Of a stretch of DNA of 64,000 nucleotides, positions 1 through 64,000 are shown piece after piece. Each line of letters begins with the position of its first letter. Positions within the stretch are counted from its first letter, which is position 1. The notes beneath the pieces are model-generated. The model saw only the letters and a list, made by a program, of their open reading frames with translations, did no database searches and was not told the DNA's origin. The stretch is from contig NZ_VZRA01000001.1 in assembly GCF_008802355.1 (NCBI RefSeq), positions 1,544,525-1,608,524 on the forward strand. The letters are read 5' to 3'. The DNA is from Oryzomonas sagensis. GTDB taxonomy: Bacteria > Desulfobacterota > Desulfuromonadia > Geobacterales > Pseudopelobacteraceae. Made by a program: the position numbers and the translations under genes.

Positions 1-32
1 AGGGTATCCTTCCTTTTCTTCACAAGGGGGCT

Positions 33-1010
33 GTGCCCGTCATCTTTGCGCTGGATTATCTCAGGTTATGGCTGAGGCGGCGCAAGGTCAAGAAGGAAGC
101 GCCGGAGCGCAAATTCGTCGTCATCAACCTCATCGAGCATTTCGGCGATATCGTGGCGTGTGAGCCGGTGGCACGTGACGTCAAGACGCGTGATCCGAAT
201 GCGTACCTCGTGTGGATGGTCAGGAGACCCTACCGTGAGCTTGTCCTCCATAACCCGGCAATCGACCAGGTGTTTGTCCTTTCCTGCCTTACGGAATGGA
301 TATACCTCGCCGGATCGGGGCTGTTTGACGAGATTATCGATCTCCATCCGCAGAATCGCAAATGTCCGATTTGCCACAGGCCATTACTGAAGGAACGCGG
401 CAATACCGAGATCACCATAGAAACGTACTACAATTACGGCAATTTGCTGGCAGCCTACTGCCAGAGCGCCGGAATTCCCGTCATCGAGGATCAGCCGAGG
501 CTCTACATCCCTCATGAGACAGGTCAGCGCATTGATCTTCTCGGGCTGCCGGAACGTTTCGTTGTCGCCCATTGTTCATCCAATGAGGCGAGCCGGGACT
601 GGACGCAGGAAAAATGGCGGCAGCTTGCGCAAGATGTCATGAGCAACCTTGATCTTCCGGTCGTCGAGATCGGGCTGAAGCCGCTACTTGATCTTGAATC
701 CGACCGCTATGTGAATCTGTGCGGCCAATTGTCGCTGCTTGAAACTGCCGAAGTCATCAGGCGTGCGAGATTGTTTATCGGGATCGACAGTGGCCCGGCA
801 CATCTTGCAAATGCAGTCGGCACTTTCGGAATAATCCTTCTTGGCGAGTACAGAAATTTTAAACGTTACATGCCATACAGCGGCGGCTACGCAAATGGCG
901 AAAATGCAAATATACTTTATCACGCTGGACCCGTGGCTGAGATTTCCGTCAATAGGGTATGTGATGCAATTAGAGAATACGTCAATGAAATGAATGGTGA
1001 TTCTGAATGA
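33..1010 (+). CDS. Glycosyltransferase family 9 (heptosyltransferase-like)
   Basis: 325 aa, GTG start just after an AAGGGGG stretch. The C-terminal half carries the GT9 donor-site pattern D252-S-G-P-A-H near residues 248-260, as in lipopolysaccharide heptosyltransferases, and the N-terminal half reads like the acceptor Rossmann domain. GT9 enzymes move ADP-heptose or a related sugar onto LPS core or glycan acceptors on the cytoplasmic face of the inner membrane. An unusual CPIC pair (C111, C114) lies in the middle and is not part of the core fold. The stop overlaps the next gene by 4 bp (ATGA), so it is translationally coupled to the following glycan genes. The donor sugar cannot be read from the sequence. 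The upstream operon lies outside the window. Confidence 0.87.
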   Translation: MPVIFALDYLRLWLRRRKVKKEAPERKFVVINLIEHFGDIVACEPVARDVKTRDPNAYLVWMVRRPYRELVLHNPAIDQVFVLSCLTEWIYLAGSGLFDEIIDLHPQNRKCPICHRPLLKERGNTEITIETYYNYGNLLAAYCQSAGIPVIEDQPRLYIPHETGQRIDLLGLPERFVVAHCSSNEASRDWTQEKWRQLAQDVMSNLDLPVVEIGLKPLLDLESDRYVNLCGQLSLLETAEVIRRARLFIGIDSGPAHLANAVGTFGIILLGEYRNFKRYMPYSGGYANGENANILYHAGPVAEISVNRVCDAIREYVNEMNGDSE

Positions 1011-2140
1011 AAACAATTGCATTTTATCTCCCACAATACCACCCGATTCCTGAAAACGACGCTTGGTGGGGGAAAGGTTTCACTGAGTGGACAAATGTTG
1101 CGAAGGCCAGGCCGCTTTTTCTGGGGCATCACCAACCGCAAATACCTGCCGATCTCGGCTTCTACGACCTGAGACTCGAGGAAACGCGAATCGCTCAGGC
1201 TGAATTGGCGAGGGAGTACGGTATAGGGGGATTCTGTTACTATCATTACTGGTTCAACGGGAAGATGCTGCTGGAAAGACCCTTCAATGATGTGCTGACG
1301 TCAAGCAAACCGGATTTCCCGTTCTGCCTTTGCTGGGCAAATGAAAATTGGACTCGGAGATGGGATGGCTTGGAACAGGAAATTCTTATGCGGCAAAACT
1401 ATGACGACTACGATCCTATCCAGCATGCTCAATGGCTGGTACAGGCATTTAAAGACCAAAGGTACATTAAGATCAGTGGCAGACCGTTGTTTCTTGTGTA
1501 CAGGGCCGACCATCTAAAGAACATTCGTAATGTGTTAGCTGCATGGAAAGCCTATGCGCTGGAATCAGGTTTTCCGGGTCTTTATGTCTGCGCAGTAAAG
1601 AACAATCAATATAAACTTTCTGATGCCGAGACGATAGAAGCAGGTTTTGATGCCATAGTGGAATTTCAGCCAAATCCGAGTGATTTGAAGGGCGCGGCAA
1701 TGAATCTGAAAACCGTAACGCTGGTAAGAAAACTGAATGCTATTTTGGAAAAGTTAAACCTACCTCGAAAAAGTGACTATGTGAGGTACGATTATTCAAA
1801 GGTCGTCGAAGCTGCAATAAAAAAATCTCCGCCGGCTTATAAAACCTTTCCTTGCATTTTCCCCAATTGGGACAATACATCAAGACGCCGATTTGGAATA
1901 ACGGTAATCCAAAATGATGACGCGACGCTATATGCGAAATGGCTCGAGAGTTCTATGATGGCTGTGGAGAACAATCCAGAGGATGAAAAAATTGTTTTTG
2001 TGAATGCCTGGAACGAATGGGCTGAAGGTTGTCATCTTGAACCGGATACCCATACCGGGAGGAAGTTCCTTGAAGCAACCCTGGAAACTCTAAATAATTT
2101 TTTGCCAAAAAATACTCAAAGCAAAAGTGAACCGACGTGA
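1007..2140 (+). CDS. WbsX-family glycosyltransferase-like protein (GH99-like fold)
   Basis: 377 aa. The N-terminal pattern FYLPQYHPIPEND followed by WWGKGFTEW is the hallmark of the WbsX family, found in O-antigen and capsule loci and related to the GH99-like fold. Further family blocks are FCLCWANENW near residue 110 and NAWNEWAEG near residue 335. The start overlaps the GT9 stop and the stop overlaps the next GT2 start (both 4 bp), showing a tightly coupled operon. Base composition is clearly more AT-rich than in the genes after 3.1 kb. The exact reaction of WbsX proteins is not well established, so only a role in surface polysaccharide assembly is claimed. Confidence 0.87.
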   Translation: MKTIAFYLPQYHPIPENDAWWGKGFTEWTNVAKARPLFLGHHQPQIPADLGFYDLRLEETRIAQAELAREYGIGGFCYYHYWFNGKMLLERPFNDVLTSSKPDFPFCLCWANENWTRRWDGLEQEILMRQNYDDYDPIQHAQWLVQAFKDQRYIKISGRPLFLVYRADHLKNIRNVLAAWKAYALESGFPGLYVCAVKNNQYKLSDAETIEAGFDAIVEFQPNPSDLKGAAMNLKTVTLVRKLNAILEKLNLPRKSDYVRYDYSKVVEAAIKKSPPAYKTFPCIFPNWDNTSRRRFGITVIQNDDATLYAKWLESSMMAVENNPEDEKIVFVNAWNEWAEGCHLEPDTHTGRKFLEATLETLNNFLPKNTQSKSEPT

Positions 2141-3144
2141 GCACCGCCTGTCAATTTTCAATCATCATCCCCAACTGGAATGGTATAGAGCATATTGAAG
2201 AGTGTCTCCTGTCAGTTGGACAACAGAGATTCAAAGATTTTGATGTTGTGGTTGTTGACAATGCGTCTACGGATAGATCTGTTCAATTTATACATGAACA
2301 CTTTCCAGGGGTTAAGGTGGTGGCGCTTGCGGACAATTTGGGCTTTTCCGCCGGAGTGAACTGCGGAATCCGTGCCTCAATCGGGAAATTCGTTGTCCTC
2401 CTGAACAATGATACGGTTGTGGCTCCCAACTGGCTGGAAAACCTGGTAAAGGCAATTCAGGACAACCCCAATGTTTCAATCTTCGCGTCGAAGCTCTTAA
2501 ATTATTATGATCGGGGTGTCATTGACTCTGCCGGAGATGCTCTTGATCTGTCGCTTGGTCCGTATAAGATCGGCGAATACCAGCCGAAAGGCCAGTTCTC
2601 CGAAAGCAGGTTCATTTTTGGCGCATGCGGTGGCGGCGGCTGTTACCGTCGGGAGATATTTGACCAAATAGGTGCATTTGACGAGGATTTTTTTGCCTAC
2701 TTCGAGGATATCGACCTCAGTTTTCGGGCAAATTGGGCTGGCATTCGCACGCTCTTTGTTCCTGATGCTGTCATCTACCACAAGATAGCCGCGACATCGG
2801 GGGCATCCTCCGCAAACAAGGATCGTTTCGACATCCTGCGGCGACGTAATTTCATATTCCTGGTAATAAAGAATTACTCACTTCCGCTACTAGCTCGGCA
2901 TCTCCCGTTTATAATGCTGGGACATGTGGCGCAGTTTCTGCGGAATATTTCACAGCGGCGCTGGCGTGTTGCGTTTGAAACGCAATGGATGATCCTTAAT
3001 GGGTTGTCCGGGATGATGCGGAAACGGCGCCAGATATTGGCTGCCCGAATGATAGGAACCGGAGAGATGAGAGAGCTGTGCAGCTCAAAGTATGGTGGCA
3101 CGGTTGCCTTTCTCCGTAAAAAACTCGGATCAGGGCGGGGCTAA
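2137..3144 (+). CDS. Glycosyltransferase family 2 (rhamnosyltransferase-like)
   Basis: 335 aa, GTG start inside the 4-bp overlap with the WbsX gene. It has the GT-A fold signature: IIPNWNG at the N-terminus, VVDNAST near residue 40, and the metal-binding LNNDT block at 89-93 (NDT in place of DXD), followed by FFAYFEDIDLSFR near residue 185. This is the WbbL-like GT2 group that transfers rhamnose or similar sugars from a nucleotide donor. The next gene is a full-length paralogue of similar size, but this copy is noticeably more AT-rich. Acceptor and sugar are unknown. Confidence 0.88.
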   Translation: MSTACQFSIIIPNWNGIEHIEECLLSVGQQRFKDFDVVVVDNASTDRSVQFIHEHFPGVKVVALADNLGFSAGVNCGIRASIGKFVVLLNNDTVVAPNWLENLVKAIQDNPNVSIFASKLLNYYDRGVIDSAGDALDLSLGPYKIGEYQPKGQFSESRFIFGACGGGGCYRREIFDQIGAFDEDFFAYFEDIDLSFRANWAGIRTLFVPDAVIYHKIAATSGASSANKDRFDILRRRNFIFLVIKNYSLPLLARHLPFIMLGHVAQFLRNISQRRWRVAFETQWMILNGLSGMMRKRRQILAARMIGTGEMRELCSSKYGGTVAFLRKKLGSGRG

Positions 3145-3147
3145 GGG

Positions 3148-4134
3148 GTGCTTTGTGTCTCTGTCATCATCCTGACCTGGAACGGGCGCCAGTACTTGGA
3201 TAGTTGTCTGAATTCTCTTGCAACTCAGACCTTCCGGGATTTCGAGACGATCCTGGTGGACAACGGCTCCCGCGACGGCTCGGCTGCTTATGTGCGGAAC
3301 GCCTATCCCTGGGTACGGCTGGTGGAACTGCCGGAGAACGTGGGTTTTGCCGAAGGGAACAACCGGGGGCTGGCCGTTGCCAAGGGCGCCCATATCGTGA
3401 CCCTCAACAACGACACCGCGGTGCAGCCGGAATTCCTCGCCGAACTGGTGGCGGCGGTGGAGGCCGACCCCGGCATCGGCATGGTGGCGGCCAAGATGCT
3501 TAACTTTTACCGGACCGGCCGCATCGACTCGGTGGGGGTGCGGCCGACAACGGCAGGACTCGGCATGAATATCGGGGTCGGCGAGGCGGACGAGGGGCAG
3601 TACGACGTGCCGTCCGAGGTCTTTGGCCCCTGCGCCGGGGCGGCGCTGTACCGGCGGGCCATGCTGGAGGAGATCGGCTTCTTTGATGGGGATTTTTTCG
3701 CCTATTACGAGGACCTGGACCTGGCTTGGCGGGGCAGGCTGGCGGGGTGGCGGGCCGTGACAGCCCCGCGCGCGGTGGTGTACCATGTCCATTCGGCCAC
3801 CGGGGGGCGCATGAGTCCGTTTACCGTGTATCAGGTCCAGCGCAACAAGTGGTATGTGCTGCTGAAAAACTGGCCGCCGACGCTGCTGCTGCGCCATCTG
3901 CCCCGAATCCTCGCCTGGGATGGGGCCGCGCTGCTGCTGGCGCTCGTGCGGGGGCGGTTCGTGCCGGCGCTGCGGGCGCGGTTGCACGTGCTGCGCGACC
4001 TTCCGGCGCTGCTGCGCAAGCGGCGCGAAATAGCGCGCCTGCGCCGGTTGGACAACGTCCGGATCGCGGGGCTGCTGGCGCGGGGGGCCTCCCCTTTGGG
4101 AATCTTTCTGCGCAAGATGGGGAGCGGGGTATGA
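3148..4134 (+). CDS. Glycosyltransferase family 2 (paralogue of the preceding gene)
   Basis: 328 aa, GTG start 3 bp after the previous stop with GGGG just upstream. It has the same block order as its neighbour: VIILTWNG, LVDNGSRDGS near 37-46, LNNDT at 86-90, and FFAYYEDLDLAWR. Both proteins end in a basic helical tail and a similar RKMGSG / RKKLGSG terminus, so the pair looks like diverged tandem homologues, perhaps adding successive sugars. GC content jumps sharply upward at this gene relative to the three upstream genes. It overlaps the next GT4 gene by 4 bp. Confidence 0.88.
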   Translation: MLCVSVIILTWNGRQYLDSCLNSLATQTFRDFETILVDNGSRDGSAAYVRNAYPWVRLVELPENVGFAEGNNRGLAVAKGAHIVTLNNDTAVQPEFLAELVAAVEADPGIGMVAAKMLNFYRTGRIDSVGVRPTTAGLGMNIGVGEADEGQYDVPSEVFGPCAGAALYRRAMLEEIGFFDGDFFAYYEDLDLAWRGRLAGWRAVTAPRAVVYHVHSATGGRMSPFTVYQVQRNKWYVLLKNWPPTLLLRHLPRILAWDGAALLLALVRGRFVPALRARLHVLRDLPALLRKRREIARLRRLDNVRIAGLLARGASPLGIFLRKMGSGV

Positions 4135-5345
4135 AGATCGTCTTTCTCGCACCCTTCGGCATCCGCCCCAAGGGGACCGTGATCGCCCGCATGCTGCCGC
4201 TGGCGGCGGAGTTGCAGGGCCTGGGCCACCAGGTGGTGATTATCGCCCCCCCCTATACCAATCCCGAGGACTCGGGGAAGACGGAGGTGCTGCGCGGGGT
4301 GCGGCTGGTGAACGTTGCGCTCCCGGCCGGCGGTAATGCCCGGCGGGCCCTCCCCCTGGCGTGGCGTATGTTTCGGGCCGCCCTCCGTGAACGGGCGGAT
4401 GTGGTGCACCTCTTCAAGCCCAAGGGATACGGCGGCCTGGCGGCCATGGCGCATATCGCGCTGCACCGGCTGGGGGTAGGGCTCCCCCCGCTGTTCGTGG
4501 ATACCGACGATTGGGAGGGTAAGGGGGGGATGAACGAGCTCCACACCTACTCTTCGCTTGAAAAACGTTTCTTCGCCTTTCAGGAACAGTGGCTGTCCCG
4601 CCATGCCGCCGGTATGACCGTCGCCAGCCGCGAACTGGAACGGCTGACCGCCGGGCTGGGGGTGGCGGCCGCAAAGATCCTCTATCTGCCCAACTGCGTG
4701 GAGCAGGCTCCGCCGGGGGATGGCCTTCGCGCCCGGAAACGGTTGGGTATTGAAGCGGCTGCGCCGGTGGTGCTATTGTATACCCGCTTCTTCGAGTTTT
4801 CCCAGGAGCGCCTGCACCGGCTGTTTGCCGACCTGTACCGAAGGGTCCCCGGAGTCCGTTTCCTGGTGGTGGGCAAGGGGCGGCACGGCGAGGAGGAGCG
4901 GCTGGCCGGTGCCGCGGAAACCGGGGGCTTCGGGGAAGCGCTGGTCATGGCGGGCTGGGTCGAGCCGCAGGAGATTCCCGATTATCTGGCGGCCGCCGAC
5001 GTGGCCATCTATCCGCTGGACGATACCCTGGTCAACCGGGCCAAATGCCCCGCCAAGCTGACGGAGATCATCCGGGCGGGCATACCGGTTGTGGCGGACC
5101 GGGTCGGGCAGGCTGCCGAATACGTGAGCGACGGTGCGTCGGGATATTTGTGCGATCCCGCCCAGGCGGAAGCCATGGCGGAAAAGACGGCCGCCCTCGC
5201 GCTGGACAGGACGTTGGGCAGGCAGGTCGGGGAAAAGGGACGCCGTTACCTCGCGGAGCGATTCACGTGGCATGAGTTCGCCGGGAGGCTGGCGATGTTT
5301 TACGAGGGGAATTGTCGGCAAAAATCTGACGCTTGCTGTCGCTAG
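4131..5345 (+). CDS. Glycosyltransferase family 4 (GT-B fold)
   Basis: 404 aa. The ATG at 4131 is chosen because it overlaps the upstream stop as ATGA and begins the Rossmann strand MKIVFLAPFG; the frame stays open further upstream but there only shadows the GT2 gene. The C-terminal half has the GT4 donor-domain pattern: VLLYTRFFEF, FLVVGKGRHGEEERL, then AGWVEPQEIPDYLAAADVAI and a PAKLTEIIRAGIPVVA block with the conserved acidic residue that contacts the donor nucleotide. GT4 enzymes retain anomeric configuration and use UDP- or GDP-sugars. It is likely the last transferase of this glycan operon. Confidence 0.88.
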   Translation: MKIVFLAPFGIRPKGTVIARMLPLAAELQGLGHQVVIIAPPYTNPEDSGKTEVLRGVRLVNVALPAGGNARRALPLAWRMFRAALRERADVVHLFKPKGYGGLAAMAHIALHRLGVGLPPLFVDTDDWEGKGGMNELHTYSSLEKRFFAFQEQWLSRHAAGMTVASRELERLTAGLGVAAAKILYLPNCVEQAPPGDGLRARKRLGIEAAAPVVLLYTRFFEFSQERLHRLFADLYRRVPGVRFLVVGKGRHGEEERLAGAAETGGFGEALVMAGWVEPQEIPDYLAAADVAIYPLDDTLVNRAKCPAKLTEIIRAGIPVVADRVGQAAEYVSDGASGYLCDPAQAEAMAEKTAALALDRTLGRQVGEKGRRYLAERFTWHEFAGRLAMFYEGNCRQKSDACCR

Positions 5346-5446
5346 GGACGGGATGACTATGCTCCCACAGAAGTTGCTGCTCGGACAATATCCTGCGCTA
5401 TGCGGGAATATCGGTACATAAAACGAGAATCGGAGATGATCATTGC

Positions 5447-7894
5447 ATGAGTGACCGTACGAAAAAACTGGCCATTTTTACCGGCATGCTGCTTGTTTTG
5501 CTCTGTTTCTTCTCGCGCATCCTGTTTACCGACAAGATAATCCGCGCCCCTGACATCATCGGCGAGTTTTACTGGGGGGTACGGGGAATCAGGGATATGA
5601 AGTTCCTCGATATCCTCCCTTCCTGGAGTCTCCAGGCGTCGTGGGACATGATGATCAACAGCGGCTACTCGGTCGAGGGGGGGGATGTCTCCTTGGCCTT
5701 TCTTGTCTGGAGGAATCTCCTGTTCTGGCTGATTCCCGCTCCGGAGAGCGTGGCCTGGTTCATCGTGCTCCACCTCTTCTTTGGCGCATGCGGCACCTAC
5801 CTCTGCTGCCGCGTCATCGGCGCCGGTCGGCTCGCAGCGTTCCTGGGAGGGCTGATATTCGTTCTGGCGCCAGAAAATGCATCGCTCATCAATGCCGGCC
5901 ACGTGATGAAGATCGCTACCATCTGCTACGCCCCCTGGGCCTTCTATTTCCTGGAGCGGGGGTTTCAGACGCGGCGGGTGATTTTTTTCCTTACCACCGC
6001 TTTCGTATTGGCCTTCCAGTTCTTCAACACCCATTGGCAGATCGCGTTCTACACTTGTCTGTGCGTCGGCGCTTACGGCATTTGCCGGTTGCTCGGCATC
6101 GTGGTCGCGGACAAGGAAGAGGGGAAGAAGCTGTTCCCCCGGTTGTTCGGCATGAACATGGTGCTGCTGGTGTTCTTCCTGACCACGGTTGCTATTTCGC
6201 TGCTGCCGCTGGCCAACTGGTCCAAGGATACCAACCGGGGCGTGCAGAGCGGAGCCAACCAGGCGGCTGGCAGCAGTGTTACGAAAGGCGGGTTGGGTGT
6301 GGAGGAGGCCATGTCCTGGTCCCTGCCGCCGGAAGAATTGGGGGCCTTTGTCATCCCCGGATTTTTCGGCCTCTCCCGCCAGGAAGCGGGGGATAACCCT
6401 TCAAACATCGCCTCGTATTACTGGGGGAGGATGCGCTTCACCCAGACGGTCAGTTATATGGGGCTGATCCCCTGGCTGTTGCTGCCGTTGCCGCTGATCT
6501 TCCGGCGCGACAAGTATACCTGGCTGTCGCTGGGCGGAATTGTCGGCGGCATCCTGTTCTCCATGGGCAAATACACGCCTTTCTACTGGATGCTGTACAG
6601 GTTTTTCCCTGGAATCAACCATTTCAGGGTGCCCAAGATGATGATGTTCATTCCGGTGCTGGGGCTGGCGATCCTGGCCGCCCGGGGGATTGATCTGATC
6701 AAGGATGAGGAGGTACGCAAAACAAAGGAGTTTTTCCGGTACCTTCTCGGCATTACCGTGCTGCCGATAGTGCTGTTTATCCTGCTGGGGATAGAACGTG
6801 CGGGAGCGGATCACTGGATGGGGCAATTTATGGATATGCTTGCCCAACCGACCCGTTATGAACAGGGACCGCAACTGGTTGGGCAACGCTGGGCCAACCT
6901 GGTGCGTGAAACGGCCCTTGCCGGCGGGCTGGCTGCGGTCTGCGCCGCAGTGCTCTGGATGCTGAGGAAGCCGCGTCTGGTGGCTGCGGTTCCGTGGTTG
7001 TTGCTGCTGCTGTTTGTCGGCGATACGTGGCGGATCAACGACAAATTCCTCTTTCTCACGGAAGCCCCGGTCAAGGCAAAGGCGGGTGAGGCATCACCGT
7101 TGCTGAGGTTCCTGAAGTCTACCCCGAAGACTTGGCGCGTGTTGCCTATGGACGGCAGCGACCCGATGCTGTACGTATCGGAAGGCATTCCGGTGATGTT
7201 CACCTCCAATGCGGTTCAGCAGATGCGCTGGCAACAGTTTCTCGACGGTTTTAACCCGCTCGGTCCCATGCCGGATATCGTAAATGTAAAATACCTGATC
7301 ATAGCGAACGAGAGCTATCAACAACAGAAAGGCCTGTTTGGCAATAAATTCGTCCCGGTTTTCACCGCTCCCGGCGGTGCCACGGTTGTTCTTGAAAACC
7401 GCAACGTACTGCCTAAGGGGTGGCTGGTGCCCGCTGTTGCGGTGATCAACGACCCCGCGCAACGGGTGGGAATCATACAAAATCCCGGTTTCAACCCCGC
7501 GGCGGTTGCCCTTGTTGAGTCCCCGCCGCCGATAGCCATGGCCAATCCGGATGGGGCGGTGCCGTTGGTCCGGCAACGTGTGACCGTACCGGTGTACGAG
7601 GGGAATCGTGTTGTGGTAGATGCGGCTGCTCCGGTGAATACTCTGCTTGTCCTGGGTGAAAAGTACTACAAAGGGTGGTACGCCTCTGTGGATGGCAATA
7701 AAGCCGAGATCGTGCCGGTGGATCATATCCTGCGCGGGGTATATCTGACGCCCGGCACCCATCGGGTGGAGTTCGACTTCGATCCGTTGCCGTTCAAGGT
7801 CGGCAAATGGCTGACCCTGGCGTCGTTCGCTCTCTTCGCCGCCATGCTGGGGCGGGAGTGGCGGTTGCGGAGAAAGGTGGAAGGTGCAAGCTGA
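5447..7894 (+). CDS. YfhO-like polytopic membrane protein
   Basis: 815 aa. The N-terminus has a first membrane helix at about 10-28, and roughly a dozen further hydrophobic segments run to about residue 525. The last helix at about 785-803 follows a soluble, beta-rich region (about 545-780). The block FRVPKMMMFIPVLGLAILA near residue 400 is typical of the YfhO family, whose Firmicutes member is implicated in glycosylation of lipoteichoic acid. A comparable GT-C-like role in the envelope would fit the adjacent transferases, but this is inference. The ATG follows GGAGATGATC. The gene is separated by 101 bp from the GT4 gene and overlaps the next gene by 11 bp. Confidence 0.82.
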   Translation: MSDRTKKLAIFTGMLLVLLCFFSRILFTDKIIRAPDIIGEFYWGVRGIRDMKFLDILPSWSLQASWDMMINSGYSVEGGDVSLAFLVWRNLLFWLIPAPESVAWFIVLHLFFGACGTYLCCRVIGAGRLAAFLGGLIFVLAPENASLINAGHVMKIATICYAPWAFYFLERGFQTRRVIFFLTTAFVLAFQFFNTHWQIAFYTCLCVGAYGICRLLGIVVADKEEGKKLFPRLFGMNMVLLVFFLTTVAISLLPLANWSKDTNRGVQSGANQAAGSSVTKGGLGVEEAMSWSLPPEELGAFVIPGFFGLSRQEAGDNPSNIASYYWGRMRFTQTVSYMGLIPWLLLPLPLIFRRDKYTWLSLGGIVGGILFSMGKYTPFYWMLYRFFPGINHFRVPKMMMFIPVLGLAILAARGIDLIKDEEVRKTKEFFRYLLGITVLPIVLFILLGIERAGADHWMGQFMDMLAQPTRYEQGPQLVGQRWANLVRETALAGGLAAVCAAVLWMLRKPRLVAAVPWLLLLLFVGDTWRINDKFLFLTEAPVKAKAGEASPLLRFLKSTPKTWRVLPMDGSDPMLYVSEGIPVMFTSNAVQQMRWQQFLDGFNPLGPMPDIVNVKYLIIANESYQQQKGLFGNKFVPVFTAPGGATVVLENRNVLPKGWLVPAVAVINDPAQRVGIIQNPGFNPAAVALVESPPPIAMANPDGAVPLVRQRVTVPVYEGNRVVVDAAAPVNTLLVLGEKYYKGWYASVDGNKAEIVPVDHILRGVYLTPGTHRVEFDFDPLPFKVGKWLTLASFALFAAMLGREWRLRRKVEGAS

Positions 7895-8609
7895 GGAAAC
7901 CACCGACGAACTCCGTGCCTACGACCTGCGGGTTCGCCAGCCGAAGGAGGGGTATCGTTTCTCCCTCGATCCGTTGCTGCTGTGCGATTTTGTCGCAGCG
8001 GGTTCCGGTGGCCGGGTAATCGATCTCGGCACCGGTTGCGGGATCATCCCGCTGATTCTCGCCCGGAAAGCCGCCGGGGCCTCCCTGGTCGGCGTGGAGT
8101 TCCAGGAGGAGGCGGCCGGGCTGGCAATGCGTAACGTCACCCTGAACGGCCTCCAGGAGCGGATCGGGATTATCTGCGACGATATCCTCTCCCTGCGCGG
8201 GAGGTTTCCGGTCTCGTCGTTCGATCTGGTGACTGCCAACCCTCCCTACCGTACGCCGGGCAGCGGCCGCATCAGTCCGCGCGCCGGCCGGGATCTTGCG
8301 CGCCATGAATCGAGCGCCGGCCTGTTCGATTTCCTGTCCGTTGCCAAATACCTGGTAAAACCGTCGGGAGCCATCTGTTTCATCAGCCATCCCTCGCGGC
8401 TGGCGGAGTTTGTCCGCTGTGCCGGGGAACTCAAGCTTGCGCTGCTCAGGCTCCGCATGGTGCACGGTTCCGCAGACGCGCCGGCAACGATGTTCTTGGC
8501 GCAGCTCGCCAAGGGCAGAAAAGGGGATACGCTGGTTCTGCCGCCGCTCCTTATCCACGATGAGCAGGGGGAGTACTCCGGCGAGGCGCAACGGATTCTG
8601 GGTGAATAG
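7884..8609 (+). CDS. tRNA1(Val) N6-adenine methyltransferase-like protein (TrmN6 family)
   Basis: 241 aa, GTG start overlapping the YfhO-like stop. It is a class I SAM-dependent methyltransferase: the SAM-binding motif VIDLGTGCGIIPL is at 45-57, an acidic VEFQ follows at about 71, and the catalytic NPPY motif of N6-adenine methylases is at 119-122. The initial SLDPLLLCDFV block is typical of TrmN6/YfiC-type enzymes, which modify A37 of tRNA-Val in E. coli. Assignment to that exact substrate is inference from family resemblance. A strong terminator hairpin follows at 8635. Confidence 0.85.
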   Translation: MQAEETTDELRAYDLRVRQPKEGYRFSLDPLLLCDFVAAGSGGRVIDLGTGCGIIPLILARKAAGASLVGVEFQEEAAGLAMRNVTLNGLQERIGIICDDILSLRGRFPVSSFDLVTANPPYRTPGSGRISPRAGRDLARHESSAGLFDFLSVAKYLVKPSGAICFISHPSRLAEFVRCAGELKLALLRLRMVHGSADAPATMFLAQLAKGRKGDTLVLPPLLIHDEQGEYSGEAQRILGE

Positions 8610-8634
8610 CCTTGTCGTATATGACCGGCATAGA

Positions 8635-8662
8635 AAAGGGCGCCCCTCGCAGGGCGCCCTTT
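8635..8662. terminator. Bidirectional hairpin between convergent genes
   Basis: Perfect 11-bp stem (AAAGGGCGCCC pairing with GGGCGCCCTTT) with a 6-nt loop. It lies between the convergent methyltransferase (+) and CheX-fusion (-) genes. Stem-borne A and T runs at both ends allow termination in either direction. Confidence 0.85.
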
Positions 8663-8690
8663 CGGTACGGTGTCGGTTTGGGTGCCGCCT

Positions 8691-9557
8691 TTAGTTCTTG
8701 ATGAAGAGCACCAGCTGCATGGTTTCGCCGTCCCCGACCAGGATCGGGAAGCAGAGGCCGGTATGGCCCGCCGGTACGGCCAGTCCCCCGGCGTCGGGGC
8801 GGATGGTGACCGGAGGGTTGATGTTGACGATCCTGCCGGCCTGAGATGCCTTGGCGGCGATGTTGCCGCACACCACGTTGACGAATTCCATCACGGTGTC
8901 TTCGAGAACCTCCTGCGGTTCATTATCCACCGATGCCTCGCGCAGGATCGCCTTGGCCACCGACTTCTGAAGCCCCTGGGAAACCGAGATGATAAAACGG
9001 GCATCCTGGTCGCCGGACAGGTCCATGGCCGCCATGACGAAGTTGGTGTCCACCGTGGTGACGGTTTGGCATTTTCCGGCCCTGAAGGGGAGCCCGAGAA
9101 TACGGGTAATCATCTTGTAGGTCAGGTCTGCGGCCATCTCCCATATTTCGGGATTGGGGATGCCGGCGGGGAGTTCGACCCGCTCGGAGATGTACGGCGC
9201 CTGGTCGGCCTTGAATTCATTCAGATGCTGTTGAAGCTGCTCGTTGGAGAAGGCGCCCACAAGTACCAGGGCCTCGCCGATGTAGAGGTGGTTGTTCTTC
9301 TGGCGGGTGACGACCTCGTTCAACTGGGTAAGGGTCAGGATACCGATCTCCACCAGCAGATCCCCGAGTTTTATGTCGCGGGAGAGTTGTGCGTGGTGGG
9401 CGCGTTCGATATCGTTCGGCGTCACGTAGCCCATCGCCAGTGCCATCTCGCCAAATTTGAGGTTTTTCTGTTCCTGTAGTTCAATCGCCCTGAGCAGAGC
9501 CTCGCGTGAAACGATCCCTTTTTCCACCAGAAACTGCCCGAAAAATTTGACGGCCAT
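8691..9557 (-). CDS. MshEN-like repeat / CheX-like phosphatase fusion
   Basis: 288 aa. The ATG at 9557 is preferred over one 6 bp upstream because it sits 8 nt after AAGGGG. Residues 1-115 contain three tandem copies of an LVEKGIVSREALLRAI-type repeat, resembling MshEN / GspE N-terminal modules that in MshE bind cyclic di-GMP. Residues about 130-288 form a CheX-like domain with the ExxN active-site pattern (EFVN in MEFVNVVCGNIAAKA). CheX proteins dephosphorylate CheY~P. A free-standing CheY-like receiver is encoded immediately upstream in the same direction (37 bp gap) and is the obvious partner. c-di-GMP binding is inference. Confidence 0.8.
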   Translation of the reverse strand: MAVKFFGQFLVEKGIVSREALLRAIELQEQKNLKFGEMALAMGYVTPNDIERAHHAQLSRDIKLGDLLVEIGILTLTQLNEVVTRQKNNHLYIGEALVLVGAFSNEQLQQHLNEFKADQAPYISERVELPAGIPNPEIWEMAADLTYKMITRILGLPFRAGKCQTVTTVDTNFVMAAMDLSGDQDARFIISVSQGLQKSVAKAILREASVDNEPQEVLEDTVMEFVNVVCGNIAAKASQAGRIVNINPPVTIRPDAGGLAVPAGHTGLCFPILVGDGETMQLVLFIKN

Positions 9558-9600
9558 GCACATATCCCCTTGTATCGTGAGTTTATTGGTGCTGAAAAAA

Positions 9601-9960
9601 TCAGAGATCCCGAAGTATCTTCAGGACGTCGTCGGCCTCGAATGGTTTTGAGATGACATTCTTGGCGCCCAGTTTGAGCGCTTCGGTAAATTTATCGCCT
9701 ACGCCGCCCAAGGAGGTGACCATGACCACCTTGACCTCCTTGTCCAACATCGACAGGCTGCGCAGGGCGGTCAGACCATCCATGCCGGGCATGTTCATGT
9801 CCATGCAGATAATGTCCGGGTCCTCGGCGTGATTCATCTTGATGGCCTCGGCGCCGTTTTTGGCATGTCCGACACACGTGAATTCACCAGATTCGGAAAT
9901 GATCTTCTCGAGCTGTCGGGCTACGGAAAGGCTGTCGTCAACGACAAGAACCTTCTTCAT
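9601..9960 (-). CDS. Single-domain response regulator (CheY-like)
   Basis: 119 aa. It is a receiver domain only: VLVVDDS at 4-10 gives the acidic pocket, IICMDMNMPGMDG supplies the phosphoacceptor Asp near residue 54, and VISKPF near 105 contains the conserved Lys. The ATG at 9960 follows GGAGGA with good spacing; the frame stays open upstream but without a ribosome binding site or recognisable sequence. It is probably co-transcribed with the downstream CheX fusion. No kinase or output gene is adjacent, so the upstream signal is unknown. Confidence 0.9.
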   Translation of the reverse strand: MKKVLVVDDSLSVARQLEKIISESGEFTCVGHAKNGAEAIKMNHAEDPDIICMDMNMPGMDGLTALRSLSMLDKEVKVVMVTSLGGVGDKFTEALKLGAKNVISKPFEADDVLKILRDL

Positions 9961-10138
9961 GTGATGTCTCCTCCTGATGCGCATTGCGGCCGCTTCATGC
10001 CGGGCTGTCCAAAATTTAATGAGCGGAGCGAATGTACTCGAAAAGTGGTAAAATGTCAAAAATATGTTTGTCTTTAACCGGCCCGTAAAGCATGCTATAT
10101 AGGAGCGCCATACCACACTCAGAGAAGGAGATTCGTTC

Positions 10139-11152
10139 ATGCGCACACTCTGCCAGATCACCTGCAGATCACTGACGCTGATCACTGCATTCAGTCTGTT
10201 CGTTATTTCCGCTTCAGCCGCGGAGTCAGGACCGAAAACAACGCCGGCGCCTGGCGCCGCCGCTCTGCTACGGGGGCCGGTTGCCCGGGTAAACGGCACG
10301 GATATCCCGGCCGCCGAATTGAAACGGGCCCACAAGATTCTGGAGGCCAGCCAGCCCGTGGGGCAGCTTTCCGCAGACGAACAGAAGGAACTCGACACGC
10401 GGGTGGTGGACCAGCTGGTTTCCGCCGAACTGCTCTACCAGGCGGGCTCGAAGCTGGAGATCAAGGACCTCGACAAGCAGGTGGACGCCAAGATCGTACA
10501 GAGCAAGGGGCGTTTTGCCAGCGAGGCGGAGTTTGCCAAGGCTATCCAAGCCATTGACATGACAGAAAAGGAACTTCGCGAGTATACCCGCAGGGACCTG
10601 ATCATCTCCAATTTCGTCACTTCGACCATTGCCCCCAAGATTGCGGTCAGCGAAGAGGAAAGCAAGAAGTTTTACGACCAGAATACGGATAAATTCCGGC
10701 AGGAGGAAAAGGTGAGGGCCAGCCACATCCTGTGCGGCATAGACACCAAGGCGAGTGCCGAAGAAAAGAAGAAGGCCCGTGAAAAGGCGGAAAAATTGCG
10801 CAAGGAATTGGCCAATGGAGCGGACTTCGCCACCCTGGCCAAGGAAAATTCAACCTGCCCCAGCAGCAAGCAGGGGGGGGACCTGGGGTTCTTCGGCAGG
10901 GGGCAGATGGTGCCGCCGTTCGAGCAGGCCGCTTTTGCCCTCAAGCCGGGTGAGATAAGCGACGTGGTCGAAACCCAGTTCGGCTACCACATCATCAAGC
11001 AAACGGAAAAGACAAAGGCCGAGACCGTACCGTTCAGCACGGTCCGCCCCCGGATAGAGGAGTACTTGAAGAACCAGAAGATCAACGCCGCGGTGGGTGA
11101 TTTCCTGACGGAGCTCCGGAAGACCGCCAAGGTTGAGGTCCTGCTGAAGTAG
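10139..11152 (+). CDS. Periplasmic peptidyl-prolyl isomerase, parvulin/SurA-PrsA type
   Basis: 337 aa, ATG after AAGGAG. A signal peptide (about 1-28, cut after SASA) directs it to the periplasm. Residues about 45-180 form a SurA_N-like helical chaperone domain beginning VARVNGTDIPAAELKRA. Residues about 190-295 form a parvulin rotamase domain with VRASHILC, GGDLGFFGRGQMVPPFEQA and FGYHIIK. It likely assists folding of outer-membrane or exported proteins. The gene is transcribed divergently from the CheY-like gene and followed by a strong hairpin, so it is probably monocistronic. Confidence 0.9.
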   Translation: MRTLCQITCRSLTLITAFSLFVISASAAESGPKTTPAPGAAALLRGPVARVNGTDIPAAELKRAHKILEASQPVGQLSADEQKELDTRVVDQLVSAELLYQAGSKLEIKDLDKQVDAKIVQSKGRFASEAEFAKAIQAIDMTEKELREYTRRDLIISNFVTSTIAPKIAVSEEESKKFYDQNTDKFRQEEKVRASHILCGIDTKASAEEKKKAREKAEKLRKELANGADFATLAKENSTCPSSKQGGDLGFFGRGQMVPPFEQAAFALKPGEISDVVETQFGYHIIKQTEKTKAETVPFSTVRPRIEEYLKNQKINAAVGDFLTELRKTAKVEVLLK

Positions 11153-11180
11153 CCGGGGTTCACATCCCGTGGCATCGCAA

Positions 11181-11214
11181 CGAGGCCGGCCCGGCGACAG
11201 AAGGGCCGGCCTCG
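11181..11214. terminator. Bidirectional hairpin between convergent genes
   Basis: Perfect 12-bp stem (CGAGGCCGGCCC with GGGCCGGCCTCG) and 10-nt loop, placed between the isomerase (+) and the DUF4139-like gene (-). A short T-rich tail follows on the + strand. Confidence 0.8.
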
Positions 11215-11218
11215 TTTG

Positions 11219-12208
11219 TTACCGTACCGCTTTCGAGGCGAGCCTGGCGCTGCGTCCCGATGAAATCCCCGCAAATCTGATGGCACCCCAATATTCTCCG
11301 GTCCGGTAAATGGCTGCTTCTCCCGCCGGCAGATCGACCCCGGTTGCGTTTTTCAGCGTGAAGGCAAACGATGGCAGCGGCCCGTTGCCGAAATATTCCT
11401 CTTCGGTGGCCATCCGATATTCCGCCAATCGGGCGCGTTGTCCCGCTGCCGGGAGAACGCTGGATCGTTCCGCGGCAGCGCCTGCCAGGGATGTGGGGGA
11501 TACGCGGGTCTGGTAGCCGGCGAAGAACCCGGGCACCTGACCGTAGAGTGTGACCCGGGCGCTTCCCCCGCCGTTACTGCGAATGTCGTAGCAGGGCGTC
11601 CAGCCGGCTTTGCCAATGGCGAAGCGTGCCGTGACCCGCCCATTCCTCGGCGCAACGATCACCCGTGCCACCCGCTCCTCCCCGGCTCCCGCTCTCCGCG
11701 CGGTGGCGATACGGGCGTCGATGCGCCGGATTTCCTGCTCCGTCCTGCGTCGGGCCGCATAAACCGCTTCCAGTTGGGTGATGGCAAAGTCGGTCCCCTG
11801 GCGGATCGACTGCATCGGGTCCGGGTTTGATTTGGTCTTGCGGGGGGCTTTGCCGCTTTGGGACTTGGCGGCGGATTTGAAGATCTCCTCCCGCGTCGCC
11901 AGCGCACCCAGTCGATCTTCCAGGCGGCTCCTCTGCTCGATCAGGGAAGCGAACTCCTTTTCGCCCCTGGTGTCCCGGCGGAGCGGCAACATATCGACGC
12001 GTTGAATGCTGGTGCCCCTCTCCGGCCTGATCCGCACGGTATCTTCCCGCGTACCGGGCGGCAGGGGGATCTCGACGACGCCCCTGGCGGCGACGCCTGT
12101 CAGGTCCACGACGGCGCCGTCGGAGAAAAAGGTGACGCTTCTGGTGGCCGCGCCGGCCTCTGCAACGACTATCAACAGCAGGATGATGACAGACAGTATG
12201 ATCTTCAT
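11219..12208 (-). CDS. Exported DUF4139/DUF4140-like protein (MuiA-like)
   Basis: 329 aa. The ATG at 12208 starts a clear signal peptide (MKIILSVIILLLIVVAEAGA) 7 nt after AAAGGAA. The N-terminal half (VTFFSDGAVVDL onwards, with a paired-helix segment rich in Arg/Glu at about 80-160) resembles DUF4140, and the C-terminal half (GWTPCYDIRSNGG, then beta-rich sequence) resembles DUF4139. Related proteins have been called mucoidy inhibitor A-like, but the molecular function is unknown. It is shorter than many family members (about 500 aa), so the C-terminal part may be reduced. It is divergent from the next gene. Confidence 0.72.
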   Translation of the reverse strand: MKIILSVIILLLIVVAEAGAATRSVTFFSDGAVVDLTGVAARGVVEIPLPPGTREDTVRIRPERGTSIQRVDMLPLRRDTRGEKEFASLIEQRSRLEDRLGALATREEIFKSAAKSQSGKAPRKTKSNPDPMQSIRQGTDFAITQLEAVYAARRRTEQEIRRIDARIATARRAGAGEERVARVIVAPRNGRVTARFAIGKAGWTPCYDIRSNGGGSARVTLYGQVPGFFAGYQTRVSPTSLAGAAAERSSVLPAAGQRARLAEYRMATEEEYFGNGPLPSFAFTLKNATGVDLPAGEAAIYRTGEYWGAIRFAGISSGRSARLASKAVR

Positions 12209-12269
12209 GCGGGTTCCTTTCGGCCCGGATACAATCGTTGGCCGCCCCATGGGGCCGCCAATCTGGTGG

Positions 12270-12298
12270 TTGCACTCGGATGGCGATAAGTATATAAT
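12270..12298 (+). promoter_or_regulatory. Candidate sigma70-type promoter
   Basis: TTGCAC, 17-nt spacer, perfect TATAAT, ending 30 nt before the ATG of the helical-repeat gene at 12329. Confidence 0.6.
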
Positions 12299-12328
12299 TC
12301 TTCAAATCTTTGTGGAAGGTGATCCGTC

Positions 12329-13894
12329 ATGGCCTTTGATGCCGAAGTGTCGGTTAAAGACATAGTCAGTTTTTACATAAAAATCAACGATGCATCCAAG
12401 GCAAAAAAGGACATCGCCAAACTGTCCGCCAAGGACAAGGCCACCGCTTTCGAGATCATTGCCGCTTCGAACGGCAACCATGACTTCAAGATCGAGATCG
12501 CCAAATATTTCGTCTATGATCTGGATGCCCGGGTCCGGAGGAAGGCCGAGATACTGCTGGAGGACCTGCTCCCCGGTTGGGTTTCCGATCCGGCCGAAAG
12601 TATCCTCAAGCTGCTCAAGACGGTGGATACCAAGGGGGGAGCCCATCGCAATGCGGCGATACGGTTCCTGTTCGGCATTATCGATTCCAGCAGCCTGCGG
12701 GATACCTTCATGACCCTGCTCAACAGTAGGAATAGGACCCATATGGCTGAAATAATTGCCATTTTGGAAGCCTATATCGATTCGTCGCAAGACGAGCGCG
12801 AGCAGGTTAAGATCTTTGACGCCTGCCTGGACATCGTTCTTTCCGATGATGCAGATTATAACATCAAACATCACGCCTCCAACCTGCTGAGCGTTTTTTT
12901 CAAGAAGGTGCAGTCCACCAACCTCGGTGCGACCCTGCGGCAGAAGTATATCGAGAAGCAGATCGAAAAGGCGGAAGGGGTGTATCGCTACCTGTGCAGC
13001 GGCGCTTCGGGTCTGAATATCACCTTTCTCGAGGACCTGCTGCGCCCCTTGAACGATGGCGGCAAAACGTTCCAACTCAAGATGCTCAACTATTTCAAAT
13101 TTGTCTTGGAAAAGGCGCGGAACCCCGAAGAAGCCGACACGGTCATGGATATCTATCCGGACTACTGGAACAACGATGAAGTGCCCAAGGAAGAAAAACT
13201 CAAGGGAATTTGCCGCCGCATCATCGCAGCGGTCGAAGAGTTATGGGATGTGAGCGATGAGGCCGAGGTCCACGGGCTCATCATCAAGATCATCTATGGC
13301 GAATATGCCGACAAACATGACCTGTTGGAACAGATCAGGGCGAAGCTGGATACGGAAACGCTTAGCGAGGCCGCACGGGAGAAGATTGCCCTTATGCTCC
13401 ACTGTTTCCTGCTCCCGGGAGAGAACGACGCACTCAAACTGCTGGCCGCCAATATACTGATCTTCAAGCTGCAGGACACCCGGAATCGAACCGCGGCCCT
13501 CGATTATCTCACCTCGTACGCCGAAAACAAGAATCTCAACTACGCCGAGAAGGGGAGCATCGCGACGGTGATGGAGTCGCTGCTCAACGAGAAACGGCTG
13601 GTGGAGGACCTGCGGAACATGGCCCGGTATATCCTTTTTCTTACCGGTCCCGAGAGGTTCGATACCGTGGAGGAGCAAAAGGCCGTTCTCGGCCACATTC
13701 GAAGTTTGGCCGAGGGGGAGGGGTTTTCCAGTCAGCCTGCCGCACAGCGGGTCCTGGAAGGGCTGGAGGTTTTCTCAAAATCGGAGACGACAACGGAAAA
13801 ACTCAAGATGGCTGCGCACTACCTGGAGTTCAAAATCCGCAAGCCCGATGAGAATCCCACCTGGGATAAGATCGGCGCGTCGCCCCAGGGGTGA
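12329..13894 (+). CDS. Helical-repeat (HEAT/ARM-like) protein of unknown function
   Basis: 521 aa, ATG after GGAAGGTGAT. There is no signal peptide or membrane segment. The sequence is almost entirely amphipathic alpha-helix with a loose periodicity of paired helices (for example DLDARVRRKAEILLEDLLPG near residue 70), which suggests an alpha-solenoid scaffold. I recognise no catalytic motif. It has its own near-consensus promoter and faces mnmA tail to tail (47 bp gap), so it is probably monocistronic. The function is unknown; a cytoplasmic protein-interaction role would be a guess from fold only. Confidence 0.75.
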   Translation: MAFDAEVSVKDIVSFYIKINDASKAKKDIAKLSAKDKATAFEIIAASNGNHDFKIEIAKYFVYDLDARVRRKAEILLEDLLPGWVSDPAESILKLLKTVDTKGGAHRNAAIRFLFGIIDSSSLRDTFMTLLNSRNRTHMAEIIAILEAYIDSSQDEREQVKIFDACLDIVLSDDADYNIKHHASNLLSVFFKKVQSTNLGATLRQKYIEKQIEKAEGVYRYLCSGASGLNITFLEDLLRPLNDGGKTFQLKMLNYFKFVLEKARNPEEADTVMDIYPDYWNNDEVPKEEKLKGICRRIIAAVEELWDVSDEAEVHGLIIKIIYGEYADKHDLLEQIRAKLDTETLSEAAREKIALMLHCFLLPGENDALKLLAANILIFKLQDTRNRTAALDYLTSYAENKNLNYAEKGSIATVMESLLNEKRLVEDLRNMARYILFLTGPERFDTVEEQKAVLGHIRSLAEGEGFSSQPAAQRVLEGLEVFSKSETTTEKLKMAAHYLEFKIRKPDENPTWDKIGASPQG

Positions 13895-13941
13895 CGCCGA
13901 ACCTGATCACCCGTCCGAGGGACGCCTTCCCTGCCCGGCTG

Positions 13942-15042
13942 TCAAACCGTTTCTTCCGCACAAGGGGCAGACGCTCCAGTCGCCCCTGCGATTTTCCCGC
14001 CTCCCAGCACCTCGTCACCCCGGTAAAAAACCACCGACTGGCCCGGCGTAACCGCCCGCTGCGGTTCATCGAAGCGTACCTCGCATCTGCCTTCCGGCAG
14101 CAGCCTGACCCGGCACGCAACCGGGTGATGGCGGTAGCGGATTTTGCAGGCCGTCTGGAACTCCTCCCCATCCGGGGGGACGATCCAGCCCACCTCTGCG
14201 GCACGCAGGCCGGCAGCTGCCAAATACTCTTCCTCCCCCACCACCACGACATTGCGGTCGGTATCGATGGCCGTTACGTACAGCGGCCTGGTCCAGGCGA
14301 CCCCCAGTCCCTTGCGCTGGCCAATGGTATACCGGTGCGTCCCGCGGTGGCGGCCGACAACCTGCCCTCCCACATGCACGATGTCCCCCGGCGTTCCCGC
14401 CAGGCCACCGCGTTCTTCCAGGAACGCCACGTAATCATCGTCGGGGATGAAACACACCTCCTGGCTGTCACCCTTGTCGGCCACCGGCAGGGCAAACTCA
14501 CGGGCCAGGCGGCGCACCTCATCCTTGCTCGCCATCTCCCCCAGCGGGAAGAGCACCTGAGCCAGCTGCTCCTGGGAGAGCGTGTAGAGGAAATAGGACT
14601 GATCCTTGCCGATGCAGCGTGCTTGCCGCAGGTGGCGGAGGCCCGCGCTATCGACGGTGTTCCTGACGTAGTGGCCGGTGGCCAGAAGGTCCGCCCCCAC
14701 GGCGCGCGCCTGTTCCAGCAGCAGGCCGAACTTGACGTAGCGGTTGCAGCGCACGCAGGGATTGGGGGTGCGGCCGCAACGGTACTCATCGATGAAGTCC
14801 TGGATGATCAGGCGGCGGAAATCCGTTTCAAGGCCGATCACATGGTGGGGGATTCCCAGCTGCCGGGCCACGGCCGCGGCATCGTGGGCGGCCGAGCCGC
14901 TGCCCGTGCCGCGCGGTGCGAAGAGCCGCATGGTAATGCCGATCACCTCGAAACCCTGACGCTTCAGCAGGGCGGCGGTGACCGATGAGTCCACCCCGCC
15001 GCTCATGGCGACGGCGACAACCGGTTTCTTTTCGGAGGCCAT
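13942..15042 (-). CDS. mnmA: tRNA-specific 2-thiouridylase MnmA (copy 1)
   Basis: 366 aa. The ATG at 15042 overlaps the preceding stop as ATGA and lies after GAGGAGGGG. The PP-loop SGGVDSS is at 14-20; the catalytic Cys pair is present as C96 (RTPNPCVRC) and C197 (SQEVCFIPD). MnmA adenylates U34 of Lys/Glu/Gln tRNAs and inserts sulfur delivered through a persulfide relay. This copy ends a SAM-riboswitch operon with two PLP enzymes and a ThiS-ThiF fusion. A second mnmA lies at 33657. The block after the PP-loop (SAAHDAAAVARQLG) differs from the KTCCSLDD block of copy 2, so the two are old paralogues and not recent duplicates. Confidence 0.92.
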   Translation of the reverse strand: MASEKKPVVAVAMSGGVDSSVTAALLKRQGFEVIGITMRLFAPRGTGSGSAAHDAAAVARQLGIPHHVIGLETDFRRLIIQDFIDEYRCGRTPNPCVRCNRYVKFGLLLEQARAVGADLLATGHYVRNTVDSAGLRHLRQARCIGKDQSYFLYTLSQEQLAQVLFPLGEMASKDEVRRLAREFALPVADKGDSQEVCFIPDDDYVAFLEERGGLAGTPGDIVHVGGQVVGRHRGTHRYTIGQRKGLGVAWTRPLYVTAIDTDRNVVVVGEEEYLAAAGLRAAEVGWIVPPDGEEFQTACKIRYRHHPVACRVRLLPEGRCEVRFDEPQRAVTPGQSVVFYRGDEVLGGGKIAGATGASAPCAEETV

Positions 15043-15848
15043 CAGGTCCCCTCCTCTCCGAGAATGATGCGCACCACCTGATTGGCTTGATGGCCGGCTG
15101 CGATGCCGACCCGCGGGGCCATCAGGCCGCACCCGGTCCGGGCTTCCGACTCGCCGTCCCCCACGAGGTACAGGCGGGAGGCTGCCCGCTGGGTGACAAT
15201 GGCGTTGTTGGGGCCATACCCCGCCAGCCCCGATGCGGCTACGACCACGACCTCCGGCATCCGGGAGAGGAGCGTCTCCACCAGCATGGCTTTCATGTCG
15301 GCCCGGTCAAAGGCCTCGACCACAACGGCGCACGAGGCGAAGACCGCAGGGATGTTTGCGGGGGTCAGCATGACGTGGTGCGGTTCCACCGTGATGTAGG
15401 GGTTGATGCGGGCCAGGTTGTCGGCCAGGGCAGCCACCTTGGGGTGGCCCAGTTGGTCGACGAAATACTGCTGCCGGTTGAGGTTGGACGGCTCCACCAC
15501 GTCGAAATCCGCGATCACGATCCTGCCGACGCCTGTTCGCGCCAGGGCCACGGCTACCGCCGAACCGAGCCCGCCGACGCCGGCGATGCCGACCGTGGCC
15601 GCCTGCAGCCGGGCATGCACGCCCGGGGTGTGGCGGGCGGCCATCAGCCGTTGCAGTTCGTCTTCCGACGGCCGCTCCCCCCGTTTGATCAGGTAGACCT
15701 CGTCGCCATCCCGGAGCGCTGTTTCGGCCGGAGCCGGAAAACCGTTGTGGATCAGCACGTCTGCGCCCGGTTTCCATTGCGCGGCCAGCGACCCCAGGGT
15801 CGCCCCCGGGCCGATTTCCGTTGCTGTCTCGTTTATCCGTATGCGCAT
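15042..15848 (-). CDS. thiF: ThiS-ThiF fusion: sulfur-carrier-like domain plus adenylyltransferase
   Basis: 268 aa. The ATG at 15848 is chosen because the ThiS-like fold begins there (MRIRINETATEI); a TTG 72 bp upstream is possible. Residues 1-65 form a ubiquitin-like ThiS domain without a free C-terminal Gly-Gly. From about residue 75 comes an E1-like ThiF domain with the nucleotide loop GVGGLGSAVA and the motif SNLNRQQYF. It resembles the ThiF family-2 proteins of anaerobes. ThiF enzymes adenylate the C-terminus of a sulfur-carrier protein as a first step to a thiocarboxylate. A zinc-binding CxxC pair, seen in the other ThiF-like protein of the window, is not obvious here. It is coupled to mnmA by ATGA. 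Confidence 0.8.
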   Translation of the reverse strand: MRIRINETATEIGPGATLGSLAAQWKPGADVLIHNGFPAPAETALRDGDEVYLIKRGERPSEDELQRLMAARHTPGVHARLQAATVGIAGVGGLGSAVAVALARTGVGRIVIADFDVVEPSNLNRQQYFVDQLGHPKVAALADNLARINPYITVEPHHVMLTPANIPAVFASCAVVVEAFDRADMKAMLVETLLSRMPEVVVVAASGLAGYGPNNAIVTQRAASRLYLVGDGESEARTGCGLMAPRVGIAAGHQANQVVRIILGEEGT

Positions 15849-15930
15849 GGGCAAACTGCTTTTCGTCTGTAGAGTAGTATCGCCGGGGCCTTCCGGCGCT
15901 GCCGGATGTTTAATCCCCAAAGACTATTAT

Positions 15931-17067
15931 CTAACGGCCAATGACCTGCTGGAGGTCGGCAATCAGGTCGTCAACATCCTCCAGCCCGACCGAGAGGCGC
16001 ACCAGGGTGTCCTTGATCCCCTTCTTTTCCCGTTCCGCCTTGGGAACGGCCGCGTGGGACATCTTTGCCGGGTAGGAGATGATGCTTTCCACCCCCCCCA
16101 GGCTGACGGCAAAGGCGGAAAACTGCGCTTTCTCCAAGAGTTCCTTGGTTAACGCGTAGGTTTCGAGCTCGAAGGAGAGGACGGCGCCGGGGCCGTCTGC
16201 CTGGGCGGCATTGACGGCATGGCCGGGATGGTCGGCGAGTCCGGGGTAATGCACCTTGAGGACTGACTTTTGGCTTTGGAGCCAGACCGCGATCTTTTCC
16301 GCGCTCCGCTGGCTCTGGTCCATCCTGACTTTGAGCGTCTTGAGCCCCCGCAGGGTCAAAAAAGAATCCTGGGGGCCCAGGATGGCGCCGAAGGCATTCT
16401 GGATGAAGCGGATACGATTGCCCAGTTCCGGGTCGCTGACAACGGCGAAACCGCAGATGACGTCGCTGTGGCCGTTCAGGAACTTGGTGCCGCTGTGCAG
16501 GACGATATCGCACCCCAGTTCCAGGGGGCGTTGCAGGTAAGGGGTCATGAAGGTATTGTCCACCAGGGTGATGATGCCCCGTGGGCGGGCCAGCGCCACG
16601 ACCCCGCGCAGGTCGGTGACCTTGAGCAGCGGATTGGAGGGGCTCTCCAGGTAGATGCCCTTGGTTTCCGGCCTGATGGCGGCCTCGATGGCCTCAAGGC
16701 TGGTGGCGTCAACGAAGGTCGAACTGATGCCGAGGCGCTGGAAGATGCTGGTCAGCACCCGGTAGGCGCCGCCGTAGACATCCTCGCACACCACCAGATG
16801 ATCGCCGGGAGAGAAGATCAACAGGGTGGAGGAAATGGCCGCCATGCCGGAGGCAAAGGCAAAGGCCCGGCTCCCCTTTTCCAACCCGGCGATGGCCGTC
16901 TCCAACGCCTCGCGGGTGGGGTTGTCGGAACGGGCGTAGTCGTATTTCCCGAAGTGATCCACCGATTGCTGGCGATAGGTGGAGGTCTGGTAGATGGGCA
17001 CGCCCAGCGCGCCGGTCAGGGGATCGGCGGTCTGGCCGCCGTGAATGAGTTGGGTTGCAAACTTCAT
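15931..17067 (-). CDS. PLP-dependent Cys/Met metabolism enzyme (cystathionine gamma-synthase/beta-lyase family)
   Basis: 378 aa. It is a fold-type I PLP enzyme of the trans-sulfuration family: YDYARSDNPTR near 42-52 binds the phosphate of the neighbouring subunit, SGMAAIS at 73-79, VDNTF at 169-173, and the Schiff-base Lys195 in SGTKFLNGH. The size equals MetC/MetI-type enzymes. It lies 10 bp after the paralogue at 17078 in the riboswitch operon, an arrangement reminiscent of Bacillus metI-metC (gamma-synthase followed by beta-lyase). The second gene of such a pair is often the lyase, which frees homocysteine from cystathionine. Substrate assignment is inference. Confidence 0.85.
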   Translation of the reverse strand: MKFATQLIHGGQTADPLTGALGVPIYQTSTYRQQSVDHFGKYDYARSDNPTREALETAIAGLEKGSRAFAFASGMAAISSTLLIFSPGDHLVVCEDVYGGAYRVLTSIFQRLGISSTFVDATSLEAIEAAIRPETKGIYLESPSNPLLKVTDLRGVVALARPRGIITLVDNTFMTPYLQRPLELGCDIVLHSGTKFLNGHSDVICGFAVVSDPELGNRIRFIQNAFGAILGPQDSFLTLRGLKTLKVRMDQSQRSAEKIAVWLQSQKSVLKVHYPGLADHPGHAVNAAQADGPGAVLSFELETYALTKELLEKAQFSAFAVSLGGVESIISYPAKMSHAAVPKAEREKKGIKDTLVRLSVGLEDVDDLIADLQQVIGR

Positions 17068-17077
17068 GGTCGTCTCC

Positions 17078-18214
17078 TTACGCTTCCAGGGCTTGGTTCA
17101 AATCTTCGATCAGGTCGCCGCCGTCCTCGATGCCGACCGACAGACGCAGCAGGGTGTTGTTGATGCCGAGCCGCGCCCGGAGTTCAAGCGGTATGTCGGC
17201 GTGGGTCTGCACCTCGGGAAAGGTGATCAGGCTTTCCACCCCGCCCAGGCTCTCCGCAAAGGAGATCAGGCGCGTTTTCAGGAGCACCTGTTCCACCAGG
17301 GCGTGGGTTGCGACCTCAAAGGCGATCATGGCGCCGAAGCCGCGGGAATCGCGCTTTACCAGGGCATGGCCGGGATGGTCTTCGAGCCCCGGGTAATAGA
17401 CCTTGGCGATGGCCGGGTGCTTTTTCAGCCAGCCGGCGATTTTTGCGGCATTTTCCTGTTGCCGGTCCAGGCGGACCCCCAGGGTCTTTATGCCGCGCAT
17501 CACCAGCCAGGAGTCCTGGGGCCCCAGCACCGCGCCGGCGGCGTTCTGGTGGTAGGAGACCCGCTCGGCCAGTTCGGCGTCCTTGACCGCCACCAGCCCG
17601 GCGATGGCGTCGTTGTGGCCGGCCAGGTATTTGGACGCGCTGTAGACGGCGACGTCGGCCCCCAGGTCCAGGGGGCGCAGGAGGTACGGGGTGAGAAAGG
17701 TGTTGTCCACGATGAGGAGCAGACCGCGGTCACGGCAGAGGGTGGACAGGGCGGGGATGTCGGCGAACTTCAGCAGGGGGTTGGTGAGCGATTCGGCGAA
17801 TACCGCCCTGGTCCGGGGCGTGAGCGCTGCCCGCACCGCCTCCACGTCGCTCGTGTCGACATAGCTGAAGGTCAGCCCGAACTGGTTGAACACCTTGTCG
17901 AACAGGCGACAGGTGCCGCCGTACAGGTCCTCGGTAACGACCAGGTGGTCCCCCGAACGAAACAGCAACAGCAGGTTGGCGATGGCGGCCATGCCGGAGG
18001 AATAGGCAAAGGCGCGTGCCCCGTTATCGAGGCGGGCCATGCCGTCTTCCAGGGACTGACGGGTGGGGTTGCCCGAGCGGCTGTAATCATAGCCGGTGCT
18101 CTGGCCGAGCCCCGGATGCCTGAACGTGGCGGTCTGATAAATGGGCACCGAAACCGCGCCGGTCCGGGTATCCCATTCCAGACCGATCTGAACCGCCTGC
18201 GTACTGATATTCAT
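17078..18214 (-). CDS. PLP-dependent Cys/Met metabolism enzyme, first gene of the SAM-I operon
   Basis: 378 aa, ATG after GGGAGGTAGAAG. Motifs: YDYSRSGNPTR at 42-52, SSGMAAIAN, VDNTFLTPY, and Schiff-base Lys195 in SASKYLAGH. It is similar throughout to the downstream gene of identical length. As the first gene after a SAM-I riboswitch it is likely a cystathionine gamma-synthase or acylhomoserine sulfhydrylase (MetI-like), catalysing formation of cystathionine or homocysteine from an activated homoserine. Control is by premature termination when SAM is abundant. Which sulfur donor it uses cannot be read directly. Confidence 0.85.
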   Translation of the reverse strand: MNISTQAVQIGLEWDTRTGAVSVPIYQTATFRHPGLGQSTGYDYSRSGNPTRQSLEDGMARLDNGARAFAYSSGMAAIANLLLLFRSGDHLVVTEDLYGGTCRLFDKVFNQFGLTFSYVDTSDVEAVRAALTPRTRAVFAESLTNPLLKFADIPALSTLCRDRGLLLIVDNTFLTPYLLRPLDLGADVAVYSASKYLAGHNDAIAGLVAVKDAELAERVSYHQNAAGAVLGPQDSWLVMRGIKTLGVRLDRQQENAAKIAGWLKKHPAIAKVYYPGLEDHPGHALVKRDSRGFGAMIAFEVATHALVEQVLLKTRLISFAESLGGVESLITFPEVQTHADIPLELRARLGINNTLLRLSVGIEDGGDLIEDLNQALEA

Positions 18215-18230
18215 CTTCTACCTCCCAAAA

Positions 18231-18249
18231 TAAAAATCCCCTTCCGGGG
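18231..18249 (-). terminator. Candidate expression-platform terminator of the SAM-I riboswitch
   Basis: On the - strand, CCCC-GGAA-GGGG forms a short hairpin followed by ATTTTTATTTT, just before the ribosome binding site of the first met gene. A competing pairing is possible between GGAAGAG at 18277-18283 (the 3' flank of aptamer helix P1) and CTCTTCC at 18253-18259. The stem is short, so the exact switch geometry is uncertain. Confidence 0.5.
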
Positions 18250-18278
18250 TGTGGAAGAGGATTCCTCTAGGGCATCTC

Positions 18279-18387
18279 TTCCTTATCTCCCGAAACCGTG
18301 CGGTTTCGCTGGAATTGGCACCTTACCCTTGCAGGTTGGTTGCCGCGACGTCGTTGGGCCAGTCCCTCGGTCGCTCTCGATAAGAAA
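18279..18387 (-). promoter_or_regulatory. SAM-I (S-box) riboswitch aptamer
   Basis: Read on the - strand, helix P1 pairs TTTCTTATC with GATAAGGAA (one G-U). In between are the conserved S-box blocks GAGAG, GAGGGACTGGCCC, GCGGCAACC (kink-turn and pseudoknot region) and GGTGCCAATTCC, in the canonical order. It lies in the leader of the PLP-PLP-thiSF-mnmA operon. The class is known to bind S-adenosylmethionine and switch off Met/Cys genes. Confidence 0.95.
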
Positions 18388-18420
18388 TTTATGTATTTTT
18401 GTGTGAATTATTGTGGGTTG

Positions 18421-18449
18421 AGCCTACGATATGCCACCAATCTTGTCAA
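18421..18449 (-). promoter_or_regulatory. Candidate promoter of the SAM-I operon at 18.4 kb
   Basis: On the - strand a perfect TTGACA, 17-nt spacer and TAGGCT hexamer lie about 35 nt upstream of the riboswitch aptamer. Confidence 0.6.
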
Positions 18450-18525
18450 TAATATTTTAGCGGGAGGGGCCCGGAGCGCAGTGGGACGGGTGGTTATCAT
18501 TGCCGGTCCGGCGGCCCTCCCGTGC

Positions 18526-19032
18526 TCATTCCTTTTCGAGCACGATCGCCACCATGAACCAATCCTCGTCGGTTGCGAACCGGAGGGTGAGGGTGTCGAG
18601 ATTGTTGCCGGCATTGACATAGTAATCGTCGCCGCTGACCAGCGAAGGAGTTGACAGCTTGATATCGGCGCCGCCCGGTGAGATATGCTGCTTGAAGGAA
18701 CCGGCAATCATGTTGGAGATCTCGCCCAGGGCATCGCGGACATCGTCGTTCAGCTCGGTGACTTCCATGCCGAGCATGCTTGAGGTAAAGGCGAGCGCCA
18801 GCTTCTGGGGGGCATGCAGGCTCACCAGGCCGTTATACACACCGGCAAACCCGACCATTGCCGTAATGCAGTCCTTGAAATGTGTCTCCGGTGCCACCTG
18901 GAGCGGGAGGTGCAGCAGGTTTTCCATGCCCACCATGGTGCAGAACACCTCTTCCACATCACGGATGAGGTGTTTGAGCAGTTCGTCTTCGCTCGTGTGA
19001 AGAGCGTCCAGGAGGTCATTTTTCAGCGGCAT
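18526..19032 (-). CDS. Stand-alone CheX-family phosphatase
   Basis: 168 aa, ATG 6 nt after AAAGGGG. It is a CheX fold with the active-site ExxN in ALGEISNMIAGSFKQ near residues 115-129 and a second conserved stretch FVGFAGVYNGLVSLH-like near 75. CheX/CheC phosphatases remove phosphate from CheY~P. No che genes are adjacent. It is clearly paralogous to the protein at 51804. The gene is separated from the cytochrome operon by a terminator and preceded by a 10-bp inverted repeat in its leader. The receiver it acts on is unknown. Confidence 0.83.
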   Translation of the reverse strand: MPLKNDLLDALHTSEDELLKHLIRDVEEVFCTMVGMENLLHLPLQVAPETHFKDCITAMVGFAGVYNGLVSLHAPQKLALAFTSSMLGMEVTELNDDVRDALGEISNMIAGSFKQHISPGGADIKLSTPSLVSGDDYYVNAGNNLDTLTLRFATDEDWFMVAIVLEKE

Positions 19033-19065
19033 TGCACGCCCCTTTGTCGCGGGGCCGATTGCGCG

Positions 19066-19099
19066 TGACGGAAGGCGCACCGCTTCCCCCCTTCCGTCA
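19066..19099 (-). promoter_or_regulatory. Inverted repeat in the cheX leader
   Basis: Perfect 10-bp arms TGACGGAAGG / CCTTCCGTCA separated by 14 nt, 34 nt upstream of the cheX start at 19032. It could be an operator or a 5' UTR hairpin; no T-run follows. Confidence 0.4.
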
Positions 19100-19220
19100 A
19101 ACGACCACTATGCCCACACGTGCGATTGGTTTTTCCGTCCAGTCCGATGGTATCGGTGCAGAGGCCTACTCTGCATAATCGGGATGGAAATTTCAAGAGA
19201 AAATAAGACGATTATAATAT

Positions 19221-19253
19221 AAAAACAGCCTCGCACCGGGAGGGGCGAGGCTG
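19221..19253 (-). terminator. Intrinsic terminator of the cytochrome operon
   Basis: 9-bp stem (CAGCCTCGC / GCGAGGCTG) followed on the - strand by TTTTTAT, 50 bp after the stop of the monoheme cytochrome gene. Confidence 0.85.
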
Positions 19254-19303
19254 TGTGGAACAGATGGACAGCAGCGGGCCAAACGCCACGGTGACCTATA
19301 CCC

Positions 19304-19666
19304 CTACCTCGCGTTCTCGTCAAGCAGGTAATTCAACAGTATGACAACCTCCCTGATCTCTTGTTTGTTCATGTTGGAATTGGGTTTCCGCAGCATCTTG
19401 ATGCCATAGGCTTTTACCGCCTGCCGGTCAAAGGGCTGGCCGGTGATGGGAGCCCTCCCGGTCTGCACGGCAATGACGGTCCGTTCCATGGTGTGGCACT
19501 TGACGCATTTCCGCGACATGAGATCGAACGATGCCCTGTAGTTGGCCGGGATGCTGTCGGGATCGAAATTCATTCTGTCCCCGCGTCCCTTTACCCTGAT
19601 GCGTGCGTCGGCAACCGCGGCAATGACAAGCGTGAAGAGCGTGACCAGTATGATGAGCTTCCGCAT
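19304..19666 (-). CDS. Small periplasmic monoheme c-type cytochrome
   Basis: 120 aa, ATG 6 nt after GGAG. A signal peptide (about 1-21) exports it, and one heme-binding motif CVKCH is at 54-58. The rest is a compact helical domain with a Met in IKMLRKPNSNMN that could be the sixth ligand. It likely carries single electrons in the periplasm. As the last gene of a five-gene operon with a multiheme lipoprotein and a cytochrome-porin fusion, it is a candidate shuttle between the membrane and the outer-membrane component. Confidence 0.85.
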   Translation of the reverse strand: MRKLIILVTLFTLVIAAVADARIRVKGRGDRMNFDPDSIPANYRASFDLMSRKCVKCHTMERTVIAVQTGRAPITGQPFDRQAVKAYGIKMLRKPNSNMNKQEIREVVILLNYLLDENAR

Positions 19667-19711
19667 GTGAGACTCCTTCAGACGAGATTATGGCGGCTAG
19701 TAGAGCAAAAA

Positions 19712-21229
19712 TCAGAAACTGAACGTCACCCCGAGGGTGCCGATCTTGTTGGTTATGTCTTGGGCAGTATCATCCGGCCTTTTTATTGATGATCCGTTAG
19801 AAGGAAACCGGTAAGAAGTTACAATTTCGTGTTTGTACTCAAGGGCTATCTTCACGTTTTGAAGGGGGGCGTAGGCGAGGGTCGGGATAAAACGGCGCAC
19901 CAGGCCGCGCCCGTCATCCTGGTATTCGAACCGCAGGGCACCGATGAGGTTCTGGAGAAAGGTATACTCGCCTTCAACGGCGGCCACGTAGGATTTCAGT
20001 TCGATTGGGGTACTTGACAGGTTCAGGTAAGCATTGTCGTCCTTGCCCAGCACACCGGCCACCCTGAGCCTGAAGAGCTTGTAGAGGATGTCCAGGTCCG
20101 CTCCTGCGCGGTAATAGCTGTTCTGGATGGGGGGGGATACGCCTGTTGGGGTGTTCGGGGTGCCGTTCTTGCCGTAGTAGCCGTAGGCCCCAACGGTGAC
20201 CGTCAGGAAGTCGAAGATGCTCTCCTCCTTGGCCAGATCCACCTCCGGTTCGTTGGCCAGGTAATCCGCCCCGCCGAACTTGTAGGAGATGTGGCCGTAG
20301 CCTTCCTTGGTGTTTTGATCCTTGCGGTTCACCACCCCGGCGGCGACGAAGAAGCGGTTGGCAAGCACGGCGTTGGCCTCCAGTGCGTCCTGGGGCTGTT
20401 CGAGCTTGAATTCCGAAACGCCGACCGTGTAGGCGTAGGGGGCGAAGGAATTGGTCGTGGAGAGCTTGTTGTTGGACTTCCAGAGCCCGAGTTTCGGCTG
20501 CATGCGTCCCACCTTGAAGTTGATGGGGGTATCGAAGGCGTGGCGCCAGATAACGAACAGTTCGTTGATGTCGGTGCCGTTATTGCGCAGGGGGGCACTT
20601 GTCGTAGTATTGTTGTCCCTGAGACCTTCGCTGTAGGCCACATAGGTGGCGAAAAAGGCGGCCTTTTCCCGGAAATTGCCGCCGGCGTTCAGTTTGAGGG
20701 CACGCGTCGAGAGATCGAGCTCGTTGACGGCGTTGTGGTCGTAGGTCGCATGTATCGAGGCGGTGAAGGATATGGGCAGCAGTTCGGGGATGGCCGCCAG
20801 GAGAAGCCCTTCGGGCTTGGCCTCGCCTCCGGGAGCGGTGTCAGGCGCAGTAGCAGCCGCTTCCTGGGCCGGCGCGGGTGCGGACGCCTCTGGGGCCCCC
20901 AGTGCCCCTCCCTTCAATTTGCTCAACTTGTCGGCGTCACCCTCACCCTTCACCTCCATGGTTCCGCCAGCCGGCTTGGCTGTCGCCTTGGGGGTGGGGG
21001 GGGCTTCCTTGGCCTTGGCCGCCTTCTGCCCCTTGCCGAAGTAGACGTACGAGTTTTTAAGGAACGCCTCGCCGTACTCGTTCAATTCGGGGTAGATGGT
21101 ATGGCAGGTGCTGCATTCGACCTTGTAGGCGCGGCTGAATGCAGGGATGGCGTGGGATGAGGCAACCACAATCAGTTGGACAAGACAAGATCCTATAAGG
21201 CACAGAATCAAAGCCGGCTTTCTTGTCAT
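19712..21229 (-). CDS. Fused monoheme cytochrome / outer-membrane beta-barrel (Cyc2-like)
   Basis: 505 aa. A signal peptide ends near residue 27. Immediately after lies a heme motif CSTCH (39-43) within the pattern IPAFSRAYKVECSTCH followed by YPELNEYGEAF, which resembles the N-terminal heme plug of Cyc2-type cytochrome-porin fusions of iron oxidisers. Residues about 70-145 form a long Ala/Pro-rich linker. Residues about 150-505 alternate short amphipathic beta-strands with polar loops and end in Phe (VTFSF), the usual C-terminal signature of outer-membrane barrels. It probably moves electrons across the outer membrane. Direction and substrate are unknown. The neighbours are other cytochromes. 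Confidence 0.8.
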   Translation of the reverse strand: MTRKPALILCLIGSCLVQLIVVASSHAIPAFSRAYKVECSTCHTIYPELNEYGEAFLKNSYVYFGKGQKAAKAKEAPPTPKATAKPAGGTMEVKGEGDADKLSKLKGGALGAPEASAPAPAQEAAATAPDTAPGGEAKPEGLLLAAIPELLPISFTASIHATYDHNAVNELDLSTRALKLNAGGNFREKAAFFATYVAYSEGLRDNNTTTSAPLRNNGTDINELFVIWRHAFDTPINFKVGRMQPKLGLWKSNNKLSTTNSFAPYAYTVGVSEFKLEQPQDALEANAVLANRFFVAAGVVNRKDQNTKEGYGHISYKFGGADYLANEPEVDLAKEESIFDFLTVTVGAYGYYGKNGTPNTPTGVSPPIQNSYYRAGADLDILYKLFRLRVAGVLGKDDNAYLNLSSTPIELKSYVAAVEGEYTFLQNLIGALRFEYQDDGRGLVRRFIPTLAYAPLQNVKIALEYKHEIVTSYRFPSNGSSIKRPDDTAQDITNKIGTLGVTFSF

Positions 21230-21269
21230 GGTGGTGTCTTCCTCCTGTAATTTGATTAAATTCAGATCG

Positions 21270-23123
21270 TTACCAGCGGTAGCACATCCCTGAACTACTG
21301 TCGTAGTTTTTGCAGAGGAAGTTCAAGGCCTGCTCGGTATTGTAGGGGCCCGAGTAGGTTAATCCGCTGCCGGTAAGCGGCAATGTCGGCATGGTGGCCG
21401 TGTGGATGGCCGTATAGACGGTGCCGGGGTTCGCACCGGCGGTAAAATTCTGATTGTTATTCACCAGCCAGTCGATCGAGTCATAGATGAGCTGTTTGGA
21501 ATAGATCGGATTGTGGGTGTATCCGGCCGGATCGTTGAAGAAAAGGCTGTAGTTGAAGTAGGCGCCCATGGTGTAGGCTCCGGCGCGGATTTTGCTGGTG
21601 CCGGAGGCCGCCACGGTGTAATTGCCGAATTTCTTCCAGTTGTTGTTGGGGGATAGCCCGCTGCCGTTAATGCCGTAACTCTTCAACAGGGCATTGAGCA
21701 CCAGCACCGCTGCGCGGTAGCTGTCACGTTCGGCATTCATGAATGCTGCCGTGCGCGGTCTCGGGTCCGCTACCGTGGAGCCTGCATAGTGGCATTTACT
21801 GCATACTTGTTGCTCACTCGGCATGTCTTTGATGGAATCGCTGACGGTACCGGTATTCCCCCAACTTGCCGCCAAGACGTAGTGGGGACGGTCATTGGTC
21901 ATGTGGCAGACGATGCAGGCGCCCTTTGACGCCATGTTCAGAGCGGCACCGACATTTTTGTGGGTTGGGTTGACCGCGTACATGGAGTCGGCGAAAAACT
22001 GGAAGCCGCTCCTTCCCTGAAGGTTGGCCCCGGAGGCGAAATCGTGCGGTGAGATGCCTCCCGGGTTGGAGCCGTTATAGTCAAACAAGCCGAGTTTGTC
22101 GGCGGTCTTGATCATCTCCCCGACTTCGCGTCCTGCGTGACACGGCATGCATACGTTTGAATTGCCGAGCGAGTCGTACTGAATATTCAACGCGGCCCGG
22201 ATCAGGGGGGCGCCTGCGGGGTGGGACGAGTACATGTACCAGATCGAAGCTGCCGGTACACTGCGCAGCCTACCGCTGTAGGCGCTGCCATCGTTGGACC
22301 TGCCGTCGCTGTGGCAGGTGTCGCAGGCGGCAGTAGGCTCGCGGGTGGTGTCCTGATAGGTGGCACGGGCGTTTGCGGGATAATCGTTTCGCACGCCGTC
22401 CAGGTCCGGCAGTGCGTGTACATTCGTGAAGCCCGATGATACGAAATTGATGAAACCGGTGGAGGTATGGCAACGAACGCAGAAGTTGCCGTAGTTGGCA
22501 CTCGCCGTTAGTGCGCTCCCGCGTGTTTTGAAGTCGGTGGTACTGGGAAGGGCCGTGCCACCCATGGCGGAGCGTGACCACTGCTGAAGCATGGTCTTGG
22601 CAGTGGTGGTGTCGTGGGGATTATGGCATTTACGGCAGTAGTGCTTGTAATTGGTTGCAACGTAGACGGCTCGCCTGCCGGTGCTGAAGTGGATGAATTT
22701 CGTATCCCGGGCGACTGCATCGTAGACGGTAGTATTGAATACCCCGTTAGATTTGGCGTGGCACTTGTCGCACTTGCCGTCGGTATCCGGGTTCCTGCTG
22801 ACGTGGTTCGCGCTGCCCGGCGTACCGCTCGGCGTACCGCCATGGCATCGGCTGCAACTGTTGGGGTGTCCCGCCTCGGGCTCGTGGCAATCGGCGCAAC
22901 CGGCGGCGTTGGAGGTGTTGTGGACCGAAAGTTGCCATTCCTCGGCGATATTCTTGCCGGTGCCGGGACTGACGGCGTTTTGATGGCAATTGTTGTTGAA
23001 ACAGGCTTCCGACTGGGCCAGCTTTGTGCTGCCGCCGGCCGTAACCGTTTTTTCGCCGCAACCGGCCAAGGCCAGCAGGAACGCTGCCAGAAGCAATGAT
23101 GCAGCGATAATTCTTGAGACCAT
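21270..23123 (-). CDS. Multiheme c-type cytochrome lipoprotein (9 CXXCH plus one CX4CH)
   Basis: 617 aa. The ATG at 23123 follows AGGAGGATC and starts a lipoprotein signal with the lipobox LALAGC (C22). Nine CXXCH motifs lie at 76, 90, 118, 163, 215, 267, 325, 403 and 441, preceded by an atypical CFNNNCH (CX4CH) at 41-47. The last 170 residues have no heme motif. Such lipoproteins of Geobacter sit on the periplasmic or outer face of the outer membrane and relay electrons outward. It lies 40 bp before the cytochrome-porin gene and its start region overlaps no other gene. A tenth heme at the CX4CH site is possible but unproven. Confidence 0.88.
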   Translation of the reverse strand: MVSRIIAASLLLAAFLLALAGCGEKTVTAGGSTKLAQSEACFNNNCHQNAVSPGTGKNIAEEWQLSVHNTSNAAGCADCHEPEAGHPNSCSRCHGGTPSGTPGSANHVSRNPDTDGKCDKCHAKSNGVFNTTVYDAVARDTKFIHFSTGRRAVYVATNYKHYCRKCHNPHDTTTAKTMLQQWSRSAMGGTALPSTTDFKTRGSALTASANYGNFCVRCHTSTGFINFVSSGFTNVHALPDLDGVRNDYPANARATYQDTTREPTAACDTCHSDGRSNDGSAYSGRLRSVPAASIWYMYSSHPAGAPLIRAALNIQYDSLGNSNVCMPCHAGREVGEMIKTADKLGLFDYNGSNPGGISPHDFASGANLQGRSGFQFFADSMYAVNPTHKNVGAALNMASKGACIVCHMTNDRPHYVLAASWGNTGTVSDSIKDMPSEQQVCSKCHYAGSTVADPRPRTAAFMNAERDSYRAAVLVLNALLKSYGINGSGLSPNNNWKKFGNYTVAASGTSKIRAGAYTMGAYFNYSLFFNDPAGYTHNPIYSKQLIYDSIDWLVNNNQNFTAGANPGTVYTAIHTATMPTLPLTGSGLTYSGPYNTEQALNFLCKNYDSSSGMCYRW

Positions 23124-23173
23124 GTGTGATCCTCCTGAAAAAATGCGCAACATGCCTTTCAACGGCTGTCCGG

Positions 23174-23923
23174 CTATCTCAGCAAACGGTAGATATAGAT
23201 GAACGTCCCTCCGACGGAAAGGCTGGACAGGAAGCCGGCATACTTGTTGACGAGGGCCGAGATCTGCACCCGGTCGGCAAATTTGTCGATATCCGACACC
23301 TCGTCGGTCATGACGGCGATAATGTCCTGCCAGTCCTTGTCCCACTGGAAGATTTGCAGATAGAGCTCCGAGCCCCTCCAGAGGAAAATCAGGAAGAAAA
23401 CAATGCCAAAGGCTATGAACCCCTTTGAAATGGGGGAGTCTTTGATGGCGACATAGATCTTGCGGATCAGTTCCAGGTTCATGATCGAGAGAAACACCCA
23501 GATGGCGTTCTCGACGATTTTAAAGTTCCTGATGGTATTGGGGCTGGGGGTCGGATTGACGAACAGGAAGAGGCCGCCTGCGACCAGGATGAGCAGCGAG
23601 AAAAGATAGACGGTAACCTTCTTGCCTGAAATCTCGAAGGTGCGGCAAAAAACATAGTACTCCAGAAAGCCATGGGTGATTACGACAATCGCCACGGTCC
23701 CGACAATATTGTGGAACGCGGAAAGTTTGTAATAGTGGACCCAGGGATTAATGGCATACGCCTGCCCGAGGAAGATGAGAAAGAAACCGATGGAAATGCT
23801 GGTCCACACGCGGGCGTTGCCGATACTGAAGTAAAAGCTTATGGCACCGGCCAAGCCCCAGAAGATCGTCCTGATAAGCTCAAAGGTGTTGACCTGGGAG
23901 AGCAACTCAATGAATTGTTCCAT
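23174..23923 (-). CDS. Seven-helix integral membrane protein of the cytochrome operon
   Basis: 249 aa with about seven hydrophobic segments (near 15-35, 38-58, 70-90, 103-122, 133-160, 167-191 and 229-247). I recognise no family with confidence. His residues are few (63, 71, 84) and all lie around the second and third helices, so a b-type diheme bundle is not evident. Position between a DUF4388-like gene (31 bp) and the multiheme lipoprotein (50 bp) suggests an inner-membrane part or sensor of the electron-transfer system, but this is inference from context only. Confidence 0.72.
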   Translation of the reverse strand: MEQFIELLSQVNTFELIRTIFWGLAGAISFYFSIGNARVWTSISIGFFLIFLGQAYAINPWVHYYKLSAFHNIVGTVAIVVITHGFLEYYVFCRTFEISGKKVTVYLFSLLILVAGGLFLFVNPTPSPNTIRNFKIVENAIWVFLSIMNLELIRKIYVAIKDSPISKGFIAFGIVFFLIFLWRGSELYLQIFQWDKDWQDIIAVMTDEVSDIDKFADRVQISALVNKYAGFLSSLSVGGTFIYIYRLLR

Positions 23924-23954
23924 TATTAGCCTCCGATTGCGCTATAAAAAGTGT

Positions 23955-24920
23955 TCAATGTCCTGATTTTGCCGCGGTGATGATTCTGGAAAGTTGTTCC
24001 ATCATTACTTTAAGGCTGGTTGCGCTGATGAGCAGCTTTGCCGAACGCTCGACGCCGGCGAGGAATTGCACCACATTGGTCTCGTCGAGCAGACAGCTGT
24101 TGCCGCCCTGGTCATTCAGCTCTTTATCGACGATACCCCGCCCGACCCTGCCGACCGATTCGACGACAATGGCCTTTACCCGATCTTCCAGTTCCTCGAG
24201 TTTCCCGGCAATGTTCTTTCTCTCCCGCTCTTCGCGCGCCGTATTGATTTTATTGATCTCGGATTGCTGAAGCGCAACGGCGGTTTCCCAGATGTTCTGT
24301 ATGTTGATTATCTCCAGCAGGTTCAACCCCATCAGGTGCTCAACCCCCTGAGTCGTAAAAAGGTCGATCTTGGCGCCGGGCAGCCCGGCGATCTTCTGGG
24401 ATTCGCTGGATGATGTCTCGATATCCTGGGAACCGTCATGGAAAAATCCCAGGGGAGCGCCGTCCTTGTAGAAGATTATGGTTGAACGCTCATCGGTGTA
24501 AATCCGCAGGCAGCCACTCATCCTGTCGGAACCGATTTTTTCCAGAAGGGCCTTGATGTCGACCAGTTTCAGTTCCTGTGCCTTGTAGAGAATCTCGCCC
24601 TGGAGCAGGGCATGGATACATCTGGTGAGGTCTTTGGAAAGCTTGTAGACGTTGAGGGTGCCGCCGCTGGTGCCGACCATCAGGTGGCACAGGGCCGTCA
24701 AGGCCTCAAGGCCGGTTTGCCGGCTGCCGTTTTCTTCTTCGTGCAGCGCACTGACTACTTTACCTGCCTCAAACACCAGGATGACAGTCGATTTCTGAAA
24801 AACAAAGCTGGCATATCCGGTGAAAGTGCCGGTGCTCAGCTTTGCCAGGATTTCCGGCAGCTTCAGCGTGCCGACTGCCAGATTCTCAAAAAGAGGGTTG
24901 CCTTTCGGAAGAAGGAACAT
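23955..24920 (-). CDS. DUF4388-like two-repeat protein with C-terminal coiled coil
   Basis: 321 aa, ATG after GGAGATAGTT. Two copies of a beta-rich module are visible: TFTGYASFVFQKSTVILVFEAG at about 33-54 and MSGCLRIYTDERSTIIFYKDG at about 134-154. The pattern of inducing effect, then a conserved GxxV/L strand, resembles DUF4388 / PATAN-like modules used in bacterial signalling. Residues about 225-260 are charged helix, likely coiled coil. No signal peptide or catalytic motif is seen. As the first gene of the cytochrome operon it may be a cytoplasmic regulatory or scaffolding partner; the function is unknown. Confidence 0.65.
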   Translation of the reverse strand: MFLLPKGNPLFENLAVGTLKLPEILAKLSTGTFTGYASFVFQKSTVILVFEAGKVVSALHEEENGSRQTGLEALTALCHLMVGTSGGTLNVYKLSKDLTRCIHALLQGEILYKAQELKLVDIKALLEKIGSDRMSGCLRIYTDERSTIIFYKDGAPLGFFHDGSQDIETSSSESQKIAGLPGAKIDLFTTQGVEHLMGLNLLEIINIQNIWETAVALQQSEINKINTAREERERKNIAGKLEELEDRVKAIVVESVGRVGRGIVDKELNDQGGNSCLLDETNVVQFLAGVERSAKLLISATSLKVMMEQLSRIITAAKSGH

Positions 24921-24973
24921 AACTATCTCCTAGAGTAGAAATCATCATAACAGCAGCCGGCTAATGTTTCATA

Positions 24974-25002
24974 TTTGTATACCTGTTCAAAAATCATGTC
25001 AA
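24974..25002 (-). promoter_or_regulatory. Candidate promoter of the cytochrome operon
   Basis: On the - strand a perfect TTGACA is followed after 15 nt by TATACA or after 17 nt by TACAAA, in an AT-rich gap upstream of the gene starting at 24920. I found no riboswitch core in this leader. Confidence 0.55.
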
Positions 25003-25073
25003 ACAATTATGCTTATTTATACATAACTTAATTGCCATTAACTTAATTTTAGCAATCACTTTTCACTCCCCAA

Positions 25074-25109
25074 AAAACAGACAGGGCCTCTCGATGTGGG
25101 AGGCCCTGT
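25074..25109 (-). terminator. Intrinsic terminator after kdpC
   Basis: 10-bp stem (ACAGGGCCTC / GAGGCCCTGT) followed on the - strand by CTGTTTTTTGGGG, 47 bp after the kdpC stop. Confidence 0.88.
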
Positions 25110-25155
25110 GACCAAAGGGTATGTGCGGTTCCGATACGATGTGGCCGCTTCTGGT

Positions 25156-25725
25156 CTACGGCTTCAGCCTGTCCAGCGCCAGATTCAGCATGAGCACATT
25201 CACCCGGGGTTCCCCCAAAAAGCCCATTTGGCGGCCTTCGACACTCCGGGACAGGAGCGCGGCCACCGCTCCCTCGTCCAAGCGGCGGGCCGTGGCGATT
25301 CGGGGAATCTGGAGCCGCGCGGCGGCCGGCGTAATGTGGGGATCGAGCCCGCTGGCCGAAGCCAGCGCCAAGTCGGCGGGAATCGGGCCGGTCACCCCCG
25401 TCGTGCGCAACGACGCCACCCGGTCCCCGACCGTTTTGATGAAGTCGGGGTTGGTCGGCCCGGCATTGGAACCGCCCGATGCCATGGGGTTGTAAGCGAA
25501 ATCGGTGGTGGCCGAAGGACGCGGCCAGAAGTACTGCGGAGCGGAGAAGGGCTGCCCGATCAGGGCGGAGCCGGCCTCCTTGCCGTCTGCGCCGGTTATG
25601 AAGCTCCCCGCGGCCTGCCGGGGGAAGACGGCAGAGGCAACTCCGGTAACGACGGCCGGATAGGCGCCGCCGCAGATGATGGTGAATACGAGGAACATAA
25701 GGATTGCCGAGCGCAGGTCGTTCAT
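25156..25725 (-). CDS. kdpC: Potassium-transporting ATPase subunit KdpC
   Basis: 189 aa, ATG after AGGAG. One N-terminal membrane helix (about 7-28, with the family block CGGAYPAVVTG) anchors a periplasmic domain containing FWPRPSATTDFAYN and the C-terminal VNVLMLNLALD block typical of KdpC. KdpC stabilises the KdpFABC high-affinity K+ pump. It is the last gene of the kdpA-kdpB-kdpC operon, 24 bp after kdpB, and is followed by a terminator. Confidence 0.97.
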   Translation of the reverse strand: MNDLRSAILMFLVFTIICGGAYPAVVTGVASAVFPRQAAGSFITGADGKEAGSALIGQPFSAPQYFWPRPSATTDFAYNPMASGGSNAGPTNPDFIKTVGDRVASLRTTGVTGPIPADLALASASGLDPHITPAAARLQIPRIATARRLDEGAVAALLSRSVEGRQMGFLGEPRVNVLMLNLALDRLKP

Positions 25726-25749
25726 GTCGTTCTCTCCTGTGAGTAAGTG

Positions 25750-27819
25750 TTACGCCAACAGCCCCACCACCAGATCGATGGCCTTGATGCCGACAAAGGG
25801 GGCAATGATGCCTCCAACCCCATAGATGAGCAGGTTATGGATCAGGAGCCTTTCGGCGGGCATGGGGCGGAACCTGGTTCCCTTCAGGGCCAGCGGCACC
25901 AGCATCGGGATGATGATGGCGTTGAAGATCACCGCCGACAGGATGGCGCTGTAGGGGCTGGCCAGATGCATCACGTTGAGCACCCCCAGTTGGGGATAGA
26001 TGGAGAGCAGCGCCGCCGGGATGATGGCGAAGTATTTGGCGATGTCGTTGGAGATGCTGAAGGTGGTCAGGTTGCCGCGGGTCATGAGGATCTGTTTGCC
26101 CACCTCGACGATGTCCAGCAATTTCGTGGGGTTGCTGTCCAGGTCGATGATGTTGGCCGCCTCACGGGCCGGTTGGGTCCCGGTGTTCATGGCCACGGCC
26201 ACGTCGGCCTGGGCCAGCGCCGGGGCGTCGTTGGTGCCGTCGCCGGTCATGGCTACCATGAACCCCTGCTCCTGATACTCCCGGATCAGCCGCAGTTTGT
26301 CCTCGGGCTTGGCCTGGGCCAGGAAATCGTCCACCTGGGCCTCGGCGGCAATGGCGGCGGCGGTGAGCGGATTGTCGCCGGTGATCATGACGGTCTTGAT
26401 CCCCATGCTGCGCAGTTGCAGGAAGCGCTCCTGGATGCCTCCCTTGACGATGTCTTTCAGGTTGACCACGCCGAAGATCTCCTCATTGCGGCTGACCACC
26501 AGCGGGGTCGCGCCGCCGCGGGCGATCCGGTCCACGGTCTCGCCCAGGTCGCCGGGCACGGACGTGGCTCCCAGGCTTCTGACGAAAGCCACCGCCGAGT
26601 CGGCGGCGCCCTTGCGGTACTGTATGCCGTCGGCGTTGATCCCCGAAAGGCGGGTGTCGGCGCTGAAAACGATGGCCTCGGACCCTGCGGGCGGCGCATC
26701 CCTGGTGAAACCGTACTTTTGCCGGACAAGGGCCACGATGCTGCGCCCTTCCGGGGTCTCGTCGCTCAGCGATGCCATGAGCGCCGCCTCGGCCACCTCC
26801 TGCTCGCTGTGGCCCCCCAGTGGGACACAGGCCACCGCCTCCCGGTTGCCGAGGGTGATGGTGCCGGTCTTGTCCAGGAGCAGCACATTTACGTCGCCGG
26901 CCGCCTCGATGGCCCGCCCCGACAGGGCGATGACATTTTTCTGGAAGAGGCGGTCCATGCCGGCGATGCCGATGGCCGGCAGGAGCGCCGCGATGGTGGT
27001 AGGGGCCAGGCAGACGAAGAGCGCCACCAGGATGGTCAGCGAAACCGGCGTTCCGTGGCCGGCCGCCTTGACGCTGTAGATGGAGAGCGGGCTCATGTTG
27101 GCGCAGACCAGCAGGAACACCAGGGTCAAGGCGATCAGCAAGACCTCCAGGGCAATCTCGTTGGGGGTCTTGCGCCGCTTTGCGCCCTCGATCAGGCAGA
27201 TCATGCGGTCCAGGAAGGTTTCGCCCGGATTGGCGGTGATCCGCACGATGATGGCGTTGGCGATGACCGTGGTGCCGCCGGTGACGGCGCTGCGGTCGCC
27301 GCCCGACTCCCGGATCACCGGGGCGGATTCGCCGGTGACGGCCGATTCGTTCACCAGCGCTGCGCCGGCCACCACGTCGCCATCGCCGGCGATCATGTCG
27401 TTCGCCTCCACCAGGATGTAATCACCCTTGCGGAGTTGGCTGGCGGCCACGGCCGTCGAGGTGCCGCCGAATTCGGGCCCGGCAAGGAGCTTGGCCGTTA
27501 TGTCGGTCCGCGCCTTGCGCAGGGAGGCGGCCCGCGCCTTGCCGCGCCCTTCGGCCAGGGCCTCGGCATAGGTCGAGAAGATCACCGTCAACCAGAGCCA
27601 CACCGACACGGCGCCGGTGAACCAGGCCGGTTCCCTGTTGCTGCCGGTGAGCGACATGACAAAGGTGATCAGGGTTATGGCGCTGGCGATCTCCACGCAG
27701 AGCATGACCGGATTGCGCCACAGGGAGCGGGGATCGAGTTTTTTCAGGGAGTCGGCCAGGGCTCCCCCTATGAGTTCTCTATCGAAAGCCGATTGGGGTT
27801 GTTGTGTGTGCTTCGCCAT
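25750..27819 (-). CDS. kdpB: Potassium-transporting P-type ATPase subunit KdpB
   Basis: 689 aa, the normal family length. It is a P-type ATPase: actuator loop TGES at 162-165, phosphorylation motif DKTGT with Asp316, later [10 protein letters not shown] and a hinge motif [12 protein letters not shown]. KdpB hydrolyses ATP and drives K+ uptake through KdpA. It lies 7 bp after kdpA. No kdpD or kdpE gene is in the window, so regulation of the operon cannot be judged here. Confidence 0.97.
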
Positions 27820-27826
27820 GGCCTCG

Positions 27827-29608
27827 TTACCTCCCCGGCATGGTCAGATGTTCGACGATGGGCCCCATGGCCAGGGCCGGAAAGAAGGTCAACGCCCCCA
27901 CAATCAGGATGACCAGCGACAGCCAGAGGGCGAAGGGCACCTTGTCGGTCGGCAGGGTGCCCAGGCTGGGAGGGATATACTTCTTCTCCGCCAGGGAGCC
28001 GGCCATGGCCAGCACGGCGATGGCCGGGACGTAGCGTCCCGCAATCATGGCCAGGGAGCCGGCCAGGTTGTAGAAATTGACGTTGGCGTTCAGCCCGGCA
28101 AATGCGCTGCCGTTGTTGTTGGCCATGGAGGCAAAGGCATAGATCACCTCGGAGAGGCCGTGGGCGCCGGGGTTGGCCATGGAGGCCACGGCCGCCGGGA
28201 CGAGGAAAGCGATGCCCGAGAGGACGAGGACCATGATCCCGGCCGTCAGGATAGTGATGATCGACATCCACATCTCCCGCACTTCGATCTTCTTGCCCAG
28301 ATATTCGGGCGTCCGGCCGATCATCAAGCCGGACACGAAGACCGCAATGACGGCAAAGGCCAGCATGGTGTAGAGTCCGGAACCGACCCCGCCAAAGACG
28401 ATCTCGCCCAAGAGGATCAGGCCCAGGGGCACCATGCCCCCCATGGGGGTGAGGGAGTCGTGCATGGCCGCGACGGCGCCGCAGGAGGTGCCGGTGGCGG
28501 CCACCTCGAACAGGCTGGTGCCCGCCAGGCCGAAGCGCACCTCCTTGCCCTCAAGGTTGGCCCCCTGGACGCCGAGGTTTGCCACGAGCGGGTTCCCGCT
28601 GCTCTCCACGCCCTGCAGGACCCCGAAGGAGATGATCAGGAGCGCCAGCATCACCCCCAGGAGCGTCCACCCTTGTCGGGTATTGCCCACCATGACGCCG
28701 AAGGTGTAGGTGAGGGCGCCGGGGATCAGCAGGATCAGGAGGATCTCCACGTAATGGGAGAGGGGGGTCGGATTTTCAAAGGGGTGGGCCGAGTTGGCGT
28801 TGAAGAAACCGCCGCCGTTGGTCCCCAACTCCTTGATGACCTCCTGGGAGGCCACCGGTCCCATGGGGATGGTGACCTCCTTCGCCGTTACGCTCTCGGT
28901 GACCGTATTGCCCTTGGCATCCTTGAGCGGGTTTCCCTTGTCGTCCAGCTTTGGCTTGTCGTAGGTCACCGCCTGTAGGAGCGGTACGGTCCGGTAGGCG
29001 GAGAAGTTCTGGATCACCCCCTGGGAGACCAGGAAGATGGCGCCGAGCAGCGACAAGGGGAGCAGGATGTAGAGGGTGCCGCGAGTCATATCGACCCAGA
29101 AGTTGCCCAGCAAGGAGGTCCTGCGCCGGGCAAAGCCGCGGATCAGGGCGATCACGACGGCCATGCCGGTGGCGGCGGAGACGAAGTTGTGCACCGTCAG
29201 CCCGACCATCTGGGTAAAGTAGCTGGCTGCCGACTCGCCGCTGTAGGCCTGCCAGTTGGTGTTGGTGACGAAGCTTACGGCGGTGTTGAGCGCCAACTGC
29301 CAGGTAAAGGCGGGGAATTTCTGCGGGTTGAGGGGCAGCAGCTGCTGCGTCAGCAGCATGACGAAGAGCGCCGCGAAGAGTACCAGGTTGAAGAGGACCA
29401 TGGCCCCGGCGTAGCGCCGCCAATCCATCTCCTCGTCCTTCTTTACCCCGCAGATGCGGTACAGCAGGTTTTCGCAGGGAGCGAGGAGGGGCGACAGGAA
29501 GGTTCGCTCCCCTTGGTAAACGTGTGCCATGAAACTGCCCAGGGGCTTGATGAGCGCCAGGAGGACGATAAAGAAGCAGATGATTTGCAGCCAATCATAG
29601 GATTTCAT
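27827..29608 (-). CDS. kdpA: Potassium-transporting ATPase subunit KdpA
   Basis: 593 aa, slightly longer than the usual 557. The ATG at 29608 follows GGAGAAACC and begins the first membrane helix; the frame stays open upstream without family similarity. About ten membrane helices and selectivity-loop regions are visible, for example [14 protein letters not shown] near residue 115 and [19 protein letters not shown] near 270. KdpA is the ion-selecting channel-like subunit. No separate kdpF was found upstream. Confidence 0.96.
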
Positions 29609-29935
29609 GACGGTTTCTCCGCTGTGTGAGTATCGGGCTGTGCGACTGTCACGTTTTGTGGAAAGTGTACCATGTATCCGGCTCCTTTTCTGGCGGGCCA
29701 CCTTGGGCGTGCTGTATCCTTCACCGTTACGATAGGACGTAACGGGTAAAGAGGGTGTGAAAATGCGGGGGGAAAGCGTCAAGAAAAGGTCAATGCCACT
29801 GATGGGGACGTTAACGGTATGTACCGGCAGGGAGTTGCATAAATAGTGGGGGACGAAATAGAAAGAGGGTCGGCACCGACGTGCTAACCCTCTCTCAAGG
29901 TTGGGGTATGGGCCATCGGGCCGGCTCTCCGCCCG
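29609..29935. other. Intergenic region upstream of kdpA
   Basis: 327 bp without a convincing gene. It holds an 8-bp palindrome (CCGTTACG / CGTAACGG, arms at 29724-29731 and 29738-29745), which could be an operator for kdp, and the terminator of the sulfur cluster at 29864. I could not pick a clear promoter or a c-di-AMP riboswitch core. Confidence 0.5.
29864..29893 (-). terminator. Terminator after larE
   Basis: Outer 7-bp stem (AGAGGGT / ACCCTCT) enclosing a second small stem (GTCGG / CCGAC), followed on the - strand by TTTCTATTTC, 43 bp after the larE stop. Confidence 0.7.
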
Positions 29936-30754
29936 TCACGGAGCCCCGGCGATCCCCTCGTTCATGGACCCGGTGCGGTACCCCTGAAGATCAACTGCGA
30001 CATAGGTGAAACCCGCCGCCCTGACACGACGGCCGACCTCGTCCCGCAACGGCCCGACCGCTTGGGCAAACTCCTCCTGCCCCAGCTCGACCCGCGCCAC
30101 GCTGTCGTGGTAGCGGACGCGCAGGACGCGGAACCCCAGTTCCCGGAGGGATTCCTCGGCCTGCCCTACCTTGCGGACCCGCTCCGCGGTGATGGCGGTG
30201 CCGTAGGGAAAGCGGCTGGAGAGGCAGGCAAAGGCCGGCTTGTCCCAGGTGGGAAGGTCCATGGCTTGGGAGAGTTGGCGGATATCCTCCTTGGTGAATC
30301 CCGCCTCCTCCAGGGGGCTGCGCACTCCGATCTCCGCCGCTGCCTGGCGGCCGGGACGGTGATCGCCCCGGTCATCCACGTTGGTGCCGTCCAGCACATG
30401 GGGGAGTCCCTCCTGGTCGGCGATGGCGCGCAGCTTGCCGAACAGTTCGTGCTTGCAGTAGTAGCAACGGTTGGGCGGGTTGTCCTGGAACTCGGGGATA
30501 TCCAGCTCCTCGGACACGACCAGCCGGTGACGGCCGCCGATACGCTTGGCCAGCGCCTCGGCTTCCCGCCGCTCCCGTTCGGGATAGGTCTCGGAGGTGG
30601 CGGTGACCGCCAGGGCGCGCGGCCCCAGCACTTCCGCCGCCAGTGCAAACAGGAGGGTGGAATCCACCCCGCCGGAGAAGCCGATCACGCACCCCCCCAT
30701 TTCGGCGAGAATGGCCTTGAGTTCAGCGGTTTTGTTCAGTAGTGCCTGATCCAT
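29936..30754 (-). CDS. larE: LarE-type ATP-dependent sulfur transferase
   Basis: 272 aa. The ATG at 30754 precedes a PP-loop SGGVDST at 27-33. Cysteines C97 and C100 (NRCYYCKHELF) and C177 (FACLSSRFPYGT) are the three-cysteine set. In single-Cys LarE the equivalent of C177 is sacrificed as sulfur donor, whereas three-Cys forms can hold an Fe-S cluster. LarE makes the pyridinium thio-groups of the nickel-pincer cofactor. Neither larB nor larC is adjacent; instead it ends the sulfate-assimilation cluster, 80 bp after cysN. Its true acceptor here is therefore open. Confidence 0.88.
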   Translation of the reverse strand: MDQALLNKTAELKAILAEMGGCVIGFSGGVDSTLLFALAAEVLGPRALAVTATSETYPERERREAEALAKRIGGRHRLVVSEELDIPEFQDNPPNRCYYCKHELFGKLRAIADQEGLPHVLDGTNVDDRGDHRPGRQAAAEIGVRSPLEEAGFTKEDIRQLSQAMDLPTWDKPAFACLSSRFPYGTAITAERVRKVGQAEESLRELGFRVLRVRYHDSVARVELGQEEFAQAVGPLRDEVGRRVRAAGFTYVAVDLQGYRTGSMNEGIAGAP

Positions 30755-30834
30755 GGGTGGTGCAAATCCTTTCAGACAAGCTTGATACTTCTTTGCAAAT
30801 TTTACCGGAATCCGGCGGATACTCATAGCGAAAA

Positions 30835-32514
30835 CTAGAGGCCGGTATCGGCTCCCCCATCCAGGGGCACCGTAATGGCCGGACCGCTGAAAAGGATCAG
30901 GTTTACCCGGTCGCCAGCCCGGCTGAAGGTGCACTGGAGGCTGTGCTCGTAGGCTAAAAGGGCCACCGGCGGGAGTTGCTCGGGGCTGCGCAGACGGAAG
31001 AGCACCCGGTTCCCCTGCGCCAGGGCGTCGAGAAAGGCCGGGCTAACTGCGAATTCGATCTGCCCCGGTTCCTCCGTGAGATCCACCAGGTTCCCCTCGT
31101 CGCCGTTTATGAAATGGCTCCCCAGGTCGATCCGCCGGGTGGCGGCGTTACTTGCGGCCGTCGGTGCCGGGATACCCCCCGCCACCAATTCCTGGGGTTG
31201 CAGGATCTCAGGCGCCGCAGCGATAACCATCCCTGCCGCCACGGTGGCGTTGGTGTAGCGGTCGATAACGATAAAGTTGCCGGTTGCACGGTTCAGGCGG
31301 TAGGGATCGAAGGCCGCCGGGCGGTCCAGTTCCAGGAGCCCGACGCCGATCTCGTTGAGCCGGAGCGTCGGCGCCTGCTTCTGTTCCAGGGTATTGACAT
31401 CCACCACGTGCCGCAGCGTCGTGACACGGCCGGGGATCACGGCGCAGGCGGTCTTGATCAGGTAGCTCTGCCCCGGATGCAACTGCTCGTCGTGGAGCCA
31501 GACCAGATGCGCCTCCAGGAAACGGGTCTGGAGCGGCGGGGCATCGGGAACGGACAAGGTGTCCCCCCGGCTGATATCGATCTCATCCGCCAGGGTCAGG
31601 GTCACCGCCTGACCGGCGGTCGCCTCGGGCAGGTCGCCATCCATGGTGACGATCCGGGCCACCCGGCTGGTGCGTCCCGACGAGGCGACCCGCACCTCGT
31701 CACCCGGACGAACGGTACCGGCGGCAATGGTGCCGCAGAAGCCGCGGAAATCCAGATTTGGGCGGTTCACCCACTGGACCGGCAGCCGGAAGGGCTTTTC
31801 CACGTTCTCGCCCTCAACCTGGACGGTTTCCAGGTAGTTCATCAGGGTAGGCCCCTGATACCAGGGGGTGTTGACGCTCGCTTCGATGATATTGTCCCCG
31901 TTCAGGGCGGAGATGGGGATGGCCGTTATGGAGTCGAAACCGAGCGGGGCGGCGAACTGCCGGTAGTCGCTCAGGATGGTAGCAAAACGCTGCTGGTCGA
32001 AATCGATCAGGTCCATCTTGTTCACCGCTAGGACGATATGGCGGATACCCACCAGGGAAACCAGGTAGCTGTGGCGCCGGGTCTGGGTAAGGAGGCCCTT
32101 GCGGGCATCCACCAGGATCACCGCCACCTGGGCGGTGGAGGCGCCGGTGACCATGTTGCGGGTATACTGCTCGTGGCCGGGGGTATCGGCGACGATGAAC
32201 TTGCGCCGATCGGTGGAGAAGTACCGGTAGGCCACGTCAATGGTAATCCCCTGTTCCCGCTCCGCCTGCAAACCGTCCAGCAGCAGGGCGTAGTCGATGG
32301 CGCCCCCCTGGGTGCCGACCTTTTTGCTGTCCACCTCCAGGGCCGCCAGCTGGTCCTCGAACACCATCTTGGAATCCCACAGGAGGCGCCCGATGAGGGT
32401 GCTCTTGCCGTCATCCACGCTGCCGCAGGTGATGAACCGCAGCAGGGATTTTTCTTCCTGGCTCTTGAGGTAGGCGAGGATATCTTTTTCGATCAACTCC
32501 GATTGGTGTGCCAT
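30835..32514 (-). CDS. cysN: Sulfate adenylyltransferase subunit 1, CysN, with extra C-terminal region
   Basis: 559 aa. It is an EF-Tu-like GTPase: P-loop GSVDDGKST near 31-39, [22 protein letters not shown] near 110, NKMD near 165. With CysD it makes APS from sulfate and ATP, with GTP hydrolysis pulling the reaction. It is about 85 residues longer than E. coli CysN; the extra segment (about 450-559) has no Walker A motif, so it is not the APS kinase of CysNC fusions. Its start overlaps the cysD stop by 1 bp. No cysC is needed because the reductase at 34752 looks APS-type. Confidence 0.94.
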
Positions 32515-33419
32515 TAGAAATACCCCTCCTGTTTCTTCTTCTCCATAGACCCGGCCTGGTCATGGTCGATCAGGCGACCCTGGCGTTCCGAGGTACGGGT
32601 GAGCAACATCTCCTGGATGATTGCCGGCAGGGTGTCGGCGGTCGATTCCACGGCGCCGGTCAGGGGGTAGCATCCCAGGGTCCGGAAACGGACCGATTTG
32701 TGCTGCACGACTTCCCCCGGTTTGAGTTTCAAGCGGTCGTCATCCACCATGATGAGCATGCCGTCCCGCTCCACCACCGGTCTGACGGCGGCATAGTAGA
32801 GCGGGACGATCGGAATCTGTTCCAGGTGGATGTACTGCCAGACGTCCAGTTCGGTCCAGTTGGAGATGGGAAAGACGCGGATGCTCTCGCCCGGTTTGAC
32901 GCGGGTGTTGTACAGGTTCCACAACTCCGGGCGCTGATTCTTGGGGTCCCAGCGGTGGTTGGCGCTGCGGAAGGAAAAAATACGCTCCTTGGCCCGTGAT
33001 TTTTCCTCATCCCGGCGGGCGCCGCCAAAGGCAGCGTCGAACTTGTAGCGGTCCAGCGCCTGCTTCAGTCCCTCGGTCTTCATGACGTCGGTGTAGAGCG
33101 CCGAGCCGTGGGTAAAGGGGGTGACACCCCTGCGGACCCCCTCCTCATTCACATGTACGATCAATTCAAGGCCGCATTCGGCCGCCATGCGGTCCCGAAA
33201 CGTGATCATATCGCGGAACTTCCACGTGGTGTCCACGTGCAGGAGGGGAAACGGCGGCGGTGCCGGGTAAAAGGCCTTGCGGGCCAGGTGCAGCATGACC
33301 GCGGAATCCTTGCCGATGGAATAGAGCATCACCGGGTTGCCGAATTCGGCGACGACCTCGCGGATGATGTGGATGCTTTCGGCTTCGAGCTGCTGTAAAT
33401 GGGTCAAGTTTTTGCTCAT
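32514..33419 (-). CDS. cysD: Sulfate adenylyltransferase subunit 2, CysD
   Basis: 301 aa. It is a PP-loop ATP pyrophosphatase-like enzyme: [18 protein letters not shown] at about 33-50 is the nucleotide site, [11 protein letters not shown] near 85 and [20 protein letters not shown] near 150 are the CysD family blocks. It forms adenosine 5'-phosphosulfate together with CysN, which follows with a 1-bp overlap. The 237-bp gap upstream to mnmA contains a MITE-like repeat. Confidence 0.97.
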
Positions 33420-33439
33420 AATTTCTCCTTAATGTCCAG

Positions 33440-33634
33440 CGGATGCGGATTTTGCGTTAGAGCCGTGTATGTCCCCGGGATTCCCTGTACGACGTACGCC
33501 CCTCATCCTATCCTTCTCCCAGGGGGAGAAGGGATACCGTTACCCTCTCCCTCCGGGAGAGGGTGGCCAAAGGCCGGGTGAGGGCCTCCGCGGGGTTCCT
33601 CGACAGCCTTGCCCTGACGAAAAATCCGCATCCG
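33440..33634. repeat. MITE-like non-coding element with 14-bp terminal inverted repeats
   Basis: Ends are exact inverted copies: CGGATGCGGATTTT (33440-33453) and AAAATCCGCATCCG (33621-33634). Inside lie two hairpins, TTCTCCCAGGGGGAGAA near 33512 and CCCTCTCCCTCCGGGAGAGGG near 33543, then GGCCAAAGGCC, a set seen in dispersed intergenic repeats of many proteobacteria. The right end (CTCGACAGCCTTGCC..GACGAAAAA) recurs inverted at 35481-35508. No coding capacity. Confidence 0.65.
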
Positions 33635-33656
33635 ATAGGTTGAACCTTTTTTTGTT

Positions 33657-34736
33657 TCACTCTATCCAACCGCCCCCTAGGACCCGCTCCCCTCGCTCCC
33701 CGTCATAAAGCACCGCGGCCTGTCCCGGTGTCACGGAGGTCTGGAGCTCATCGAAGTGCACCTCGAAGCGGTTTTCCGCACGCAGGACCACCCGGCACGG
33801 TGCCGGTTTGTGGCGGTAGCGGATGCGGCAGGCGGCGCGGAACTCCGCCGTGGCCGGGGTGGTGTTCCAGCTGGCGCGGGCCGCGGTCAGGGACCGGGCC
33901 GCCAGCTCTTCGCGCTCGCCCACCACGACCCGATTCGTGTCCGTGTCGATGGCCCGCACGTGCAGCGGATGCCCCCAGGCGATCCCCAGCCCTTTGCGCT
34001 GTCCGACCGTGTAGCGGTGCACCCCGGCGTGGCGGCCGACGACGGTTCCGTCACCGGTCACGATATCACCCGGTTTCTGATCTACGCCATGGCTCTCCAG
34101 GAAGCTCACGTAGTCATTGTCGGGAATGAAGCAAATCTCCTGGCTCTCATGCTTGTGCGCCACCGGGAGGTTGAATTCGGCGGCGAGCTTCCTCACTGCG
34201 GTTTTTTCGAGCATGCCGACCGGAAACAGGACGTGCTGCAACTGTTCCCCGGTCAGGGTAAAGAGAAAGTAGGACTGGTCCTTGGCGGCGTCGAGACCGG
34301 TCAGTAGCCATTTTTTGCCCGCCCCATCCTCGGCAATACGTGCATAATGACCGGTCGCCAGCAGATCCGCCCCCATCTCGTGCGCCTTCTTCAGCAGCAG
34401 ATCGAATTTGATCAGGTCGTTGCAGCGTATGCAGGGATTGGGGGTGCGACCGGCCGCATATTCCCCGATGAAGTACTGGATGACCAGTTCCTTGAACTCA
34501 GCCCGCATGTCGACTACCTCGAAGGGGATGCCGAGCTTCTTGGCCACCCTGCCCGCATCCATGACATCATCGAGGGAACAGCAGGTCTTTATCCGGCTTC
34601 CCGGCTCCCTGGGGACCGGATCGTACAGCTGCAACGACACCCCGGTCACCTCGTAACCCTGCTCCTTCAGCAGGGCCGCGCTGACCGATGAATCGACGCC
34701 GCCGCTCATGGCTATCACGACATGTTTTTTGCTCAT
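33657..34736 (-). CDS. mnmA: tRNA-specific 2-thiouridylase MnmA (copy 2)
   Basis: 359 aa, ATG after GAGGTCAAC. PP-loop SGGVDSS at 11-17, KTCCSLDDVMDAGRVA at 50-65, catalytic Cys102 (RTPNPCIRC) and Cys202 (SQEICFIPD). All MnmA landmarks are intact, so both copies in the window are likely active. It lies 15 bp after cysH within the sulfate cluster, which suggests that tRNA thiolation is expressed with sulfur supply. Whether the copies differ in tRNA or sulfur donor cannot be told. Confidence 0.95.
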   Translation of the reverse strand: MSKKHVVIAMSGGVDSSVSAALLKEQGYEVTGVSLQLYDPVPREPGSRIKTCCSLDDVMDAGRVAKKLGIPFEVVDMRAEFKELVIQYFIGEYAAGRTPNPCIRCNDLIKFDLLLKKAHEMGADLLATGHYARIAEDGAGKKWLLTGLDAAKDQSYFLFTLTGEQLQHVLFPVGMLEKTAVRKLAAEFNLPVAHKHESQEICFIPDNDYVSFLESHGVDQKPGDIVTGDGTVVGRHAGVHRYTVGQRKGLGIAWGHPLHVRAIDTDTNRVVVGEREELAARSLTAARASWNTTPATAEFRAACRIRYRHKPAPCRVVLRAENRFEVHFDELQTSVTPGQAAVLYDGERGERVLGGGWIE

Positions 34737-34751
34737 GTTGACCTCATACCG

Positions 34752-35447
34752 TTATCGCCGGTGCAGCCCGCATTCCTTGTTCTCGGGATTCTCCCACCAC
34801 CACCTGCCGGCGCGGGCATCCTCGCCCGGTTGCACCGCCCTGGTGCAGGGGGCGCAGCCGATGGAACGGTACCCTTGGCTGTACAGGCGGTTTTTGGGCA
34901 ACCGGTGCTCGTCGGTATAGCTCGTGAGTTGCTCCTCGCTCCAGTCTATCAGCGGGTTGATCTTCAAGATGCCGCCGTTCAGTGAGTCCAATTCGACGGC
35001 CTTCAGATCACTTCGGGTGACACTCTGCTCGCGGCGCATGCCGGTCACCCAGCCTGCAAGCCCCGTGAGAGCCCGGGAGAGCGGCTCCACCTTGCGAATA
35101 TGGCAGCAGGCGTGGCGCTTGTCCAGGGATTCGCGGAAGGAGAAGAGCCCCTCGGCCCGTTCCAGTCGCTCAACCTCTTCGTGGCGGGGGAAAAACCACT
35201 CGATGTGCAGGTGGTAGCGTTCCACCAAGGCATCGGCCACCTCGTAGGTCTCTTCGTTCAGCCGCCCGGTGTCTAGGGCAAATACCCCCAGGGAAAGCCC
35301 CGCTTCATGGGCGATATTGATAATGGCCACATCCTCCAGGGAGAAGGAGCAGGCCAGGGATACCGGCCCTCCGGCGGCCTCGATGCCGGCGCGGAGAATC
35401 TCCGCCGGGGTGGCGTTTGCCGTTATTTCAGGAATGTTTGCACTCAT
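34752..35447 (-). CDS. cysH: Adenylyl-sulfate (APS/PAPS) reductase CysH, Fe-S type
   Basis: 231 aa. It is a PP-loop-like reductase with the active-site Cys226 in KECGLH and the [4Fe-4S] cysteine set C114-C115 (RHACCHIRK) and C198-C201 (GCAPCTR). The Fe-S cysteines mark the APS-reducing class, which uses APS directly and releases sulfite and AMP with thioredoxin as reductant. That agrees with the absence of an APS kinase in the cluster. The upstream gap to cysA holds a palindromic repeat element. Confidence 0.95.
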   Translation of the reverse strand: MSANIPEITANATPAEILRAGIEAAGGPVSLACSFSLEDVAIINIAHEAGLSLGVFALDTGRLNEETYEVADALVERYHLHIEWFFPRHEEVERLERAEGLFSFRESLDKRHACCHIRKVEPLSRALTGLAGWVTGMRREQSVTRSDLKAVELDSLNGGILKINPLIDWSEEQLTSYTDEHRLPKNRLYSQGYRSIGCAPCTRAVQPGEDARAGRWWWENPENKECGLHRR

Positions 35448-35473
35448 TAGTTGCCTTTCTCTTCCGGAATGCG

Positions 35474-35580
35474 ATTTTTTCGTCCTGGCAAGGCTGTCGA
35501 GGGATGGTGAGGAGACGTAGCAGCGCTACGTCGCACGATCCAGCCCGAAGACTTACGCAGCCAGGGCGGAAAAGGCGCGT
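35474..35580. repeat. Long palindromic intergenic repeat related to the 33.4-kb element
   Basis: The left arm GGAATGCGATTTTTTCG plus TCCTGGC pairs imperfectly with the right arm (GCCAGGGCGGAAAAGG ending near 35580). A perfect inner palindrome GACGTAGC / GCTACGTC sits near 35515-35533. The left arm matches the right end of the 33440-33634 element in inverted orientation. Confidence 0.6.
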
Positions 35581-35586
35581 TCCTCG

Positions 35587-36624
35587 TTAAATCTGGTAAT
35601 CCTCCACGAACACCCTGACTTGCCGCGGCCGCACATATACCTGCTCACTCTGCTGCAATCCCAGGTTCTTGAATACGTCCCTGGTCAGCTCCGCCTCGAT
35701 GAACTCTCCGGTGGCGTCAATGGCCAGGGTGACCCGCACCGAGGGGCCCAGCTTCTGGATATGCCTGATCACGGCCTTCAGGGCCGTCGAGTCCTGGGGG
35801 CTGCGCTCGATCTCGATGTCGTGGGAGCGGACGTACGACACGGCGTTTTCGTCTGTCCCATGCTGGTCGGCGCCCGGCTGGTTCAGGCGGCCGTGGAACA
35901 GGTTGACGTTGCCCAGGAAGTTGAGCACAAACGGGTTGGCGGGGTGGTCGTAGACCAGGTCCGGCGTGCCGGCCTGCTCGATCCTCCCCTTGTTCATGAC
36001 CACGATGCGGTCGGCCACCTCCAGCGCCTCCTCCTGATCGTGGGTAACGAAAACACTGGTGACGTGGATCTCGTCGTGCAGTTTGCGCAGCCACCGGCGC
36101 AGTTCAGCCCGCACCTGGGCGTCCAGGGCGCCGAACGGTTCGTCCAAGAGCAGCACCTGCGGCTCCACCGCCAGGGCGCGGGCCAGGGCGATGCGCTGGC
36201 GCTGGCCGCCGGAGAGTTGCGCCGGATAGCGTTGCGCCAAACCTTCCAACTGTACCAGGCGCAGCAGTTCCATGACCTTGGCGTTGATCTTCGATTTGGA
36301 GGGGCGGGTGCCGCGCGGCCTGACGTTCAACCCAAAGGCCACATTGTCGAAGACGGTCATGTGTTTGAACAGGGCGTAATGCTGGAAGACAAAACCGACC
36401 TTGCGCTCCCGCACATGGTGTTCGGTGGTGTCTTCGCCGTTGAAGAGGATGCGCCCGCTGTCCGCACGTTCCAGGCCGGCAATGATTCGCAACAGGGTGG
36501 TCTTGCCCGACCCGGACGGCCCCAGCAGCGCAACCAGTTCCCCCGAGGGGATGGCAAGGGTGACGTCGTTCAGGGCGGTGAAGCTGCCGAACTGCTTATG
36601 GATGTTTTCTACCTCGATACTCAT
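35587..36624 (-). CDS. cysA: Sulfate ABC transporter ATPase CysA
   Basis: 345 aa. It is an ABC ATPase with Walker [10 protein letters not shown] near 35-43, signature [15 protein letters not shown] near 135, Walker [13 protein letters not shown] near 155 and the switch His in [15 protein letters not shown]. The C-terminal about 100 residues match the CysA regulatory extension ([11 protein letters not shown]). With CysT, CysW and the binding protein it imports sulfate or thiosulfate. It follows cysW in the same operon. Confidence 0.95.
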
Positions 36625-36678
36625 GGGATCACCTGTAAAGTCAGATTCTCAAACTTGGATTCTTGACGCCTTTAACCA

Positions 36679-37545
36679 TCATCTGCCGAGTTGCTGCCGT
36701 ACCTTCCACTCTGCCACGGTCTTCACCACCAGGGTGATCAGGGCCAGGAAGGCCAGGAGCGATGCCACGGCAAATGCGGCCGTGTAGTTGTACTCGTTGT
36801 ACAGTATCTCCACATGCAGCGGCACGGTGTTGGTGCTGCCGCGGATATGGCCCGAGACGACCGACACGGCGCCGAATTCCCCCATGGCCCTGGCGTTGCA
36901 CAGGATCACGCCGTAGATGATGCCCCACTTGATGTTGGGCAGGGTCACCCGGAAAAAGGTCTGCAAGCCGCTGGCGCCCAGCACCAGGGCTGCCTCCTCC
37001 TCGTCCCTCCCCTGGGCCTCCATGAGCGGGATCAACTCCCGGGCAATGAAGGGGAAGGTGACGAAGATGGTGGCCAGGATGATGCCCGGCACGGCAAAGA
37101 CGATCTTGGTGTCGTGGGCGTCGAGCCAGGGGCCCAGCCATCCCTGGCGGCCGAACAGCAGCACGAAGATCAGGCCCGAGATGACCGGGGAGACCGAGAA
37201 GGGGAGGTCGATCAGGGTGATCAGCAGGTTCTTGCCCGGAAAGGTGAACTTGGCAATGGCCCAGGCCGCCATCACGCCGAACACCAGGTTGAGCGGCACC
37301 GCCACGGCGGCGGTGATCAGGGTCAGCTTGATGGATGACAGGGTGTCCGGCTCCTTGAGGGCAGCCAGGTAAACGTCCAACCCCTTTTCGAAGGCTTGGC
37401 TGAACACCGCCGCCAGGGGGAGGACAAGGAACAGGGCCAGGAAAACCAGGGCCACGGCCGTCAGCCCCCAGCGCACGAGGGCCGGTTCGGTGATGCGGTG
37501 GTTGTCGGTGTTTTTTCCTGCATATGGTGTGACCGGTGCTGACAT
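36679..37545 (-). CDS. cysW: Sulfate ABC transporter permease CysW
   Basis: 288 aa, ATG after GAGGTCC. Six membrane helices start at about residue 25. The cytoplasmic coupling loop [19 protein letters not shown] (near 180) is the EAA motif that contacts CysA. The block [15 protein letters not shown] is characteristic of CysW. It pairs with CysT to form the transmembrane channel. An 82-bp gap separates it from cysT and contains a repeat. Confidence 0.95.
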
Positions 37546-37576
37546 GGGGACCTCGAGAGAATGAAAAACGGTTATT

Positions 37577-37622
37577 TATAGGCCCTATAGGTCTCATAAG
37601 ACCTATAAGTCCCATAAGTCTC
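37577..37622. repeat. Short intergenic repeat cluster
   Basis: Between cysT and cysW, AGGTCTCATAAGACCT forms an inverted repeat (ATAGGTCT / AGACCTAT with a CATA loop) next to direct repeats of CATAAG plus ACC/TCC. It looks like a dispersed short-sequence repeat and not a gene part. Confidence 0.5.
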
Positions 37623-37627
37623 AGTAG

Positions 37628-38539
37628 TTACTCGGCGTACCTTCTGCTCCACTTCTGGAGCAGGTTGATGACCAGCAGTATGACGAATGATGCCACCAGC
37701 ATGACCGTGGCCACGGCCGTTGCCCCCTGGTAGTCGTACTGTTCCAGTTTGGTGATGATGATCAACGGCGTGATCTCCGAGACCATGGGCATGTTGCCGG
37801 CGATGAAGATGATGGAGCCGTACTCGCCCACGGCCCGGGCAAAGGCCAGGGCAAAGCCGGTCAAAACCGACGGGAACAAGAGCGGGAACAACACCCTCCG
37901 GAAGGTCTGCAGACGGTTGGCCCCGAGGCAGGCGGCCGCTTCCTCGATCTCGCTGTCCAACTCCTCGATCACCGGCTGGACCGTGCGTACCACGAAGGGG
38001 AGGCCGATGAAGGTCATGGCTACGATGATCCCCAGGGGGGTGAAGGCTACCTTGATGCCGTGGGGTTCCAGATAGCGCCCCACCCAGCCGTTGGCGGAGT
38101 AGACCGTTGCCAGGGTGATGCCGGCCACCGCCGTGGGCAGGGCAAAGGGGAGGTCCACCAGGGCATCCACCAACCGCTTGCCGGGAAAGGGGTAACGCAC
38201 CAGCACCCAGGCCACCAGGACGCCGAACAGGGCATTGATGCCGGCTGCCGCCAGGGCGGCGCCAAAGGTGACCTTGTAGGAGGCCAGCACCCGCGGCGCG
38301 GTTACAACGGCCACGAAGTCGTGCCAGGAGAGCCCCGCGGTCTTGAAGATCAGGGCGGAAAGCGGGATCAGCACGATCAGGCTCAGGTAGAGGAGCGTGT
38401 ACCCCATGGTCGGCCCGAAGCCGGGCAGGACGTTGTTATGGCGCTTGAAAAGTTTCATGTAGTTGGGCCCTTGGATGCTGCCGAGCCGGGGGGAAGGGGC
38501 GTGACGGTTCCCATGTGGTGTGGGAGATGTCGGTTTCAT
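37628..38539 (-). CDS. cysT: Sulfate ABC transporter permease CysT (CysU)
   Basis: 303 aa from the ATG at 38539, chosen for GAGGAAGCGC directly upstream; an internal ATG at 38458 would also keep the whole transport domain. The family blocks VLPGFGPTMGYTLLYLSLIV (first helix), ALPTAVAGITLATVYS and the EAA loop EEAAACLGANRLQTFRRV are clear. Six membrane helices are visible. It is the partner of CysW. A strong hairpin sits between this gene and the binding-protein gene upstream. Confidence 0.93.
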   Translation of the reverse strand: MKPTSPTPHGNRHAPSPRLGSIQGPNYMKLFKRHNNVLPGFGPTMGYTLLYLSLIVLIPLSALIFKTAGLSWHDFVAVVTAPRVLASYKVTFGAALAAAGINALFGVLVAWVLVRYPFPGKRLVDALVDLPFALPTAVAGITLATVYSANGWVGRYLEPHGIKVAFTPLGIIVAMTFIGLPFVVRTVQPVIEELDSEIEEAAACLGANRLQTFRRVLFPLLFPSVLTGFALAFARAVGEYGSIIFIAGNMPMVSEITPLIIITKLEQYDYQGATAVATVMLVASFVILLVINLLQKWSRRYAE

Positions 38540-38589
38540 GCGCTTCCTCTCGCTCGGGATCATGCTGAAACGTCTTTGGGGTTGTCATA

Positions 38590-38616
38590 CCCGGGGCAGG
38601 GAGTGCCTGCCCCGGG
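38590..38616 (-). promoter_or_regulatory. Intercistronic hairpin between the sulfate-binding-protein gene and cysT
   Basis: Perfect 11-bp stem CCCGGGGCAGG / CCTGCCCCGGG with a 5-nt loop, 22 bp after the binding-protein stop, without a T-run. The position suits 3' protection or partial termination, which would give more binding protein than permease. Confidence 0.6.
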
Positions 38617-38638
38617 CCGTGCGGAAAAGGTGCGTCCT

Positions 38639-39643
38639 CTATTTTGCGGCACCGTAGATCTGGTCGAACACCCCGCCGTCGGCGAAATGTTTCCTCTGGG
38701 CCTTCTGCCAGCCGCCGAAAGCCTGGTCGATGGTGTAGAGCCTGAGTTTGGCCAGCTTGGTGGGCACCTTCTTGTCGATGGGGCGGTAGTAATGCTTGGC
38801 CGCGATCCGCTGCCCTTCGGCGCTGTAGAGGTATTTCAGGTATTCCTCGGCCACCTTGCGGGTGCCGTGTTTATCCACGACCTTGTCCACCACGGCTACC
38901 GGCGGTTCGGCCAGGATACTCTCGGGCGGGGTTACAACATCGAATTTGTCCGGCCCCAACTCGTTGATGGCCAGGAATGCCTCGTTTTCCCAAGCCAGGA
39001 GTACATCGCCCAGGCCGCGCTGCACGAAGGTGTTGGTGGCGCCGCGGGCGCCGGAGTCAAGCACCGGCACGTTCTTGAAGAGTTTGGTGACGAATTCCCT
39101 CGCCTTGGCCTCGTTGCCACCTTTCTGGTGCAGGGCGTAGCCCCAGGCTGCCAGATAATTCCAGCGGGCGCCGCCGGAGGTCTTGGGGTTGGGGGTTATG
39201 ACCGAGATGCCGGGCTTGATGAGGTCGCTCCAGTCCCTGATGTGTTTGGGATTGCCCTTGCGCACCAGAAAGACGATGGTCGAGGTGTAGGGAGAGCTGT
39301 TGTGGGGCAGGCGTTTCTGCCAGCCGGGCTTGATCAGCCCTTTTTCCTGGATGGCGTCGATGTCGTAGGCCAGGGCCAGGGTGACCACATCGGCATCAAG
39401 GCCGTCGATGACCGAACGGGCCTGTTTGCCGGAGCCGCCGTGGGACTGTTTGACGGTGACGTTCTGGCCGCTTTTTTTGTGCCAGTATCTGGCAAAGGCG
39501 TTGTTGAAATCCTGGTACAACTCCCGGGTCGGGTCGTAGGAAACGTTCTGCAGGGTGACGCCCGGCGCGGAAAATGCCGGCAAAGCTGTTGCAAGGGCTA
39601 ACGACAGTACGGCGATGATGGTGACGAGCTTTCGTGGGTGCAT
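38639..39643 (-). CDS. sbp: Periplasmic sulfate-binding protein (Sbp/CysP type)
   Basis: 334 aa, ATG after AGGAGGTAAC. The signal peptide ends near LPAFSA (residue 26). Family blocks: [17 protein letters not shown], then [19 protein letters not shown], where the SHGGSG loop holds the oxyanion, and [20 protein letters not shown]. The size is standard for Sbp. It captures sulfate or thiosulfate for the CysTWA transporter. It lies 72 bp downstream of the TusA-like gene. Sbp and CysP cannot be distinguished confidently by eye. Confidence 0.93.
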
Positions 39644-39715
39644 GATCGTGTTACCTCCTATTTTTGTCTATAGAGTTTATAGAAATAAACTCCAAAATAA
39701 TGCGCTGATGAGACG

Positions 39716-39943
39716 TTAATCCTCAACCTTTTCCAACTCCAGGACATAGTGGCCTTCAGCCGTTTGCCGCAGTCCCAGCAACTTGTGCCCCTCGGCCTTG
39801 AGGCTGCGGGGAACATTCTTGACCGGCTCCCCGTCATCCAGGAGGATCTGGGCCGTTTCTCCGGCCGCTATATCCTCCAGGGCCAGCTTGGCCTTGACGA
39901 AGTTCGTGGGACAACCGACGCCCCGCAGATCGATCACCTGCAT
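39716..39943 (-). CDS. TusA-family sulfur carrier
   Basis: 75 aa. The ATG at 39943 is preferred because AAGGAG is 7 nt upstream. The motif DLRGVGCPTNFVKAKLAL holds the persulfide Cys11; the family pattern is CPxP, here CPTN as in several anaerobe TusA-like proteins. These proteins pass sulfane sulfur between enzymes. It sits 13 bp after the sulfite reductase and before the sulfate importer, so it is a candidate acceptor that hands reduced sulfur on to the thiocarboxylate carrier or MnmA. Confidence 0.88.
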   Translation of the reverse strand: MQVIDLRGVGCPTNFVKAKLALEDIAAGETAQILLDDGEPVKNVPRSLKAEGHKLLGLRQTAEGHYVLELEKVED

Positions 39944-39956
39944 GAGCATGCTCCTT

Positions 39957-40910
39957 TCATGATCGTATTCCCACCTGGGTCTCGATGACCTGGGGCGGTA
40001 TGGTTGCCGTAACCGTGTTGTCGGGGAACTGCTGCCGCAGATGGTCGAGCAGGGCCTGGGGGCCTTCCTTGATGATCACATCCCCCAGCCTGATGCGGCC
40101 TAGGGCTTCGGCTTTTTCCTTGTACCACTCCAACACGGTCGAAATGAAATCCACCACCCGCTCTTCGGGGAGGAAGGTAGCGAACAGCGTGCCGACCAGG
40201 GGATTGCGCCCCCACTTGCCGCCGATGCGCACGGTGTAGCCGCGGCGTTTCTCGCTCCAGGCGCTGGTGGGGCAGACCTTGACGCAGTCGCCGCACCAGA
40301 TGCAGCGCTCGGCGTCGAAAACCGGCTTGTTGTCCTCGCCCATGGTGATCGCCTTGGGGACGCAGTTCTTGGCGCACAGGCCGCAGCTGATGCAGGCGTC
40401 CTTGTCCAGTTGCGGGTAGATCGCGCCCTGGAAGCCGACGTCGTTGGTGGCCGACTTGGGGCAGTCGAAGGGGCAACCGGCAAAGGCAACCTTAAACTTG
40501 TGGTGGCCGGTGGCGGTGCCGAACAGCTTCTCATCCACCTCCAGGGCCGACTTCTGGGTGTCCACCAGGCCGTTGGGGTTGTACTCGCAACCGCCGCAGG
40601 CCACCGGAACGCGCACCCGCGCCCCGCAGGAGGCAACCTTCTGGGTCGCCTCGCCCAACTCCTCCACCACCACGTCGAAATCCTTGAAGTTGATATTGAT
40701 CAGCTCGATGGATTGCCGCACGGAAAGATGGACAAATTCGCCGCCGTATTTTTCCGCCACTTCCGCAATCTTTTTCAGGCGGGGTACCGACATCCTGCCG
40801 CCGGGAACGCGCAGGCGCACGGTGAACAGGTCTTTGCCCCGCTCCTTGATGAACCCGCCGGATTTAAGATTGCTCAAATCTATCTTTGCAGGCTGCTGTG
40901 CCTTTGACAT
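39957..40910 (-). CDS. Small siroheme sulfite reductase with inserted ferredoxin domain
   Basis: 317 aa. The ATG at 40910 is 8 nt after CAGGAG. Residues 20-90 have the sulfite/nitrite reductase half-repeat (RLRVPGGRMSVPRLKKIAE). Cluster/siroheme cysteines are C95, C105 or C108 together with C146 and C150 (AGCPFDCPKS). A two-cluster ferredoxin is inserted with C173-176-179-183 and C203-206-209-213. The architecture resembles AsrC and archaeal-type small sulfite reductases. It is the only sulfite reductase gene in the cluster, so it likely makes the sulfide for homocysteine synthesis. A possible internal promoter lies just upstream. Confidence 0.86.
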   Translation of the reverse strand: MSKAQQPAKIDLSNLKSGGFIKERGKDLFTVRLRVPGGRMSVPRLKKIAEVAEKYGGEFVHLSVRQSIELININFKDFDVVVEELGEATQKVASCGARVRVPVACGGCEYNPNGLVDTQKSALEVDEKLFGTATGHHKFKVAFAGCPFDCPKSATNDVGFQGAIYPQLDKDACISCGLCAKNCVPKAITMGEDNKPVFDAERCIWCGDCVKVCPTSAWSEKRRGYTVRIGGKWGRNPLVGTLFATFLPEERVVDFISTVLEWYKEKAEALGRIRLGDVIIKEGPQALLDHLRQQFPDNTVTATIPPQVIETQVGIRS

Positions 40911-40941
40911 TGGTTTCACTCCTGAAAAAGTATGCTTTAAA

Positions 40942-40969
40942 CCTATATTAAATACATAGACATTGTCAA
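40942..40969 (-). promoter_or_regulatory. Candidate internal promoter before the sulfite reductase gene
   Basis: On the - strand a perfect TTGACA, 16-nt spacer and TATAGG lie in an AT-rich gap, 32 nt before the ATG at 40910. It would allow expression of the lower cluster independent of the SAM riboswitch. Confidence 0.5.
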
Positions 40970-40977
40970 GAATATTT

Positions 40978-41400
40978 TTATGCTTTATTACCGATTTGGT
41001 ATTTAATCGTTTCGATCGGCTCAGGCTCTACGTTTCCGTCGTGAATCTTATAGGATTTCACGGCAGGGTCCGTGGGATCGGCCAACGAGATGATGACGTA
41101 GGAAACCAGCGGCGTGAGGGCCAGCTTGATATCCTCCTGGGACGGACGGGCCGGCGTCTCGGGGTGGGAGTGGTACACGGCCAGCATGGAGAGCCCCTTG
41201 GCCCGCAGATCCTTCACCACGCTGAACTGCTCCCGCGGCTCCATCATGAAATGCTCGTTGCTGGCGTCGGAGTTGGTCATGCGGTAGATCACAGATACGG
41301 TATCGTCCGTCCCGCCGAGAATCCCGCACACTTCCAGGGGGAATCCCTCGCGGGCATGGGCGATCAGGTCGTCGTAGACTGAAGCAGGGATTTTCAGCAT
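40978..41400 (-). CDS. JAMM/MPN metallopeptidase (Mec+/HcyD-like)
   Basis: 140 aa, ATG at 41400 after GAGG. The JAMM zinc site is complete: Glu23, then HSHP with His77 and His79, Ser87 and Asp90. In sulfur-carrier pathways such peptidases either unmask a carrier Gly-Gly terminus (QbsD, HcyD) or release the sulfur amino acid from the carrier (Mec+). The carrier encoded nearby at 42348 ends in GG-His, so removal of that His is the likely job. It is separated from the E1 gene by 135 bp with a palindromic repeat. Confidence 0.87.
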   Translation of the reverse strand: MLKIPASVYDDLIAHAREGFPLEVCGILGGTDDTVSVIYRMTNSDASNEHFMMEPREQFSVVKDLRAKGLSMLAVYHSHPETPARPSQEDIKLALTPLVSYVIISLADPTDPAVKSYKIHDGNVEPEPIETIKYQIGNKA

Positions 41401-41436
41401 GTTCAAACCTCGCAAGTTAAGAAAAGCGATCAAAAA

Positions 41437-41521
41437 CGGTCTCTCACAGAGCACACAGAGGAATTCAAATTATAGAATCACAAATCTTTTCTCTATGTCT
41501 CTGTGAGCGAGTGAGAGAACG
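41437..41521. repeat. Palindromic intergenic repeat
   Basis: The left arm TCTCTCACAGAG-CACACAGAG and right arm CTCTGTGAGCGAGTGAGAGA are imperfect inverted copies around an AT-rich centre. The CTCTGTG / CACAGAG unit resembles a widely dispersed intergenic repeat. It separates the E1 and JAMM genes. Confidence 0.5.
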
Positions 41522-41535
41522 ATTTTTTGCACTAG

Positions 41536-42345
41536 CTAATTTTTTAAATCGCACACCGTCAGGGCGTCCAGTTCGTCCTTTGCCTCGGTGATGGTCGGGT
41601 GTTCGCCGCAGAGCGGGCAGGCCGGGTTGCGTTTGAGCGGAATCTCCCGGAACTTCATGCGCAGGGCGTTGTAGGTGAGGAGGCGGTTGGTCAGCAGTTC
41701 ACCCTTGCCCAGCAGGAATTTGATCGCCTCGGTGGCCTGGATGGTGCCCAGGACGCCGGGCAGCACGCCGATCACCCCGGCCTGGGAGCAGGTGGGGATG
41801 GCGTCCTTGGGGGGCGGCTCGGGAAAGATGCAGCGGTAGCAGGCCGATTCCCCCGGCCGCACGGTCATGGTCTGGCCGTCGAACTGCAGGATGCCGCCAT
41901 GGGAGTAGGGGATGCCGGCCAGTACGCAGGCATCGTTGATCAGGAACTTGGCGGCGAAGTTGTCGGTGCCGTCGATGACAAAGTCGTAGTCGCGGATGAT
42001 GTCCGCGATATTGGCCGCGTTGACCCATTCCTTATAGGTTCTGACCCGCACGGCGGGGTTGATGGCCTCCATCTTCTCCCGGGCCGATTCCACCTTGGGC
42101 TTACCCACGTCGGGGGTGAAGTGGATCACCTGGCGTTGCAGGTTGGACAGGTCCACGTCGTCCGCATCGGCGATACCGAGGGTGCCTATTCCTGCCGCTG
42201 CCAGGTAAAGGGCGATGGGCGCCCCCAGGCCGCCGGCGCCGATGATCAGCACGCGGCCGTCGAAGAGCCGCTGCTGCCCTTTGCCCCCCACCTCTTTCAG
42301 CATGATGTGGCGGGAATAGCGTTCGATCTGCTCGTCGGTCAGCAT
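41536..42345 (-). CDS. MoeB/ThiF-family adenylyltransferase (HcyF-like E1)
   Basis: 269 aa. ATP site GAGGLG at 36-41, D60 and SNLQRQ at 67-72, catalytic Cys186 in PTCSQAGVIG, and a structural zinc site of two pairs, C169-C172 and C243-C246. It activates the C-terminal Gly of a ThiS/MoaD-like carrier as acyl-adenylate for conversion to thiocarboxylate. It starts 2 bp after the carrier gene, which links them as substrate and enzyme. By context with metY and a JAMM peptidase I infer an HcyF role; MoeB for molybdopterin is the alternative, but no moa genes are nearby. Confidence 0.9.
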   Translation of the reverse strand: MLTDEQIERYSRHIMLKEVGGKGQQRLFDGRVLIIGAGGLGAPIALYLAAAGIGTLGIADADDVDLSNLQRQVIHFTPDVGKPKVESAREKMEAINPAVRVRTYKEWVNAANIADIIRDYDFVIDGTDNFAAKFLINDACVLAGIPYSHGGILQFDGQTMTVRPGESACYRCIFPEPPPKDAIPTCSQAGVIGVLPGVLGTIQATEAIKFLLGKGELLTNRLLTYNALRMKFREIPLKRNPACPLCGEHPTITEAKDELDALTVCDLKN

Positions 42346-42347
42346 GG

Positions 42348-42560
42348 TCAGTGTCCTCCGCCCATGAAGTAGAGGAATTCCAGGGCGTCGCCGTCTTGTA
42401 CCGGCGTGTTCCCGAAGGCGTCCCGTTCCAGGATCTCGCCCCTCAGTTCCACGGTAACGTACTGGCGCTGTGCCACATCCAGTTCCTCCAGCAGGGATTC
42501 TACGGTGCGGGCCGGGTTTTCTGCGAGGGTGGTTTCTTTTCCGTTGATAGTTATGTTCAT
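42348..42560 (-). CDS. ThiS/MoaD-like sulfur-carrier protein ending GG-His (HcyS-like)
   Basis: 70 aa, ATG after GGAGAACTGCC. It is a beta-grasp ubiquitin-like carrier: MNITINGKETTL, a central VTVELRGEIL strand and terminus FMGGGH. The last residue after Gly-Gly is His, so the carrier must be trimmed before adenylation and thiocarboxylation; the JAMM peptidase two genes downstream could do this. In Wolinella HcyS an extra residue is likewise removed. It lies 14 bp after metY, the presumed sulfide acceptor enzyme. A function in thiamin synthesis is less likely because no thiG or thiH is near. Confidence 0.88.
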   Translation of the reverse strand: MNITINGKETTLAENPARTVESLLEELDVAQRQYVTVELRGEILERDAFGNTPVQDGDALEFLYFMGGGH

Positions 42561-42574
42561 GGCAGTTCTCCGTA

Positions 42575-43819
42575 TCAGATGGCGTCCAACGCCTGAGTGA
42601 AATCGTCGATGATGTCCTGGGGGGCCTCGATGCCGACCGATACCCGGACCAGGTCTTCGCACACCCCCATGAGTGCCTTGTCCTCCGGGGGGTAATCGGC
42701 GCAGATGGTGCTGGCCGGGTGGATCACCAGGGTCTTGGCGTCGCCGATGTTGGCCAGGTTTTTAGCCATGCGCAGGGCGTTGATGACGCGGAAGGCCGTT
42801 TCCTTGGAGCCGGTGCCGAAGGTCAACAGCCCGCCGTAGCGGCCGCCGTACAGGCGGGTGGCGACCCCGTGGCCGGGGGCGTCCTCCAGGCCGGGGTAGT
42901 TGACCCACGCCACCTTGGGGTGTTGTGCGAGGAAGCGCGCCAGGGCCAGGGCATTGCTGCAGTGCCGCTCCATCCTCAGGGCCAGGGTCTGGATGCCCTC
43001 GGTCAGCAGGAAGGAGTTGAACGGCGCGGCGCAGGCCCCCACGTCTTTGTGCACCAGCTTGCGGGCGCGGGCGGTGAAGGCAAATTGCCGGTATTTTTTG
43101 TGAAAGGGTTCGAAATGGGGGAAACGGGCGGTGTTCCAGTTGAAGACGCCGCGGTCGATGATGACGCCGCCGATGGAGGTGCCGCTGCCGTTGATGTACT
43201 TGCTGGTGGAATGGATCACGATATCCGCCCCCAGTTTGGCGCCGTCGGCAAGATAGGGGGTGGTGACGGTGGCGTCCACGATCAGGGGGAGTCCCGCCTG
43301 GTGGGCGATCTCGGCCAGCCTGGGGAGGTCGGGCACATCCAGTTTGGGGTTGCCCACGGTCTCGACGAACAGGAGCCGGGTTCGGTCGTTGATGGCGGCC
43401 CGGACCGATTCCAGGTCCAGGGGATCGACGAAGCGGGCCGTGATGCCGAAGTTGGCGAGGGTATCGCGGAACAGGGAAAAGGTGCCGCCGAACAGGGAGG
43501 AGGATGCCAGAATCTCGTCGCCGGCCCGGACGATGGTCGTGACCGCGGTGGTGATGGCCGCCATGCCCGAAGCGGTCGCTATGGCCGTGCCGCCCCCCTC
43601 CAGCAGTGCCAGACGCCGTTCCAGGGCCTCGGTGGTCGGGTTGCCCAGGCGGGTATAGACCTGTCCGGCCGCCCGGCCGCGAAAGACATCCTCCAGGGCA
43701 TCGGCTGTTTCGTAGGCAAAGGCGCTGGATTGAACGATGGGGACCGAGGTGGCGCCCGCAGGTCCCGGTTCCAGGCCGCCATGCACGAGCAGCGAATCAA
43801 AACGTAGTGGTGTTTCCAT
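42575..43819 (-). CDS. metY: O-acetylhomoserine sulfhydrylase MetY
   Basis: 414 aa. The ATG at 43819 lies 9 nt after GGAG, directly downstream of the riboswitch terminator. PLP motifs: YTRLGNPTT at 55-63, ATASGMAAIT near 81-90, VDATVTTPYL at 181-190 and Schiff-base Lys207 in HSTSKYINGSG; the last and length over 400 aa are typical of MetY. It condenses O-acetylhomoserine with sulfide to homocysteine. As the head of the SAM-regulated cluster with carrier, E1 and JAMM genes it may take sulfur from a protein thiocarboxylate. Confidence 0.92.
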   Translation of the reverse strand: METPLRFDSLLVHGGLEPGPAGATSVPIVQSSAFAYETADALEDVFRGRAAGQVYTRLGNPTTEALERRLALLEGGGTAIATASGMAAITTAVTTIVRAGDEILASSSLFGGTFSLFRDTLANFGITARFVDPLDLESVRAAINDRTRLLFVETVGNPKLDVPDLPRLAEIAHQAGLPLIVDATVTTPYLADGAKLGADIVIHSTSKYINGSGTSIGGVIIDRGVFNWNTARFPHFEPFHKKYRQFAFTARARKLVHKDVGACAAPFNSFLLTEGIQTLALRMERHCSNALALARFLAQHPKVAWVNYPGLEDAPGHGVATRLYGGRYGGLLTFGTGSKETAFRVINALRMAKNLANIGDAKTLVIHPASTICADYPPEDKALMGVCEDLVRVSVGIEAPQDIIDDFTQALDAI

Positions 43820-43833
43820 GTGATGTGTCTCCA

Positions 43834-43864
43834 TAAAAAAATCCCATCTGATGTCAGATGGGAT
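43834..43864 (-). terminator. SAM-I riboswitch terminator before metY
   Basis: 10-bp stem ATCCCATCTG / CAGATGGGAT with a 4-nt loop followed on the - strand by seven T, ending 14 nt before the metY start. It is the expected off-state hairpin. Confidence 0.92.
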
Positions 43865-43896
43865 GGGTGTCACGAAGGATGGGTTTCGCAACCTCC

Positions 43897-44000
43897 ACCT
43901 CATCTTTGCCGGTACCGGCAGGAATTAGCACCTGACGCCCTGGATGGGGCCGGTTGCTGTGGTTTCGTCGGGCCTTTCCCTCCACCACTCTCAATAAGGT
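43897..44000 (-). promoter_or_regulatory. SAM-I (S-box) riboswitch aptamer upstream of metY
   Basis: On the - strand P1 pairs ACCTTATT with GATGAGGT (two G-U). Conserved blocks follow in order: GAGAG, GAGGGAAAGGCCC, CAGCAACC and GGTGCTAATTCC. With the terminator at 43834 it forms a complete transcriptional off-switch. Confidence 0.95.
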
Positions 44001-44031
44001 CTGAGTTGTTATTCGATTGTCTTGAAGGCAA

Positions 44032-44059
44032 TAGTTACAAACTACATATATTTTGTCAA
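44032..44059 (-). promoter_or_regulatory. Candidate promoter of the metY cluster
   Basis: On the - strand a perfect TTGACA, 16-nt spacer and TAACTA lie about 32 nt upstream of the riboswitch. Confidence 0.55.
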
Positions 44060-44251
44060 TAAATTTCTAGGATATATTTAGCATATTGGTGATGTATTTG
44101 TGGGAAAATTTTTCCATGAGGGGCGTTGCAATGGTTTTTTGGCTAATAACTAATAGCCATCACTCGGTAAAATTGTAACGTATTTTAGTGATAAATACGC
44201 CGCCGTCAGGGGGATGTGCTGCGGGGTGCAAGGCGCTTGAGCGAATGCTTG
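44060..44251. other. AT-rich intergenic stretch without a visible gene
   Basis: It holds only small palindromes (GGAAAA / TTTTCC near 44103, GGCTA / TAGCC at 44141-44158). No start codon with a ribosome binding site opens a credible frame. Confidence 0.4.
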
Positions 44252-44294
44252 AAAAAACCAAAGGCCGGGGGGATGGTCCCCTCGGCCTTTGGTT
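44252..44294 (-). terminator. Terminator of the small lipoprotein gene
   Basis: Very stable 17-bp stem (starting AACCAAAGGCCG, one G-U) with a 5-nt loop, followed on the - strand by TTTTTT. Confidence 0.9.
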
Positions 44295-44326
44295 GCCTGT
44301 TCAACGCGGCTAGTGCGTAGTGTGGG

Positions 44327-44626
44327 TTATTTGATTTTGGTCAGGGTGAGGTTGCTGCCATCGATTTTCAGGGAATCCTCGCGGAATTTTAGAAAAATGT
44401 CCTTTTTGAATTGGTCGATGATCTTGATCCTGCCGTCATTCTGAACCATCCAGGTGAAGGGGGTCTTTCCCATGGCGCTGGTGGAAGTGCCGGTGTGGTC
44501 ATTGGAAAATTCGGCAACGAAATCGAAGCCCTCGGCCTTCCATGTGCCGTATATTTCGGACTCCGGCCTGCTGCACCCCGCCATGGCCGCAAGACCGATC
44601 AGCAAGAACAAAATGCACTTTTTCAT
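44327..44626 (-). CDS. Small predicted lipoprotein of unknown function
   Basis: 99 aa. The ATG at 44626 starts a type II signal (MKKCILFLLIGLAAMAGC) with lipidated Cys18. The mature part is a small beta-rich domain beginning ESEIYGTWKAEGFDFVAEF, the kind of GTW..F pattern seen in small lipocalin-like lipoproteins. The frame stays open upstream through the tRNA side but without signal character. It lies between tRNA-Val and a strong terminator. No function is recognisable. Confidence 0.72.
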   Translation of the reverse strand: MKKCILFLLIGLAAMAGCSRPESEIYGTWKAEGFDFVAEFSNDHTGTSTSAMGKTPFTWMVQNDGRIKIIDQFKKDIFLKFREDSLKIDGSNLTLTKIK

Positions 44627-44746
44627 CCGCTTTATTCCCCAAATTTTGAACAACAAGCAATGACAGCAGCAAAAAGTGAACGGATTTTTTGTTTGGCCCG
44701 GACGAAAAATGGCTGCCCAAGTTGGACAGCCATTTATGGTTTTCAT

Positions 44747-44821
44747 TGGTGGGCGCTACTGGGATTGAACCAGTGACCCCTGCCGTGTGAAGGCAGTGCT
44801 CTCCCGCTGAGCTAAGCGCCC
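44747..44821 (-). tRNA. tRNA-Val (CAC anticodon)
   Basis: On the - strand the acceptor stem GGGCGCT / AGCGCCC, D arm AGCTCAGCGGGAGAGC, anticodon stem CTGCC / GGCAG with loop TTCACAC (anticodon CAC, valine GTG codons), T arm with GGTTCAATCC and an encoded CCA end are all present. 75 nt including CCA. Confidence 0.96.
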
Positions 44822-44937
44822 GAATGTTTCAATTGAATAACAGAGCCCGCGGTTTCTGTCAAGCCCCTCTGATCAAAAATTGCGTGGCGTCATGGAAGGC
44901 CGGGAAGAAAGGCGCACGTACCCGGAGGTGATTTTGC

Positions 44938-44966
44938 TTGTCATCCCGTGGCTATCATGCTATAAA
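44938..44966 (+). promoter_or_regulatory. Candidate promoter of the rpsB operon
   Basis: TTGTCA, 17-nt spacer, TATAAA, about 100 nt before the rpsB start. This leaves a leader long enough for feedback control by S2, though I cannot define such a structure. Confidence 0.65.
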
Positions 44967-45066
44967 ATTCCGATTTCAATTCGCACGCCTCGGGTAATGA
45001 ACCGGCGGTGTCCCTTGTGGCTTGCAGGGATTCAACGGGGCGGAGGAAAAACCAAAGGAGAAGAAC

Positions 45067-45840
45067 ATGTCAAGTATCAGCATGAAGGAACTGCTGGAGG
45101 CCGGCGTCCATTTCGGCCACCAGACCAAGCGTTGGAACCCCAAGATGAAACCCTATATCTTTGGGGCCCGTAACGGGATCTACATCATCGACCTGCAGAA
45201 GACCGTCCGTTATTTCAAATCCGCTTACAATTTCGTCAAGGAATCGGTCGAAAACGGCAACACCGTGTTGTTCGTCGGCACCAAGAAACAGGCTCAGGAC
45301 TCGGTGGCCGAAGAAGCGACCCGTTGCGGCATGTTTTACGTCAACCAGCGCTGGCTGGGCGGCATGCTGACGAACTTCGCCACCGTCAAGCAGAGCATCG
45401 ACCGTCTCAAACGGCTCGACGCCATGTTCGAGGACGGCACCGTCGACGCCTACACCAAGAAGGAGTCTCTCCAGTTCGATAAGGAACGGGAAAAACTCCA
45501 GAAGATCCTGGGCGGCATCAAAGGGATGAACAAACTTCCCGGCCTGATGTTCGTCATTGACCCCAAGAACGAAGAGATCGCCGTGCAGGAAGCCAACAAA
45601 CTGGGCATCCCCGTTGTTGCCATCGTCGACACCAACTGCGACCCCGATCCCATCGATCACGTTATCCCCGGCAACGACGACGCCATCCGCGCCATTCGTC
45701 TGCTGAGCTCCAAAATCGCCGATGCTTCCATCGAAGGTGCCCAGGCCCGCAACGCCGCTCTTCAGGCCGACAGCGAAGGGACCGAGGAATTCGCCGCTGC
45801 CGAGGCGGTGGAAGAAGTCGCCGGCGAGACTGCCGAATAG
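45067..45840 (+). CDS. rpsB: 30S ribosomal protein S2
   Basis: 257 aa, ATG after AAGGAG. It begins with the S2 block [28 protein letters not shown]-type sequence, followed by [21 protein letters not shown] and [13 protein letters not shown], all standard for S2. It binds the head of the small subunit. It heads the conserved rpsB-tsf-pyrH-frr order with its own promoter. The acidic C-terminal tail is normal for the family. Confidence 0.98.
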
Positions 45841-45885
45841 GCACTCATTATACATTGATCCCCTGGTACGGGGAAGGAGGATATG

Positions 45886-46536
45886 ATGGCTGTTACTGCT
45901 GCACAGATCAACGAACTGAGAAAATCGACCGGGGCCGGCATGCTCGATTGCAAGAAGGCCCTTGAAGAAAGTACCGGTGATTTCGAAAAAGCCGTGGATT
46001 ACCTGCGCAAAAAGGGGCTGGCCGCTGCCGCCAAGAAGGCCGGCAGAGCCGCCACTGAAGGTGCTGTCGGTTGTTATATCCACGCCGGCGGCAAGATCGG
46101 CGTCATGGTCGAGATCAACTGTGAAACCGACTTCGTTGCCAAGAATGAAAACTTCCAGGTCTTCGTGAAGGACATCGCCATGCATATCGCCGCCGCCTCG
46201 CCCACCTGCGTGCGCCGCGAGGAAGTGCCTGCCGACGTTCTGGAGCGCGAAAAGGAAATCTATCGCGCCAAGGCCCGTGAAACCGGGAAGCCGGAAAACA
46301 TCATCGAGAAGATCATCGAGGGGCAGGTCAACAAATTCTACGCCGATGTCTGTCTCCTGGAGCAGGCTTACGTCAAGGATACGGATAAAACCATAGAGCA
46401 GTACCTCAATGAAACCATCGCCAAGATCGGCGAGAATATGTCCATTCGCCGCTTTACCAAGTATGTCCTGGGCGAGGGGTTGGAAAAGAAGGAATCGGAC
46501 TTTGCTGCCGAAGTGGCAGCAGCGGCCGGCATGTAA
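45886..46536 (+). CDS. tsf: Elongation factor Ts
   Basis: 216 aa. The second of two adjacent ATGs is used because AGGAGG is better spaced. It has the UBA-like start [16 protein letters not shown] and the EF-Tu contact motif TDFVAKN near residue 82. It exchanges GDP for GTP on EF-Tu. The length is that of the short EF-Ts form with a single core repeat (E. coli has 283 aa), which is common in deltaproteobacteria, so I do not consider it truncated. A terminator follows. Confidence 0.97.
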
Positions 46537-46546
46537 TCAGACGCCG

Positions 46547-46576
46547 AAGCCGGCCGCCATGGCCGGCTTTTTTTTT
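46547..46576 (+). terminator. Terminator after tsf
   Basis: 9-bp stem AAGCCGGCC / GGCCGGCTT with a 5-nt loop and nine T. It separates rpsB-tsf from pyrH onward, probably with partial read-through. Confidence 0.9.
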
Positions 46577-46607
46577 ACTCGCCGCCTTGGTATCATTTCA
46601 AATCTGA

Positions 46608-47366
<759 letters not shown>

Positions 47367-47370
47367 AACT

Positions 47371-47928
47371 ATGCCAAAGGCCGTGATCGACGACATGAAG
47401 TCCCATATGGAAAAGACCGTCAGCGTTCTCAAGGTAGAATTCCAGAAGATCAGGACCGGCCGCGCCAGCACCGGCATTCTCGATGCGGTCAAGGTGGAGT
47501 ATTACGGCAATCCTTCCGCCATTAGCCAGGTGGCAACCCTGGCGGTGCCGGAGCCGCGCACCATTACCATCTCCCCGTGGGAGGCCAAGATGATCGGCCC
47601 CATCGAAAAGGCGATCCTCAACGCCAACATCGGCTTGACGCCCTCCAATGACGGCAAGATCATACGCCTCAACCTGCCGCCGCTGACCGAGGAACGCCGC
47701 AAGGAGATCGTCAAGGATCTCAGGAAAAAGGCCGAAGAGGACAAGGTCGCCCTGCGCAACATCCGCCGCGACGCGATGGATAAACTGAAGAAGTTGGAGA
47801 AGGACAAGGCGGTCACGGAAGATGAATTGAAGAAGTATGAAAAGGATGTTCAGGACATTACCAAGAACTTCGAGACCAAGATAGACGAGGCCGTGGCCCA
47901 TAAGGAAAAAGAGGTCATGGAAGTCTGA
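47371..47928 (+). CDS. frr: Ribosome recycling factor
   Basis: 185 aa, ATG after AAGGAG. It has the family blocks KIRTGRASTGILD, VPEPRTITISPWE near 53 and LPPLTEERRKEIVKDLRKKAEEDK-type sequence near 105, which build the long three-helix arm. It splits post-termination ribosomes with EF-G. Its stop shares one base with the uppS start (TGATG). Confidence 0.98.
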   Translation: MPKAVIDDMKSHMEKTVSVLKVEFQKIRTGRASTGILDAVKVEYYGNPSAISQVATLAVPEPRTITISPWEAKMIGPIEKAILNANIGLTPSNDGKIIRLNLPPLTEERRKEIVKDLRKKAEEDKVALRNIRRDAMDKLKKLEKDKAVTEDELKKYEKDVQDITKNFETKIDEAVAHKEKEVMEV

Positions 47929-48683
47929 TGGAGCCGCTCGAACCGGACAAGCTGCCCACGCATCTTGCCATCATCATGGACGGCAACGGGCGTTGGGCCC
48001 AGCAGCGCATGCTCAAGCGCATCGTAGGCCACCAGCGCGGGGCCGAGACCATCAAGATGGTGGTGGAGCAGGCGTCCCTTCTTGGGATAAAGTACCTGAC
48101 TCTTTTCGCCTTTTCCTCGGAAAACTGGTCCCGTCCCGCAATGGAGGTCAAGGCGCTGATGGCGCTGCTCAAGAAGTATATCCGCCAGGAAACGGCGCGC
48201 ATGATGCGCAAGAACATCCGCTACAATGTCATCGGCAACCGCGGCGATCTGCCCGATGATGTCAATGCGACCCTGGAAGACGCCATTCGCGAGACGTCCG
48301 GCAATACCGGCATGGTGCTGACCCTGGCGCTTTCCTATGGCGGCCGCCAGGAGATCAGCATGGCGGCGAACCGGCTGGCCCGGGACGTGGCGGCCGGGAA
48401 AATCAAACCGGACGACATCACGATGGAGCTCTTCTCCGGTTATCTCGATACCGGGGGGCTGCCCGACCCCGACTTCCTGATCCGCACCAGCGGCGAAATG
48501 CGCATCAGCAACTTCCTGCTGTGGCAACTGGCCTACACCGAGCTGTATTTTACCGAAACCTACTGGCCCGATTTCACCATCAACGAGTTCCACAAGGCTC
48601 TGGCCGACTTCCAATCCCGTGAACGGCGTTTCGGCAAAACCAGCGACCAACTACTGAATAGGGGTTCCTTATTAAACGCCTGA
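47928..48683 (+). CDS. uppS: Undecaprenyl diphosphate synthase
   Basis: 251 aa. The cis-prenyltransferase motif HLAIIMDGNGRWAQ places catalytic Asp near residue 18; later SSENWSRP and DFLIRTSGEMRISNFLLWQ are family blocks for substrate and Mg2+ binding. It makes the C55 lipid carrier for peptidoglycan and O-antigen synthesis. Its 3' end overlaps the inferred start of cdsA by 13 bp. Confidence 0.97.
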   Translation: MEPLEPDKLPTHLAIIMDGNGRWAQQRMLKRIVGHQRGAETIKMVVEQASLLGIKYLTLFAFSSENWSRPAMEVKALMALLKKYIRQETARMMRKNIRYNVIGNRGDLPDDVNATLEDAIRETSGNTGMVLTLALSYGGRQEISMAANRLARDVAAGKIKPDDITMELFSGYLDTGGLPDPDFLIRTSGEMRISNFLLWQLAYTELYFTETYWPDFTINEFHKALADFQSRERRFGKTSDQLLNRGSLLNA

Positions 48684-49465
48684 TCTCAGCGCTTATCCTC
48701 CTGCCGGTCCTGATCCTGACCATTCTCAAGGGCGGCCCGCTGTTATTCGCCTGCCTGCTGGCCATCTTCGTCTTCATCGGCATCCATGAATTCTACCGCA
48801 TGGCCCTCCCGGCCAGGACCGTCGAGGTGTGGCCGGCAGCCGTCTGCGGAACGCTCTTCATTTTCATCCCCTTTTTCGGCAATGATCGCCATCTCCTCGC
48901 AGGGGTCGCGCTCCTGTTTTTGGGCTTTGCCCTCCTGTTCCTCTTCCGTATCCGGGAGGTGGCCGATGCCGCGCGGGAGATCGCCTATGCCATGCTGGCG
49001 TTTCTCTACATCCCGTTTTTGTTGATGCACCTGGTCGCGCTGCGCCAGACGGCCTACGGCATGCAATGGCTCCTGGTCATCATGCTGATCGTCATGACCA
49101 ACGATTCTGCGGCATATTACACCGGCAGCGCCTTCGGCAAGCACCCCCTCTACCCGTTGGTCAGCCCCAAGAAAAGCGTCGAAGGGGCTCTGGGCGGGCT
49201 CGTCGGCAGCATTGCCGGCACCCTGATCGCCAAGTTCAGCTTCTTCCCCCAATTGAGCTTTCGGGATGCCCTGGTGACGGCCCTGTTCATCGGCGCCCTC
49301 GGGCAGGCCGGCGATCTGTTCGAATCATTACTTAAACGCAGTTTCGGGGTCAAGGATTCCGGTGCCATCATCCCCGGCCACGGCGGCGTGCTGGACCGTC
49401 TGGACAGCATCATCTTCGCCGCGCCGGCCCTCTATTACTACGTCATCTATTTTTTCAAGGGATAG
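48671..49465 (+). CDS. cdsA: Phosphatidate cytidylyltransferase CdsA with probable AUU start
   Basis: 264 aa if translation starts at ATT 48671. The frame between the in-frame stop at 48659 and the first ATG at 48800 has no ATG, GTG or TTG, yet reads as the normal CdsA N-terminus ([20 protein letters not shown], first membrane helices). AGGGG lies 6 nt before the ATT. Starting at 48800 would remove the first 43 residues and leave 221 aa, short for the family. The signature [16 protein letters not shown] near the C-terminus is intact. It makes CDP-diacylglycerol from phosphatidate in the inner membrane. Confidence 0.85.
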
Positions 49466-49469
49466 CTCT

Positions 49470-50630
49470 ATGAAACATCTTACCATTCTCGGTTCAACCG
49501 GTTCCATCGGCGTCAGCACTCTGGAGATCGTCGCCGCGTACCCCGACCGTTTCCGTGTGGTCGCCATGACCGCCGGCCGCAATCTCGAACTGTTCGCCCG
49601 GCAGATCAAAGCGTTCTCGCCGCGCATCGCCGTGGTCGCCGCCCAGGAGGATGTCCCCCGCCTCAGGGAAATGTGTTCCGGGGTGACGGTGGAGATTCTG
49701 GGAGGTGTCGAAGGCCTGATCGCCGCGGCCACCGCCGGCGAGACGGAGATGGTGGTGGCCGCCATCGTCGGCGCCGCCGGTCTGGTGCCCACCGCCGCCG
49801 CCATCCGGGCCGGCAAGGATATCGCCCTGGCCAACAAGGAAACCCTGGTCACCGCCGGGCATCTCTTTATGAACATGGTCGCCGAGTACGGCGTCAAGCT
49901 CTATCCGGTGGACAGTGAGCACAGCGCCGTGTTCCAGTCCATGGAAGGGCATCGTAGCGAGGATATCACGCGGCTCATCCTGACCGCTTCGGGCGGTCCG
50001 TTTTTGACCACGCCGACCGAGCAACTGGCCGGCGTCACCGTGCGGGATGCCCTCAATCATCCCAACTGGAGCATGGGGCGCAAAATCACCATCGATTCGG
50101 CAACCATGATGAACAAGGGGCTGGAGGTACTGGAGGCGCGCTGGTTGTTCGGCGTGCCGGTGGAGAAGATCGACGTCAACATCCACCCCCAGAGCATCAT
50201 CCACTCCATGGTCGAATACGTGGACGGCTGCGTCATCGCCCAGTTGGGCACGCCCGACATGAAGGCCCCCATCGCCTACGCCCTGTCGTATCCGGAACGG
50301 GTGGCAACCGGCGTCAAACCGCTCGACCTGACCGCTCTGCCCGGGCTGACCTTCTTCAGGCCTGACCGGGAAAAATTCCGCTGCCTCGGCTTGGCCTATC
50401 GCGCCATCAAGGACGGGGAGAGCATGCCGGCCGTGATGAATGCCGCCAACGAGATCGCCGTGGAGGCGTTCCTGGAGGGGCGGCTCGGTTTCATGCAGAT
50501 CGCCCAGGTCATTGAACGGACCATGGACGCCCATGAGGCCCATAACCTGAAATCCATCGAAGAGGTGCTGCTGGCCGACCGCTGGGGACGCGATCGGGCG
50601 CGCGAGATCTGCCGGGGAATGGTGAACTGA
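49470..50630 (+). CDS. dxr: 1-deoxy-D-xylulose 5-phosphate reductoisomerase
   Basis: 386 aa, ATG 4 bp after cdsA. NADPH loop [15 protein letters not shown] at 6-20, [12 protein letters not shown] near 117, active-site [10 protein letters not shown] near 148 and LTASGGPF. It converts DXP to MEP, the committed step of non-mevalonate isoprenoid synthesis, which supplies uppS encoded just upstream. The length is typical. Confidence 0.98.
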
Positions 50631-50631
50631 C

Positions 50632-51783
50632 ATGATGATCGTCTATGCCGTAATCGTCCTGGGTGTGTTGATCTTCGTTCACGAATTCGGGCATTTTCTG
50701 GTGGCCAAGCTGTTCAACGTCCGGGTGGAAAAATTCTCCCTCGGCTTCGGCCCCAAGCTGGTGGGCAGGAAGATCGGCGAAACGGAATACCTGGTCTCCG
50801 CCTTTCCCCTGGGCGGTTACGTCAAGATGTTCGGCGAAGGGGGCTTCATCGAGGGGGGGGAGTCGCACCATCCCGCTTCTGAAGATGGGGAGGAAAGCGG
50901 CGCCGCGGATGCCGGCGAGAGTGCCGCTGTTCCGAGGGAGTTGACGGAGGAGGAAAAAAGACGTTCCTTCGCCCATAAGCCACCTCTGGCGAGGATCGCC
51001 ATCGTAATGGCCGGTCCGGTCTTCAATCTGGTCTTTGCCTGGGTTGCCTTTATCGTGCTCTGCATGCTGGGCGTGCCCTCCATCACCCCCAAGATCGGCG
51101 AGGTCTTGAAGGACAAGCCGGCGGCAAAGGCCGGGATTCAAAAGAACGACGTCGTAACCGCCATCAACGGTAAGGCCATTACCCATTGGGAAGAGGTCGC
51201 CGAGGCGATTGCCGCGGCCAAGGGCAAGCCGGTTGTGGTGGCGATAAAGCGCAACGCTGCGGACCTGCAGTTCACCATCGTACCCGAACCGCGCATCAGC
51301 AAGAACCTGTTCGGCGAGAAGGTCAGCGGCTTCGCCATTGGCGTGGCCTCGGCCGGTGAGGTCGTCACCGAGCATTTCGGCCCCCTGCAGTCGGTTGTCA
51401 AGGGGACGGCCCAAACCGGCAAGGTAATCGAGATCACGGTCATGTCGCTGGTAAAGCTGGCCCAGCGTGTCGTGCCGCTGGATACGCTCGGCGGCCCGAT
51501 CATGATCGCCAAGATGGCCGGTGAGACGGCCCAGGCCGGCGGCTCCAGCTTCCTGGCCTTCATGGCGCTGCTCAGCGTCAATCTGGGGGTGCTCAACCTC
51601 CTGCCGGTGCCGGTTCTTGACGGCGGGCATCTCTTTTTCTTCTTTTGGGAGTTGGTATTCCGCCGCCCGGTCAGCCAAAAGGCACGGGAATATGCCCAGC
51701 AGGTCGGTCTGATGCTGCTCTTGGGACTGATGGCGCTGGCATTCTACAACGATATCATCAGGTATTTCGTCGGGCAGGGGTAG
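50632..51783 (+). CDS. rseP: Site-2 intramembrane metalloprotease RseP
   Basis: 383 aa. Zinc-binding HEFGH at 17-21 in the first helix and the second ligand motif NLLPVPVLDGGH near 323-334. One PDZ domain lies near 150-220; E. coli RseP has two. Residues about 80-110 form an acidic, low-complexity loop (ASEDGEESGAADAG) not usual in the family. It cleaves membrane-embedded anti-sigma factors or signal peptides. It starts 1 bp after dxr; four membrane helices are visible. Confidence 0.95.
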   Translation: MMIVYAVIVLGVLIFVHEFGHFLVAKLFNVRVEKFSLGFGPKLVGRKIGETEYLVSAFPLGGYVKMFGEGGFIEGGESHHPASEDGEESGAADAGESAAVPRELTEEEKRRSFAHKPPLARIAIVMAGPVFNLVFAWVAFIVLCMLGVPSITPKIGEVLKDKPAAKAGIQKNDVVTAINGKAITHWEEVAEAIAAAKGKPVVVAIKRNAADLQFTIVPEPRISKNLFGEKVSGFAIGVASAGEVVTEHFGPLQSVVKGTAQTGKVIEITVMSLVKLAQRVVPLDTLGGPIMIAKMAGETAQAGGSSFLAFMALLSVNLGVLNLLPVPVLDGGHLFFFFWELVFRRPVSQKAREYAQQVGLMLLLGLMALAFYNDIIRYFVGQG

Positions 51784-51803
51784 TGAATGGCGGAGCCTGA
51801 CGC

Positions 51804-52316
51804 CTAAGCCTGTTCCAAGGCGACGGCAACCATGAACCAATCCTCATCCGAGGCGGCAAAGCGAAGCGCCATTGCCTCCGGCTTGTTGGTGAGGGCGATG
51901 GCGTACCGTTTCCCGGTGACCACCGATGGCGTCGAGAGCCGAATATCCAGCCCGCTGTTGGTCAGGTGCTGTTTGAAGGAACCGGCAATCATGTTGGCGA
52001 CCTCTCCCAGTGCATCCTGGATATCGTCATCAGCGGCCCCACCAGCTTCCTTGCCAAGCATGCTGGTGGTGATGTTGTGGGCCAATTCGTCGGGAACGTG
52101 CAGGCTGATGAGGCCGTTGTAGGTGCCCGCCAGGCCGACCAGGGCGCTGGTGCAGCCGGAAAAATGGTTCACGGGGTCGATCTCCAGCGGGAGATGCAGC
52201 AGATCGTCCATGCCGATCATGGTGCTGAATACCTCTTTGACGTCCCGAACGAGTTGTTTTGCCAACACATCTTCAGTCGTATGAAGTCTCTCCAACAAGA
52301 CCGATGAAAATCCCAT
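51804..52316 (-). CDS. Stand-alone CheX-family phosphatase (paralogue of 18526)
   Basis: 170 aa, ATG after GGGAGGGAAGAC. It has the same order of blocks as the protein at 18526: RDVKEVFSTMIGMDDLLHLPL, LVGLAGTYNGLISLH, active-site ExxN in ALGEVANMIAGSFKQH and a shared C-terminus DEDWFMVAVALE. It likely dephosphorylates a receiver domain. It is placed convergent to rseP (20-bp gap) with no chemotaxis gene nearby. The partner is unknown. Confidence 0.83.
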   Translation of the reverse strand: MGFSSVLLERLHTTEDVLAKQLVRDVKEVFSTMIGMDDLLHLPLEIDPVNHFSGCTSALVGLAGTYNGLISLHVPDELAHNITTSMLGKEAGGAADDDIQDALGEVANMIAGSFKQHLTNSGLDIRLSTPSVVTGKRYAIALTNKPEAMALRFAASDEDWFMVAVALEQA

Positions 52317-52988
52317 GTCTTCCCTCCCCGTAACAAGATGAAGCACTCACTGTCACTCGCCGCCGCGTCTGTGCGGGATGGGGACAGTCTATTGCACTAC
52401 TTCTCATAGTTAGCAGGTTGGATGCCAATATTGATAACGTAATAATTGCGGTGTGTTATGAGTTGGCGAGCTCGGGGAAGTGTACCCGCAGGGGACATGG
52501 TGTGTCCTCTGGGTACGGTTGCGGAGGTGAGGCGGGCCACCCCTGGCCCGCGTGCACTGTTATGAGGCTGGCCTCTTCGATGGGGCGTAGCAGCGCATCC
52601 GCATCCATTGGATGAGACGACTCGTTATCTGGGAAAATCTCATATTATAAAAATGTGATGTTATTGATGCACCACCATGTACCTTTCTGTCGAACCGTGA
52701 CACGGGCAGGCATACGCCTTTTCCCGAACGCATCCGCTGCCGCGCATAACGGCGCAATTGGGTGCCCTCAGATGTGTTTGCTCGATTCTGACATATTTTA
52801 ATCACATTCCTGGTCTAAATTGCATCGCGGGTACACCGAATCCGTTCGTGCGGTTGGACGTTTTGGGGCAACTGAAGATCGCGTTCAGTTGCCTGTGTCC
52901 CCCCGGTTCTTTCCCCAAAGACAGCGCAATCCCATTCAACGGCACGATCCGCATTTCACATGCAAAATACTAATTCAAAGAGGACGAC
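52317..52988. other. 672-bp gap with several hairpins, no convincing gene
   Basis: Visible are a 14-bp hairpin with a 2-nt bulge at 52482-52516, a perfect 8-bp hairpin GCGGGCCA / TGGCCCGC at 52532-52551, small stems near 52564 and 52601, and a 10-bp hairpin GGCAACTGAA / TTCAGTTGCC at 52867-52893. Frames here are short and lack codon bias. It may hold a non-coding RNA or the leader of the propeller gene. No known riboswitch core was recognised. Confidence 0.5.
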
Positions 52989-55073
52989 ATGGTTATGGTC
53001 CGGGATGTAATGAAAACGGCACTCTTGATTCTTGCTCTTTTGGTATCGGCTTCGTGCGGCAGCGGCGAAAGCAGCGGCACGAGCGCCACACCGACATACC
53101 CCCGCTTTGCCTACGCCGCAAACTATAACGACGGGACGGTTTCCATCTATAGCGTCAATGCCTCAACCGGCCAGCTGCGCCATAGCGGCTATGTGGCTGC
53201 CCAGACGCATCCTCGTGCCGTAACCGTTACCCCCTCCGGCAAATTCGCCTATGTCGCTAATTACGGTTCCAACAGTATTTCGGTCTACACCGTCAACCAG
53301 ACCACCGGGGGCCTGACCGCCGGGACCGCCGTGACCACGGGCACGGCTCCCCTGTCCGTAACCGTCGACCCCTCGGGTAAATTCGCGTACGTGACCAATA
53401 GCGTCGACAACACGATTTCAGCCTACACCATCAATCAGACTTCCGGGGCTCTGAGTGCACGAGCCGACGTGGCTACCGGCGCAACCCCCTCCTCTGTGAC
53501 CATCGCCCCCTCCGGCGACTTTGCCTATGTAGCCAACAGCGGAAACAATACCATCTCGGTCTATACCATCAATCAGGCTACCGGGGCGTTGACCGCAGGA
53601 GCCCCGGTGGCCGCCGGTACGACACCCGTCTCCGTGACCGTCGCTCCTTCGGGCAAATTCGCCTATGTAGCCAACAGCGGAAACAACACCATCTCGGTCT
53701 ATACCATCAATCAGACTACCGGCGGCTTGACTGCGGGGACCGCAGCCCTCACCGAGGTGACCCCTACGGCCGTGACCGTCGATCCCACGGGCAAGTTCGC
53801 CTATGTGGCCAACTATGATTCCAACACCATTTCGGTCTACACCATCGATCAGACCACGGGGGGCCTGACCGGGGGAACGTCGGTGGCCGCAGGGACGAAC
53901 CCCGCCTCCGTCATGGTGGATCCTTCGGGCAAGTTTGCCTATGCAACGAGCTTCAATTCCTACGCCATCCCGGTCTATGCCATCGACCAAACCACCGGCG
54001 CCTTAAACGCCGCAGGAACGGTCTCCACCGGCAGCGGCCCCGTTCAGGTGGCCATGGTATCCGGGACCGCTGCCGTCACCTATGTGCCGAAATTCGCCTA
54101 TGCGGCGAATTATGCTTCGGACAGTATCTCGGTCTATGGCATCAATGAGAGCAGCGGAGCCTTGACCGCCGGGGCGGCTGTGGCTGCCGGGACAGGCCCC
54201 TACGGCATCGCCGTCGATCCTGCCGGGAAATACGCCTACGTGGCAAACCGCTCGTCCAATAATGTCTCCGTGTATGCCATCGACCAGACCACGGGTGCCT
54301 TGACCGCCGGGACGGCGGTTGCTGCCGGCACTGAGCCGCGTTCCATCGTCGTCGATCCCTCGGGAAGATTTGTCTATGTGGCCAACTACGGTGCCAGTAC
54401 CATTTCGGTCTACACCATCAACCTGACCAGCGGCGCCTTGACCGCCCTGGCGACGGTTTCTGCCGGAACGGATACCAACCCGGTCTCGATTGCCGTGGAC
54501 CCCTCGGGAAGGTTTCTCTATACGGCCAACTATACCTCTTTCACGATCTCGGCCTATGCCATCGATCGGACCACCGGGGGCTTGACCGCCAGTGGGACGG
54601 CGGCAGCGGCAGGCACGAATCCTGTCTCGGTTGTCGTTGATCCCACCGGGCGCTTCGCCTATGCGGCCAATAGCGGCTCCAACACCATCTCGGTATTCAC
54701 CATCACCCAAACCACCGGGGCGCTGGTCAAGGTAACGGATGTGGCTGCGGGCACGAGCCCCTCTTCCGTCGCCGTCGATCCCACCGGAAAGTATTTTTAT
54801 GCGGCCAACTACGGTTCCGACACCATCTCCTCCTATACCATCGGCCAGTCTACCGGTGCGCTGACCGCCGGTACGACCGCGGCTTCCGGTAAAGAGCCCC
54901 GCTCGCTGGCTATCGATCCCTCGGGAACGTTCGCCTATGCGGCCAACTACTACGGCAACTCCATCTCCCGGTACACCGTCAACCAGACGACCGGGGCGCT
55001 GGCCGCAGGGACGGCCACGGTGGCCACGGCGTCGTCCCCCATCTCCCTCGTCGTCAGCGGCACGGTCCAATGA
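52989..55073 (+). CDS. Lipoprotein with two tandem seven-bladed beta-propellers (YVTN/YncE-like)
   Basis: 694 aa, ATG after GAGGACGAC. A lipoprotein-type signal ends at SASC (Cys23). Fourteen repeats of about 46 residues follow, each of the form GKFAYVANYGSNTISVYTIN, then QTTGALTAGT and a VTVDPS turn. Repeats 1-7 end with VSGTAAVTY and repeats 8-14 with VSGTVQ, so two seven-bladed propellers are fused. The repeats resemble YncE/lactonase-fold proteins, but no catalytic lactonase residues can be asserted. It is likely exported and membrane-anchored, with a binding or surface role. Strongly repetitive DNA makes copy-number change plausible. Confidence 0.85.
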   Translation: MVMVRDVMKTALLILALLVSASCGSGESSGTSATPTYPRFAYAANYNDGTVSIYSVNASTGQLRHSGYVAAQTHPRAVTVTPSGKFAYVANYGSNSISVYTVNQTTGGLTAGTAVTTGTAPLSVTVDPSGKFAYVTNSVDNTISAYTINQTSGALSARADVATGATPSSVTIAPSGDFAYVANSGNNTISVYTINQATGALTAGAPVAAGTTPVSVTVAPSGKFAYVANSGNNTISVYTINQTTGGLTAGTAALTEVTPTAVTVDPTGKFAYVANYDSNTISVYTIDQTTGGLTGGTSVAAGTNPASVMVDPSGKFAYATSFNSYAIPVYAIDQTTGALNAAGTVSTGSGPVQVAMVSGTAAVTYVPKFAYAANYASDSISVYGINESSGALTAGAAVAAGTGPYGIAVDPAGKYAYVANRSSNNVSVYAIDQTTGALTAGTAVAAGTEPRSIVVDPSGRFVYVANYGASTISVYTINLTSGALTALATVSAGTDTNPVSIAVDPSGRFLYTANYTSFTISAYAIDRTTGGLTASGTAAAAGTNPVSVVVDPTGRFAYAANSGSNTISVFTITQTTGALVKVTDVAAGTSPSSVAVDPTGKYFYAANYGSDTISSYTIGQSTGALTAGTTAASGKEPRSLAIDPSGTFAYAANYYGNSISRYTVNQTTGALAAGTATVATASSPISLVVSGTVQ

Positions 55074-55257
55074 TGTTTGCATCTTCCGGCGATGCTGAAA
55101 TGTGTAAAATGGGCAGAAAAGAAGGAAACGTGACGGGAATGTGGCAAAAATGGGAAAATATATACCGGTAGTGATACAGCCGAGACTTGTTATGGTAATA
55201 GTGTGTACAACATTAAACTAGTATCACCTTGTGAAACATATTTGTGGGGAAATACCT

Positions 55258-55929
55258 ATGACTAAAAAAATACTTATTGTTGAAGATGAGCTTAAGCTTG
55301 TCGATGTACTAAAAGATTATCTGTATCTTGCCGGATTCGAAACAGCTAGTTTGTTCAATGGTGCTGAAGTTGCGTCTTGGGTGAAAGATAATGGACCGAG
55401 CCTCGTACTGCTCGACCTGATGCTGCCCGGGCGTGACGGTATAGATATCTGCAAGGAGATCAGAACCTTTTCCAATGTGCCGATCATTATGATGACCGCA
55501 CGTATTGATGAGGTGGATCGTTTGCTCGGGCTCGAACTCGGCGCCGATGACTATATCTGCAAGCCGTTCAGCCCGCGGGAGGTCGTCGCCCGGGTCAAGG
55601 CGGTTCTGCGCCGCATGGGCGACGAACAGACCACGCAGGCTGCCGGGCTTATGCTCGATGAATCGCGCTATCGGGCCACGCTTGCCGAACACGAACTCTG
55701 CCTCACCGCTGTTGAATTCAAACTGTTACAGTTTTTGGCGGCAAAGCCGGGACGAATTTACAGCCGTCAGCAACTCATGGAACAGATTTATCTCGACCGC
55801 CGCGTTGTTAGCAGCCGTACCATCGACAGCCACATTAAAAAGTTGCGCAAGAAGATTGCAGGTGCCAATCCCGACACGGAGTTTATCCACTCGGTCTACG
55901 GCGCCGGCTACAAATTCGAGGCCGCATGA
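55258..55929 (+). CDS. OmpR-family response regulator, BaeR-like, without adjacent kinase
   Basis: 223 aa. The ATG at 55258 follows GGGGAAAT. Receiver: ILIVEDE at 5-11, phosphoacceptor Asp in LVLLDLMLPGRDG near 53, and CKPFSPREVVARVK. The C-terminal winged helix has LTAVEFKLLQFL, RTIDSHIKKLRKK and VYGAGYKFE. LGLELGADDYICKPFSPREV is almost the BaeR sequence. No histidine kinase gene is next to it; the downstream gene is a lipoprotein. An inverted repeat GTGATAC..GTATCAC (55171-55227) lies in the upstream region and might be an operator. Confidence 0.9.
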   Translation: MTKKILIVEDELKLVDVLKDYLYLAGFETASLFNGAEVASWVKDNGPSLVLLDLMLPGRDGIDICKEIRTFSNVPIIMMTARIDEVDRLLGLELGADDYICKPFSPREVVARVKAVLRRMGDEQTTQAAGLMLDESRYRATLAEHELCLTAVEFKLLQFLAAKPGRIYSRQQLMEQIYLDRRVVSSRTIDSHIKKLRKKIAGANPDTEFIHSVYGAGYKFEAA

Positions 55930-55978
55930 TCTTTTTTACCGTGGCATTTACCACAGAAAGGTTACGGAAACAGCACTA

Positions 55979-56554
55979 ATGAAACGAATCATCTGTCACA
56001 TTATTCTCTGTATTCCATTGGCCGGCTGCTCTCTGTTCAGAAGCCCTCCCGACACAAGGACGGTAGCGCTCATGCCCTTCTTTTCTACCGCCAGTTCCAA
56101 AAGCATCGGCCAGGAGGCCGCCGACCGCGTAGCGTTGGAGCTGGTGGCCAAGGGATATGTCGTTATTGATCGCAGCACCGCTACTGCCTTGGTGAATGAA
56201 ACAAAGTTCTACGGCTCGGGCCTGAGTGACGATATGCGGAACGCTCTGCAGTCCCGTAATATCGCTGCAGTGGTTTTCGGCAGCGTCAATGATTTCAGTT
56301 GCGAGACGATCCGGTCCCCCTCGCTGGTGGCCAGTCTGGCCAGCAATATGGACAAGAAAAACCGCTGCACCGTTTCCCTGACCGCCAAGATAGCCGATAC
56401 CACAACCGGCAGGCTGCTGTGGGGAGTAACCATCAACGACACCTCCGAGGGGGTGAACCTCACCGCCATGGAACTCATGAAGTCTTTGATCCGCAAGGCC
56501 GATATCAAGGAAACACTCCCCCCATCCCTGAACGAGCAAGCGAAACCCGAGTGA
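55979..56554 (+). CDS. CsgG/LpoB-like lipoprotein
   Basis: 191 aa. The ATG at 55979 starts a type II signal (MKRIICHIILCIPLAGC) with Cys17. The mature domain VALMPFFSTASSKSIGQEAAD, then VVIDRSTATALVNE and AVVFGSVNDF, follows the alpha/beta pattern of CsgG, FlgO and LpoB-type outer-membrane lipoproteins. The ribosome binding site is weak (GGAAACAGC at long spacing). It begins 49 bp after the response regulator and is probably its co-transcribed target or partner. A specific role (curli-like export, porin regulation) is not supported by other genes here. Confidence 0.75.
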   Translation: MKRIICHIILCIPLAGCSLFRSPPDTRTVALMPFFSTASSKSIGQEAADRVALELVAKGYVVIDRSTATALVNETKFYGSGLSDDMRNALQSRNIAAVVFGSVNDFSCETIRSPSLVASLASNMDKKNRCTVSLTAKIADTTTGRLLWGVTINDTSEGVNLTAMELMKSLIRKADIKETLPPSLNEQAKPE

Positions 56555-56641
56555 GTATGCCGGCAGGGGAGGCGGTCTGAGGCCGTTGCCGCGGAAGGCG
56601 GTGCCCCTGCCCGGCGAGATGAGCAAGTACATGGTACGGTC

Positions 56642-57031
56642 ATGCTAAAAGTATATCTGAAAGATTGCCTGCCGGATTTTGTGAGGGAACTGGAGCGTCT
56701 GCTCCTCGAGGAAGACAGACCTGAACTTGCCTGCCAAGTGAGGGACATGCCGGTCGATGTGCGGCGATGCGTGATCGGTGGGGGATTTTGCGCCATGCTC
56801 TGTACGGGGCTGCAGCCTTCGAAAGGATGGGGAACGGGGCAGACCACGATTGCATTGGCCCCTAAACAGGGCAATATCCTGGTTGACGTAATCGCTGGCG
56901 AGATTATCGCTGTCGAGGTTTTTTGCCGCAAAGACGTCTACGAAAAAATGGTGCAGATGCAGTATGTATATGCGCAACCGGGGAACGCCTCTGAAAGCGT
57001 ATCTTGCGGTGGCGGCCCGCCGGCGGGGTGA
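56642..57031 (+). CDS. Hypothetical protein
   Basis: 129 aa, weak ribosome binding site. No signal peptide. Five Cys are scattered (for example VRRCVIGGGFCAMLC near 41-55). The sequence has good hydrophobic periodicity (VDVIAGEIIAVEVFCRK) and a Gly/Ser tail. I do not recognise it. It lies 87 bp after the CsgG-like gene in the same direction. Competing frames on the - strand here have poor codon character. Confidence 0.5.
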   Translation: MLKVYLKDCLPDFVRELERLLLEEDRPELACQVRDMPVDVRRCVIGGGFCAMLCTGLQPSKGWGTGQTTIALAPKQGNILVDVIAGEIIAVEVFCRKDVYEKMVQMQYVYAQPGNASESVSCGGGPPAG

Positions 57032-57072
57032 TGATGCCGGGAGACCACGGCAACGGATAGACAGGAGGTTCG

Positions 57073-57465
57073 ATGAAAGCACCCAAAACCCGTAAAATCG
57101 TTTCAATGATCGTGATCTCTGCCACAATTTTGAGTGCCATTCCCGCTGCTGCGGTTGACCAAGCCCTTCAGGAAACGCTCCAGGATGCCCTCTACGGCGT
57201 CATGATCGGCACGTTGGTCGGCGGCGCGACCGTCGCTTTATCCAAGAAACCGGCGAAACACCTTGTCAACTTTGGAGTAGGTGCCGGGTGCGGCGCTATC
57301 GGCGGCACCATCTTCGGTTTGGCAAAAGCGGTCAAGACGCTGGCTGAAATTGAAGACGGCACAATCAAATTTGCCATGCCCACCATTGTCCCCGAGGTTG
57401 TCGATTCGCCCACAGCCTCCAACAACGTTGCCCTCTCTGTCGGTCTCCTCCGCATAACATACTAA
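57073..57465 (+). CDS. Small exported protein with glycine-zipper segment
   Basis: 130 aa, ATG after AGGAGG. A signal peptide ends near AIPAAA (residue 27). Two Gly-rich hydrophobic stretches, LYGVMIGTLVGGATVAL near 40-56 and VGAGCGAIGGTIFGLA near 69-84, look like a glycine-zipper hairpin that could insert in a membrane. The function is unknown. It is 41 bp after the preceding hypothetical gene and probably the last gene of this set. Confidence 0.72.
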   Translation: MKAPKTRKIVSMIVISATILSAIPAAAVDQALQETLQDALYGVMIGTLVGGATVALSKKPAKHLVNFGVGAGCGAIGGTIFGLAKAVKTLAEIEDGTIKFAMPTIVPEVVDSPTASNNVALSVGLLRITY

Positions 57466-57505
57466 AAAAGACCCATGTGCCCCCAGTCCCGGCCTTCACG
57501 GCGTC

Positions 57506-57530
57506 GCCGCCGGAATACGGTTCCGGCGGC
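57506..57530. terminator. Hairpin between convergent genes
   Basis: 10-bp stem GCCGCCGGAA / TTCCGGCGGC with a 5-nt loop, between the small exported protein (+) and the NtrC-type regulator (-). There is no clear T-run, so termination may be weak. Confidence 0.5.
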
Positions 57531-57621
57531 CGCTGCGCCACGCCTGTGGTTTTTGCCCGGAAACTTCTGACGAGGGGCGTACAGCGACTGCAGACTGGGC
57601 GGGAGAATGGGCCGCAACGGG

Positions 57622-58989
57622 TCAGGGACGGTAAAATGCCTTGCGACCGATCTTGAGCATTTGGGAAGCCTTGGATTTGTTGCCGTTGCACCGCTCCAGG
57701 GTGATGGCCAGAATGCGTTTCGTCAACGTATCGAGTGAGAGGGTCTCGCCCGGCACCGTCAGGGTATAGGTGACGCTGTCGCCAACGTTGCCGCCATGGG
57801 CGGCACCAGTGGAGCCTGCCGGATCGATCCCCAGATGGGCGGGACGGATCGGCTCTCCGTCCGTGAGGATGGCTGCGCGTTCCAGGCAGTTGCGCAACTC
57901 GCGGACGTTGCCCGGCCAGTGGTAGTTGAGCATGGCTTCCATGGCCTTTGGGGAGATGCCGGGCAGTGCCTTGCCCAGATGCTGGCGCAGATGGTCGAGC
58001 ACATGTTCGCAGAGCAGGGGGATGTCGTCCTTGCGGTTCCGCAGGGGGGGGATGGTAAGCGGAAAAATGTTGATCCGGTGGTAGAGATCCTCGCGGAAGC
58101 GCCCGGCAGAGACCCACTCGGCCAGATTGCGGTTGGTGGCTACGATGACCCGGCAGTCGGCGGGAAGCGGGGCGTTGCTCCCGATTTTTTCGAAAACGCG
58201 CTCCTGGAGGACCCGCAACAGCTTGGCCTGGAGCGGCAGAGGCATGTCGCCGATCTCGTCGAGCAGGAGGGTTCCCCCACGGGCCAGGCTGAACTTGCCT
58301 TCCCGATCACGGTCGGCACCGGTGAAGGCTCCCCGCACATGGCCGAAGAGTTCGCTTTCCAAGAGGTGTTCGGGAATAGCGGCGCAGTTTACCGCGACAA
58401 AATTGGTGGGGAGCCCTTTGCCGGCAAAGTGGATGGCTCGCGCCAACACCTCTTTGCCGGAACCGCTTTCGCCGTAGATGGCTATGGTCGTCTGGCGTAC
58501 CGCAGCCACCTTGGCCGCCAGCCGCAGCATCTCTTTCATCGACGGATTGACGGTCACAATGCTTTGAAAGGTGAATGGTTCTCCCAGGAGCCCTTTGATC
58601 TGTTCATTTTCGCGGACAATATGGTGGTAGTCGAGGGCATGTTGGGTGGTGATGCGTAACATATCGGGATTGATGGGCTTCTCAAGGTAATCGTAAGCAC
58701 CGCGCCGCATGGCCTCGACAGCGCTCTCCACACTGCCGTTTGCCGTTACTACGACGACCGGTATCCCTTTGTGCCGCTTCCCGATCTGCTCGATGAGTTC
58801 CAGGCCATCCATTTCATGCATGACCAGGTCGGAGATGACCAGATCGATCTGGCGTCGCTCCATGATGTCCAGGGCTTCCGCACCGCTGAATGCGGCTACG
58901 GGAGCGAAACCAGCCTCGCCGAGCTGGGTTTCCAGCATGCGAACGCTCAGTTCATCGTCGTCAACAATGAGGATTGTCGGGACCGTCAT
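57622..58989 (-). CDS. Sigma54-dependent response regulator (NtrC family)
   Basis: 455 aa. The ATG at 58989 begins the receiver (ILIVDDDEL; phosphoacceptor Asp in LVISDLVMHEMDG near 53). The AAA+ domain has Walker A GESGSGKE near 171, the sigma54-contact loop GAFTGA near 220 and LLLDEIGDMP Walker B. The C-terminal Fis-like helix-turn-helix ends NKSKASQMLKIGRKAFYRP. It activates sigma54 promoters when phosphorylated. It is the last gene of the signalling cluster, 138 bp after the receiver gene; the hybrid kinase upstream is a likely source of phosphate. Confidence 0.93.
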   Translation of the reverse strand: MTVPTILIVDDDELSVRMLETQLGEAGFAPVAAFSGAEALDIMERRQIDLVISDLVMHEMDGLELIEQIGKRHKGIPVVVVTANGSVESAVEAMRRGAYDYLEKPINPDMLRITTQHALDYHHIVRENEQIKGLLGEPFTFQSIVTVNPSMKEMLRLAAKVAAVRQTTIAIYGESGSGKEVLARAIHFAGKGLPTNFVAVNCAAIPEHLLESELFGHVRGAFTGADRDREGKFSLARGGTLLLDEIGDMPLPLQAKLLRVLQERVFEKIGSNAPLPADCRVIVATNRNLAEWVSAGRFREDLYHRINIFPLTIPPLRNRKDDIPLLCEHVLDHLRQHLGKALPGISPKAMEAMLNYHWPGNVRELRNCLERAAILTDGEPIRPAHLGIDPAGSTGAAHGGNVGDSVTYTLTVPGETLSLDTLTKRILAITLERCNGNKSKASQMLKIGRKAFYRP

Positions 58990-59127
58990 TGGCAACACGC
59001 CTGAAAGATTAACATGATTATATCGCCCTCATCAAATTTCATACGATAACATCGCCCGATGACAAGGAAATCTTCCTCTTTCCCCTGCAGTTCACGCTTC
59101 CCCGGCGGTTTGTCCGGCCGGCGGCCT

Positions 59128-59541
59128 TTAGCCGGAAATCCGCAACCCCAACTGGCTGATCGTTTTACGGACCTTCTCCGGCTCAACAGGCTTGACCAGA
59201 TAGGCTGACGACTGAACCGCCAGCATGGACTGCATGACATCCTGGGGAGTATTGAGGGCCGTCAGCATGACGATCTTGACCTGCTTGTCCGTCGGCAGGG
59301 CCAGTCCTTTCTCCAGCTTCCTGATCTCTTTGCCGGCGGTGATCCCATCCATGTCCGGCATGACGATATCCAGCAGGATAAGCTCATAGGGGGCGCCCTC
59401 CGTCATGGCTGCCTGGAACTTTTCGACCGCATCCCGGCCGCCGCCGGCGGTGTCGACGACGGGAACGTTCTCCAGGTACTGGGCGACGATCTCGCGTCCC
59501 AATTCGTCATCGTCGACGACAAGGCATTTTTTGAGCTCCAT
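59128..59541 (-). CDS. Single-domain response regulator
   Basis: 137 aa. CLVVDDDELGREIV at 6-19, phosphoacceptor Asp in ILLDIVMPDMDG near 58, and LVKPVEPEKVRK with the conserved Lys near 117. No output domain. It lies 44 bp after the hybrid kinase gene, so it may take phosphate from that kinase's HPt domain and act as a shuttle or sink. Confidence 0.9.
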   Translation of the reverse strand: MELKKCLVVDDDELGREIVAQYLENVPVVDTAGGGRDAVEKFQAAMTEGAPYELILLDIVMPDMDGITAGKEIRKLEKGLALPTDKQVKIVMLTALNTPQDVMQSMLAVQSSAYLVKPVEPEKVRKTISQLGLRISG

Positions 59542-59585
59542 GTCATTCCTCCTCTGTGAAATCCGGCCCGCTCGGGTCGGGCCGG

Positions 59586-62150
59586 TTATAAGCCTTCAGC
59601 GGTCAGGCGCACGAAGGCATCATATTCGTTGTTGAGACTGGGGAGCAGGTCGAGCGCCTCAACCGGTCGCTTTTCCCGGGCGGCCTCTTCGATGCGCCGG
59701 GCGATGTCCTGGATTCGCGGCGCTCCGATATTGCCGGCAGCCCCTTTGATGGTGTGGGCGTTTAGCCGCATCCCTTCACTATCACGATTCTCCGCGGCCG
59801 CGAGAAGTTTCTCCAGGTTGCCGTCCATCCCCTTGCGGAACAGCGCCACAAACTTACCGATCAGTTCGGTCTTCCCCCCCAGGCGGGAAAGCAACCCAGC
59901 GCGGTCGAATACCGGCAGGTCCGGTTCAGAAGTCTTCCTGGGGACGGGTGATCCCGAACCGTGCTCTTGGGGAGCGAGGGGGAGGCCGCACTGCTTGTGC
60001 AGGGCGAATTCAAGTTCAGCAGCTTTGAATGGTTTGGAAAGGTACCCGTCCATACCCGCGGCCAGACATTTCTCCTGATCTTCCCGGCCGGCATAAGCCG
60101 TCAGGGCGAGGATGGGACATTTCCGGCCGGCAGCCTTCTCCAGCTCCCGGATTTGACGTGTAGCCTGCAAGCCATCCATGACCGGCATCTGGACATCCAT
60201 CAGGATGGCGTCGAAATGCCCCGCGGCATAGGCCGCGACAGCCTCCCGGCCATTGGCGGCCAGGGTGACCCGGTGTCCCTGCTTTTCGAGGATGGCCAAC
60301 GCCAGCAGCCGGTTGACCTCCACATCGTCGGCCACCAGGATGTCAAGGCGGGCCTGCTCCTCCGGCAGGGGGCGGCGGGCGGTCGGCAGCTGCTGCGCTG
60401 CGCCCCGGCCGGTCAGAACCTCCAGGATGGCGTCCCGCAGTTCATCGTGTATCCACGGTTTGGCGAGATACCCGCCGACCCCCAGCCGGCGGCATTGTTC
60501 GGCGTCGCCGCGCATCCCGGCGTTGGTCATGACGATCATCGAAAGGCCGGCGCGGCCGGCCTCTCGAAGCTGTTCGACCACGCCCCAGCAATCCGCACCC
60601 AGGGTCTGCAGATCGACCAGCGCCAGCAGGGGGCGTTTGGATGCGTCACTCAGGCGGCGGACGAGTTCCAGCGCCTCCGTTCCATCGGCAGCGCCAAAAG
60701 GCCGCATGCCCCATGCGGTCAGGTATTGGGCCAAGGTGCGCCGGTTCAACTCGATCTGTTCCACCACCACGACGTGCCGGTCCAGCAGTTCGACCGGTTC
60801 CGGCCGGGGCGGTCCGTGCTGCTGGACCTGGAGGCGGGCGGTGAAGTGAAACGTACTCCCCTGTCCCGGCGTGCTGTCGACCCATATTGTGCCCCCCATC
60901 AGTTCCACGATCCGCCGGGAGATGGTCAGGCCGAGGCCGGTGCCGCCGAAACGTTTGGTCGTGGACGAATCGGCCTGTTCGAACATGTTGAAGATCCGTT
61001 CGCAGGCTTCCGGGGCGATTCCGACCCCCCGGTCCGAGACGGAAAATTGGAGCAGCGCCTGATCGCCATCGTCTGTCAGGAGGTTGGTGTGAACGACGAT
61101 TTCCCCCCGGTCCGAAAATTTTATGGCATTGCCCACGAGATTGACCAGGACCTGCCGTAGTTTTCCGGCATCGCCGATCAAGGCGTCGGGCACGTTTATT
61201 TCCGGGACGCAGAGCAACTCCAGTTTTTTGTCGGTCGCCTTGGGCGCCAGCGAACGCAGCATCTGCCCGATAACCGTGCGCAGCAGGAAGGGTGAATGGT
61301 CGAGTACGGTCTTGCCCGCTTCTATCTTGGAAAAATCAAGAATATCGTTGATGATGAGCATCAGGCCGTCGGCCGAATCCATGATGGCGCGGTGGAACTG
61401 CCGCTCCTGGGCGGGGGCGAGCCCGCCGGTGAGCAGGAGATCGGTCATCCCCATGATGCCGTTCATGGGGGTTCTGATCTCGTGGCTCATGTTGGCAAGA
61501 AAGGCGCTCTTGGCGCGGCTGGCTTCTTCTGCCTGTTCACGGGCGATGGCCAGGTCGTGTGTCCGCTCCAGGACCTTCTCTTCAAGGGTGACCATATTTT
61601 CGTGCAGCTTGGCGTTGAGCGTGGTGCTCTCCAGGGCGTGGGCGCAGGTGTACAGTACGATGGAGATGGCGTTGAGAGCCGCCGCATCCACCGAGGTCGA
61701 ATCTCCGGGCAGGATGGCCGCGAACATCCCCAGGATGCGGGAACGGGTGGCGATGCTGTGCAGGAGCAGGGTCCGGTTGTCGGCAAGGGGCACCAGGATG
61801 GCTTGGTTGCGGTTCAGAGCCCAGGCGAAGGTCCCGTCCATGATCTTTGCGTCGATCTCGGATTGAATCTCGTTCCGGGCATCCCCGGGTTCCCAGGATG
61901 CCAACTCGAAGCTGCCATCCTCCGTCGCCTCAAGGCACCCCATTTCCAGGCTCACCAGGATTCTGCGGACCTGAACCTGGGTAGCCTGGAAAATGGCGGA
62001 AAAGTCCTTGGCGCGGTTGAGGTCGCCCTGGAAATCCAGACTCGACGCGAGCATGTCCAAAATCGACATGTAACGCCGGTTTGCCTCTTCCAGAAATTGG
62101 ACCCGCTCCTGGAGGAATTCAAGGGAAAGGGGGGGGCTTTTTGCTTTCAT
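59586..62150 (-). CDS. Hybrid histidine kinase (GAF-like, HisKA, HATPase, REC, REC, HPt)
   Basis: 854 aa. The ATG at 62150 overlaps the HDOD stop as ATGA after GGAGGGG. Domains: N-terminal helix 1-40, GAF-like 45-175, HisKA with His223 in [10 protein letters not shown], HATPase with N-box [10 protein letters not shown] near 337-346 and GTGLGL at 403-408, REC1 at about 458-580, REC2 at about 602-720 with D608-D609 and Asp652, HPt with His799 in [13 protein letters not shown]1 keeps Asp513 but its acidic pocket reads VVEQIELN, so it may not be phosphorylated. There are no membrane helices, so it senses a cytoplasmic signal. Confidence 0.93.
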
Positions 62151-63016
62151 TGCCCCTCCATCAGAATATCGAAGGTTTCCTCGATCTGCGGTTCCGACTG
62201 TTTCAGGATCGTCGCCAGGATGTTGACCGGCATGCCGAGGCGATCCCAGGCCGCCGGATCCAGGGGAGAGACGCACCACTCGCCGCTGGCGCCGAACTCG
62301 AAGGCCTGGCAGACGATTTCCGCCAGGTGGACGATGGCTGATTCCAGGGGGAACTGGGCCGCGGAGCGGGGGGCGTGGTGACATGCCACCGGTTCGAAAA
62401 TGTTGGCCGGAAGCTTCCATGCCTGCAACAGCGCCCCGCCCAGGTCGGCATGGTCGAAGCCCAATTGGTCCCGCTCGGTATGGTGGTAATGCTCCTGGCG
62501 CGACCGGCTGAGCGCCAGCACCTCGCCGGCCGTCTCCGGTATGGCGGCGCACAGGATCAATTGCCCCACATCGTGGAGGATTCCGGCCACGAAGAACCGC
62601 TCCACATTACTTTCGCGCAGGCAGGTCGCCAGATTGCGGGCGATGATGCCGCAGGCGATGCTGTGCCGCCAGAATAAGGCCATATTCATCAAATCGTCGG
62701 GGATACCCTTGAACACGCCCATGGCCGAGGCGGCAAACGCCAGGTCGCGCAACTGCTGGGTACCGATGATGGTCACCGCCTTGGTGATCGAATCAACCCG
62801 GGAGTAATAGCCGAACAGCGGGCTGTTGGCGAGTTTGAGGATGCGTGCGGTGAGGCCCTGGTCCTCGATGATGATCTTGGCGATATCGGCGATGGAACTG
62901 CGGGGGTGATTGATGGCCTCGTTGAAGCGTTCGTAGAAATAGGGGAGGGAGTAGATCGTCCGCGTCTGCTCCACGAGCCGCTCCAGGGTGATGGGTGCGC
63001 GTTCAGCAAAGCTCAT
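62147..63016 (-). CDS. HDOD domain protein
   Basis: 289 aa. It is an HDOD fold: [18 protein letters not shown] near 24-41, [16 protein letters not shown] near 58-72, and an HD-like [13 protein letters not shown] near 144-156. HDOD proteins are HD-related signalling modules that usually lack phosphodiesterase residues; the HD in ILHDVG is retained here. It is coupled to the hybrid kinase by ATGA and overlaps the preceding small gene by 14 bp. A role in signal integration is inferred. Confidence 0.9.
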
Positions 63017-63338
63017 GGGTGGCCTTTCTCAACGCTGCGAGGCGGAGCAGTTCGCGCATGACCGGGTGCTGTAGGTCACTGTTGCCAAAAAGCGGTTCAA
63101 GCGACGCCATGGCGGCATCCAACTGCTCGTGGGTGATCTCTGCGGGGAGGTGGCTATTCGGGTCGTCGTCCTCCATCCCGACGATGTTGACCTCCATCAC
63201 CCCCCAGGTCCGCAACACCACAAGATGCTTCTGGCTCAACTCCACGCCCGCACCCAATAACAACCTGCCGGTGCGGTCGTGAACATCGCTTGCCAGGGTC
63301 ATCCCCGCTTCAAGATTGTCGATCTGGGTCAATCCCAT
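63003..63338 (-). CDS. Small DUF3391-like protein
   Basis: 111 aa from the ATG at 63338; a GTG 42 bp upstream is possible. The pattern IDNLEAGMTLASDVHDRTGRLLLGAG matches the domain (DUF3391-like) that usually precedes HD-GYP phosphodiesterases, followed by LSQKHLVVLRTWGV. Here the domain is free-standing and the HDOD gene comes next, so it may act in trans. It is transcribed divergently from the Fur-family gene. Confidence 0.72.
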   Translation of the reverse strand: MGLTQIDNLEAGMTLASDVHDRTGRLLLGAGVELSQKHLVVLRTWGVMEVNIVGMEDDDPNSHLPAEITHEQLDAAMASLEPLFGNSDLQHPVMRELLRLAALRKATHELC

Positions 63339-63497
63339 GAGCCAAACATCTCCGGAAAAACCGACGAAACCTAGCAACACACCGTTTGCGGGATTCCGGC
63401 AATTTACGTCGAATCAAGAATTACAACAGTACTTATATAGCATTCTGCTCCAGGTAACTCAAGTTATTGGCTCGGTTTCGGGTCGCATATTTTTGTG

Positions 63498-63527
63498 TTG
63501 ACAGGATCATGGCGGGTCCCTTATATT
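63498..63527 (+). promoter_or_regulatory. Candidate promoter of the Fur-family gene
   Basis: TTGACA, 18-nt spacer, TATATT, 29 nt before the ATG at 63556. Confidence 0.65.
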
Positions 63528-63542
63528 GAATTTCAAGTTCAA
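63526..63542 (+). promoter_or_regulatory. Candidate autoregulatory operator of the Fur-family gene
   Basis: TTGAA-TTTCAAG-TTCAA dyad overlapping the -10 end and the presumed transcription start, just before the ribosome binding site. It resembles a half Fur/PerR box but is only a candidate. Confidence 0.4.
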
Positions 63543-63555
63543 AAGGGAGGGCGGG

Positions 63556-63993
63556 ATGATCCTCGAAAAGAAAAAGGCTTTCAATGCGTTTGCCGCGGCC
63601 AAGGGACTCCGCTCCACCCGCCAGCGGGACATCATCCTGGACTTTTTTCTTGCCACCCGCCAGCACGTCAGCGTCGAAGAGTTGTACCTGAAGATCAAGG
63701 CCAGCCATCCCGGCATCGGACATGCCACGGTGTACCGCACCCTCAAACTGTTCACCGAGGCCGGCTTGGCCCGCGAGATTCTGCTGAACGACGGCCAAAC
63801 CCGCTATGAACACGTGTCGGCGGGCGAGCACCATGACCATCTGGTCTGCACCGGGTGCAACACGATCATCGAGTTCGAGGATGAGACCATCGAGAAACTG
63901 CAGAAGGAGATAGCGCTACTCCACGGTTTCATGATCAAGAGTCATAAGCTGGAACTCTACGGACTGTGCGCAGCATGCAGGGCTAAGCACTAA
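63556..63993 (+). CDS. Fur-family metal-dependent regulator
   Basis: 145 aa, ATG after AAAGGGAGGGCGGG. Winged-helix part: STRQRDIILDFFLATRQHVS and GHATVYRTLKLF near 51-63 (recognition helix). Metal site: EHHDHLVCTGCN near 88-99 and the second zinc pair CAACRAKH at the end, giving the CxxC..CxxC structural zinc. The HHDH block fits Fur more than PerR, but the metal (Fe, Mn, Zn) is not certain. It has its own promoter and is divergent from the signalling cluster. Confidence 0.9.
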   Translation: MILEKKKAFNAFAAAKGLRSTRQRDIILDFFLATRQHVSVEELYLKIKASHPGIGHATVYRTLKLFTEAGLAREILLNDGQTRYEHVSAGEHHDHLVCTGCNTIIEFEDETIEKLQKEIALLHGFMIKSHKLELYGLCAACRAKH

Positions 63994-64000
63994 TTTTTTT

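Follow-up and report, generated by a model that had tools for sequence, protein, structure and literature searches.

A divergent Cyc2-like cytochrome-porin fusion encoded with a decaheme lipoprotein and a small cytochrome c in Oryzomonas sagensis and its relatives

A conserved trio of genes

The window investigated (64,000 nucleotides of the Oryzomonas sagensis contig NZ_VZRA01000001.1) carries three neighboring genes that form a conserved unit, encoding a monoheme cytochrome-porin fusion (hereafter the barrel protein), a decaheme lipoprotein and a small cytochrome c. This trio was found together by two methods at 50 of 56 loci, with variable gene order and strand, and in all 50 the barrel and decaheme genes are at most 1.6 kb apart. 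Among the six loci without the full trio, five are cut by contig ends and one (L118) has the barrel and small-cytochrome genes with a different gene upstream in the place of the decaheme gene; a second contig from the same isolate (L109) contains the full trio. The barrel and decaheme genes are both absent from L073, L074, L075 and L077, and no barrel match was found anywhere in the respective genomes (G012, G042, G031 and G009). Of 63 genomes in which a match covers the barrel, 62 also have a match to the small cytochrome (E up to 1e-10), against 13 of the 49 others, in a count that ignores relatedness among genomes.

Outside the order, barrel homologs at E <1e-60 are accompanied by a small-cytochrome gene at the same locus in 7 of 7 genomes. 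Three of these loci also contain the decaheme gene and four have none. CX4CH or CX6CH replaces the CXXCH of the small cytochrome at five of the seven, so that it may lack an ordinary heme there, and at three of the seven its gene lies beyond the decaheme gene and does not adjoin that of the barrel. Five weaker matches to the barrel family (L211 to L215) have neither partner nearby. No description of the trio was found in titles, abstract openings and selected passages of the open PMC literature. A "cluster 3 cyc2" in Geobacter is already in print in the FeGenie paper (PMC7005843).

Operon layout and boundaries

The initial annotation described a five-gene electron-transfer operon, and an ORF check bore out its five ORFs and their positions, all on the minus strand and separated by gaps of 31, 50, 40 and 45 nt. 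The first gene (23955..24920) encodes a 321-aa DUF4388 (PATAN-type) protein, and this assignment holds at 29.1 bits against a Pfam cut-off of 25. By synteny it travels with the second gene (23174..23923), encoding a 249-aa membrane protein of no known family; the seven helices annotated for it agree with 11 overlapping hydrophobic windows, obtained at a lenient threshold, which we merged into about seven segments. The trio follows in the order decaheme lipoprotein (21270..23123, 617 aa), barrel protein (19712..21229, 505 aa) and small cytochrome c (19304..19666, 120 aa). Among stop-to-stop segments longer than 80 aa in all six frames of the window, CXXCH occurs in only five, and the clustering of heme motifs is not due to chance, since 11 of the 13 motifs sit in these three genes.

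The single terminator proposed for the operon was also confirmed, as a hairpin at 19225..19254 (minus strand, -22 kcal/mol, z -6.2) followed by a T run, with 0 of 200 shuffles equally good; a simple terminator scan did not list it. Past this hairpin, on the same strand, lies a gene for a CheX-type protein (18526..19032; Pfam and synteny), which by the terminator position is a neighbor outside the operon count. The claim of a single promoter found no support, with 5 sites in a sigma-70 scan of the region against 3.6 expected. A sigma-54 promoter was rejected because no sigma-54-like site (up to 2 mismatches) is present upstream of the operon.

The first two genes are a separable module, occurring without the cytochromes at five loci (L079, L083, L088, L089 and L090), and for this reason the complete inner-to-outer-membrane path claimed for the operon is unsupported. 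The properties of the seven-helix protein also lend such a path no support. Its Pfam matches, to four families with a single relative out of 16 matching each (best E 0.01), are not convincing, and among 16 sequences only H84 is invariant and H71, 13 residues apart, nearly invariant. There is no third conserved His, and we rejected a quinol-oxidizing cytochrome b on this basis.

The cytochrome-porin fusion and its relation to Cyc2

The barrel protein had been annotated as a Cyc2-like cytochrome-porin fusion with about 16 strands, which is borne out by structure prediction, yielding a barrel, and by profile comparison, yielding heme-domain homology. Behind an N-terminal hydrophobic segment (residues 6-24), its cytochrome domain comprises residues 27-62 (21044..21151, minus strand, AIPAFSRAYKVECSTCHTIYPEL...), with the CXXCH at 21101-21115. 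A linker rich in Ala, Gly, Lys and Pro (residues 63-147, 20789..21043) leads to an OprO/OprP-like barrel with a C-terminal Phe (residues 148-505, 19715..20788). One CXXCH is present in 49 of 49 family sequences, and the linker, of similar composition throughout the family, ranges from 25 to 99 residues.

The heme may lie inside the barrel, as the initial annotation expected, but the model has pLDDT <50 at residues 22-49 and the linker is variable in length. The modeled barrel has 16 strands if residues 266-275 are taken as a loop hairpin, and 17 or more by raw count. The best structural match is OprP (2o4v; Z 26.6, rmsd 3.6, 308 aligned), followed by OprO (4rjw; Z 26.5, rmsd 4.6, 314 aligned). 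The family profile reaches OprO with E 0.0039, and the Pfam family Porin_O_P is matched in 14 of 49 family sequences, while the barrel of the window itself reaches no Pfam family. It is to OprO and OprP that Cyc2 has been compared structurally in print (PMC8406198).

The Cyc2 signature, AXPXFAR[Q/K][T/Y] upstream of CXXCH (PMC8406198), is missing in its exact form from all 49 aligned family sequences, including that of the window (AIPAFSRAY), and a relaxed form is present in 48. We consequently describe the barrel protein, on the basis of sequence, as a divergent Cyc2 relative. The spacing between motif and CXXCH is three residues in 49 of 49 family sequences and in 8 of the 9 proteins of our Cyc2-motif set, and PXL is found downstream of CXXCH in 49 of 49. 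The heme domain matches this set with a probability of 99.6% (E 5.4e-24), a comparison biased to a good match since the nine proteins, five of them with the exact motif, were retrieved with a heme-region pattern. Barrels alone show weak similarity (60%, E 8.5e-5, with 0.1% in two reversed controls).

Characterized Cyc2 proteins (Acidithiobacillus Cyc2, Mariprofundus Cyc2PV-1 and Leptospirillum Cyt572) could be likened to the family via published features only. The shared ones are the N-terminal hydrophobic segment, the single N-terminal CXXCH, PXL three residues past it and a C-terminal OprO/OprP-type porin of about 16 strands, and the heme domain is homologous to that of the Cyc2-motif proteins. 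The 505 aa of the barrel protein compare with a Cyc2 minimum of 365 aa. Unlike Cyc2, all 49 family sequences have an altered FAR[Q/K][T/Y], mostly FSR or FTR then A, Q or E, and the family has a longer linker and a conserved decaheme partner. It is also separated in the tree from the nine Cyc2-motif proteins used for comparison, which form their own clade on a long branch.

In genome G089, which we take to be that of G. bemidjiensis strain Bem, the Cyc2-motif profile finds a single match, the trio barrel. In FeGenie (PMC7005843), cluster 3 cyc2 is listed for two species, G. sulfurreducens and G. bemidjiensis, and G. metallireducens is credited with a cyc2 gene; the G. bemidjiensis entry is probably the trio barrel protein. 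The earlier statement that all Geobacter conduits known to date have separate porin and multiheme subunits overlooks this listing. The FeGenie passages on "cluster 3 cyc2" (PMC7005843) give it without partners, operon or structure, whereas the trio has partners and a barrel model.

The decaheme lipoprotein and the small cytochrome c

The start of the decaheme protein was taken as the ATG at 23123, followed by the lipobox LAGC, recognized by eye; a longer frame, beginning with GTG at 23345, would overlap with the gene upstream. It contains nine CXXCH and one CX4CH. The ten heme sites and the lipobox Cys are invariant in 39 of 39 aligned sequences, picked for a readable lipobox, with 15 of 53 loci left out. 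The annotated multiheme lipoprotein stands as a prediction, of surface type by comparison with OcwA and the MtrC/MtrF domain. OcwA is the best solved relative, with a profile E of 2.6e-9 for the whole sequence and only 0.0033 for the best single stretch, and the fold alignment gives Z 10.8 over 236 residues, with Foldseek at only E 0.24. The Pfam MtrC/MtrF II/IV domain is matched in 27 of 39 family members, the window's own being below the model. Compared with OcwA of Thermincola potens, our protein has ten heme sites, not nine, and is a predicted Gram-negative lipoprotein. From sequence and model, it shows some resemblance to surface reductases. A nitrite reductase was rejected, because the decaheme profile reaches octaheme nitrite reductases and NrfA less strongly than OcwA and because CH, not CK, closes each of the ten sites in 39 sequences.

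The small protein encoded at 19304..19666 has one CXXCH and an N-terminal hydrophobic segment, in accordance with the annotated monoheme cytochrome, and is presumably periplasmic. In the alignment, Met 91 and Met 99 are nearly invariant. A PDB profile search gave a best E of 0.51.

Possible functions of the trio

As a whole, the trio is best explained, with a confidence somewhat below even, as an outer-membrane redox unit for dissolved species, composed of the Cyc2-like monoheme porin, the decaheme lipoprotein and the small periplasmic cytochrome c. The porin would admit dissolved redox species to the single heme, which we infer to lie in or at the periplasmic mouth of the pore. Our guess at the substrate is chelated Fe(III) as the most likely one, and the direction of electron flow is likewise a guess. 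This heme would exchange electrons with the small cytochrome c and with the pool of cytochromes in the periplasm, and in the Geobacter group the decaheme protein, probably placed at the outer membrane, would add a terminal redox site there. Fe(III) complexed with NTA, EDTA, citrate and pyrophosphate is used by Oryzomonas species (PMC7285026).

Alternatively, the three proteins could build a wire across the outer membrane, from the small cytochrome c through a plug heme of the barrel to the surface decaheme, with the barrel replacing the porin and periplasmic multiheme pair. We consider this unlikely, even with several observations in its favor. Known porin-cytochrome conduits of Geobacter include the OmbB-OmaB-OmcB and Ext types. 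As in these, a predicted outer-membrane barrel is encoded with a putative multiheme lipoprotein, and a paralogue cluster in the same genome resembles one of them: a decaheme paralogue is the third gene after a heme-less 419-aa porin-like protein and a 232-aa octaheme, which we assume to be the usual three-part layout. The porin nature of the 419-aa protein was judged by eye, because Pfam and PDB sequence searches gave no match. The proximity of the barrel and decaheme genes in the 50 trio loci and their joint absence from four others also fit a wire. On the other hand, one heme cannot by itself span the outer membrane, and the heme domain hangs on a long, variable linker. Unlike the Geobacter conduits, the barrel itself bears the CXXCH (49 of 49), with no separate heme-less porin and no periplasmic multiheme gene, since the operon has heme genes only for the decaheme lipoprotein and for two proteins with one heme each. 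The decaheme gene is also dispensed with at four of the seven out-of-order loci and upstream in L118. Furthermore, known wires have 26 strands (PMC8406198), and a barrel of 16 is narrow for a decaheme.

A true Cyc2 function seems more doubtful still, with dissolved Fe(II) oxidized at the pore heme and electrons flowing inward, e.g. in nitrate- or trace-oxygen-dependent growth. The domain layout is Cyc2-like, and the authors of FeGenie propose iron oxidation in Geobacter because of the presence of cyc2 (PMC7005843). Two relatives from another order of the class (L204 and L205) have the exact AIPAFARQY upstream, but they have lost the downstream PXL. Lack of the exact motif in the whole family and the long-branched clade of the Cyc2-motif set speak against this function, and the described Oryzomonas are iron reducers, with nitrate unusable by two of three species (PMC7285026).

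Least probable of all is a sensing unit, reporting the extracellular redox state to chemotaxis or surface-behavior proteins instead of carrying respiratory flux. DUF4388 and CheX are neighbors of the trio in the window, but CheX is past the terminator and stands beside the operon only in same-genus loci. At L145, an MCP gene lies 5 nt past that of the small cytochrome; this neighbor looks ancestral, since at L184 to L187, of which L185 belongs to the window's own genome, an MCP adjoins trpA in the absence of the trio (with matches confined to the later part of the MCP), and a functional chemotaxis link through the adjacent MCP was rejected. Sensing is retained as a minor rival on account of 818-aa proteins at L146 and L156 that match only the signaling part of the L145 MCP.

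We propose, tentatively and with more doubt than belief, that the trio may be a new architecture of outer-membrane conduit, joining a Cyc2-type single-heme porin, a small cytochrome c and a decaheme reductase on the surface. Iron-oxidation machinery would then serve iron reducers, perhaps for electron flow either way, and would be conserved over much of Geobacterales and beyond. Cyc2-like genes are a marker of microbial iron oxidation in FeGenie, yet across the Geobacter group of iron reducers this relative is partnered by a decaheme of the surface-reductase type. Should the trio reduce dissolved Fe(III), the Cyc2 marker is misleading for these organisms; should it oxidize Fe(II), many of the "iron reducers" may both reduce and oxidize iron. 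The fixed partners make electron transfer by a single-heme porin directly testable in culturable organisms.

Operon structure in Oryzomonas sagensis

Five consecutive genes were found on the minus strand, starting with a DUF4388 gene (23955-24920), followed by those of a membrane protein of 249 aa (23174-23923), a multiheme (decaheme) lipoprotein of 617 aa (21270-23123), the barrel protein, whose 505 aa include a single CXXCH and an extended C-terminal part (19712-21229), and the small cytochrome, a monoheme protein of 120 aa (19304-19666). The intergenic gaps are 31, 50, 40 and 45 nt, and a hairpin with a T run at 19225-19254 (-22 kcal/mol, z -6.2, with equal stability in 0 of 200 shuffles) divides the run from the downstream CheX-type gene (18526-19032). 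The row of five genes with one terminator at its end, as the initial annotation had it, is therefore present. Its single promoter is not sustained, since scans of the operon region gave matches at chance level and found no sigma-54-like site upstream. Of the 13 CXXCH motifs in six-frame open segments of >80 aa across the window, 11 fall in operon genes. The closest named relative found is O. japonica Red96, with identities of 98% (decaheme), 86-90% (barrel) and 99% (small cytochrome) at its locus L101. The CheX-type protein was seen adjoining the operon solely in same-genus loci, and Kdp potassium-transport genes, recognized by eye from translations, are apparently upstream on the same strand (25156-29782).

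A conserved trio

The trio of barrel, decaheme and small cytochrome is real and conserved. The latter two accompany the barrel in 50 of 56 named loci, at most 1.6 kb (decaheme) and 2 kb (small cytochrome) away. Contig ends truncate five of the six incomplete loci (L112, L122, L132, L138, L142), while L118 has another gene upstream of the barrel and no decaheme within its 3.6 kb. In locus L140, one gene intervenes between barrel and decaheme. All three genes are co-directional in Oryzomonas relatives, the decaheme is divergent from the rest in Geomonas, Geotalea and relatives, and loci L146 and L156 have further gene arrangements. The DUF4388 and membrane protein genes are joined to the trio in Oryzomonas relatives only and occur elsewhere without barrel or decaheme; being separable, they do not uphold the complete inner-to-outer-membrane conduit initially proposed.

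From 112 whole genomes of Geobacterales, 69 have some match to the family (49 aligned barrel proteins, the window's included) and 63 a barrel-covering one, excluding six with the heme region only (G118, G050, G046, G070, G077, G111). The small cytochrome was found in 62 of these 63, with G123 as the sole exception, versus 13 of the other 49 genomes, counting genomes as if independent. In 394 genomes of the phylum, seven from outside the order carry the barrel at E <1e-60. Since the small-cytochrome gene is present in all seven loci (adjoining the barrel in four, past the decaheme in three) and the decaheme in three, barrel and small cytochrome seem to be the wider pair, to which the Geobacter group, along with some others, adds the decaheme. 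By Geobacter group we mean the source records of the family (Geobacter, Geomonas, Geotalea, Citrifermentans, Oryzomonas, Geobacteraceae, Desulfuromonadales, Deltaproteobacteria and the like). Around five weaker family matches, L214 from the order and L211-L213 and L215 from the phylum sample (where ten further weak ones were left out), both small cytochrome and decaheme are absent from the surroundings read.

Five of the seven out-of-order small cytochromes, all encoded in the barrel locus, have CX4CH (L208, L209) or CX6CH (L206, L207, L210) instead of CXXCH, with Met 99 also replaced. This speaks against an ordinary heme there, and the sequences suggest either unusual heme attachment or heme loss.

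PBP_like_2 periplasmic binding proteins are encoded beside the trio in L119 (5168-5932 and 9790-10548), L126 (9762-10520) and L156 (4929-5678, recognized by tblastn only), notable neighbors given the OprO/OprP-type porin in the trio.

No description of the trio was found in searches of the open PMC library. In genome G089, which we take to be G. bemidjiensis Bem, the trio barrel is the sole match to the Cyc2-motif profile. The FeGenie paper attributes cluster 3 cyc2 to G. sulfurreducens and G. bemidjiensis and a cyc2 gene to G. metallireducens (passages of PMC7005843); the G. bemidjiensis hit is thus probably the trio barrel protein.

The barrel protein and its relation to Cyc2

Within the first 70 residues of the barrel protein, a hydrophobic leader is followed by AIPAFSRAYKVECSTCHTIYPELNEYGEAF. 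The single CXXCH is kept in 49/49 family sequences, of which 42 end in Phe, 6 in Leu and 1 in Met. The AlphaFold2 model, built from the 49 sequences (mean pLDDT 72.5), predicts for 19712-21229 the expected barrel of about 16 strands, spanning residues 153 to 504; the count is 16 when the short strand pair at 266-275 is taken as a loop hairpin, and at least 17 by raw count. Its nearest structures in a second-look alignment are OprP (Z 26.6, rmsd 3.6, 308 residues) and then OprO (Z 26.5, rmsd 4.6, 314 residues), while Foldseek alone ranks different general porins first, OmpT and PorB among them. OprO is also the first match of the family sequence profile (E 0.0039), and Pfam Porin_O_P matches 14 of the 49 members, with no match in the window's own protein. 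Both porins are given as structural homologues of Cyc2 in passages of PMC8406198.

Some barrel genes are broken by frame breaks (L063, 7906-9398; L065, 5248-6758, the same gene as in L151), with the rest of the operon kept in both genomes. Short proteins of ~247 aa (L091, 6280-7023; L092, 5854-6594) have the same CXXCH region without a barrel-sized C-terminal part.

The family was compared with nine Cyc2-motif proteins (set A4, from records of Burkholderiaceae, Melioribacter, Bacteroidetes, Bacteroidia, Chlorobiota, Proteobacteria, Gamma- and Betaproteobacteria) rather than with characterized Cyc2 sequences themselves; five of the nine have the exact published motif. The full-length profiles match at 99.5%, the barrels alone at 60% (E 8.5e-5) and the heme domains alone at 99.6% (E 5.4e-24), the set being biased to good heme-domain matches as it comes from the same scan as the family, with patterns including the heme region. 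Two reversed controls of the cut-apart comparison gave 0.1%. The signature AXPXFAR[Q/K][T/Y] is exact in none of the 49 family sequences and relaxed in 48; it is exact in L204 and L205, relatives from another order of the class, which have lost the PXL kept in 49/49. In a midpoint-rooted tree of 38 sequences, in which several nodes are weak, A4 stands apart from a clade of the Geobacter group and out-of-order relatives. The proposed Cyc2-like fusion therefore holds for the heme-domain homology and the OprP/OprO-type fold, a likeness shared with Cyc2, but not for the strict FAR signature, and on these sequence grounds we consider the protein a divergent relative of Cyc2, not a member by strict motif.

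A protein much nearer to A4 (E 1.7e-159) is encoded in G118, a genome of the same taxonomic family without the trio barrel (L180/L214, G118:C139:8630-10012). Its gene is a second type of Cyc2-like gene within the order and was perhaps acquired.

The decaheme lipoprotein

Ten heme sites are common to 39 aligned decaheme sequences (the window's and 38 from 53 loci, picked for readable start and lipobox). The best solved relative of their profile is OcwA (6i5b, E 2.6e-9, a sum of weak stretches), with octaheme nitrite reductases and NrfA ranking after it. The model (pLDDT 71.5) also aligns to OcwA in the second look (Z 10.8, rmsd 4.1, 236 residues), with just E 0.24 in Foldseek. Pfam MtrC/MtrF domain II/IV is found in 27 of the 39, with no match in the window's own decaheme. 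PMC6703420 presents OcwA as a terminal reductase at the surface that acts on soluble as well as insoluble substrates.

Where all five genes are present (17 loci), the decaheme is the fastest diverging product (its median identity to the window is 35%, versus 57% for the barrel, 68% small cytochrome, 69% DUF4388 and 73% membrane protein), which fits the poorer conservation of nanowire and porin-cytochrome cytochromes stated in passages of PMC12977616.

The same genome encodes a 626-aa decaheme paralogue after a heme-less 419-aa protein, porin-like in look with no family matched, and an octaheme protein, a layout like that of ordinary porin-cytochrome conduits. A 1807-aa multiheme protein with two further decaheme modules in tandem is also encoded there (L190, 2389-7812; C1:554388-559811).

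Putative mechanism

We infer both the direction of electron flow and the substrate. Less probably, the trio would be an Fe(II) oxidase or a wire across the outer membrane; the membrane span is too wide for a single heme, and a decaheme would find little room in a 16-strand pore. The single heme and narrow pore lead us to apply to the barrel protein the logic argued for Cyc2, that dissolved Fe has to enter the pore (passages of PMC8406198). The heme domain, tethered to the barrel by a linker of 25-99 residues, would be placed putatively at the pore. The Fe(III) forms used by Oryzomonas species include those with NTA, EDTA, citrate and pyrophosphate (passages of PMC7285026). In the reading that we favor, something dissolved, probably Fe(III) in chelated form, would trade electrons via the pore heme and the small cytochrome, and the decaheme would be an additional outer-membrane redox site.
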